A stretch of DNA of 36,203 nucleotides from Alphaproteobacteria bacterium (GTDB taxonomy: Bacteria > Pseudomonadota > Alphaproteobacteria > Micavibrionales > Micavibrionaceae): positions 1 to 36,203 of the forward strand of contig JASBUS010000098.1 in assembly GCA_030147745.1 (NCBI GenBank), written 5' to 3'. The number at the start of each line of letters is the position of its first letter. The first letter of the stretch is position 1. Made by a program: the position numbers and the translations under genes. The notes below the pieces were generated by a model, which had not been told where the DNA came from, did no database searches, and saw only the letters and a list, made by a program, of their open reading frames with translations. Shown one piece after another: positions 1-36,203 of the stretch.

Positions 1-997
1 TACCCGGCATGATGGATGAGCCTGGCTCATTCGCAGGCAAGTTCAATTCACCAATACCACAGCGTGGGCCTGAGCCGAGCAAGCGAATATCGTTGGCGAT
101 TTTCATCATAGATACGGCAAGCACGTTTAATGCGCCTGAAAGTTCAACCAAGGCATCATGTGCGGCCAAAGCTTCGAATTTATTTTCAGCTGTGACGAAA
201 TCAATGCCTGTGATTTTGGCAACATTTTCAGCGAATTTTTCAGCAAAACCTTTTTTGGAATTAATGCCTGTGCCAACCGCTGTGCCGCCTTGTGCTAATT
301 GTAACATATGCGGGTAAGTTGCTTTAACGCGAGCAATGCCGTTTTCAATTTGCTTAGCGTAGCCTGAAAACTCCTGACCTAGGGTTAGCGGCGTTGCGTC
401 TTGTAAATGTGTGCGGCCGATTTTGACGATCTCTTTAAACGCATTGCTTTTATCAACGAAGACCGAATGCATATGTTCAAGCGCAGGAATAAGTTCGTGG
501 TGAACTTCTTCAACGCAGGCGATATGCATGGCGGTTGGGAATGTGTCATTTGATGACTGGCCCATATTTACATGGTCGTTCGGGTGCACAGGTGATTTGC
601 TGCCGATTGTGCCGCCAAGCATTTCAATCGCGCGGTTAGAAATCACTTCATTGGTGTTCATATTTGTTTGTGTGCCTGAACCCGTTTGCCATACAGAAAG
701 CGGGAAGTGGTCAGCCAATGTTTCGTCAATGACTTCTTCCGATGCGTCGATAATTGCGTTACCAATTGCAGGATCAATCACGCCCAGTGACAAATTCGTT
801 AGCGCCGCAGCTTTTTTGATGATGCCAAGTGCGCGGATAAGCGGCAACGGCATTTTTTCTTCACCAATATCAAAATTCATTAAAGAGCGTTCAGTCTGTG
901 CGCCCCAGTAACGGTCAGAAGGTACATCGATTTCACCAACAGAATCGCTTTCTTTGCGCATTGCTTGGTGCATGTTAATTTCAGCGGGAATAGTCAT
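1..997 (-). CDS. fumC: Fumarate hydratase class II, partial (3' end off window)
   Basis: Catalyses reversible hydration of fumarate to malate in the TCA cycle (cytoplasmic homotetramer, iron-independent class). Reading the minus strand from ATG at 997-995 gives 332 complete codons with no stop before the window edge; class II fumarases are about 460 residues, so roughly the last third is missing. Visible family signatures are the N-terminal [11 protein letters not shown], the substrate-binding [29 protein letters not shown] carrying the catalytic histidine, and the superfamily signature GSSIMPG at the edge, whose loop holds the catalytic serine. An AGAG-type ribosome site lies just upstream of the ATG. 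Aspartase and argininosuccinate lyase share the fold, but this combination of motifs is fumarase. It is divergent from the next gene. Confidence 0.96.
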
Positions 998-1146
998 TTT
1001 TCTCTCCGTTCAATAATGTCTGTGCAGATAATACTGAAAAAGCAGCCGCGGGAAAAGGGGCGGGTAATAAAAAACACTAATTTTACCTTATTAATTATTC
1101 CGTAAATATTGTGCTGTATGCTCTTAGAATAAATAAGGATTAACTA

Positions 1147-1665
1147 ATGGAAAAAGAGTTTAATAGTGTTGTATCTGGCGTGCCGCCGAAGTCTTTAATT
1201 GCACAGGCGCATGATAAATTTACACGTATGGCATTGACCGCGATTGATCGTGATCATCCTGAGGCTTATAAGGGCTGCTGTCATTCATATACAGCGCATG
1301 TTATGCAGGCGAATTTGGATAAGCTGGGGGATGACGATAAGATTGTCTTGCTCGGCGGTGCAAATACTATTGCGCATTCTATATTGGTTAGTAAAGACGG
1401 TAAAATTCTGGCAGATTCTGAATTCAAGCAAAAGGGCATTGATGTGCAGCTTGATATGCAGGCTGGGCTATATCGTGTTGAGATGATCGAGGGTTCTGGT
1501 CAATATATCAATATGAATGTTGCGTTTAGCGCCACGATAGGCGAATTCAAGCAAGGTTATTTAAAGCCAGTCGAAGAGAAAATGTATGCTAAACGAGCGG
1601 ATTCACTTAAAGAGGAGCGCGAGGCAACAGCGAAAATAGGGGTGCAAGACCCCAATGGCTTTTAA
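1147..1665 (+). CDS. Unknown protein with a possible Cys-His-Asp papain/transglutaminase-like core
   Basis: 172-residue protein I do not recognise. An AAGGA ribosome site precedes the ATG. There is no signal peptide or membrane segment. The middle contains a Cys pair at the start of a predicted helix (C44-C45, GCCHSYTAHVM), then AHSILV with H77 and GKILAD with D90. Cys at a helix start, His opening a strand and Asp on the next strand after a DG turn is how transglutaminase-like and papain-like cysteine hydrolases look, so an enzyme of that fold is conceivable; this is inference from pattern only. The C-terminal third is charged and probably helical. It ends with a 4-base tail-to-tail overlap with the DUF465 gene on the other strand. 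Confidence 0.75.
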   Translation: MEKEFNSVVSGVPPKSLIAQAHDKFTRMALTAIDRDHPEAYKGCCHSYTAHVMQANLDKLGDDDKIVLLGGANTIAHSILVSKDGKILADSEFKQKGIDVQLDMQAGLYRVEMIEGSGQYINMNVAFSATIGEFKQGYLKPVEEKMYAKRADSLKEEREATAKIGVQDPNGF

Positions 1666-1868
1666 GCAATAATATCCGGTAGAAGATCACTTTCCATTTT
1701 CTGGATCATGTCTTTCAAGGCAAGCTTACGCTTTTTCATGCGTGTCATTTGCAAGAAATCCACGGGCTGAGCAGAAGATAGACGCTCGATAATGTCATCA
1801 AGGTCTTTATGTTCATGTTTCAGCTGAGCGAGTTTTTCGCGGAGGATTTCTTCTTCTTCTGGATCCAT
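1662..1868 (-). CDS. DUF465 / YdcH-family small helical protein
   Basis: Short (68 aa) highly charged protein predicted to form a helical hairpin: EEEILREKLAQLKHEHKDLDDIIERL, a short linker, then MKKRKLALKDMIQKME. The LK.EH..LD..I..L...........LKKRKL.LKD.I pattern is the DUF465 (YdcH) family, common in alphaproteobacteria and of unknown function. I chose the ATG at 1868 (MDPEEEE) rather than the longer in-frame start at 1919, because the extra 17 residues fall outside the family and a purine-rich AGAAGAAG precedes this ATG. Its 3' end overlaps the convergent neighbour by 4 bases. Confidence 0.82.
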   Translation of the reverse strand: MDPEEEEILREKLAQLKHEHKDLDDIIERLSSAQPVDFLQMTRMKKRKLALKDMIQKMESDLLPDIIA

Positions 1869-1975
1869 ACTTCTTCTACGCAGTTCAAAATTTATTAAAT
1901 CAGAAAAATACAATATCAAAAAAACCGCCCTTTGGGTATAGTTTTTTGCGGCACTGCGTAGCTATATATATTTAT

Positions 1976-2407
1976 CTATATAATCACGGCTCTTAAATTG
2001 GTGCTGTCGCTGTAATCCGCTGCGGCTTCATAGGCATCGCTTAGGGCTTTTAACATCGCTTGGCCGTGGGCTTCGCTGGACTGCGCATAATTGATTAAAA
2101 GCTCTGCCAATGTACTTAACGTGCTGCCTGATAAATAATAATCTTCTGAGTTTCGGGTTTTATAAATACCGAGTGACCCATCGTTATTCACTTTTCTAAA
2201 TAGGCTGACCAATTTGTCGATACCCTCAAGGGCCATTTCTGTGGCGCTGCTATTGCCTGTACCTATTGCCATGGTTTGCAGCGCAATGGCAATAGAATGC
2301 GCATCCAAATTTATGGATGTTTGACTGCCGAAACCGACTGATTCTCTGATATTTTCATTAAATGCTGTGCCGATTTGCTTTGCGCTGACAATTTTATGGT
2401 CTGACAT
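1976..2407 (-). CDS. Unknown protein, second member of a tandem paralog pair
   Basis: 143-residue protein with no recognised family, no signal peptide and no clear membrane segment. It is largely helical with one short strand-rich stretch, NNDGSLGIYKTRNSEDYYLSG. The C-terminal half aligns with the neighbour at 2427-2813: NNDGSLGIYK against NADGTYGIFK, then about 40 helical residues, then ends RAVII against RPIVI. The two genes are therefore diverged duplicates. It lies 19 bases downstream of that neighbour on the same strand and very likely shares its promoter. Function unknown. Confidence 0.75.
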   Translation of the reverse strand: MSDHKIVSAKQIGTAFNENIRESVGFGSQTSINLDAHSIAIALQTMAIGTGNSSATEMALEGIDKLVSLFRKVNNDGSLGIYKTRNSEDYYLSGSTLSTLAELLINYAQSSEAHGQAMLKALSDAYEAAADYSDSTNLRAVII

Positions 2408-2426
2408 ATTCGTTTCCTTGTGACAT

Positions 2427-2813
2427 TTAAATAACTATTGGGCGCATATATGGTTTCATATGCGAATAATCTGGCGTGTGGGTGAGGGCCTTGTCTATGC
2501 TCTCGGTAATTGTTTGTTTGCAAACGCCTTGGATGTTTTCGATTAAATACCAGCTGACGGCATAGACGGTTTCTTCGCTGACATAAGTTTGTCCGTCTGA
2601 ATCTTTAAAAATGCCGTAAGTGCCGTCTGCATTCGGTTCGCCCAGAATTTGGCAGATTTGATGTATTTTATTGGTGCGCGCTTGGTGATAGAGATTTTCT
2701 TGCAAGAAATCGACCTGCGCATCAAATAGTTTTTTTTCATGTGTGCTGAAAAGTTGCTTTGTGATTTGCTCAAACAACGCACCCAATGCACGCGAATTCG
2801 CTATTTTACCCAT
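2427..2813 (-). CDS. Unknown protein, first member of a tandem paralog pair
   Basis: 128-residue protein of unknown function. The N-terminal 55 residues are helical and charged. A central segment NADGTYGIFKDSDGQTYVSEET resembles a small beta-hairpin, followed by a helix and the C-terminal RPIVI also found (as RAVII) in the downstream paralog. No catalytic or metal-binding motif stands out. It is preceded by a strong-looking promoter and repeat elements on the minus strand (2840-2903), so it is probably first in a two-gene unit with 1976-2407. The start is the ATG at 2813. Confidence 0.75.
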   Translation of the reverse strand: MGKIANSRALGALFEQITKQLFSTHEKKLFDAQVDFLQENLYHQARTNKIHQICQILGEPNADGTYGIFKDSDGQTYVSEETVYAVSWYLIENIQGVCKQTITESIDKALTHTPDYSHMKPYMRPIVI

Positions 2814-2839
2814 GTATATCCCTTATAAACACTGATGCA

Positions 2840-2861
2840 TTAGAATATTAGAATAATCTAA
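2840..2861. repeat. Octamer direct repeat plus inverted repeat, candidate operator
   Basis: The octamer TTAGAATA occurs twice head to tail (2840-2847 and 2848-2855). The second copy also forms a perfect 5-4-5 inverted repeat, TTAGAATAATCTAA (2848-2861). The element lies immediately downstream of the predicted minus-strand transcription start, a typical repressor position. No binding protein can be named. Confidence 0.5.
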
Positions 2862-2873
2862 CATTATAATTTT

Positions 2874-2903
2874 ACTATAACGCATATGTTGCAATTATGT
2901 CAA
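2874..2903 (-). promoter_or_regulatory. Candidate sigma-70 promoter for the paralog pair
   Basis: On the minus strand, a perfect TTGACA -35 (plus-strand 2898-2903) is followed after 18 bases by TATAGT (2874-2879) as the -10; a 17-base spacer with TTATAG is the alternative. Transcription would begin near 2866, about 50 bases before the ATG at 2813. Confidence 0.6.
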
Positions 2904-3014
2904 ATTGTATGTGTTGCTTGTTAATGACCGCAATTATTGGCTAGGCAAAGGCAAAAAAATCATTAGGATAGTAGATTGATATAAATCTGTATTTTAGAGG
3001 GCGATTTTAGGAAT

Positions 3015-4097
3015 ATGAGCAAGAAGCGCATAGGTATTTTAACAAGTGGTGGTGATTGCGCGGGGTTGAACGCGGTTATACGTGCGGTGGTTCACCGTGC
3101 GGATCTTTTGGACTGGGAAGTCCTTGGCATTATTAACGGTACAGCAGGCTTAATGAAAGAAGAGCCTGAATATCGTAAGCTTGAATTAAAAGATTTTGAC
3201 GGCAACATGCTGCGCCGTGGTGGTACGGTTTTGGGCACAACTAACAAAGGCAACCCGTTTTCATACCCAATGCCTGATGGCACATTCAAAGACCGTAGTG
3301 ATGAAATTATCGCTGGGGCGCGCAAGCTTGGGCTTGAGGCAATTATCGGTATTGGCGGTGACGGCAGTTTTGCGATTCTGCAAAAATTGGCGGAAAAGGG
3401 TGATTTTAAACTTGTCGGTATTCCAAAAACGATTGATAACGATATTGGTAAAACAGAAACATCTGTTGGTTTTGATACAGCTGTAACTGTGGCAACTGAA
3501 GCCCTTGACCGTTTACAGCCAACGGCTGCGTCTCATGACCGTGTGATGATTTTGGAAGTTATGGGCCGTGATGCAGGGCATATTGCTTTGGCGAGTGGTA
3601 TTGCAGGCGGCGCAGATGTGATTTTGATTCCTGAAATTCCGTATTCGATTGATGCTGTGGCAAGTAAGCTGCGTCAAGTCAAGGCAAAAGGCCGTAACTT
3701 CGCGCTTGTTGTTGTCTCCGAAGCGGTAAAGAAAAAAGACGGCGATAGCGCCAAGATGAAATATGCGGATGGCGAAAAACGCTATGGCGGGATTGGTTAT
3801 GTGATTGGCGAAGAATTGGCGATTGCTACAGGCTTCGAAACACGTGTAACTATCTTGGGCCATGTGCAGCGTGGTTCAGCGCCTACATATAACGACCGTA
3901 TGCTTGCATCGGCTTTGGGTGTTAAGGCGGTTGATTTGGTTGCAGAAGGTAAATTTGACCGCATGGTGGCATGGCAAGACCGTAAGGTTGTTGATGTGCC
4001 GATTGCAGATGCGATTGCCGCGTATCAAGATGTCGATTTGGATGGTACATTGGTTCATACCGCCCGCGCATTGGGCATCTGTTTAGGAGATAAGTAA
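3015..4097 (+). CDS. pfkA: 6-phosphofructokinase (mixed ATP/PPi-type active site)
   Basis: Phosphorylates fructose 6-phosphate to the 1,6-bisphosphate in glycolysis. The 360-residue length and motifs are those of the PfkA superfamily: GILTSGGDCAGLNAVIR at the N-terminus, IGIGGDGSF (D116, G117), GIPKTIDNDIGKTE (K138, catalytic D141), and EVMGRDAGHIAL. In this family Gly at the position of E. coli G104 (here G117) favours ATP, and Asp there marks pyrophosphate enzymes. Lys at the position of E. coli G124 (here K138) is found in PPi-dependent and group III enzymes. The G/K combination suggests an ATP-using group III enzyme, but donor use is not settled by sequence. It is followed after 3 bases by the PH-domain gene. 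Confidence 0.93.
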   Translation: MSKKRIGILTSGGDCAGLNAVIRAVVHRADLLDWEVLGIINGTAGLMKEEPEYRKLELKDFDGNMLRRGGTVLGTTNKGNPFSYPMPDGTFKDRSDEIIAGARKLGLEAIIGIGGDGSFAILQKLAEKGDFKLVGIPKTIDNDIGKTETSVGFDTAVTVATEALDRLQPTAASHDRVMILEVMGRDAGHIALASGIAGGADVILIPEIPYSIDAVASKLRQVKAKGRNFALVVVSEAVKKKDGDSAKMKYADGEKRYGGIGYVIGEELAIATGFETRVTILGHVQRGSAPTYNDRMLASALGVKAVDLVAEGKFDRMVAWQDRKVVDVPIADAIAAYQDVDLDGTLVHTARALGICLGDK

Positions 4098-4100
4098 CCT

Positions 4101-4649
4101 ATGCAATATGTTTTACAATCCCTCGCGCCAGATGAAGAAATCGTCCATATCGGGCGTTACCACTGGATGTATAATGTTTATGCATCATTCAGCATATTCT
4201 GGGGCGTGGTGATTTGCATCGCGATGTTGATTGCGCCAGTTTATCTTTATATCTATATGGGCGTTCCAACGTTGCAATATGCACCTGAAAGCGACGCAAG
4301 CTGGATTGATTTTATCCGTGCGTTACATCCACTGATTAAGCTAGGCGCATTATTGGCCTTTGTTATGGGGTTGATGAAGTTCGCGCGTCAGATGGTCGAT
4401 AAAGTCACAACGGAAATTGCCGTAACCACTTCACGTTTGATCTATAAGCGCGGCCTTGTTGCACGTTATGTCGGTGAAATCAGTATTGACCGTATCGAAG
4501 GTGTGAATGTTCTTCAGGGCTTCTGGGGGCGTATCTTTGATTATGGTCGTGTGGTGGTGCGCGGCATGGGCGTGGGGGAAGTTATTCTTCCGCCACTTGC
4601 GCGTCCGATTATCTTCCGTAAAGCAATTGAAAAGGCACGTACGCTTTAA
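4101..4649 (+). CDS. Membrane protein with bacterial PH domain (bPH2, YdbS-like)
   Basis: 182-residue inner-membrane protein. Two hydrophobic segments (about residues 27-52 and 74-93) precede a C-terminal domain with TTEIAVTTSRLIYKRGLVARYVGEISIDRIEGVNVLQGFWGRIFDYGRVVVRG. This is the hallmark pattern of the bacterial pleckstrin-homology family PF03703: a strand reading 'ttsRli.r.G.l.r...ei.ldrIe.V.v.qg..gri.dyG.v.v.G'. The exact role of such proteins is unknown. It starts 3 bases after the pfk stop, with its ribosome site (AGGAGA) inside the end of pfk, so the two are co-transcribed and probably translationally coupled. Confidence 0.88.
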   Translation: MQYVLQSLAPDEEIVHIGRYHWMYNVYASFSIFWGVVICIAMLIAPVYLYIYMGVPTLQYAPESDASWIDFIRALHPLIKLGALLAFVMGLMKFARQMVDKVTTEIAVTTSRLIYKRGLVARYVGEISIDRIEGVNVLQGFWGRIFDYGRVVVRGMGVGEVILPPLARPIIFRKAIEKARTL

Positions 4650-4679
4650 TTTCCTAAAAAATATATAAGAGGGGCTGTT

Positions 4680-6410
4680 ATGAAAGATGCCAATGGTAAA
4701 TGGGATAAGTCGAAGCTTGTCAGCCGTTATGTAACCGAAGGGGCAAAGTCAGCGCCACATCGTGCATATTATTATGCGATGGGGCTGACGGAAGAAGAAA
4801 TTCATCAGCCATTAGTTGGTGTTGCGACTTGTTGGAACGAAGCTGCGCCATGTAATATTGCGCTTCAGCGTCAGGCGCAATCTGTGAAGCGAGGTGTTTC
4901 TGAAAACGCGGGCACGCCGCGTGAGTTTACGACCATTACTGTGACAGACGGCATTGCGATGGGGCATGAAGGCATGCGTTCATCCCTTGTATCACGTGAG
5001 GTTATTGCGGATAGTGTTGAACTGACGATGCGCGGGCATTGCTATGATGCGCTTGTCGGTTTGGCAGGATGTGATAAATCTCTCCCAGCGATGATGATGG
5101 TGATGCTGCGCCTAAACGTGCCATCGGTCTTTATGTATGGCGGGTCGATCCTGCCAGGTAAGTTCCGCGGGGAAGACGTCACGATTATTGATGTGTTTGA
5201 AGGCGTAGGTAAACATGCCACAGGTAAATTTTCAGATGGTGATTTGAAGGAAATGGAATGCGTGGCCTGCCCATCGGCAGGGGCGTGTGGTGGGCAGTTC
5301 ACCGCAAATACCATGGCCTGTGTTTCTGAAACTATTGGCTTAGCGCTACCTAATTCAGCAGGTGCGCCTGCGCCATTTGAATCGCGTGATGAATATGCGG
5401 CGGCGTCTGGCGCAGCGGTGATGAAGTTGATTGAAATGAATATTCGTCCACGTGATATTGTGACGCGTAAAGCACTTGAAAATGCCGCAGCGATTGTTTC
5501 GGCGACGGGCGGGTCAACCAATGCAGCGCTACATTTGCCTGCAATGGCACATGAATGCGGGATTGATTTTGACTTGCATGACGTTGCGGAAATTTTCAAA
5601 CGTACCCCATATATCACTGACCTTAAACCGGGCGGGCGTTATGTTGCCAAAGACCTTTATGATGTTGGTGGCGTGAGTGTGGTGTTAAAAGAGCTTCTAG
5701 ATGGCGGTTATATTCATGGCGACTGTTTGACCGTAACAGGTAAGACCATTGCTGAGAATTTGGCGGATATTAAATTCCCTGAAAATCAGGATGTTGTGCG
5801 CCGCCTATCAAACCCGATATTACCAACAGGCGGCGTCGTCGGCTTGAAAGGTAATCTTGCTAGTGAAGGGGCGATCGTGAAGATCGCAGGCCTAAAGGAA
5901 ATGACATTTGAAGGGCCTGCGCGCGTTTTTGAATGTGAAGAAGACTGTTTTAATGCGGTGCAGGCACGCCAATATAAAGAAGGCGATGTTCTCGTCATCC
6001 GTAACGAAGGGCCGAAAGGCGGACCGGGTATGCGTGAAATGTTGTCCACCACTGCGGCGCTTTATGGTCAAGATATGGGCGGTAAAGTCGCGCTCATCAC
6101 CGATGGTCGTTTTTCAGGCGGTACGCGCGGGTTCTGTATTGGTCATGTTAGCCCTGAAGCTGCTGTGGGCGGGCCAATTGGCCTGTTAAAAGATGGCGAC
6201 ATCATTCGCATTGATGCCAATGTGGGTACATTAGATGTGTTGGTAAGTGATGAAGAACTTGCTGAGCGCCGTAAATCATGGGCGCCTCGTCAGCATAATT
6301 ATCAATCTGGCGCTTTATACAAATATGCGCAGCTTGTCGGCTCAGCTGAAAAGGGCGCGGTCACGCATCCTGGCGCGCAAGGCGAGACACATGTCTTCGT
6401 CGATTTGTAA
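4680..6410 (+). CDS. ilvD: Dihydroxy-acid dehydratase
   Basis: Dehydrates 2,3-dihydroxyisovalerate and 2,3-dihydroxymethylvalerate to the 2-oxo acids in valine, leucine and isoleucine synthesis. The 576 residues cover the whole family length. Cysteines expected to hold the iron-sulfur cluster are visible: C58 (EAAPCN), C131 (AGCDKSLP) and C203 ([17 protein letters not shown]). Other landmarks are [11 protein letters not shown] and, near the C-terminus, [24 protein letters not shown]. Gluconate (Edd) and sugar-acid dehydratases are homologous, but the close match along the length and the CPSAGACGG form fit IlvD. An AGAGGGG ribosome site sits just before the ATG; the PH-domain gene ends 30 bases upstream. 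Confidence 0.95.
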
Positions 6411-6441
6411 TCCTTAACCTGATTCGCTTTTTTGTCTTAAA

Positions 6442-6467
6442 ATTCGTCCGTTTTTTAGCGGGCGAAT
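6442..6467 (+). terminator. Possible weak terminator hairpin after ilvD
   Basis: ATTCGTCCG (6442-6450) pairs with CGGGCGAAT (6459-6467) over 9 bp with one G-U pair and an 8-base T-rich loop. The bases after it are not a clean T run, so termination here is uncertain. Confidence 0.35.
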
Positions 6468-6574
6468 AGTTATTCAGACTTTATTTTACTTGCTGTGTGC
6501 AGAAGTAATCTTTTGTTAACGGCTCTATGAAAGAATCTACCTATAAGGCATTTTTTCTACGCTAGGATTCTATC

Positions 6575-8296
6575 ATGGGTATTTCAAAATTAATTGTTTC
6601 GAGTAACGCTAAAAAACTAAGAAAATCAAGCGCGCTATTTTGTGCATTGCTTGTGCTCGGCGGGGTGTCAATACAGGCAACGCCAGCGGAAGCATCTTAT
6701 TTGCAGCGCTATATGACATCTTCATTTGATGACAAGCTCAAAACGGTTGAATTTAACCGCGAAGTTTATGATGGGGTGCTTTCTTTCTATCAGCAGCGTG
6801 ATTTTGCGCCGCTTTGGGTGGATGATCGTGATGGCCTGAATGATAAAGCGAAAGTTGTTCTATCCTCATTAGAGCGTTCATGGCAACATGGTTTGAACCC
6901 AGAAAAATACCTTGATAAAGATATCCTCGGCGCGAATTTCTCGCAGCGTAACAGTGTCCTAGCACGTAGTGAAATGCTGCTTTCATATGGTTTGGCGCTT
7001 TATGCGCATGACATGACGACTATGCGCGTTGACCCGAAAGCGATTAAGCAAGACCCAGATTATTGGCGTAAGGCTGAACCTGCGCTGAATATTTTAAACG
7101 CCGCAATGAGCCAAGCGAGCCCAGAAAAATTACAAAATTATTTAGACAGTATTGAGCCACAAAATGGCTTATATAAACGCCTTAAGAAAGAATATGTACA
7201 GCTTGTTACATCAGATGAGTTTCATCGTCCGCAGGTGCAGGTGACATATGCTGGCTTAATTCAACCGGGCCAGTCACATAAAACTGTGGCGCAGTTCCGT
7301 GCACGTATGGGACTGCCGAAGTTAGATGGTCAGGCGAATTACGTTTATGATGAGGCGCTATTTGAAAAAATTTCAGCCTTCCAAAAAGAGAATGGTTTGA
7401 AGACGGATGGTGTATTAGGGCCGCAAACGGTTAAATATTTGAACCGTAACGCAAGCGACCGTGCGGATCAGCTTTTGGCGAATATGGAGCGTATGCGCTG
7501 GATTGAACCAAACCGTCCAAAGAAATATATCGAAGTAAATATTCCGTCTATGTCTCTTTGGGGTTTTGAAGACGGTAAGGCGACATTAAATATGCCTGTC
7601 ATTGTCGGGCGTACGTGGCGCCCAACGAAAAGCTTCGTGACGGAAATTACGGGCGTGCGTATCAATCCGCGCTGGACAGTGCCGCATCGCATCCGTAGTG
7701 AAGATTACTGGCCAAAGATCAAAGAAGACCCAACAATTCTTCTCGAAAAGAAAATCGATATTATCGAGGGTTATGGCCATGAAGCGATTTATCATGACCC
7801 AACGGCGCTTGATTGGAAAAATATGAGCTGGCGTGAGTTTAATAAATACCGCTTTGTACAGCAACCGGGCGACCATAATGCCCTAGGCCGTATTCGTGTT
7901 TTGATGCCGAATAAGCATGTGATTTATCTGCATGATACCAATCACCCTGAATTATTCGAAAAAGATTATCGTTCAGAAAGCTCAGGCTGTATTCGTTTGA
8001 AATATCCTGAAAAAGTGGCTGAGTTTATTTTGAAAGGCCATGATGTTGAGTGGGGCACACCACAAATGCAGGAAATTTATGACAGCTTGAAACCAAAGGA
8101 TCTTATGGTTGAGCATAAAATGCCAATTTATATCCTGTACCAAACCAATTGGCTGAATGCGCGCGGTGAGGTGGTTTATGGCCCAGACTTATATCTGGAA
8201 GATCGTAAATTGATCGAAGCCCTAAAAACACAAGGTGATTATTACGTGCCAGCGCGTGATGCGATTGGTGAAGATATGAAGATTGCCCTTCGTTAA
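6575..8296 (+). CDS. Secreted L,D-transpeptidase, YcbB/LdtD type
   Basis: Makes 3-3 cross-links in peptidoglycan, or attaches substrates to it, in the periplasm. 573 residues. Residues 1-40 are a signal peptide (basic KKLRKSS, hydrophobic core, cleavage near PAEA). A scaffold region follows (YQQRDFAPLWV, typical of the YcbB N-terminus). A PG_binding_1 domain is at about 258-290 (FEKISAFQKENGLKTDGVLGPQTVKYLN), and the YkuD catalytic domain at about 310-500 carries H453 and the signature SSGCIR with nucleophile C472. The order signal / scaffold / PG-binding / YkuD matches E. coli LdtD (YcbB). An own promoter is likely because about 160 non-coding bases precede it, and a clean terminator follows. 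Confidence 0.92.
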   Translation: MGISKLIVSSNAKKLRKSSALFCALLVLGGVSIQATPAEASYLQRYMTSSFDDKLKTVEFNREVYDGVLSFYQQRDFAPLWVDDRDGLNDKAKVVLSSLERSWQHGLNPEKYLDKDILGANFSQRNSVLARSEMLLSYGLALYAHDMTTMRVDPKAIKQDPDYWRKAEPALNILNAAMSQASPEKLQNYLDSIEPQNGLYKRLKKEYVQLVTSDEFHRPQVQVTYAGLIQPGQSHKTVAQFRARMGLPKLDGQANYVYDEALFEKISAFQKENGLKTDGVLGPQTVKYLNRNASDRADQLLANMERMRWIEPNRPKKYIEVNIPSMSLWGFEDGKATLNMPVIVGRTWRPTKSFVTEITGVRINPRWTVPHRIRSEDYWPKIKEDPTILLEKKIDIIEGYGHEAIYHDPTALDWKNMSWREFNKYRFVQQPGDHNALGRIRVLMPNKHVIYLHDTNHPELFEKDYRSESSGCIRLKYPEKVAEFILKGHDVEWGTPQMQEIYDSLKPKDLMVEHKMPIYILYQTNWLNARGEVVYGPDLYLEDRKLIEALKTQGDYYVPARDAIGEDMKIALR

Positions 8297-8325
8297 ACTT
8301 AAGTAAAATTATATAGATTTTATAA

Positions 8326-8356
8326 AAGATCGGGTTGCCATAACTCGATCTTTTTT
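8326..8356 (+). terminator. Intrinsic terminator after the L,D-transpeptidase gene
   Basis: An 11-bp stem (8326-8336 with 8342-8352, one G-U pair), a 5-base loop GCCAT and a run of six T ending at 8356. It lies 30 bases after the stop codon. Confidence 0.85.
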
Positions 8357-8425
8357 GTTGATTTGCCTATATCTGCGTGCTATTTATCTGATACATCATC
8401 TTGAGGGAAGAATTTGGGGGCAGAT

Positions 8426-8692
8426 ATGTCAGATAATCACGATCATAAACTTTCACGTCTATGTAATGCGTTTAAGAATGCAGCGCGCCCAATTTGCTAT
8501 ATGGCGGCATTGTCTACAGTCGGTGTTTTGGTTGGTGTAGCTAAAGCGCCGCCAGTTATTATTATCGCGGGCACAGCAGCTTTCGCGATTTGTGGTATTC
8601 GCAGTGTGCGTTCATTCATGCGTGGCTGGGATGCGCCTGTTGAGGAAAAGACCAAGAAGTCGAGCGAAGAAAACCCGCAGCCTAAAATATAA
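8426..8692 (+). CDS. Small membrane protein of unknown function
   Basis: 88-residue protein. A polar N-terminus (MSDNHDHKLSRL) is followed by two adjacent hydrophobic segments at about residues 25-40 and 43-60, separated by APP. A charged lysine/glutamate tail completes it. The arrangement suggests a membrane hairpin with both ends in the cytoplasm. I chose ATG 8426, with GGGGG five bases upstream; an in-frame TTG at 8414 behind GAGGG is possible and would add four residues. The gene is bracketed by two terminators, so it is probably a monocistronic unit. No family recognised. Confidence 0.65.
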   Translation: MSDNHDHKLSRLCNAFKNAARPICYMAALSTVGVLVGVAKAPPVIIIAGTAAFAICGIRSVRSFMRGWDAPVEEKTKKSSEENPQPKI

Positions 8693-8713
8693 GATCCATA
8701 GAGTCTTAAGAAC

Positions 8714-8740
8714 AAAGCCGCAGCGTCATGCGGCTTTTTT
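8714..8740 (+). terminator. Intrinsic terminator after the small membrane protein
   Basis: A perfect 9-bp stem, AAAGCCGCA (8714-8722) with TGCGGCTTT (8729-8737), a 6-base loop and a T run to 8740. Confidence 0.9.
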
Positions 8741-8874
8741 GTTACGTTTTGTAGCATAAGGTGATGTGCATAACTGGCGGCTTTAAAGGCGCGGCGCATG
8801 TCATAATATGTAGAATCAATGTTAGGCTTCTCGCTAGTGTTTATGTTGAACATCTTGGCGCAGGAGAAGCAGTC

Positions 8875-11574
8875 ATGGCGAATACAGCGAAAGATAAATG
8901 GGTTTACGATTTTGGTGCGGGTAAAACCGACGGCAGTGCAGAGATGCGCAATTTACTGGGCGGTAAAGGCGCGAATTTGGCAGAGATGGCGTCCCTTAAT
9001 TTGCCAGTGCCACCGGGTTTTACAATCACGACCGATGTTTGTACTTTTTATTACGGCCATGAACATAGCTATCCTGAAAGCCTTAAGGCCCAAGTTGAAA
9101 CATCACTGGCGCGCCTTGAAAAAGAAGTCGGCGCAAAATTTGGCGATGTAAAGAACCCGCTTTTAGTCTCCGTCCGCTCAGGCGCGCGCGTGTCGATGCC
9201 GGGCATGATGGATACTGTTTTGAACCTTGGTTTGAATGATGACACCGTAAAAGGACTTATTGAACAATCAGGCGATGCGCGTTTCGCGTGGGATAGTTAC
9301 CGCCGCTTTATTCAAATGTATGGTGATGTTGTGTTGGGGGTTGATCATCACAAATTTGAAACCATTATTGATGCGCATAAAGCGATTAAGAATATTTCGG
9401 AAGATGTTCAAGTTACAGCAGAAGGCTGGCAGTCGATTGTCGCATCCTATAAAGAGCTTGTTGAAAATGAAATTGGCCGTGCTTTCCCGATGGATCCGCA
9501 TGAGCAGCTATGGGGCGCGATTAGCGCGGTATTTGAATCATGGGACTTGCTGCGTGCGCGTCGTTACCGCCGTATCAATGACATTCCTGATGATTGGGGC
9601 ACAGCTGTAAATGTTCAGACCATGGTGTTTGGTAATATGGGCGATGATTGTGCGACTGGCGTTTGTTTTACGCGCGACCCATCAAATGGCGAGAAATTCT
9701 TCTATGGTGAATTTTTGATCAACGCACAAGGCGAAGATGTTGTTGCGGGTATTCGTACGCCGCAGCAATTGACCATTCGCCTGCGTGAGAAAGAAGGTAA
9801 TAGCCTGCCATCTATGGAAGAAGCTATGCCAGAAGCGTTTAAAGAGCTTTGCGCGGTCCGTGAAAAGCTTGAGGCGCATTATCGTGATATGCAGGATATT
9901 GAGTTTACTGTGCAAAAAGGCACGCTTTATATGCTGCAAACACGTTCAGGTAAACGTACCGCTGCTGCCGCGTTGAAAATCGCGATTGATATGGTTGATG
10001 AAGGTTTGATCAATAAAGATGAAGCCATTATGCGCGTTGATCCTGCGGTGCTTGATCAACTGCTGCACCCGATGATTGACCCGAAAGCGTCAAAGACTTC
10101 ATTAGGTAAAGGCCTTCCTGCGTCACCGGGCGCGGCATATGGGCGCATTTGTTTTAACGCTGATGATGCGGAGCGCTGGGCGGAAGAGGGCAAGAGCGTC
10201 ATTCTTGTCCGTATTGAAACAAGTCCTGAAGATATTCACGGCATGCATGCGGCAAAAGCCATTTTGACCACACGCGGCGGGATGACATCGCATGCGGCGG
10301 TTGTTGCTCGCGGTATGGGGCGTGCTTGTGTGGCGGGCGCGGCTGATTTATTTGTTGATTATGCAGCGAAGACCCTGACGGCAGGTAAAGAAATCCTCAA
10401 GGAAGGCGATTATATTACGGTCGATGGTTCAAGTGGTCATGTTTATAAGGGCCGCGTTGATATGGTGGAGCCAGATATCTCTGGTGACTTTGAAACTTTG
10501 ATGGAATGGGCCGATAAAGTCCGCCGCCTTGGCGTGCGCACAAATGCGGAAACCGTCACAGATATTAAAGCTGCGCTTGAGTTCGGCGCGACAGGTATTG
10601 GTTTGGCGCGTACGGAGCATATGTTCTTTGATGCGGAGCGCATTCAAAATGTGCGTGAGATGATTTTTGCATCGAATGAAGAAGACCGCCGTAAGGCGCT
10701 CGCAAAATTATTGCCTGCGCAGCGTGCGGATTTCTCCAAAATGTTTGGTTTGATGCAGGGCATGCCTGTGACCATCCGCTTGCTTGATCCACCACTTCAT
10801 GAATTCTTACCGCATAGCAGTGATGATATTACGAATTTTGCTAAGGCGGCAGGTCTTAAGCCAGAAGTCGTTGAAATTCGCCTCAGCTTACTGAAAGAAA
10901 CCAACCCGATGCTTGGGCATCGTGGCTGTCGTTTGGGTATTTCATATCCTGAAATCTATGAAATGCAAGCACGCGCAATCTTTGAGGGTGCATTAGCGGC
11001 TGGCGGTCAGGTTTACCCAGAAGTCATGGTGCCTTTGGTGATGATTGATAAAGAGCTTGAAAAGCTTAAAGCCGTGATCGACCGTACCGCAGAGGCAGTC
11101 TTTGCTGAACAAGGTAAACGCGTTGATTATATCGTCGGGACGATGATTGAATTGCCGCGCGCGGCTGTGACGGCGGATGAAATCGCTGAACATGCTGAGT
11201 TCTTTAGCTTTGGCACGAATGACCTGACGCAAACGACAATGGGCTTAAGCCGTGACGATTCAGGTATGTTCTTGCCTAAATATGTTGAAGATGGCGTGCT
11301 GCCACAAGATCCATTCGTAAGCTTGGATCAAAGCGGTGTTGGCGTATTGATGGAGATTGCGGCAGAGAAGGGCCGTAAGGCACGGAAGGGTATTAAGCTT
11401 GGCATTTGTGGGGAGCATGGCGGCGACCCTGCATCAATTGATTTTTGCGAGCGTTTGCAGCTTGATTATGTGTCATGTTCACCATATCGCGTACCAATCG
11501 CGCGTTTGGCGGCGGCGCAAGCGGCGTTACGTTATAAACGAAAAAACAAAGTTGTAAGCCTGCAATCGGCCTGA
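8875..11574 (+). CDS. ppdK: Pyruvate, phosphate dikinase
   Basis: Interconverts pyruvate + ATP + Pi and phosphoenolpyruvate + AMP + PPi. The 899-residue chain has all three parts: an N-terminal ATP-grasp nucleotide domain (LLGGKGANLAEMASLNLPVPPGFTI), the swivelling phosphohistidine domain (GGMTSHAAVVARGMG, H473) and the C-terminal PEP/pyruvate TIM barrel (GICGEHGGDPASIDFC, C845). The reading frame is open from 8761, but ATG 8875 is preferred: AGGAG lies 9 bases upstream and MANTAKDKWVYDFG matches the usual family N-terminus. The motifs and length separate it from PEP synthase. A terminator hairpin follows. With the PPi-type residue in pfk it hints at PPi-linked glycolytic flux, which is inference. 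Confidence 0.96.
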   Translation: MANTAKDKWVYDFGAGKTDGSAEMRNLLGGKGANLAEMASLNLPVPPGFTITTDVCTFYYGHEHSYPESLKAQVETSLARLEKEVGAKFGDVKNPLLVSVRSGARVSMPGMMDTVLNLGLNDDTVKGLIEQSGDARFAWDSYRRFIQMYGDVVLGVDHHKFETIIDAHKAIKNISEDVQVTAEGWQSIVASYKELVENEIGRAFPMDPHEQLWGAISAVFESWDLLRARRYRRINDIPDDWGTAVNVQTMVFGNMGDDCATGVCFTRDPSNGEKFFYGEFLINAQGEDVVAGIRTPQQLTIRLREKEGNSLPSMEEAMPEAFKELCAVREKLEAHYRDMQDIEFTVQKGTLYMLQTRSGKRTAAAALKIAIDMVDEGLINKDEAIMRVDPAVLDQLLHPMIDPKASKTSLGKGLPASPGAAYGRICFNADDAERWAEEGKSVILVRIETSPEDIHGMHAAKAILTTRGGMTSHAAVVARGMGRACVAGAADLFVDYAAKTLTAGKEILKEGDYITVDGSSGHVYKGRVDMVEPDISGDFETLMEWADKVRRLGVRTNAETVTDIKAALEFGATGIGLARTEHMFFDAERIQNVREMIFASNEEDRRKALAKLLPAQRADFSKMFGLMQGMPVTIRLLDPPLHEFLPHSSDDITNFAKAAGLKPEVVEIRLSLLKETNPMLGHRGCRLGISYPEIYEMQARAIFEGALAAGGQVYPEVMVPLVMIDKELEKLKAVIDRTAEAVFAEQGKRVDYIVGTMIELPRAAVTADEIAEHAEFFSFGTNDLTQTTMGLSRDDSGMFLPKYVEDGVLPQDPFVSLDQSGVGVLMEIAAEKGRKARKGIKLGICGEHGGDPASIDFCERLQLDYVSCSPYRVPIARLAAAQAALRYKRKNKVVSLQSA

Positions 11575-11617
11575 AATTTGCGAAAAACACAATATTAATA
11601 TATACTAATATACTGGG

Positions 11618-11646
11618 TGCGGCTGTTGATAAGATAGCCGCATTTT
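11618..11646 (+). terminator. Intrinsic terminator after ppdK
   Basis: A 7-bp stem, TGCGGCT (11618-11624) with AGCCGCA (11636-11642), an 11-base loop and TTTT. The end overlaps a possible CtrA box. Confidence 0.7.
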
Positions 11647-11659
11647 AATTGTTTATTAA
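11645..11659. promoter_or_regulatory. Candidate CtrA-binding box
   Basis: TTAA (11645-11648), seven bases, TTAA (11656-11659): the TTAA-N7-TTAA consensus of the alphaproteobacterial cell-cycle regulator CtrA. It lies about 100 bases before the DUF882 gene. The sequence is AT-rich, so chance occurrence is possible. Confidence 0.4.
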
Positions 11660-11758
11660 TATTCATACACATCTGTTTTTGAAAGGCGAATCGGAATAAA
11701 CTTTACAAATGACATAAGACTTGTTACAAAGCCAACCTCACAAAAACAGGAGATTACA

Positions 11759-12367
11759 GTGCAGACAGAAATTGCCAATGAATCGATCGTTTCCGAGGCA
11801 GCGCCTACGAATGACAATACACGTCGACGCTTTCTGAAAACATCTATCGTTGCAGCTACCGTTGCATCCGCCAGTTTAATCTTGCCGAAAACGGCTCTGG
11901 CAGTACCACATGGAGAACGTTCCCTATGTGAATTAACATTTAAAAATATCCACACCGGCGAAAGCTTTTCTGGCGCGTATCGTGTGGGTGATCAATATCT
12001 ATTGGGTGCGCTTGATAAAGTGAATACTGTATTGCGTGATTTTCGCACGGGTGATGTTACGCAGATGGATCCGCAATTAATGGATATTCTATATACTATG
12101 CGCAAATTAGCAGGCGCAGAAGGCAAGCCATTTGAAATTATTTCAGGTTACCGTTCGCCAAAAACAAATGCGATGCTCCGTGGTCGTTCATCAGGCGTGG
12201 CGAAAAAGTCTTATCATATGAAAGGGCAGGCAATTGATTTGCGTATGCCAGGCATTTCAACCGCGCGCCTACGTGATATTGCAAAATCATTGCAAGCTGG
12301 CGGCGTTGGCTATTATCCAGGTAGTGACTTTGTCCATGTTGATACAGGTAATGTACGTTACTGGTAA
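11759..12367 (+). CDS. Tat-exported DUF882 protein (peptidase M15-like, YcbK family)
   Basis: 202-residue periplasmic protein, probably a zinc-dependent peptidoglycan peptidase or binding protein. The N-terminus has a twin-arginine motif TRRRFLK (R22-R24) followed by a hydrophobic core and cleavage near TALA. The DUF882/M15 domain shows ISGYRSPKTNAMLRG, YHMKGQAIDLR (H153 and D160) and FVHVDTG (H193), which are the expected zinc ligands and the usual HxxGxAxD arrangement. The start codon is GTG, seven bases after CAGGAGA; no in-frame ATG lies before the Tat motif. DUF882 genes often stand next to L,D-transpeptidases; here one lies 3.5 kb upstream. A terminator follows directly. Confidence 0.9.
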   Translation: MQTEIANESIVSEAAPTNDNTRRRFLKTSIVAATVASASLILPKTALAVPHGERSLCELTFKNIHTGESFSGAYRVGDQYLLGALDKVNTVLRDFRTGDVTQMDPQLMDILYTMRKLAGAEGKPFEIISGYRSPKTNAMLRGRSSGVAKKSYHMKGQAIDLRMPGISTARLRDIAKSLQAGGVGYYPGSDFVHVDTGNVRYW

Positions 12368-12388
12368 TATCTTATGTTGATGAAAAGA

Positions 12389-12420
12389 AAAGCCGCTATG
12401 TTTAGCGGCTTTATTTTTTT
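12389..12420 (+). terminator. Intrinsic terminator after the DUF882 gene
   Basis: A perfect 10-bp stem, AAAGCCGCTA (12389-12398) with TAGCGGCTTT (12403-12412), a TGTT loop and a T run to 12420. Confidence 0.92.
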
Positions 12421-12427
12421 CATATTA

Positions 12428-12457
12428 TTGACACGGTTTTTTTTTTTGTCATATTCT
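12428..12457 (+). promoter_or_regulatory. Candidate sigma-70 promoter for the orphan gene
   Basis: A perfect TTGACA (12428-12433), an 18-base T-rich spacer and TATTCT (12452-12457). The ATG of the next gene is 33 bases further on. Confidence 0.5.
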
Positions 12458-12489
12458 CGCCTCTAATTTTTTTTTACAGGGAGTTTGAA

Positions 12490-12969
12490 ATGTTTAAGAT
12501 ACAAAAAAGTGATTTAGAAATTGCGTATAATAATGCTGTAAGTAGAGCAGCTTCAGTGCCAGAGCTTGAGAAATGTAAAAGCGAAGCTGCAAATGATTTA
12601 AGAAAACTAGTAGATTTTTTAAATCAAAATATTGTCGCAAGAGATGGTTTATCAAAAAACTTTACTTTAATCGAGGAAGATTCTTGTGGGGGCTTGAATA
12701 TAGTTCGCAACCGTACGCGCATTGCAATTTTGAATGTAGAAATTTCAGAAGAGGGTGGGATAGTTTATAAGTCAGAATGGGATGCTTCTACTCCAACAAA
12801 AGAAGAGGCGTATCGATTAGTTTTTGCGCGCATATTAAAGACTTTAAATTTGAATGAGTTAAAGGCTTTGAAAGAGAATGATATAGACAACAAAATTATC
12901 TCTATTACTGAGGCTCCATATCCTTCAAATCAGAAGAAAGGCTTTTTCTCACGTTGGCTTCCAAAGTGA
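12490..12969 (+). CDS. AT-rich orphan gene, unknown function
   Basis: 159-residue soluble protein with no recognised family. The N-terminal half is helical and charged. The middle (LNIVRNRTRIAILNVEISEEGGIVYKSEWDAST) looks like a small beta-sheet. The C-terminus ends in a basic-aromatic patch KKGFFSRWLPK that could touch a membrane. Codon choice is noticeably more A/T-rich than that of the neighbours (many AAA, TTA, AGA and ATA codons), which suggests recent acquisition or relaxed constraint. It sits alone between a terminator upstream and a convergent gene downstream, with its own candidate promoter; an ACAGGGAG ribosome site precedes the ATG. Confidence 0.7.
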   Translation: MFKIQKSDLEIAYNNAVSRAASVPELEKCKSEAANDLRKLVDFLNQNIVARDGLSKNFTLIEEDSCGGLNIVRNRTRIAILNVEISEEGGIVYKSEWDASTPTKEEAYRLVFARILKTLNLNELKALKENDIDNKIISITEAPYPSNQKKGFFSRWLPK

Positions 12970-12976
12970 TCGAGCT

Positions 12977-13612
12977 TTACTGAATTTCCTGAATCGTTGG
13001 GCAGCTCGGTGCGGCTGTTTTAATGACTTGGTCTTCGTCTTCTAAATCAAATACAGTTAATTTCCATGGCATGGCTGGGTTTTCTGGCCATGGCTCAAAA
13101 TAATGTAGGTGACAATTATTGATGCGCTGCATGGCGTAGCCGTAGGTTAAACCAAGGGCGTGGAATGTGCCGCCATGAGCAACGATAAGCGGCGGGGCAT
13201 CTAGGTCGAGTGATAGGATGCTGTCAATTGTGGTGCGGACGCGCAAAACATGCTGCGCTTCATCTTCACCATTTGGCGGTGCGATACGTTCGTTAAAGAA
13301 GGGCTCAATTTCAGGCCAAGGACGACCTTCCCAGTCGCCAAGCAGGATTTCATGCAGCGTATCAATCGGTTCCATATCAAGCTGAATATGCGTATTAGCT
13401 AGCTCAGCTGTCTTGTGTGCACGTTTCATTGGGCTGTGAAATATGCGTGATAACCCTATGTTTTCTAGGTGTAATATTTTCGCTACGGCAAGGGCTTGCT
13501 CGTGACCCTCGGGGGCGAGGGGGCTGTCAATCGCACCGCCTGCGGTTATGCCCGCTTTGTTGGCTTCGGATAGGCCGTGGCGGAGAAGATAAAAGGGTTT
13601 ATGAGTGATCAT
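12977..13612 (-). CDS. Histidine phosphatase (phosphoglycerate mutase-like)
   Basis: 211-residue member of the histidine phosphatase superfamily, branch 1. The catalytic RHG motif is at residues 11-13 (LLRHGLSEAN; H12 takes the phosphate). R64 lies in HSPMKRAHKTA, the acid E88 in LHEILLGDWEG, and the second histidine H146 in VAHGGTFHALG. The substrate cannot be told from sequence: cofactor-dependent phosphoglycerate mutase, fructose-bisphosphatase and small-molecule phosphatases all share these residues, and the short length and variable insert favour a generic phosphatase. Its ATG overlaps the stop of the dehydrogenase gene by 4 bases (ATGA), indicating translational coupling. Confidence 0.85.
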   Translation of the reverse strand: MITHKPFYLLRHGLSEANKAGITAGGAIDSPLAPEGHEQALAVAKILHLENIGLSRIFHSPMKRAHKTAELANTHIQLDMEPIDTLHEILLGDWEGRPWPEIEPFFNERIAPPNGEDEAQHVLRVRTTIDSILSLDLDAPPLIVAHGGTFHALGLTYGYAMQRINNCHLHYFEPWPENPAMPWKLTVFDLEDEDQVIKTAAPSCPTIQEIQ

Positions 13613-14610
13613 GCGGCATATTCCTTCATTTTTTGATAAACAGCTTCACTAAGCTCGATTTCTGTTATGTTTTTATTGGTTTTATAGGCGTTAAGGCTAG
13701 CTTCGCCAGGGAGGCGCATGGCGCTGCCGTCAAGCGGGCTTGATTTAACTTCATCCATATAGCGGCGAATATTGGCATAGAAGGACTCTTTATCACCAAA
13801 ACAGGCTGGGTCAAAGGCTTGAATAAATAAACCGTCACTACCGGGCACGGTTTTGCCGGCTTTACCGCCAACCAATGGCCCAGCCAAAATTTCAAGCGCA
13901 ATGCCTAGGCCAAAACCTTTATGTTCTGCAATCGGTAATAACGAGCCTTTAGGAACAACGGCTGAGGCATCTTGCGTTGGGTTGCCTTCTGGGTCTAAGG
14001 CTGCGCCCTCAGGTAATGGCGTGCCGTTAAGTGAGGCAAGCATTGTATCGCCCCAAGAGATTTTAGTGACGGCGCTGTCATAGATAAGGGGCATATGACC
14101 ATCACCCGCAGGAATACCAATACAAAGCGGGTTTGTGCCGTTAACGGGCTTACAATGCGGTGCGGGGGATACAAGGCATAATGCTGTGCAGCTCATGATA
14201 CATACAAGCCCTGCATCGGTCATTAATTTGGCGTAATAGCCCATATTACCGCTCGTCCCGCCATAATTGGATGCGCCAACGGTACAGCTGCCTGCGGACT
14301 TCGCGCCTTCAATCGCGGCTTTGGTGGCCTCTAGCGCGGCGATGATGCCGATATTGCCGCAGCCATCGATATGCTTATAGGCGGGCATGTCAACATCCCG
14401 CACAGGGGATGCATGCGGCGCATGAATTTGCCCGCGTTCGATAAAATCCAATGTCCATTTCACGCGCACGAAACCGTGCGAGGCTCGCCCCGCATATTCA
14501 TTATAAAGCAAATGGTCATATATCGCGTCAATATGGTCGGCATTAAACCCCGCTTTGCCAAGTATGGCGTGGGTCAATTTATGAAGTTCGGCGGTGCTAA
14601 CAATGGTCAT
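13609..14610 (-). CDS. Malate/L-lactate dehydrogenase family oxidoreductase (Ldh_2)
   Basis: 333-residue NAD(P)-dependent 2-hydroxyacid dehydrogenase of the Ldh_2 family (PF02615), unrelated in fold to classical MDH/LDH. Family landmarks are GRASHGFVRV (H45, R49), GNMGYYAKLM, CKPVNGTNPLCIGIP and EHKGFGLGIALEIL. Known members oxidise malate, lactate, ureidoglycolate, sulfolactate or delta1-piperideine-2-carboxylate, so the substrate is open. The residues around CTALCLVSPAPHCKPVNGTNP are cysteine-rich compared with the usual N-x-x-P-x-V-x-P-x-G-G form. It is the first gene of a two-gene unit with the overlapping histidine phosphatase; a regulatory or repair-type link between the two products is only a guess. 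Confidence 0.88.
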   Translation of the reverse strand: MTIVSTAELHKLTHAILGKAGFNADHIDAIYDHLLYNEYAGRASHGFVRVKWTLDFIERGQIHAPHASPVRDVDMPAYKHIDGCGNIGIIAALEATKAAIEGAKSAGSCTVGASNYGGTSGNMGYYAKLMTDAGLVCIMSCTALCLVSPAPHCKPVNGTNPLCIGIPAGDGHMPLIYDSAVTKISWGDTMLASLNGTPLPEGAALDPEGNPTQDASAVVPKGSLLPIAEHKGFGLGIALEILAGPLVGGKAGKTVPGSDGLFIQAFDPACFGDKESFYANIRRYMDEVKSSPLDGSAMRLPGEASLNAYKTNKNITEIELSEAVYQKMKEYAA

Positions 14611-14685
14611 GGATGCATTCTTATTGTTTATATATCAGTGCAATATCATAACCGATTTATGTCGAAAGGGAAATGGCGGGGCGGA

Positions 14686-15609
14686 CTAATCTAAAATTTT
14701 GACTGGCGTTGACCATTGGCCTGTTTGAGGATTTTTCGTTGATGTCATGAAGTGGAGTTGTTCATTCTTAATATCGCCTGCAACAAACCATACTTGTTGC
14801 CCGTCTAAGCTATATGATACTTCAGATTCATAATATGGCGTACCAAAAGATTGTTTTGAAACTTTGTTCCATGCACCATTTTTATGGCTTAGAGCATATG
14901 CATTTCCTGAATAACCATCTCTTGAGAAATATAGCTTTCCGTCCTGTAGGAAGGGCTGATCTTCTTTTGCTTTTGTATTGACTTTGCCTTTAATTGGTTG
15001 CGGCGTTGACCATGTGTTTCTGCTTAATCTTTCTGCTTGCCAAATATCGTAATTGCCGCTTCGGTCAGAAGCCCAGTATAATGTTTGGCTTGCTGCATCA
15101 TAATGAGGGTTGGTATCAATATGGGGGCTGTTAATGGTCAGGGCTTTTGCTTCTTGCCAAGATCCGTCTTTGAATTCCGAGACGTAAATATCTGTGCCTT
15201 TTTGAAAGAACATTTCATTCCCCGCAATCATGGCGCAGCAATCGCTTTTGTCGTCATTTGTTGGTAAATTATGTGGTGCAGACCAATGTCCATCATCTTG
15301 CTTTATCATTATATATAAGTCGCTATCATCCCATGGATTGATATCGTTTCTGTAGTGGCCGTTCAGGGCGGCGCTGTTCTCAGCGTAGAGTTTTGGTGTT
15401 TCACCTTTAAGAATAGCAGGAAAGAAATTGTAACGTGAATACATAAAGAGCATCATTTGCCCGTCAGGAGATACCCATAAGCTATCATACCAGCCCGGTG
15501 TGTTGGGTATGATTTTATGATCTTCGCCTTGCGCGCTTTGGGTAAGCATCATAGGACATGAAATGGCGAAAATGGTGAACAATAATGTGGCGCGCTTTTT
15601 GATTTGCAT
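14686..15609 (-). CDS. Exported PD40 beta-propeller-like protein
   Basis: 307-residue protein with an N-terminal signal peptide (MQIKKRATLLFTIFAISC..., cleavage near QSAQG). Repeating blades follow of the TolB-like PD40 type: SPDGQMMLF, KDGSWQEAKALTINSPHIDTNPHYDAASQTLYWASDRSGNYDIW, DGKLYFSRDGYSGNAYAL, SLDGQQVWFVAG. This repeat family is found in TolB, OmpA-linked PD40 proteins and periplasmic peptidases. The present protein is only the propeller, with no catalytic or OmpA domain visible. It probably stays periplasmic and binds a partner. Divergent from recO. Confidence 0.78.
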   Translation of the reverse strand: MQIKKRATLLFTIFAISCPMMLTQSAQGEDHKIIPNTPGWYDSLWVSPDGQMMLFMYSRYNFFPAILKGETPKLYAENSAALNGHYRNDINPWDDSDLYIMIKQDDGHWSAPHNLPTNDDKSDCCAMIAGNEMFFQKGTDIYVSEFKDGSWQEAKALTINSPHIDTNPHYDAASQTLYWASDRSGNYDIWQAERLSRNTWSTPQPIKGKVNTKAKEDQPFLQDGKLYFSRDGYSGNAYALSHKNGAWNKVSKQSFGTPYYESEVSYSLDGQQVWFVAGDIKNEQLHFMTSTKNPQTGQWSTPVKILD

Positions 15610-15701
15610 AGGTTAACCTAGTCTATAAACATGTTATCTGTTTCCTATGTTAATGGCTTATCTGTTTGACGCAAGACTAATATATCAACATACTTTCCAT
15701 C

Positions 15702-16508
15702 ATGGAAAATTGGAATGATCACGCGATTATCTTATCGGCGCATCCGCATGGTGAAGGCGGGGCGGTGCTGTCGTGTATTACGGAACATCATGGGCGGCAG
15801 AAGGGCTATGTCCATGGGGCAAGTTCTAAAAAGACGCGAGCATTGATTGAACCAGGGACGCATGTTGAACTGGAATGGCAGGCACGCACGGCAGATCAGC
15901 TTGGGCGGTTTACGGTGGAGCCTGTTGGTGGGATGAGTGCTGCGTCACTGCTTGATGAGCCACTAAAGCTCGCCGCGCTACAATCCGCCTGTGCGCTATG
16001 TGACCAAGCTTTACCAGACCGTGAAGGGCATGGTGGGTTATATCATGGCTTTTTGGCACTGCTCGACTCCTTTCAGGGGGAACATTGGGGCGTGTCTTAC
16101 GTGGTGTGGGAAATGGCTCTGCTGAAAGAGCTCGGCTTTGGGTTAGATTTAAGCCGCTGCGCGGGGGGCGGTAAAGCGGAAGATATCGCTTATATGAGCC
16201 CGAAATCAGGTTGCGCCGTTAGCCTTGAAAAAGGTGAGCCATTTAAGGAAAAATTGCTGCCATTACCTGAGTTTTTAAAGCGCCATAGTGATAGCCATAA
16301 CTTGCTTGGGTCGGATGCAGATGTCTATACAGGCATCGAAATGACGGGATATTTCTTTGAAAACTGGGTTTTTGCACAGCATTCACGCGGAATTCCGCCT
16401 GCGCGCTTGCGTTTTGCCGCGCGTTTTGCAAGATATATAGGATTAGCCGAAGAAATTGTAGATTCTGCGCCAGATGCAGATGATGAGAAAAGAGTAAGAC
16501 ATGAATAA
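15702..16508 (+). CDS. recO: DNA repair protein RecO
   Basis: Recombination mediator that with RecR loads RecA onto SSB-coated single strands (RecFOR pathway). 268 residues. The N-terminal OB domain is recognisable ([48 protein letters not shown]), followed by the helical domain (LALLDSF...[19 protein letters not shown]). The C-terminal zinc region of many RecO proteins is reduced: only C-A-G-G-G and a later C remain. Its stop codon lies inside the start of parC, an 8-base overlap, so the two are translated in a coupled way. recO next to parC is a frequent alphaproteobacterial arrangement. Confidence 0.9.
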
Positions 16509-18738
16509 TAGTGTAGAACCAGAAGAACTATCTATCGTAGACGAACCGATGAGCAAAGTGCTCTCTGAACGTTATTTGTCTTATGCGCTTTCGACGATTG
16601 TCTCACGTTCATTGCCTGACGTGCGTGATGGTATGAAGCCTGTACACCGCCGTGTCCTTTATGCGATGTATCGTTTGCGCCTACGTCCTGATTTGCAGCC
16701 AAAGAAATCTGCCCGTGTTGTCGGTGACGTTATCGGTCAATATCACCCGCATGGTGACCAATCTGTTTATGATGCGATGGTGCGTTTGGCGCAGGACTTC
16801 TCGCTTCGTTATCCATTGGTTGATGGGCAAGGTAACTTCGGTAACATCGATGGTGATAACGCGGCGGCGATGCGTTATACCGAAGCGCGTTTAACCGAAA
16901 CAGCCTTGCGTATGCTTGATGGCATTGATGAAGATGCCGTTGATTTCCGTTACACATATGATGGTGAAACACAGGAGCCTGTCGTGCTGCCTGCGGCTTT
17001 CCCGAACTTGCTTGCGAATGGTTCCTCAGGTATTGCCGTGGGTATGGCAACGTCTATTCCGCCGCATAACGTGGCTGAACTATGTGATGCAATGTTATTG
17101 ATGCTGAAAAAAGATGCGAGCATTGAGGAGCTTTGTGAATTTGTACAGGGCCCAGACTTCCCAACAGGCGGCGTGCTTGTTGAAGATAAAGCCGCGATTG
17201 TGAATGCTTATGAAACAGGCCGCGGTTCATTCCGCGTACGTGCGCGCTGGGAAAAAGAAGAACTTAAGCAAGGTTTATACCAGATTGTTGTAACTGAAAT
17301 CCCGTATCAGGTGCAAAAAGCGCGCTTGATTGAGAAAATTGCGGATTTGATCCAAAACCGTAAATTACCGTTATTGGATGACGTGCGCGATGAATCTGCA
17401 GAAGACGTCCGTATTGTTCTTGTACCGAAAAACCGCAATGTTGAACCTGAATTATTGATGGAAGCGTTGTTCCGTCATTCGGATTTAGAGTCGCGTGCCT
17501 CATTGAATATGAACGTGCTTGAAAACGGTGTGCGTCCACGTGTGATGAATTTGAAGGAAGTCTTGCAAGGCTTCCTTGACCACCGTCAGCAAGTCTTGGT
17601 ACGCCGTTCACGTAACCGTCTTGATAAGGTTTTAAACCGTATCGAGATTTTAGAAGGTTATTTGATCGTTTATCTAAATATTGATGAAGTTATCCGTATC
17701 ATCCGTGAAGGGGATGAGCCGAAGCCTGAGTTGATGGCGGCCTTTGGTTTGACGGATAATCAGGCGGAAGCGGTTCTTAACATGAAATTACGCTCTTTGC
17801 GTAAACTTGAAGAGATGGAAATCCGCGGCGAGCATGATGCCCTTTGTAAAGAGCGTGATGCCTTGCAAGATTTGATCGGCTCAGAAGCGGCGCAGTGGAA
17901 AGCCATTACGACTGAAATTAAAGACCTTAAGAAGGCCTATGATTACAGCACAGCGCTTGGTCGCCGTTATACGGATATTGGTAGTGCACCTGCACCTGTG
18001 GCGCTTGAAGACCTTGACCAAGCGATGATTGAGAAAGAACCAATCACGATTGTCTATTCGCAGAAGGGCTGGATCCGTGCGATGAAGGGCCATAATGTCG
18101 TTGAGAAGGATTTGAAATTCAAAGACGGTGATAAGCTGCATTTGACCTTAGAGGCGCAAACGACAGATAAAATCCTCGTTTATGCGACAAATGGTCGTTT
18201 CTATACCCTTGGCGGAGATAAGCTGCCATCAGGGCGCGGCTTTGGTGATCCGCTACGTTTGATGCTGGATATGCCGAATGACGTTGATGTCGTGGATTTG
18301 ATCGTCTTTAAACCAGGTGCGAAATATATTCTAGCCTCGACGGATGGCCGTGGCTTTGTGGTTAATGCCGATGACCTTGTGGCATCAACACGTGGCGGTA
18401 AGGTTGTATTGAATTGTTCAGCGCCTGTCGAAGCGAAAATCTGTACAGAGGTTGGTGAAGGCCATGACAGCGTTGCTGTGATTGGTGAAAACCGCAAGAT
18501 GTTGATTTTCGGCCTTGATGAAATGCCTGAAATGGCCAAAGGTAAGGGCGTAATCATTCAGCGTTACAAAGATGGCGGCTTAAGTGATATTAAGACCTTC
18601 AACGCGGAAGAGAAGCTTAAATACCGTTATGGCAGCGGCGAAACGTCATTGGATGATGCGCGTGCATGGATTGGTAAGCGCGCAACGGCTGGCCGTTTGC
18701 CGCCAAATGGTTTTCCAAAGAATAATAAATTCGACTGA
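16501..18738 (+). CDS. parC: DNA topoisomerase IV subunit A
   Basis: DNA-cleaving subunit of topoisomerase IV, which decatenates daughter chromosomes. 745 residues. Catalytic tyrosine Y126 is in [12 protein letters not shown], and the winged-helix region has [19 protein letters not shown]. The segment matching the quinolone-resistance region reads [15 protein letters not shown], so the positions equivalent to E. coli ParC S80 and E84 are Q87 and D91. The C-terminal beta-pinwheel is short, as in ParC rather than GyrA, and no GyrA-box is visible. It follows recO with an 8-base overlap. Confidence 0.94.
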
Positions 18739-18834
18739 GTCGTTGTTTTAAGCCCTTATAACCCTAAGTAAATCATATGGTTATAGATTAAAATTGCGAA
18801 GTTTATGTTTGTTGATGCTATACTTGTATGATAC

Positions 18835-18846
18835 AGTTATATAACT
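18835..18846. repeat. 12-bp palindrome upstream of the AAA+ gene
   Basis: A perfect AGTTATATAACT palindrome 53 bases before the ATG at 18899, in a very AT-rich leader. It could be an operator or chance in AT-rich DNA. Confidence 0.3.
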
Positions 18847-18898
18847 ATACATAACTTTTGCGATTTAAAGTTTACCATTCTAGTTTTTAGGAGAGACG

Positions 18899-20953
18899 AT
18901 GAAGGGCATCACAGCAGATTTAAAGAAACCGTTAGAAAGCCTTATGGATCTATACGATCATCTGACTAATCTGTCGGATATTGATTATTTGCGCGATCAT
19001 AAGATTTCGAATTTTATTTCAGAAAAAGTCCGCGTCGTTGGTGAAATCCGCCGTCTTGCTGATAATACAGATGATGTACAAGCCCTTAATTACTATGCGG
19101 GTTTGATTTTGAACAAAGAACCATTCTTACCACATGATGTTGCAGAAGCTGAGCGTTGTTTGATTAGCGCGGCGGATAAAGGTAGTGCGCTGGCGCAATA
19201 TAACCTAGCGCGCCTATATTCAGGTGAGTTTGCCTATGATTATGATGAAACATCGCATAAAGCGGATGCGGAGCGTTATATTAAAGCGCTTGAGCAGAAT
19301 GATGATATGTATAGCGCATATTTCCTCGCACAATATTATATTAAGAATGAGCGTTATGAAGAAGGCCACGCAAAGTTAGAAGCGGCCGTTGCGGCAAGCG
19401 TGCCAGAAGCATTGGTTTACAAAGCGAAAGCCTTTATGAATGGGCGTTTGCCGGGGGTTGAAAAAGACGGTAAGCAAGCGTTTTCAATGTTTAAGCGTGC
19501 TTATGAGCGCTGTATGGTTGTCGGTGAAGAGCGCCTTGCACAGCCTGATTTAAAATATGAAATTCTGTATCACCTTGGCTGCATGTATATAAATGGTTGG
19601 GGCGTATTGGTGAATGGTTACACAGGACGTTGCTTGATTATGAAGGCGGCCTTGCGTTACCCTGAGGCACGTAATTACTGTGAAACGGTCATGTATTTAT
19701 ACGATTGGTATGAGCCAATGGTGGAAGAGGTCGAGAAGCTTGATGTTGATAGCTTGTTCGAAGGTTCATCCGCAGCATCAGATTTCAGAAAGATTATGCA
19801 GAAGGCCGGCGCTTATGCTAACGGCGAAGATGGCGAAGAATATGACATGGAAATTTTAATTCCTGATCATGATGCGTCTGAAGACGACGATCATAATGGT
19901 GATGATGACGATGGTTCTGAATTTGACCCGATGTCTATTTTCACGGGTGATAACCCGTCAAAAGTCAAAGTCTATAATTATGATGGCCAAGATGATTATT
20001 TCAACCGCGATCATAAGGGTGATAATAGTTTTGAAAATATTGAGCGCCGCGCACCTAAGATACGCATTAAGGCGTTAGATAAGGCTGAAATTGACCGTAT
20101 TTTTGAACCTTTAGATAATATGATTGGCCTCGGTCACATTAAGAAAGAAGTGCGCTCAATTGTGAATTTGGTGCAGTTAAATGCTATGCGAGAAACGCAG
20201 GGCTTACCGCGTATTCCAGTTAGCACGCATATGGTGTTTACTGGCCCGCCAGGTACGGGTAAAACATCTGTTGCGCGTTTGGTCGGTGATATCCTTTGGG
20301 AAATTGGCTATCTGAATTCAGGTCACGTGGTTGAAGTCGCGCGTCAGGATTTGGTCGGTGAATATATCGGCTGGACCGCGAATATGACGCAAAAGGCGCT
20401 TGATGCGGCCAATGGCGGTATTTTCTTCCTTGATGAAGCTTATACGCTAAGCAATAGTGATAGCGGCCGCGATTTTGGTTACGAAGCGATTGATGTGATC
20501 AATAAATATATGGAAGACAATCGTGACAATATGGTTGTGATTGTTGCTGGCTATAAAGATGAAATGGCAAATTTCTTAACAGCAAATCCAGGTTTGAAAT
20601 CTCGCTTTAAACATGAGCTTGAGTTTAAGCCTATGGATCATGAGCAGCTGCTTGCTGTTTATAAATCATTTTGTCATCAATATAAGATGGTCTTATCGGA
20701 TGATGCAGAAGCGCTACTACAAAAAGTGTTGAAGCGTGCTGACCGTCAGGGTGAATTCCATCGTTCAAATGCACGCGGAGTGCGTGATATGTTTGAACGT
20801 ATGCTGGTTAAGCAGGCTGAACGTCTTGCCGAGAATTTTGCTGATCTGACAGAAGCTGATCTGGTCACGATTGAAAAGCAGGATATTTTTATGCCTGAAA
20901 CATTCAATGACGGGAATATCACATATTTGCCGAATAAGAAGAAAGACGATTAA
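18899..20953 (+). CDS. AAA+ ATPase of the CbxX/CfqX type with N-terminal Sel1/TPR-like region
   Basis: 684 residues in three parts. Residues about 60-280 are helical repeats with Sel1/TPR character (AERCLISAADKGSALAQYNLARLYSGEF, YFLAQYYIKNERYEEGHAKLEAAV, LYHLGCMYINGWGVLVNGYTG). Residues about 310-345 are an acidic tract (ASEDDDHNGDDDDGSEFD). Residues about 385-675 are a CbxX-type AAA+ module: GLGHIKKEVRSIVNLV, Walker A GPPGTGKT (449-456), Walker B IFFLDEAY (508-515), AGY sensor region, and arginine finger NPGLKSRF (R569). CbbX, SpoVK and the type VII secretion ATPase EccA share this module, and EccA also has N-terminal TPRs. No Rubisco or type VII genes are near, so the substrate is unknown; a remodelling ATPase with a protein-binding front end is the safe call. 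An AGGAGAG ribosome site precedes the ATG. Confidence 0.88.
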   Translation: MKGITADLKKPLESLMDLYDHLTNLSDIDYLRDHKISNFISEKVRVVGEIRRLADNTDDVQALNYYAGLILNKEPFLPHDVAEAERCLISAADKGSALAQYNLARLYSGEFAYDYDETSHKADAERYIKALEQNDDMYSAYFLAQYYIKNERYEEGHAKLEAAVAASVPEALVYKAKAFMNGRLPGVEKDGKQAFSMFKRAYERCMVVGEERLAQPDLKYEILYHLGCMYINGWGVLVNGYTGRCLIMKAALRYPEARNYCETVMYLYDWYEPMVEEVEKLDVDSLFEGSSAASDFRKIMQKAGAYANGEDGEEYDMEILIPDHDASEDDDHNGDDDDGSEFDPMSIFTGDNPSKVKVYNYDGQDDYFNRDHKGDNSFENIERRAPKIRIKALDKAEIDRIFEPLDNMIGLGHIKKEVRSIVNLVQLNAMRETQGLPRIPVSTHMVFTGPPGTGKTSVARLVGDILWEIGYLNSGHVVEVARQDLVGEYIGWTANMTQKALDAANGGIFFLDEAYTLSNSDSGRDFGYEAIDVINKYMEDNRDNMVVIVAGYKDEMANFLTANPGLKSRFKHELEFKPMDHEQLLAVYKSFCHQYKMVLSDDAEALLQKVLKRADRQGEFHRSNARGVRDMFERMLVKQAERLAENFADLTEADLVTIEKQDIFMPETFNDGNITYLPNKKKDD

Positions 20954-20962
20954 GGCAGGATA

Positions 20963-21304
20963 TTAAACAATCAGTTTAATGCCGAGCTTTTCGAGTTTCG
21001 CCATATTCGCGGCTTTCATTTCCGTGATGCGCGTATTGATGTCGGCAGGCACGTCATTGACCCAATATTTTTTGCCATCTTTCATATAAATGGTTGAGCC
21101 TGATACGTATTTTTTCTTACCATTTACCGTGCGATGGATATTGTCGTTATCGTGATATTTATCAATATCGTTAAAATCAATGATGAGTGTGCGCTCTGGG
21201 ATATATTCGCCGCTACCGCTTTCTTTGTAATTAATCGTGGTCAGCTGAATGCTCGTATTAAAAATACTCGACAGAATTTTCAGCATTTCAGGTCTGGATT
21301 GCAT
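20963..21304 (-). CDS. Unknown protein Z, single FlbD/SwrD-like domain
   Basis: 113 residues, soluble. Residues about 38-97 form strand-strand-strand-helix with a GSTIYMKDGKKYWVNDVPADINTRI core: an 'I.h.DGKk..V.d.p.di...I' pattern like the small FlbD/SwrD family. NDVPADINTRI also matches TEFPADLTQLY in the second repeat of the gene upstream, so all three genes of this run look related. It is last in a co-directional run motA-motB-X-Y-Z, 8 bases after Y, and its 3' end faces the AAA+ gene. Function unknown; the family match is by eye. Confidence 0.7.
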   Translation of the reverse strand: MQSRPEMLKILSSIFNTSIQLTTINYKESGSGEYIPERTLIIDFNDIDKYHDNDNIHRTVNGKKKYVSGSTIYMKDGKKYWVNDVPADINTRITEMKAANMAKLEKLGIKLIV

Positions 21305-21312
21305 AGTATGCC

Positions 21313-21942
21313 CTATAGATTCAACTGTCTTAGAAGTTTTACGGCTTTAACGCACATTTCTTGTTCGGCAGTGTCGTAAAGCTGCGTTAGGTCGGCAGGG
21401 AATTCTGTGACATATAATTTGCGCGTGCCAAAACAGCCATCATTTTTTAACAGCACATAGCTTTGTGCAAATGGCACAGGGTAATATTGAGTGGTTAATG
21501 TATATGGGCCATGTCCAACGATTTGGTCATAGAAGACATTTATAGGTTCAGATGTTTTGCCTGCGAGTGGTTGGTCTGTGACGTTTAAAGTAATTGTTGC
21601 ACGCAGGAAATCCATGCGGATTTTGCCCATCTCTTTTAATTCCTGTGGTTTGCGCGCGGCGATATTGGCTTCGGCTTGTTCAAACATCGTCTTTAATGTA
21701 TCGATATCATGCGCGGTATAAAAGCTTTTACTCGCAAATAGGCCGTCTTCGGTTTTATTCCGTAGGGTGATTATGCTTTGCGCGGCGGTACAGCCATCAT
21801 GAGGTGGGCGCGGCGCAGTGAAGGCGGCATAGCTTACAATTTGGTCATAGAAAAAATTACGTGGTTCTATCTTGCTGCCAAATTGATCAACGCTATCAAA
21901 AGTGATGCTTTCACGGATAATGTCGCGGCGGTCTTCATCCAT
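21313..21942 (-). CDS. Unknown protein Y with two internal repeats
   Basis: 209 residues, no signal peptide or membrane segment. The chain is an internal duplication. Residues about 12-91 and 116-193 share (T)IT(F/L), EPxN(F/V)FYDQIV (FYDQIV at 31-36 and 137-142), AQS (54-56 and 159-161), L(R/K)N, a glycine turn, K(S/L)(F/Y)xT, and a closing helix ending in (Q/T)AE. I start at the ATG at 21942 (MDEDRRD), one base after the stop of the upstream gene and 9 bases after AGGGG, rather than at an in-frame TTG three codons earlier. It is middle gene of X-Y-Z, and the repeat looks like a longer version of the domain in X and Z. Confidence 0.75.
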   Translation of the reverse strand: MDEDRRDIIRESITFDSVDQFGSKIEPRNFFYDQIVSYAAFTAPRPPHDGCTAAQSIITLRNKTEDGLFASKSFYTAHDIDTLKTMFEQAEANIAARKPQELKEMGKIRMDFLRATITLNVTDQPLAGKTSEPINVFYDQIVGHGPYTLTTQYYPVPFAQSYVLLKNDGCFGTRKLYVTEFPADLTQLYDTAEQEMCVKAVKLLRQLNL

Positions 21943-21943
21943 A

Positions 21944-22453
21944 TTACGCAACCCCTAAACAGCATTGTCGGATGGTATCTAGGCGCTGCTTTTGCGCGAT
22001 CGTGATACTCTTTATAATCTCGTCCATTGGCGTCGTACTATGAATTTTATCGCCATCCATGGTTTTGATAACGCTTTTATAATTTTTCGTTTGATTATAG
22101 AGCTGTTCAATATAGTCAATCGAGATGTACGCACAGTGGTTTTCTGTGGTCTTGTATTTAGCATATGCATTAAGTAGATCTGCTGTTGGTTGTATAGGAA
22201 GGCGCGTTTTATATAAATCTTTTAGTGCATTGATCTGTGCGTTTTGAATTAGCTCTATTACTTGCTCCGGTGTTTCGCGGCCTGTCCACCACCATTCCTT
22301 GTTCATAAATATTTTAACGCGATTCAATGGCGTAGTATCGTATTGATCTTCAGTACATATGCCATGTATATGTGCGATTGTATCTGTTGCAATATGTGTT
22401 TCATAGCCTTCCACATCAGTGGCGGTGATAAATGATTTTGTCAAAAATGACAT
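21944..22453 (-). CDS. Unknown protein X, two FlbD/SwrD-like repeats
   Basis: 169 residues. Two copies of a roughly 60-residue unit are visible: residues 10-73 (ATDVEGYETHIATDTIAHIHG..., RVKIFMNKEWWW, ending TPEQVIELIQNAQ) and 98-154 (TTENHCAYISIDYIEQLYN..., KSVIKTMDGDKI, ending TPMDEIIKSITIAQ). Strand, 'd.I..I', strand with a turn, then a helix opening with TPe.vI is the FlbD/SwrD pattern. The start is ATG 22453, with ACAGGGG upstream; the open frame extends to a TTG at 22498, which is less likely. It lies 69 bases after motB on the same strand, so it could be part of the motA-motB transcript or use its own promoter. Function not known. Confidence 0.72.
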   Translation of the reverse strand: MSFLTKSFITATDVEGYETHIATDTIAHIHGICTEDQYDTTPLNRVKIFMNKEWWWTGRETPEQVIELIQNAQINALKDLYKTRLPIQPTADLLNAYAKYKTTENHCAYISIDYIEQLYNQTKNYKSVIKTMDGDKIHSTTPMDEIIKSITIAQKQRLDTIRQCCLGVA

Positions 22454-22469
22454 AATGTCTACCCCTGTA

Positions 22470-22481
22470 AAAAGATCTTTT
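22470..22481. repeat. 12-bp palindrome in the leader of gene X
   Basis: A perfect AAAAGATCTTTT palindrome 16 bases upstream of the X start codon. A perfect minus-strand TTGACA (plus-strand 22512-22517) lies upstream but lacks a good -10 at normal spacing, so a separate promoter here is possible but not established. Confidence 0.3.
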
Positions 22482-22522
22482 ATGGGTATAACTACCAACT
22501 CTTTTGTCTTATGTCAACTCAA

Positions 22523-23554
22523 TTATGGGAATACGACATCGCCTTGTGATGGACGGTAACCAGGGTCAGGTAAATCGTCAGGGGAGAAGAGGCTGCCATC
22601 ATCTGTATAGGCACCATCACGAACACTTTCGTCGATTTCTTCTTCTTCGTCACCTGTTGGGACGAATTCTTCATTCAATAGCAAAATACTAATGCGTCGG
22701 TTGCGGGCGTCGGTTGGGTCTTCAGGTGTGAATGGCTCTGTTGCGCCTTTACCCATGACGTTTTTGACTTTGTCTTCTGGATATCCGCTTTGCTGGAGGA
22801 CGCGGCGCGTTGCATTGGCGCGGTCAGCTGACAGTTCCCAGTTTGAATAATCTTTACGAGATGTATATGGGGTGGCATCAGTGTGCCCCCGTACGGATAA
22901 GTCATTCGGCATATCCGCAATAACGGATGAAATAAGGCCGATGACTTCTTCGGTTTTGCCAAACATGCGGGCGCTTCCGCTTGGGAACATCGCTTCGCCT
23001 TCTTGGTCGACGATCTGTATTTCCAAGCCTTCAGGCGTAACTTTAATCAAGACGTTTTCAGACAGCTTGCTCAGTTTCGGGTCAGATTTAATCGCTTGTT
23101 CGATTTCTTTCTTTTTCTTATCGAATTTTTCTTTCTGACGGCGTTCAAATTCTTTTTTTAGTTCTTCATCTTTGGCTGTCTTTAGATTGGCTTTTTTGTT
23201 GTCATCACCTTCGCCTGTTTTTGGGCGGGTTGGGGATGGTGGCTGCATCGCTGTAAGTGGATTGTTATCATAAGCGCGCGCACCCTCTGGTGAGTTTGTG
23301 CGGCCGGCCAATGCACCTGCCGCGCCACCTTCGGCAGCAGAAACTTGCGGCGCTGTGGGGTCATTGAAGAAGGCCGAGAGCTTGGACTTCATCTCATCCG
23401 TTGTCACGTTCAATAACCATAGCAAAAGGAAGAAGGCCATCATCGCAGTTACGAAGTCGGCATAAGCAACCTTCCACGCGCCGCCATGGTGGCCGCCCGC
23501 GTATTTTTTCACCTTCTTGATGATAATCGGTTGTTTTTCTTCGCTATCTGCCAT
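22523..23554 (-). CDS. motB: Flagellar motor stator protein MotB
   Basis: Anchors the stator to peptidoglycan and carries the ion-binding aspartate. 343 residues. A short cytoplasmic tail is followed by one membrane helix, YADFVTAMMAFFLLLWLL, whose D33 is the expected proton-binding residue. A long charged linker follows (residues about 65-150, rich in K, E and P), then an OmpA-like peptidoglycan-binding domain with LSVRGHTDATPYTSRKDYSNWELSADRANATRRVL. The C-terminus is acidic. It is preceded by motA with a 50-base gap and followed on the same strand by X-Y-Z. The absence of a polar sodium-type signature makes a proton motor more likely, but this is inference. Confidence 0.94.
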   Translation of the reverse strand: MADSEEKQPIIIKKVKKYAGGHHGGAWKVAYADFVTAMMAFFLLLWLLNVTTDEMKSKLSAFFNDPTAPQVSAAEGGAAGALAGRTNSPEGARAYDNNPLTAMQPPSPTRPKTGEGDDNKKANLKTAKDEELKKEFERRQKEKFDKKKKEIEQAIKSDPKLSKLSENVLIKVTPEGLEIQIVDQEGEAMFPSGSARMFGKTEEVIGLISSVIADMPNDLSVRGHTDATPYTSRKDYSNWELSADRANATRRVLQQSGYPEDKVKNVMGKGATEPFTPEDPTDARNRRISILLLNEEFVPTGDEEEEIDESVRDGAYTDDGSLFSPDDLPDPGYRPSQGDVVFP

Positions 23555-23604
23555 TATTACTGCTTTTCTAGCTTGTTCAATATTGTGCGATAAGTCTTAT
23601 TTTA

Positions 23605-24492
23605 TCACGATGGCGCTGGAATTTCGTTAAGAATCTCTTCTAGTTCTTGGAATGTCGGCTGAACATCATGCGGCAAGAACTTACGTGCGAATTCAACGGC
23701 GACCTGCGGCGCAGCGCCATTCAAGTAAGCAATCATGCCAACGCGAATGGCTTTATAATACATGACTTCAGTTTCGGCGCGCGCGGTCATCGCGCTCGCA
23801 ATCGGGCCGACGAAGCCATAGGCGACCCAAACCCCTAGGAATGTCCCCACGAGCGCGCCACCGATCATCTTACCCAAAACTTCAGGTGGTTCGGAAATCG
23901 ATGACATGGTTTTAATAATACCGAGAACGGCGGCAACAATACCCAAAGCAGGAATACCATCCGCCATGTGCTGCACGGCATGGCCAGGATGGGCGTAGTG
24001 ATGCTGAAGGGTTTCAATCTCTTCATCCATCAAGGCTTCAATTTCATGTGGGTTTTCATTGCCAAGTGAAATGATACGTAAGTAATCACAAAGGAAGACA
24101 ATCGCATGGTGGTTGTGTTGGAAGCTTGGGAAGTTAGCGAAGAGAGAGCTTTCTTCTGGGTTTTCAATATGTGTTTCAAGCGCTAGCCAGCCTTTAGTAC
24201 GCGCGAGCTTAAATACGCTGAATAGCATGCTAAGCATATCGATATAGTCGGCTTTTGAATAAGCGCTTGGTTTTGCGAGGGCTTTAAACGAACTTAATGT
24301 GTTCTTTACGACCTCAGGTGAGTTCGCAACTAAGAAAGCGGCGATCGCACAACCAAGAATAATGATGACCTCACCAGGCATTGCCGGAAGGATAAGTCCT
24401 GTAAGGAGTTTTATTGTTTTGTCGACACCTGCGGCGACCATTAAGCCACCAATAGTACACGCAAAAACCAAAAATAGGCCAATAAACTTCAT
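23605..24492 (-). CDS. motA: Flagellar motor stator protein MotA
   Basis: Ion-channel subunit of the flagellar stator; pairs with MotB in a 5:2 complex and pushes on FliG. 295 residues with four membrane helices (first at about 3-22, second at about 33-57, last two within about 190-250). The large cytoplasmic loop between helices 2 and 3 holds YIDMLSMLFSVFKLARTKGWLALETHIENPEES and DYLRIISLGNENPHEIEALMDEEIE. Helix 3 and its lead-in read HAVQHMADGIPALGIVAAVLGIIKTM, as in MotA rather than TolQ/ExbB. It starts the run motA-motB-X-Y-Z and is divergent from the MarR regulator gene. Confidence 0.94.
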   Translation of the reverse strand: MKFIGLFLVFACTIGGLMVAAGVDKTIKLLTGLILPAMPGEVIIILGCAIAAFLVANSPEVVKNTLSSFKALAKPSAYSKADYIDMLSMLFSVFKLARTKGWLALETHIENPEESSLFANFPSFQHNHHAIVFLCDYLRIISLGNENPHEIEALMDEEIETLQHHYAHPGHAVQHMADGIPALGIVAAVLGIIKTMSSISEPPEVLGKMIGGALVGTFLGVWVAYGFVGPIASAMTARAETEVMYYKAIRVGMIAYLNGAAPQVAVEFARKFLPHDVQPTFQELEEILNEIPAPS

Positions 24493-24518
24493 TTTTATAT
24501 GTTCTTTACAACGCTAAA

Positions 24519-24533
24519 GATTCGTAACGAATC
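24519..24533. repeat. 15-bp inverted repeat in the motA / MarR-regulator intergenic region
   Basis: GATTCG (24519-24524), TAA, CGAATC (24528-24533): a perfect 6-3-6 inverted repeat 27 bases upstream of the motA start codon, in the divergent region shared with the regulator gene. Size and position fit an operator. Confidence 0.45.
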
Positions 24534-24545
24534 AATTCACTTTCA

Positions 24546-24576
24546 TTGATATAAAGCTTATTATGGGGATTATAAT
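24546..24576 (+). promoter_or_regulatory. Possible promoter toward the MarR regulator
   Basis: TTGATA (24546-24551) and a perfect TATAAT (24571-24576) are separated by 19 bases, longer than usual. If used it leaves a leader of about 170 bases before the TTG start at 24754. Confidence 0.3.
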
Positions 24577-24753
24577 CTATGCATTCAAGGTTGTTCGGGT
24601 ATTTTTAGGCGGCTTATCATCCAAAAATATATTATTTACACAGTGTTGAATGGGGATTTATGTGCATTAGACTTGTTTGCATCTTAATAAAATTGTAAAT
24701 TTTAAACGTCAGACTAGTGAGTCGATAAAAATATTTAGGACCGGAGAATCGTT

Positions 24754-25227
24754 TTGTCTACATCTTATTATGAAGCAATCCAACTTATTGAGCGCTTGCA
24801 CCGTTACTTTCTTGACCTGTTAAAGGTCGAACTTGACCGTCGCGGTATTCAAGACATCAACAACGTGCAAAGTATGATTTTGCACAATATTGGTATGGAT
24901 GATTTGACTGTGGGTGAGTTAACCCTGCGTGGCTATTATCTTGGTTCAAACGTTTCTTATAACGTAAAGAAAATGGTTGAGAATGACTATTTGGTGCAGG
25001 AGCGTTCATTGCATGACAAACGCTCAATGCGCGTCAAATTGTCTGAAAAAGGCCGTGAGTTGCATGACATTATTTCTGAAATGTATGCACGTCATGAAGC
25101 TAAACTTGTTGGTACTGAACTTGGTGGCGGCAAATTGGATGATATGATCCACACCATGAAAATGCTTGAGAATTTCTGGGTGTCACAAACCAACTTCACT
25201 GGTTTGGCGAGCCTAGAGGATCTGTAA
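24754..25227 (+). CDS. MarR-family winged-helix regulator, LdtR-like
   Basis: 157-residue DNA-binding protein. Its head SYYEAIQLIERLHRYFLDLLKVELDRRGIQDINNVQSMILHNIG and the recognition region LTVGELTLRGYYLGSNVSYNVKKMVENDYL match the alphaproteobacterial MarR subfamily that includes LdtR, a regulator of L,D-transpeptidase and cell-wall stress genes in Rhizobiales. The wing segment SLHDKRSMRVKLSEKG is also typical of MarR. The start codon is TTG with GGAG eight bases upstream; no ATG suits. An L,D-transpeptidase gene is in this window but 16 kb away, so a regulatory link is inference. It is divergent from motA, with a palindrome between them, and a terminator follows. Confidence 0.88.
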   Translation: MSTSYYEAIQLIERLHRYFLDLLKVELDRRGIQDINNVQSMILHNIGMDDLTVGELTLRGYYLGSNVSYNVKKMVENDYLVQERSLHDKRSMRVKLSEKGRELHDIISEMYARHEAKLVGTELGGGKLDDMIHTMKMLENFWVSQTNFTGLASLEDL

Positions 25228-25250
25228 TAGATCTGATCCTTATATTGTGA

Positions 25251-25275
25251 AGCGGGGGCTTAGCGCTCCCGTTTT
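25251..25275 (+). terminator. Intrinsic terminator or attenuator between the regulator and DUF6898 genes
   Basis: CGGGGGC (25253-25259) pairs with GCTCCCG (25265-25271) over 7 bp with one G-U pair, a 5-base loop, and extra A-T/G-U pairs outside. TTTT follows to 25275. Confidence 0.65.
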
Positions 25276-25298
25276 GATTCAAAGCACAAGGGGAAGTT

Positions 25299-25499
25299 AT
25301 GAGTGATCCTTTAGCGAATAGAGAAGTTATCATTGAAATGCAGCCTTACGGTAACCTCGTGAAGGTCAGCGCCTTTGATGTGCAAAGTTTAACGGAAGTA
25401 TCAATCCAAGCCCCAAAAGGCACGGCGCAAGAGATTATGAAACGCAACGCGCTTAAGCGGCTAGAATATGTCTTGCGCAAAAAGGGATTGATTGCCTAA
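25299..25499 (+). CDS. DUF6898-type small protein
   Basis: 66-residue basic protein: REVIIEMQPYGNLVKVSAFDVQSLTEVSIQAPKGTAQEIMKRNALKRLEYVLRKKG. The strand-rich front and the closing helix KRNALKRLEYVLRKKG match a small alphaproteobacterial family (DUF6898) that I recall but whose function is unknown. AAGGGGAAG stands before the ATG. It begins 23 bases after a terminator hairpin and ends 24 bases before rpiB, so it probably leads the rpiB-glyA-nrdR-rib transcript. Confidence 0.8.
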   Translation: MSDPLANREVIIEMQPYGNLVKVSAFDVQSLTEVSIQAPKGTAQEIMKRNALKRLEYVLRKKGLIA

Positions 25500-25523
25500 G
25501 CGCTTCGTTCTATATAATTCCCC

Positions 25524-25961
25524 ATGGATAAAGAAAAAATATATATCGCAGCCGATCACGGCGGCTATGACATGAAAGAAGCGCTTAAGCTTACTTTTGC
25601 AGATCAAGTCGAATGGATGGATCTCGGCGCCTATGATGGTGAGCGTACGGATTTCCCGCTCTATGCAAAGAAAGTCGCGGAAGCGTTAAAAGATGCACCT
25701 GAAGGCCAGAAAGCTGTGTTGATATGTGGCAGCGGCATTGGTGTGTCCATCGCAGCGAATCGTTTTCCATGGGTTCATGCGGCGCTTTGCGTAACCGAAG
25801 AAATGGCCGTTTTAGCGCGCGAACATAACAACGCAAATGTGTTGGTGCTTGGCGGGCGTATTATTGATGATGCCACAGCTGAAAAATGTCTGAATGCATT
25901 CTTGAAGACCGCATTTCTTGGTGGACGTTATGCCGAACGTATTGATATGATCGGCGCCTAA
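25524..25961 (+). CDS. rpiB: Ribose-5-phosphate isomerase B
   Basis: Interconverts ribose 5-phosphate and ribulose 5-phosphate in the pentose phosphate pathway. At 145 residues it has the family length, the N-terminal ADHGGYDMKE, the catalytic-cysteine loop ICGSGIGVSIAANR (C68) and AREHNNANVLVLGGR. The LacA/RpiB family also contains allose and galactose 6-phosphate isomerases; the location beside glyA is the common alphaproteobacterial position for rpiB. No Shine-Dalgarno sequence precedes the ATG, and a TATAAT (25513-25518) ends only five bases before it. Confidence 0.92.
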   Translation: MDKEKIYIAADHGGYDMKEALKLTFADQVEWMDLGAYDGERTDFPLYAKKVAEALKDAPEGQKAVLICGSGIGVSIAANRFPWVHAALCVTEEMAVLAREHNNANVLVLGGRIIDDATAEKCLNAFLKTAFLGGRYAERIDMIGA

Positions 25962-26013
25962 TCTCAAAATATAGATTTATGATGAATGTGGCCGTGGAAG
26001 AGGAGTGCGCAAA

Positions 26014-27327
26014 ATGACCAATACAGCTATTAAATATGCCCCAAATACATCTTTTTTCTCTTCAGGCTTGGCGGAATCTGACCCTGCGATTTATAGCGCG
26101 ATTGCGGCAGAGCATGAGCGTCAGCAAAACCAGATTGAATTGATTGCATCAGAAAATATTACATCCTTCGCAGTTATGCAGGCGCAAGGTTCAGTTTTGA
26201 CCAATAAATATGCGGAAGGCTACCCAGGTAAACGTTATTACCAAGGCTGTGCTCATGTTGATGAGGTTGAGAGCCTTGCGATTGAGCGCGTCAAAGAATT
26301 ATTCGGCGCAGGTTTTGCCAATGTACAGCCCAATTCAGGTTCACAGGCCAATCAGGGCGTTTATACGGCGTTGCTTCAGCCGCATGATACAATTTTGGGC
26401 ATGTCTCTTGCCGCAGGTGGTCACTTAACGCACGGCGCAGCGCCAAACCAATCAGGTAAATGGTTTAATGCGATTCAATATGGCGTGTGCAAAGAAGACG
26501 GCCTTATTGATTTTGATGAAGTTGAGCGTTTGGCTAAAGAATACCGCCCGAAGATGATTGTCGCAGGGGCATCTGCTTATCCACGCGTGATTGATTGGGC
26601 GCGTTTCCGTGCGATTGCGGATAGCGTTGAGGCTTATTTGATGGTTGATATGGCGCATTATGCGGGCATTATCGCAGGCGGCGCATATCCAAACCCAATG
26701 CCACATGCGCATATTGTGACAAGTACAACACATAAAACATTGCGCGGCCCACGCGGCGGGATCATTTTGACGAATGATGAAGCGATCTCGAAAAAGATCA
26801 ACTCTGCGATTTTCCCAGGTATTCAGGGCGGCCCATTGGAGCATGTGATTGCAGGTAAGGCTGTTGCTTTTGGTCAGGCACTTAAACCTGAATTTAAAGA
26901 ATATGCGAAAGCGGTTGTCGAAAACGCAAAAATCCTTTCAACAGCGTTGATCGATGGCGGTTTGGATATTGTTACAGGCGGCACGGATTCTCATATCGTG
27001 CTTGTTGATTTGCGTCCAAAGAATTTAACAGGCCGTGATGCGGATGATGCGCTTGAGCGTGCGGGTATTACCTGTAATAAAAATGCGGTGCCTTTTGACC
27101 CGCAAAAGCCGATGGTCACATCAGGCGTAAGGTTAGGAACACCAGCGGGGACGACCCGTGGCTTTGGTCCAAAAGAGTGGCTGGAAATTGCAGGCTATAT
27201 CCTTGAAGTATTGGATGGTCTGGTTGCCAATGGCGTAGAGGGTAATAGCGCAGTTGAAACTGCCGTGCGTGAAAAAGTGAAGGGCCTATGTGCGCGCTTC
27301 CCAATATATGAACGCCCATACGCATAA
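26014..27327 (+). CDS. glyA: Serine hydroxymethyltransferase
   Basis: PLP enzyme converting serine and tetrahydrofolate to glycine and methylene-tetrahydrofolate, the main one-carbon source. 437 residues. Landmarks are [38 protein letters not shown], the PLP-lysine motif [13 protein letters not shown], and [13 protein letters not shown] 26014 is chosen over the in-frame GTG at 26005, because AGGAG (26001-26005) is then eight bases upstream. It sits in a close series with rpiB (52 bases) and nrdR (28 bases). Confidence 0.96.
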
Positions 27328-27355
27328 AATAGAATTTTAGGGAAGGAGATAGCCT

Positions 27356-27865
27356 ATGCGCTGTCCGTTTTGCGGCTCGGAAGAAAGTAATGTAAAAGAT
27401 ACACGTCCAGCCGAAGATAACACATCAACACGCCGCCGCCGCGAATGCCCAAGTTGCGGCGGGCGCTTCACGACGTTTGAACGTATTCAATTACGTGACA
27501 TGATTGTCATTAAAGGCGATGAAAAGCGTCAACCATTCTCACGCGACAAAGTGCAGAATTCTTTGCAGATTGCTTTGCGTAAACGCCCAGTAACACAGGA
27601 ACGTATTGAGAAAACAGTCAGCGCAATTGTCCGTCAGTTAGAAGCAACGGGTGAGAATGAAATCCCATCAATGAAGATTGGTGAATTGGTGATGAAGGCG
27701 CTTGCGCAGTTAGACACGGTTGCGTATATACGTTATGCCTCTGTTTACAAAGACTTCCGTGACCCGAATGACTTTAATGACTTTTTGGGCGAAGTACAGA
27801 AGTTGCAATCTGACGACAAGGATGTCGCGGATCTGATCAAATTAAAGGGCAAGAAACAAGCCTAA
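27356..27865 (+). CDS. nrdR: Transcriptional repressor NrdR
   Basis: Represses ribonucleotide reductase genes in response to dATP/ATP. 169 residues. An N-terminal zinc ribbon (C3, C6, C31, C34: MRCPFC and ECPSCGGRF, with arginines STRRRRE between) is followed by an ATP-cone domain ([29 protein letters not shown]) and [17 protein letters not shown]. The length is normal plus a charged C-terminal tail. AAGGAGA precedes the ATG. The glyA-nrdR-rib order is standard in alphaproteobacteria. Confidence 0.95.
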
Positions 27866-27896
27866 TTTTGTTATTTTTTATTGGACGAGTTTATAG

Positions 27897-28487
27897 ATGT
27901 TTACAGGTATAGTTAAAGATGTCGGGCAAATTAAAGCGGTTGATGAAGGCCGTGGGGATTTGCGTTTTACGATTCAAACAGCTTTGGATTTAAGTAAAAT
28001 TGTTATTGGCGCCTCTATTGCTTGTGATGGTTGCTGCTTAACGGTTGTCGCGATTGGAGAAGATTGGTTTTCCGTTGATGCGTCGCGTGAAACACTAAGT
28101 AAAACAATGCTTGATGAGTGGACGACCTGTTCACGTATTAACTTAGAACCATCCTTAACAGTAGGTGATGAGCTTGGCGGTCATTTAGTTAGTGGTCATG
28201 TTGATGGTGTTTTGACAGTTAAAGCCATTAAGCGTGAGGGCGATTCCCACCGTGTTATCTTTAATATGCCAGAAGGTTTTGAAAAGCTTATCGCGCAGAA
28301 GGGCTCAATTGCACTAAACGGTATTTCCTTAACTGTGAATGATGTGACGGATGAAGACTTCGGCGTGAATATCATTCCGCATACATGGATGAATACCAAT
28401 ATGTCATCATTGCAGGTCGGGGATGAAATGAATTTTGAAATTGATATGCTTGCGCGTTATGTTGCGCGTATGCTTGGTAAACTTTAA
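27897..28487 (+). CDS. ribE: Riboflavin synthase, alpha subunit
   Basis: Dismutates two 6,7-dimethyl-8-ribityllumazine molecules to riboflavin. 196 residues in two lumazine-binding halves: MFTGIVKDVGQI opens the first and GGHLVSGHVDGV the second. The second half also holds KGSIALNGISLTVNDV and FGVNIIPHTWMNTN. The gene follows nrdR by 31 bases with only a weak ribosome site; no room exists for an FMN riboswitch here. It is the first riboflavin gene of the set, directly followed by the RibB-type gene. Confidence 0.93.
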   Translation: MFTGIVKDVGQIKAVDEGRGDLRFTIQTALDLSKIVIGASIACDGCCLTVVAIGEDWFSVDASRETLSKTMLDEWTTCSRINLEPSLTVGDELGGHLVSGHVDGVLTVKAIKREGDSHRVIFNMPEGFEKLIAQKGSIALNGISLTVNDVTDEDFGVNIIPHTWMNTNMSSLQVGDEMNFEIDMLARYVARMLGKL

Positions 28488-28517
28488 AACATCTAAAACA
28501 GAAAACGGTCTCAATCG

Positions 28518-29639
28518 ATGCCTCTTTCACACGAAAAAACGCAGGATGTTAGCTATTCACTCGCTTCAGCAGAAGAGATCATTGCGGAAGCACGTGCAGG
28601 GCGCATGTTTATTTTAGTGGATGACGAAGACCGTGAGAATGAAGGTGATTTAATTATTCCTGCCGAATTCGCGACAGCGGATATGATTAATTTTATGGCA
28701 CGTGAAGGCCGCGGCCTAATTTGTTTGGCATTGGAAGCGGCGCGTTGTGACCAATTACACTTACCGATGATGGCGACGCGCAATACATCCCGTCATGAAA
28801 CAGCCTTTACGGTTTCAATTGAGGCACGTGAAGGTGTAACCACGGGTATTTCTGCGGCTGACCGCGCAAAGACGATTGCTGTGGCGATTGATGATAATAG
28901 CCATCCGCATGATTTAGCTTCGCCGGGGCATATGTTCCCATTACGTGCATGTGATGGCGGTGTGTTGGTGCGCGCAGGCCATACAGAAGCCGCCGTTGAT
29001 ATTTCTCGTCTAGCGGGATTAAAAGGCGCGGGCGTGATTTGTGAAATTATGCGCGATGACGGTGAAATGGCGCGTTTGCCTGATTTAATAGACTATGCTG
29101 AAAAGCATAACATGAAAGTCGGCACGATCGCGGATTTGATCGCTTATCGCCGCCGCACAGAAAAACTCGTTGAATGCATTGAACAGCGTGCCGTGACCAG
29201 TCAATATGGCGGTGCATTTTCGATGCGTGTTTATCGCTCCCTTAATGATCATGTTGAGCATGTCGCCCTTGTTTATGGCGATACATTGGATCATTTGGAT
29301 CAGCCTGTGAATGTGCGTATGCATTCTGTTGATGTTTTGGCGGATATTCTTGGTACGGGTGAATCGATCTTGCAGCGTTCGATGGATTATATTGCTAAAG
29401 CAGGGCAGGGCGTTGTTGTGCTGCTGCGTCAACATGAGGCGCATCCACTGGCGACAAGCCCTGAAGATACTGATGTTGTGCAGGGCGCACAGCGTAAAAT
29501 TTTACGAAATATTGGCCTTGGCGCACAAATATTAATTGACATTGGGGTTAAAGATATGGTTCTTCTCTCCAACAGTAAGCCGCATATTGTCGGTATCGAT
29601 GGTTATGGATTAAGCATAGCCCGCATCCAAAATGTTTGA
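28518..29639 (+). CDS. ribB: 3,4-dihydroxy-2-butanone 4-phosphate synthase with degenerate GTP cyclohydrolase II domain (RibBX-like)
   Basis: Residues about 15-205 are an intact Rib[12 protein letters not shown] (35-45) provides the acidic metal site, [15 protein letters not shown] the phosphate/metal histidine. Residues about 215-373 align with RibA. However, where active RibA has HSEC...LRCDCG zinc cysteines this protein has [17 protein letters not shown] (VRMHS at 266-270) with no cysteine. The RQEGRG catalytic stretch reads RQHEAHP. The second domain is therefore expected not to hydrolyse GTP. Such RibB fusions with an inactive RibA-like domain are known in proteobacteria. Gap to ribE 30 bases, to ribH 15 bases. 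Confidence 0.9.
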
Positions 29640-29654
29640 GATTAAGGAAAGACC

Positions 29655-30161
29655 ATGAGCGACAAACCACATATTTTGATTATCGAAGCCCGTTTTTATG
29701 AAGATATATCGGATATGTTGTTAGAGGGCGCGGTCGAGGCGATTGAAGAAGCCGGCTGTAGTTACGAGACTATTGTCGTGCCAGGTGCGCTTGAAATGCC
29801 ACTATGTATGAAATATGCATGTGAAAGCGGCGCATATGATGCGGTTGTGGCGCTGGGTGCGGTTATTCGCGGCGAAACAACACATTATGATATCGTCAGC
29901 GAAGACAGCTGCCGCGGTTTGATGCAAATGTCGCTCGATTATTCAATGCCATTTGGTAATGGTATTCAAACATGTGAAAATATGGCGCAGACTTTAGCGC
30001 GTGCGGATAAAAATCAAAAGAATAAAGGTGGCGGCGCTGCGCGTGCAGCGTTACGTATGCTCGAAATTGAAAATCAAATGTATCCGCTGATTATGGCGAA
30101 TTATGAAGCGCTGGCTGAAGCGTGTAACGATGATGATGAAGAAATGGAAGCCGCGTCATGA
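29655..30161 (+). CDS. ribH: 6,7-dimethyl-8-ribityllumazine synthase
   Basis: Condenses ribitylaminopyrimidinedione with dihydroxybutanone phosphate, the step before riboflavin synthase. 168 residues. The family core is present: IIEARFYEDISDMLLEGAVEAIE, VVPGALEMPLCMKYA, VALGAVIRGETTHYDIVSEDSCRGLMQMSLDYSMPFGNGI and NKGGGAARAALRMLE. In the GETTHYD loop the catalytic histidine is kept. An acidic DDDEEMEA tail is an extra. Its stop overlaps the nusB start by 4 bases (ATGA). Confidence 0.94.
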   Translation: MSDKPHILIIEARFYEDISDMLLEGAVEAIEEAGCSYETIVVPGALEMPLCMKYACESGAYDAVVALGAVIRGETTHYDIVSEDSCRGLMQMSLDYSMPFGNGIQTCENMAQTLARADKNQKNKGGGAARAALRMLEIENQMYPLIMANYEALAEACNDDDEEMEAAS

Positions 30162-30637
30162 GTTCAGAAGCTCCTCAATCAAATGAATCTTTAGCTAAAG
30201 GCTCTAAAAAAGCGCGTCGTTCAGCGGCACGTTTGGCGGCGGTACAGTCAATCTATGCGATTGATGTTGGTGAATTATCACCGGCGCATGTGATCGAAGA
30301 TGTTTTGGTTAATCGCCAAGGCCAAATGCTTGAAGACGAAGAAATGGTCACACCTGATGGTGTGCTGTATAAAAAAATCGTCAATGGTGTACAGCAGCAG
30401 CGTGAGAATTTACTCGAAATTACTGAAAAGCCATGTCCGCGTTTAAAATCAGGTGAACTTGAGCCACTTTTGGGATCAATTATTCTTGCAGGTTGCTTTG
30501 AACTTTTGATGCATGAAGATATTGATGCGCCTATTATTATCAATGAATATCTAAACATCACCCATGCCTTCTATGGCGGGCAGGAAGCTAAAATGGTTAA
30601 CGGTGTTTTAGATAGTCTTGCAAAAGTTTTACGCTAA
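30158..30637 (+). CDS. nusB: Transcription antitermination factor NusB
   Basis: RNA-binding factor that joins NusE at boxA in rRNA antitermination. 159 residues with the helical NusB pattern: KARRSAARLAAVQSIYAIDV near the N-terminus, GSIILAGCFELLMHEDIDAPIIINEYLNITHAFYGGQEAKMVNGVLDSLAKVLR at the C-terminus. It overlaps ribH by 4 bases, the usual ribH-nusB pairing, and ends the run. About 210 AT-rich non-coding bases follow, presumably containing the fliL promoter. Confidence 0.93.
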   Translation: MSSEAPQSNESLAKGSKKARRSAARLAAVQSIYAIDVGELSPAHVIEDVLVNRQGQMLEDEEMVTPDGVLYKKIVNGVQQQRENLLEITEKPCPRLKSGELEPLLGSIILAGCFELLMHEDIDAPIIINEYLNITHAFYGGQEAKMVNGVLDSLAKVLR

Positions 30638-30846
30638 TCTTTTTTTTTGCACTGCAAAACAATCAACTAATTGTTTTTAATGCAATTTATTTGTTTTTCA
30701 TATCTTTTGGTATATAAAAATATTAGATCGCATTTTATCTTTTCATAACGCCTTGTTAAGTTTTTTCGGCTATTCTCTATAGGTAGGTTGTTGGTGACGT
30801 CAGTTGGGTTTGGCGTTTCGTGTGAGATATTTTTGGGTAGATCTTA

Positions 30847-31326
30847 ATGAAAAAAGTGATCATTGGCATAGTAGGTATTTTATTGCTCGGCGGTGGCGCC
30901 GCTGGAGGGTATCTCTTTCTGAAAAAACCTGCTGAAGCCTCTTTAACAGAGGAAGATGTTGCCAAAGAAAAAAAACATGCTAAGAAAGGCGGCCATGGTG
31001 AGGCTGTTGAGTTTGTGCAGCTTGATCCATTGATCTTACCAATTGTTGACCGTAATGGCTTGTCACAAGTTGTGAGCATTGTTGTGGCGCTTGAAGTGCC
31101 AAGCAAAGCTGATGCTGATAAAGTTAAAATGCTTCAACCAAAACTTAAAGATGCCTTTATTTCAGAAATGTATGGTGTAATCCATCATCCAGCAGGCTTG
31201 CAAGAAGGCAATTTGGTTAAGGTACAAATCCTAAAAGATCGTTTGGGTAAGATTGGCCGTAAAGTTTTAGGTGATGAAGTTGTGAATGATGTTTTGTTAC
31301 AGGTTGTTCAACAGCGTCCAGCTTAA
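30847..31326 (+). CDS. fliL: Flagellar basal body-associated protein FliL
   Basis: 159-residue inner-membrane protein that surrounds or supports the stator. Short basic start MKK, one membrane helix (about 4-26, VIIGIVGILLLGGGAAGGYLFL), a charged linker with KEKKHAKKGGHG, then the periplasmic domain (VEFVQLDPLILPIVDRNGLSQVVSIVVALEVP; DAFISEMYG; VKVQILKDRLGKIGRKVLGDEVVNDVLLQVVQQRP). This C-terminal pattern is that of FliL. It stands alone, not in a fli operon, with its own upstream region and a terminator downstream. Confidence 0.88.
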   Translation: MKKVIIGIVGILLLGGGAAGGYLFLKKPAEASLTEEDVAKEKKHAKKGGHGEAVEFVQLDPLILPIVDRNGLSQVVSIVVALEVPSKADADKVKMLQPKLKDAFISEMYGVIHHPAGLQEGNLVKVQILKDRLGKIGRKVLGDEVVNDVLLQVVQQRPA

Positions 31327-31350
31327 AGATGCAGAAATAACTCCATTGAA

Positions 31351-31372
31351 AAAGGCCGCTTAAGCGGCCTTT
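31351..31372. terminator. Bidirectional terminator between fliL and bamE
   Basis: A perfect 22-base palindrome: AAAGGCCGC (31351-31359), TTAA loop, GCGGCCTTT (31364-31372). It lies between convergent genes. The T run is longer (five T) for minus-strand transcripts than for plus-strand ones (three T). Confidence 0.85.
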
Positions 31373-31395
31373 AAATTTATGTTCTCTTGGCTTTG

Positions 31396-31851
31396 TTATT
31401 CGTTACCGCCTGCGGCGTTGAATTTACCAAGGTTACCAAAGAACTGCTGCATAAGTGTGACCTTATTGCCGCCAGTTTCGGTTTTGCTTTGTGAAATTGG
31501 CACGTCAATATTGTCGTTTGTGACTTCCGCAATCTCCAAAACTTTGCCTTCTGGGTCAAATTGAACGCGGACGATTTTCTTGTCCGTTTGTTTCGGGTCT
31601 AATATGCCGCGTTTTTCTGTGACGAGGCCAATATAATACCAGATGCTTGGATCAAGCGTTGAGATCGTTGATGGCGAGCCAATCTTTTTTATGACGCTAC
31701 GCTGTGTATCACGACCCGCGACAATATCGCTTATATCTTCGGCTGTAACAATGTGACCGCGATTGGCAACAGTTGGCGTACAGGCACCAATTGAAACTGC
31801 CGCGCAAAGTATTAGGGCCGTTATTTGTGCTTTTCTTATGTTTATAAACAT
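31396..31851 (-). CDS. bamE: Outer-membrane assembly lipoprotein BamE
   Basis: 151-residue lipoprotein of the BAM complex, which inserts beta-barrel proteins in the outer membrane. The signal peptide ends in a lipobox, SIGAC, giving acylated C24. The SmpA/OmlA fold follows: VTAEDISDIVAGRDTQRSVIKKIGSPSTISTLDPSIWYYIGLVTEKRGILDPK, then VRVQFDPEGKVLEIAEV. The C-terminal tail (QFFGNLGKFNAAGGNE) resembles that of alphaproteobacterial BamE. It is divergent from the cytochrome chaperone gene, as in many alphaproteobacteria. Confidence 0.92.
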   Translation of the reverse strand: MFINIRKAQITALILCAAVSIGACTPTVANRGHIVTAEDISDIVAGRDTQRSVIKKIGSPSTISTLDPSIWYYIGLVTEKRGILDPKQTDKKIVRVQFDPEGKVLEIAEVTNDNIDVPISQSKTETGGNKVTLMQQFFGNLGKFNAAGGNE

Positions 31852-31927
31852 GCTTATATCCTTAACACATCAGAGCAATTCATATATGAATGACTTCGTA
31901 ATTTAGGCAAGGAAGGTTTAAAAATCA

Positions 31928-32530
31928 ATGCTTGGTTTGATTTTATCGAGAAGAAAACGCGAAGAACGTGAAAAAGCCGCTAAAATGCGCGATATTGTGA
32001 ATGATTTTTCACGTCAGGAAGCTTTTTATACGTCATATCATGTTGAAGATACGATGACAGGTCGCTTCGATTTAATGACATTGGTCGCTTCATTGGTGGT
32101 TATTCGTCTGAATAAGATTGCGAATAAAGAATCACAATCCCTCGTGCAGGCTTTTTTTGATGTGATATTCCGCCAGTTTGATCATTCCTTGCGTGAAAGT
32201 GGTGTTGGGGATTTATCTGTGCCAAAACATATGAAGCGCATGATGCAAGGTTTCCAAGGCCGCGCCCATGCTTACGATATGATTTTTGTGCGTGGTATGG
32301 ATGACGCAGGGCTGGCGTTAGACGATGCACAAAAATACGACATTCTAAACCGTAATCTTTATAATGGCGCATTGGATGATATGTCCGCTTTGGCGCGTGT
32401 TTATCCAGTGCTACAGAGATTGGCGGATGATGTAATGGCGATGGATGATGCGACGATATTGTCAGGTCAGCTTGACTTCGCGCCAGTAGACGTGCATATG
32501 AGTGAGACAGAAGTAAGAACTATAGGCTAA
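31928..32530 (+). CDS. Ubiquinol-cytochrome c chaperone family protein (CBP3-like)
   Basis: 200 residues. The helical core FDLMTLVASLVVIRLNK, LVQAFFDVIFRQFDHSLRESGVGDLSVPKHMKRMMQGFQGRAHAYD matches PF03981, the family of yeast Cbp3, needed for assembly of the cytochrome bc1 complex. In bacteria its exact job is inferred. There is no signal peptide, so it should act in the cytoplasm. Two bases separate it from the DUF177 gene, so the two are one transcriptional unit, a conserved alphaproteobacterial pairing. Confidence 0.9.
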   Translation: MLGLILSRRKREEREKAAKMRDIVNDFSRQEAFYTSYHVEDTMTGRFDLMTLVASLVVIRLNKIANKESQSLVQAFFDVIFRQFDHSLRESGVGDLSVPKHMKRMMQGFQGRAHAYDMIFVRGMDDAGLALDDAQKYDILNRNLYNGALDDMSALARVYPVLQRLADDVMAMDDATILSGQLDFAPVDVHMSETEVRTIG

Positions 32531-32532
32531 AT

Positions 32533-33204
32533 ATGAGTAGTGAAGAGCAGAGCGGCGCAAATTGGAATGTTTTTTATCGCGTCGATAAATTAAAAAAGCA
32601 GCGTGATTATCTTAAGGCGGAAGCCATGACCGAAGATTTGGCTGAGATTGCTAAATTTTTGGATATTGAGAAAATTGAGAATCTTAAGGCTTCAATCACC
32701 GTTAATCGTCCTGATAATAATCACCTGATTTACGTGTCAGGTACAGTTAGCGCGGATATAGAACAAAAATGCGTGCGCACATTGCGCCCCGTTTATACGC
32801 ATATTGAAGAGCCTTTTGATGCGTATTTCTCAGAAACGGATAAAGCGATATCTTTTGCTAAAGGCAAGAGTGACTTGCTCGTCCGTCATGGGCAAGACGA
32901 AGTGCCCATGTTGGATGAAAAAGATGATCCTGAACCTGTTGTTGATGGGGTCATTAATATGGGAGATCTTGCGTTACAATTTTTGGCGCTGTCTATTCCA
33001 CTATATCCAAAGGCGGAAGGCGTTGAAGGCGATGCACAAAATGTCCGCTTTATGTTTGATGATGAGGTGGATCCGAAGGAGAAGGATAAATCATCTGAAA
33101 AATATAGTCCCTTTGCGGAACTTGCGAATTGGCGCGATAAGGTAAATTTGCAGGAAACAGAAAAGAAAAATGGGGCGAATGAAGAAAAAGATCATAATAA
33201 GTAA
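32533..33204 (+). CDS. DUF177 (YceD) family protein
   Basis: 223 residues. The family's core is the segment VSGTVSADIEQKCVRTLRPVYTHIEEPFDAYFSE, followed by an acidic stretch and VVDGVINMGDLALQFLALSIPLYPK. YceD proteins usually precede rpmF and plsX, as here; they have been linked to 23S rRNA accumulation in plants and E. coli. The C-terminal half is acidic and lysine-rich (DEVDPKEKDKSSEKYSP...NGANEEKDHNK). It begins 2 bases after the chaperone gene. Confidence 0.9.
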   Translation: MSSEEQSGANWNVFYRVDKLKKQRDYLKAEAMTEDLAEIAKFLDIEKIENLKASITVNRPDNNHLIYVSGTVSADIEQKCVRTLRPVYTHIEEPFDAYFSETDKAISFAKGKSDLLVRHGQDEVPMLDEKDDPEPVVDGVINMGDLALQFLALSIPLYPKAEGVEGDAQNVRFMFDDEVDPKEKDKSSEKYSPFAELANWRDKVNLQETEKKNGANEEKDHNK

Positions 33205-33213
33205 ATAAAGTTC

Positions 33214-33242
33214 TTGAAATTTGACTTTTTATGCATTATTAC
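33214..33242 (+). promoter_or_regulatory. Candidate sigma-70 promoter for rpmF
   Basis: TTGAAA (33214-33219), a 17-base spacer and TATTAC (33237-33242). The ATG of rpmF is 43 bases downstream. Confidence 0.5.
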
Positions 33243-33246
33243 CAAC

Positions 33247-33264
33247 ATTCGATTAATTACGAAT
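33247..33264. repeat. Inverted repeat at the predicted rpmF transcription start
   Basis: ATTCG (33247-33251), the 8-base spacer ATTAATTA and CGAAT (33260-33264). It overlaps the expected +1 of the candidate rpmF promoter. Its arms match the ATTCG/CGAAT arms at 24520-24532. Confidence 0.35.
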
Positions 33265-33284
33265 AATATTGAGGATTGCAGACA

Positions 33285-33464
33285 ATGGCTGTACCTAAGC
33301 GAAAAACATCAAAATCTAAACGTAACATGCGCCGTGCACACGATGCGCTAACCGTTGAAAATTGGGTAGAAGACAAAAACACTGGTGAGCCAGTGCGTCG
33401 TCACCACATTGACCTTAAAACAGGTATGTACAAAGGTCGTCAGGTTCTAGAAGCCAACGATTAA
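33285..33464 (+). CDS. rpmF: Ribosomal protein bL32
   Basis: 59-residue large-subunit protein. [21 protein letters not shown] followed by [32 protein letters not shown] is the bL32 pattern. ATG 33285 gives the standard MAVPKRK start; a TTG at 33276 is in frame but less likely, and GAGGA lies about nine bases upstream of the ATG. It has no cysteines, so it is the zinc-free form. It has its own candidate promoter and a terminator downstream, between DUF177 and plsX in the conserved order. Confidence 0.95.
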
Positions 33465-33490
33465 TTTGTGCGTTACGAATTGTGGAATCT

Positions 33491-33519
33491 GCCACGGTGC
33501 TATATGACCGTGGCTTTTT
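33491..33519 (+). terminator. Intrinsic terminator after rpmF
   Basis: A perfect 8-bp stem, GCCACGGT (33491-33498) with ACCGTGGC (33507-33514), an 8-base loop and five T. It lies between rpmF and plsX, about 110 bases before the plsX ATG. Confidence 0.9.
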
Positions 33520-33626
33520 CTGTTCTTGCATAGTTGTACCATAAGTGCGATTATGCCAGTATTCGAGTAACTCTTCAGTAACTTGATCCAGCAGGTTATT
33601 CATGAAAACCAAGTCAGGTAACTTCT

Positions 33627-34688
33627 ATGTCTTTTAATCTTACAGTGGCTCTTGACGCAATGGGCGGTGATCACGGCATTGATGCTGTTATCCCAGGCGC
33701 TGATTTGGCGCTTAAGACTATGCCAGATTTAAAGTTCGTTATCTTTGGTGATGAAGGCCGCATTCGTCCTGTTTTGGCGCGTTACCCTAGTTTACGCAAT
33801 CGTTCTGAGGTTGTTCATACCGACAAATTTGTTTCAAGTGATGAAAAACCTGCCGTGGCGCTGCGCACGGGGCGTAATTCAAGTATGCGTCTTGCTATTA
33901 ATGCTGTGAAAGAGGGGCGTGCGGATTGTGTCGTGTCTTCGGGGAATACCGGCGCATTAATGGCGATGGCGAAATTGGTTTTGAAATGCCTGCCAGGTAT
34001 TCATCGCCCTGCGATTGCCAGTGTATTGCCAACCATCGCGCATGACACGGTTGTGTTGGATTTGGGCGCGAACATCACCTGTGATACTGAAATGCTTACG
34101 CAGTTTGCGGTACTTGGTGCAGTTTATGCCCGCGTTGTAGAGGGCATCGATGCCCCGCGTATTGGCGTGTTAAATGTCGGCACAGAAGATATGAAGGGTG
34201 GCGAAGTGCTGCGTGAAACGGCGTCCATCCTTAATAAGGTGCGCTTGCCGGGCCAATTTATTGGCTTTGTTGAAGGCGATGATATTACCAAGGGCACAGC
34301 TGATGTTATTGTTACGGACGGCTTTACGGGTAACGTTGCGCTTAAAACAGCTGAAGGCGTGGCGAAAATGTCTGAATTTTATATGCGCCGCGCGTTTAAA
34401 TCATCCATTTTTGCGATGTTAGGCGCGATGCTTGCCTATCGCTCATTTAAGAAGGTGAAGAAAGAACTTGATCCACGTTATTATAACGGCGGTATGTTCC
34501 TTGGCCTTGACGGGATTTGTGTGAAAAGCCATGGTGGCAGCGATCATATTGGTTTTGCCAATGCGATTAAAGTTGCCGCTGAACTGGCGCATCATGGGTT
34601 TAATGACCGCGTTGCCTATGAAATTGAACAATTAATGAGTCAGGAATCGTTCTTTATTTCTGAACTTGCGGACGAAGAAGGTCTCTAA
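33627..34688 (+). CDS. plsX: Phosphate acyltransferase PlsX
   Basis: Makes acyl-phosphate from acyl-ACP, feeding PlsY in phospholipid synthesis. 353 residues with VALDAMGGDHGIDAVIPGA at the N-terminus, SSGNTGALMAMAKLVLK, LDLGANITCD, FVEGDDITKGTADVIVTDGFTGNVALKTAEGVA and GLDGICVKSHGGSDHIGFANAIKVA. These are full-length family landmarks. The gene sits between rpmF and fabH as in most Gram-negatives. Because a terminator precedes it, a promoter of its own should lie in about 33520-33610, though I see no clear one. Confidence 0.95.
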   Translation: MSFNLTVALDAMGGDHGIDAVIPGADLALKTMPDLKFVIFGDEGRIRPVLARYPSLRNRSEVVHTDKFVSSDEKPAVALRTGRNSSMRLAINAVKEGRADCVVSSGNTGALMAMAKLVLKCLPGIHRPAIASVLPTIAHDTVVLDLGANITCDTEMLTQFAVLGAVYARVVEGIDAPRIGVLNVGTEDMKGGEVLRETASILNKVRLPGQFIGFVEGDDITKGTADVIVTDGFTGNVALKTAEGVAKMSEFYMRRAFKSSIFAMLGAMLAYRSFKKVKKELDPRYYNGGMFLGLDGICVKSHGGSDHIGFANAIKVAAELAHHGFNDRVAYEIEQLMSQESFFISELADEEGL

Positions 34689-34691
34689 TTT

Positions 34692-35666
34692 ATGGTTATA
34701 CGTTCTGTTATATCGGCTACGGGCTCGTATCTGCCTGAGCGCATCATGTCTAATGCTGACCTTGAAAAGATTGTCGATACATCTGATGAATGGATTGTGC
34801 AGCGTTCAGGTATTCGTAAGCGCCATATCGCGAACGATACCGAAACAGCGGGCTTCATGGGCACGAAGGCCTGTGAAAAAGTGCTGGAGATGGCAGGGCT
34901 AAGCGGTGCGGATATCGACGGCATTATTGTCGCGACAACGACAGCTGACCGCACATTCCCATCTGTGGCGGTGCAAATTCAAAATAACATTGGCGCGTCT
35001 GTTGGCGTGGCGTTTGATGTACAGGCCGTATGCTCAGGCTTCGTCTATGCCTTGGGCGTGGCTGATTCTTTGATTAAAGCAGGACAGCTTAAACGCGTTT
35101 TGGTTGTTGGCTCAGAACGTATGTCCTCAATCCTCAACTGGGAAGACCGTACAACATGTGTGCTTTTCGGCGATGGTGCGGGCGCAGTTTTGCTTGAGGC
35201 ACAGGAAGGCACAGGCGATAAATCAGACCGCGGCATACATGCGAGTGTGATGAAGGCTAATGGCGCGTATCAGGACATCCTTTATACAAGCGGCGGCGTG
35301 AGCACGACACAGGCTAGTGGCTATATTGTCATGGAAGGCAAGGAAGTCTTTAAAAAGGCGGTCGGCTATTTAAGTGAAGTCGTTGAAGACGTGCTTGATA
35401 AATGTGACCTTGTACAGGCCGATGTAGATTGGTTGATCCCGCATCAGGCGAATATTCGTATCATTGAAACGGCGGCAAAGAAGCTTGGCGTATCGATGGA
35501 TAAGGTCGTTGTGACGCTAGATAACCATGGTAATACATCGGCAGCGTCGATTCCTTTGGCGCTTGATCATGCGAATCGTAGTGGTAAGGTCAAGAAGAAT
35601 GATGTAATTCTTTTTGAAGCCCTTGGTGGCGGCATTACTTGGGGCGCGGTTGTTCTGCGCTTTTAA
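34692..35666 (+). CDS. fabH: 3-oxoacyl-ACP synthase III (FabH)
   Basis: Condenses acetyl-CoA with malonyl-ACP to start fatty acid chains. 324 residues with the Cys-His-Asn triad: C114 (QAVCSGFVYAL), H251 (WLIPHQANIRI) and N281 (LDNHGNTSAASIP), and the C-terminal GGGITWGAVVLRF. The N-terminus ATGSYLPERIMSNADLEKIVDTSDEWIVQRSGIRKRHI is typical. It begins 3 bases after plsX, so it is in the same operon; ihfA follows after about 160 bases. Confidence 0.96.
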   Translation: MVIRSVISATGSYLPERIMSNADLEKIVDTSDEWIVQRSGIRKRHIANDTETAGFMGTKACEKVLEMAGLSGADIDGIIVATTTADRTFPSVAVQIQNNIGASVGVAFDVQAVCSGFVYALGVADSLIKAGQLKRVLVVGSERMSSILNWEDRTTCVLFGDGAGAVLLEAQEGTGDKSDRGIHASVMKANGAYQDILYTSGGVSTTQASGYIVMEGKEVFKKAVGYLSEVVEDVLDKCDLVQADVDWLIPHQANIRIIETAAKKLGVSMDKVVVTLDNHGNTSAASIPLALDHANRSGKVKKNDVILFEALGGGITWGAVVLRF

Positions 35667-35824
35667 GCGCTGCGAAGCCTTGTTTTATTAGCTTTTCATT
35701 ATAAAACGTTAAGAGTTTATTTTCCTTTATATGTCAGAATGATAGCTGTGGATGTTCATGTGTATGCACTTGACGTCACGCAATCATTATATTAATTTTT
35801 TACTATAAGAAGAGAGGTAAAGCC

Positions 35825-36112
35825 ATGTCACAAACGGTTACGCGCGCTGATCTTGCTGAAGTCCTTTATGAGGAAGTCGGCTTATCTAGAGCAGAATCGG
35901 CAGAGTTTGTAGATGATATTTTGAATGAAATATCAGATGCTTTGGTTGAAGGTGAAAATGTAAAAATTTCATCATTCGGCAGCTTTACACTTCGCGATAA
36001 AAAAGAAAGAGTAGGACGCAATCCAAAAACTGGTGAAGAAGTGCCAATCACGCCACGTCGTGTGTTGATCTTCCGCGCGTCACATATTCTCAAAGAAAAA
36101 ATGAATAAATAA
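35825..36112 (+). CDS. ihfA: Integration host factor, alpha subunit
   Basis: 95-residue HU-family DNA-bending protein. [89 protein letters not shown] fits IHF alpha rather than HU: a VTRADLAE start, [11 protein letters not shown] with the DNA-intercalating proline in the arm, and [12 protein letters not shown]. It is downstream of fabH, the conserved place for ihfA in alphaproteobacteria, where a MerR-type gene usually follows. An AAGAGAGG ribosome site precedes the ATG. Confidence 0.94.
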
Positions 36113-36203
36113 TCGCGGGAAACGATAAGAATAAATAACCGCATTATTTTAGGTTTGAATAGGGTGTTAACAGGGAACTTTTATAAATAAAAGTAGGGGA
36201 CAC

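Follow-up and report, generated by a model that had tools for sequence, protein, structure and literature searches.

Directly behind motA-motB in the window (the whole stretch of DNA analysed here, 36,203 nucleotides from an alphaproteobacterium of the family Micavibrionaceae) lie three small genes, X, Y, and Z, which we regard with moderate confidence as members of a genus-specific, expanding, and fast-changing family of small domains, probably protein-binding, rather than as a part of the flagellar motor. A private family of the genus is preferred to a motor part because the domain also occurs at four other loci of the same genome whose immediate neighbours are non-flagellar. The original prediction had suggested that X, Y, and Z, which appeared to be built from one FlbD/SwrD-like domain, could be a new type of multi-domain stator accessory protein. 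The stator role was not upheld, in view of the paralogues at four non-flagellar loci, a promoter-like site ahead of X, the fast divergence of X and Y, and the restriction to one genus.

The cluster is encoded on the minus strand in the order motA (positions 23605 to 24492; Pfam MotA_N and MotA_ExbB), motB (22523 to 23554; Pfam MotB_plug and OmpA), X (21944 to 22453; 169 aa), Y (21313 to 21942; 209 aa), and Z (20963 to 21304; 113 aa), and these coordinates agree with the predicted co-directional arrangement after motA-motB, in which 1 base separates X from Y and 8 bases separate Y from Z. X, which has no Pfam family, comprises two domain units, X1 (22190 to 22453) and X2 (21947 to 22189); Y, likewise without a Pfam family, comprises two longer units, Y1 (21622 to 21927) and Y2 (21316 to 21621), and Z comprises one, all on the same strand. 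A gene for an AAA+ protein (18899 to 20953, plus strand; Pfam AAA and AAA_lid_6, with weak N-terminal matches to TPR_16 and Sel1 at E 0.06 and 0.5) is convergent to the cluster and adjoins X-Y(-Z) in all three species of the genus.

The two halves of Y align with a local score of 114, compared with 39 at the 99th percentile of 500 shuffles, and Y1 and Y2 match at 97% over 94 columns in profile-profile comparison; judged from these alignments, Y is clearly a duplicated domain pair. For X, the window sequence alone gives no significant repeat (score 25, p 0.44), the orthologue in a second species (G001) gives p 0.002, and the profiles of X1 and X2 match at 85% over 73 columns (hhalign; reversed controls below 0.3%), so that the duplication in X rests on profile comparison. 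The predicted architecture of two copies in X, two longer copies in Y, and a single one in Z is borne out, for Y by the local score and for X by the profiles. The motifs that had been named as typical openings of the helix (TPEQVI, TPMDEI, FPADL, and VPADI) are all present in the X/Y/Z translations, and in the modelled Y2 unit the C-terminal helix opens with FPADL.

Membership of the three genes in one family was assessed with a core HMM built from eight paralogous units, X, Y, and Z being excluded. Z scored 21.2 bits against this HMM (7.1 for the best of 197 shuffles) and 13.5 to 21.2 bits across HMMs. X1 scored 15.1 to 28.8 bits, the lower value belonging to the window (shuffle maximum 7.7) and the higher to the G001 orthologue, and X2 scored 11.2 to 17.6 bits, with window X2 at 11.2 and the shuffle maxima for X1 and X2 at 7.2 to 11.2. 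Window X2 fails with two of the three HMMs built without X, namely the array-only HMM (3.5 bits) and the combined HMM (7.5 bits), both scores lying under the shuffle maxima. Both X and Z match a profile from which all three genes had been left out, and this comparison served as the test of membership. In profile-profile comparison, the family matches X at 97% and Z at 87% over 99 columns, with reversed controls of at most 0.3% in the family comparisons, and X and Z can, as far as sequence goes, be placed firmly in one domain family.

With regard to Y, it could be argued that the gene is unrelated and that its repeat resembles the X/Z domain in the order of strands and helix only. The Y units indeed score near shuffles with the paralogue HMMs (1.5 to 8.5 bits with the core HMM and, in the best case, an HMM including X, 5.4 to 10.8 bits against shuffle maxima of 3.0 to 10.6), Y is not recovered by pooled unit profiles even in its own genome, and it matches FlbD at 0.3%. 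However, the family profile including X and Z matches Y at 71% over 86 columns, in register and with reversed controls below 0.1%, the array set alone matches it at 21% over 90 columns and the core set alone at 49% over 28 columns, and Y and the family share by eye a start of the type D-x-L-R-A-x-I-T in the alignment. We consider an unrelated Y unlikely and regard Y as probably a further member of the X/Z domain family on these profile comparisons. The earlier claim of a single domain in all three genes is thus sustained for X and Z by HMM and profiles, and for Y, with its 71% match and near-chance HMM scores, as a probability.

Paralogues of these genes are dispersed over the genomes of the genus, which comprise the window's genome (G000) and two further species (G001 and G002). 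The X profile has further matches elsewhere in all three, and a profile of 11 units finds more paralogues than the X profile. In G000, they include C58 (101 aa), C85 (96 aa), the tandem array C64a-d, and a diverged, two-unit C9 gene of 142 aa, which scores 18.5 bits with the paralogue HMM against 10.0 for the best of 499 shuffles; together with X-Y-Z, this amounts to 10 family genes at 5 loci. G001 contains C14 (102 aa), C10 (131 aa), the array C11a-c, and a second C14 copy with an in-frame TAA, while G002 contains C5a, C5b, a C21 gene for a two-unit protein of 211 aa, and five C33 genes in an array, of which d, e, and f are weak by the core HMM (6.6, 8.4, and 8.1 bits against shuffle maxima of 6.9, 4.0, and 6.6). 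The intact family genes detected number 7 in G001 and 10 in G002, the tandem arrays comprise 4, 3, and 5 genes in G000, G001, and G002, respectively, and the core and array paralogue sets match at 98% in profile-profile comparison.

At the four G000 loci away from motAB, the immediate neighbours read were assigned to Inositol_P, OmpA, Thioredoxin_4, SMC, FGase, PBP_like_2, GDH, AMP-binding, ETF_alpha, and Pentapeptide; among their products are an inositol monophosphatase, a thioredoxin-like protein, an N-formylglutamate amidohydrolase (FGase, the assignment being read in the G001 counterpart), and a glutamate dehydrogenase. No flagellar gene occurs among the immediate neighbours at these loci, and since the check covers immediate neighbours, a flagellar gene a few kb off would escape it. 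One of the five G000 loci is flagellar, which is not what membership in FlbD would lead one to expect.

The taxonomic range of the family is narrow. Single-sequence searches of 58 relatives, the window's own genome included, match X in 3 genomes, all in the genus, Y in 4, the fourth being weak (G052, E 0.008), and Z in the window's genome alone. The X profile matches 3 of 142 genomes of the order; the Y profile matches 3 of 104 genomes of the family and 4 of the 142 of the order, with a weak fourth (G108, E 0.003). MotB was detected in 55 of the 58 relatives, and X is absent by sequence search from 52 of these 55. Neither X nor Y has a convincing match beyond the genus, on the basis of single-sequence and profile searches of relatives rather than of a locus-by-locus reading of motB sites. 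All three genomes bearing the family also carry motAB, and a search of genome contigs with Y gave a single locus, on the ARS11 MAG contig NZDE01000013.

Within the genus, the gene order in G001 is motA-motB-X-Y-AAA+, without Z. In G002, the locus is split between two contig ends, one bearing motA-motB-X and the other Y-AAA+, with no Z between Y and AAA+ and with X and Y each interrupted by a run of N; adjacency of X and Y in this species is probable, because the terminal bases after X resemble the start of Y. Conservation of the place beside motAB, which the original prediction had proposed to survey, is therefore seen for X, which is the gene next to motB in all three species; Y directly follows X in two of them and, in the third, lies at a contig end that fits this order, whereas Z is present in 1 of 3 species only.

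Searches of wider collections returned little. Phage records gave no match, and viral contigs searched with Y and Z gave no confirmed relative. Among PDB sequences, the best match of X has E 0.044 (an unrelated MukF chain) and that of Y has E 0.43, with none for Z. Nothing passes the cut-offs of Pfam or NCBIfam for the three proteins, and the best PHROGs match (X, E 0.007) is not convincing. When 26 units were compared with the same libraries, the best E values were 0.003 in Pfam (DUF5758, one unit), 0.004 in PHROGs, and 0.018 in NCBIfam, and every library family except FlbD matched one unit each. The unit profile has matches at E up to 0.1 in 9 of the 142 genomes outside the genus, the best being 0.002. 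Six of these nine were read (L069-L073 and L077, with L074-L076 outside the reading), and they were rejected as relatives: L069 and L071 look coiled-coil by eye, and the family domain is not discernible in L070, L072, and L073, while L077 is unexplained. At the level of the class, a weak match was found in G311 (E 0.005). No such family is described in the titles and abstract openings of the literature consulted.

X and Y also change fast. Between two species, identity is 47% for X and 64% for Y, compared with 90% for MotB. For all three genes pN is lower than pS, the synonymous sites being close to saturated in X and Y, and no positive selection is shown because pN stays under pS. In the tree, X1 units group together (ultrafast bootstrap 91, SH-aLRT 75; three species), as do X2 units (100/99; two species), Y1 units (99/96; two species), and Y2 units (95/80; three species). 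Since the units group by unit across species, the duplications predate the divergence of G000 and G001 at least; the deeper branches lack resolution, and several branches are long. Orthologous arrays differ in gene number, one copy is interrupted, and Z is confined to one of the three species, a pattern in which duplication and loss of family genes appear to be ongoing.

A promoter-like site (22493 to 22517, minus strand) lies directly after the motB stop and before X, and consists of TTGACATAA followed, 14 bases on, by TA. The TTGACATAA element after motB is invariant in 3 of 3 species, and the bases beyond it vary. The site is called promoter-like and unproven because a promoter consensus scan neither listed it, its second hexamer being poor, nor gave an excess in the region (9 against 8.4 in shuffles). 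The shorter form TTGAC[AT] occurs within 130 bases upstream of 10 of the 12 genes that stand first in a family locus, and of none of the 12 that follow, by a hand tally that leaves out the C9 gene. It was found ahead of 3 of 26 other operon-heading ORFs from the window and its G001 counterpart (G001 X removed), a comparison for which the ORFs were called crudely, the stretch inspected differed slightly, and the two sources are partly orthologous.

The fold of one unit could be modelled. AlphaFold run on whole Y with four rows gave a pLDDT of 39 and was set aside, and AlphaFold2 run on the Y2 unit with 7 repeat rows gave a pLDDT of 78.8 and a pTM of 0.66. The model has strands at residues 8-15, 24-31, 33-41, 51-60, and 63-71 and a helix at 75-99, so that the predicted unit of strands followed by a helix is supported for Y, as five strands and a C-terminal helix in one model. 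Foldseek found nothing significant for the Y unit in the PDB (best E 0.35, a PH domain) or among viral models (best E 0.25), and rank 8 of the viral search was a phage "Flagellar and Swarming motility protein" (probability 0.75, E 0.57). The top rows of VIA-align were mostly PH-like, with a best Z of 4.8 over 74 residues at 3.6 A. Like the Y unit, PH-domain-like folds (3tvv, 1h10, 3qwm) have several strands capped by a C-terminal helix, but a Z below 5 is in the range of common arrangements, and these folds are without a sequence match to the Y unit.

FlbD is a small protein with the layout strand-strand-strand-strand-helix. The X/Y/Z-family domain resembles FlbD/SwrD in its small size, its predicted layout of strands and then a helix, an 'I..I' second strand, and a helix opened by an E-x-x-E-x-I/V motif, and in being encoded beside motAB. 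In contrast to FlbD/SwrD, however, no unit of the family reaches the Pfam cut-off; the units have insertions and an extended C-terminal helix, are found paired or in arrays and mostly at a distance from motAB, and are convincingly detected in a single genus only. The curated cut-off of Pfam FlbD (PF06289) is 24.7 bits; Z stays under it with 15.3 bits (E 0.015), X and Y do not match, and FlbD was matched below cut-off by 2 of the 26 units (best E 0.015), so that profile search gave no confirmation of the predicted kinship. FlbD is the sole Pfam family matched by more than one unit, although the E value of the single unit matching DUF5758 is lower (0.003), and no FlbD over cut-off was found in 38 relatives, the window's own genome included.

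Profile-profile comparison used an FlbD profile of 7 rows from seven records, two of which are pieces of 37-38 residues from unannotated records. In one comparison, FlbD matched X2 at 30% over 50 columns, Z at 30% over 31 columns, X1 at 5%, and Y below 0.5%. In a second comparison, which included the paralogue sets, the values were 7% for X, 16% for Z, 0.3% for Y, 2.5% for the core set (reversed up to 1.0%), 3.6% for the array set, 21% for core and array together, and 64% over 37 columns for core, array, X, and Z pooled. The link is remote and weak and varies with the units pooled, and we regard it as suggestive but unproven at the level of sequence profiles; the fold of the X/Y/Z domain may be remotely akin to that of FlbD/SwrD. 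In four of the five annotated records opened (Thermomicrobium, Granulicella, Arthrobacter, and Curtobacterium), flbD is the gene immediately upstream of motA-motB, and in Bacillus velezensis it precedes fliL, in keeping with the earlier statement that FlbD is encoded near motAB or fliL. Because flbD adjoins motAB in 4 of these 5 records, the analogy drawn by the original prediction was a reasonable one.

These data bear on whether X, Y, and Z derive from FlbD/SwrD and tune MotAB output as a new type of multi-domain stator accessory protein. Such a role would fit the place of X beside motB in every species of the genus and of Y behind it, the adjacency of true flbD genes to motAB, the FlbD signals of X2, Z (here 30%, elsewhere 16%), and the pooled set together with the Pfam match of Z, the phage protein at rank 8 of the viral fold search, and the action of SwrD, which is described in an excerpt of PMC9195833 as enhancing the power of the motor under conditions of swarming. 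The position of X after motB in 3 of 3 species is also what a functional link would lead one to expect, and read-through into X from motAB may occur. Nevertheless, the four paralogue loci are without immediate flagellar neighbours, a promoter-like site separates motB from X, the divergence of X and Y far outpaces that of MotB, X was not found in 52 of 55 motB-bearing relatives, and Y carries no FlbD signal (0.3%), so that a stator role appears quite improbable to us.

The promoter-like form is not peculiar to the cluster. In G000, TTGACATAA with TA 13-15 bases on occurs at 65 sites, compared with 4 for the reversed pattern; in the two other species there are 76 sites (control 11) and 59 sites (control 5), and the other 35 of the 38 relatives have 1 to 81. 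TTGACATAA was therefore rejected as a regulon mark of the X/Y/Z family alone, given its 65 sites in G000 and its frequency across the order, and since it is so common there, it is taken as a promoter-like form of the order. Downstream of the 65 G000 sites, 64 ORFs were called, the C58 site (a family member) being left out, and 62 of these were scanned with Pfam, all but two short ones (51 and 42 aa). With E 1e-5 as the upper limit, the scan gave 18 family-member pairs from 17 families, i.e., at most 18 of the 62 proteins have a Pfam family, and after related families are merged the number is probably 12 of 62. Among 32 genes of the window, X, Y, and Z set aside, a hand tally assigns a Pfam family to at least 26 and none to 5. 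By these Pfam counts, most of the proteins headed by the form lack a known family, the comparison set being window genes and not other strong promoters. X and the pair at 1976-2813 of the window are among the family-less genes headed by it.

In the preferred reading, that of a private and fast-changing family of the genus, a domain of about 80-120 residues, made up of strands, a variable insert, two strands, and a helix that typically terminates in an R-L/V-x-I-like tail, would have spread within a single genus of Alphaproteobacteria through tandem duplication, dispersal, and loss, as seen for X, Z, and the paralogues and as is probable for Y. X-Y(-Z) would be one of five G000 loci, behind a promoter-like site of its own, and its position after motB would reflect ancestry within the genus and not a role in the motor. 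By eye, the domains are without a signal or membrane stretch and without a catalytic motif, and because of this, cytosolic protein binding is the most likely function. Such a binding mechanism is most likely in view of size, fold class, and the absence of other signals; single-unit members could act as monovalent adaptors or inhibitors and two-unit members (X, Y, and the C9 gene) as bivalent binders, with quickly changing binding surfaces. It may be compared with ORFan lineage-specific paralogous families, in that the X/Y/Z family is genus-limited, small, fast-diverging, tandem-duplicated, and dispersed; here, however, a single domain in one- and two-unit architectures has been traced over five loci of one genome.

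An alternative takes the family to be an immunity, antitoxin-like, or other interaction repertoire that guards against changing partners or is aimed at them and is kept in arrays subject to gain and loss. The tandem arrays, the gain and loss of genes with an interrupted copy, the high divergence of X and Y, and the shared promoter form that heads mostly Pfam-less proteins are all consistent with this proposal. It is nevertheless rather unlikely, as toxin, secretion, and defence genes were not recognized beside the loci (neighbours assigned without PADLOC or a secretion-family search) and pN below pS gives no sign of positive selection. A more far-reaching reading, to which we give little credence, would see a modular binding domain invented in the genus, present in about 7-10 genes per genome, and co-expressed from one promoter form with dozens of family-less proteins as a lineage-specific interaction repertoire toward prey, host, or phage, X-Y being the member that touches motility.

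The findings indicate that adjacency to motAB can mislead, as the same domain stands at four other loci of the genome. They also define a domain family to which nothing in the Pfam, NCBIfam, and PHROGs libraries searched corresponds convincingly, and TTGACATAA with its TA offers a promoter-based way to other genus-specific genes of a little-known order. If the resemblance to FlbD is true, the family would give a view of a motor-associated small domain that has been co-opted for other uses.

The gene for an AAA+ protein with weak TPR/Sel1 matches (window 18899-20953, + strand) is convergent with Z or Y, small genes of the genus-specific small-domain family (Y a probable member), and adjoins the cluster in all three of the three species.

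Elsewhere in the genus, a second family copy carrying an in-frame TAA is located on contig C14 of the species G001 (L061, about 1504-1803, local coordinates, - strand), where it adjoins an intact copy; the counterpart of this locus is comprised of one gene in the window's own genome and two in the third species, G002. Beside the family member on contig C10 of G001 lie two adjacent genes of 224 and 208 aa (L087:1921-3238), whose products resemble each other by eye. Outside the genus, an 88-aa ORF of genome G121 (L077:1333-1599) matched the profile of single family units at E 0.08. Its strand pattern is similar to that of the family unit, its helix opens with ETPEEI, and the genes on either side of it look, by eye, like rplV and rpsC.

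The promoter-like element TTGACATAA, which also directly follows the motB stop, has a second site in the window (2878-2903, - strand), upstream of two small genes on the same strand that encode proteins of 128 aa (2427-2813) and 143 aa (1976-2407). These proteins end in PIVI and AVII, respectively, and neither was assigned a Pfam family at E 0.001.

Across the window's genome (own-genome stretches L103-L132 and L134-L164), the form TTGACATAA-N13-15-TA was found at 65 sites, versus 4 for the reversed control pattern. A Pfam family was present in at most 18 of the 62 scanned proteins behind it, including isochorismatase (2), ankyrin, DUF4116, and GNAT proteins; thus, in this genome, the form mostly precedes genes for proteins without a Pfam family.
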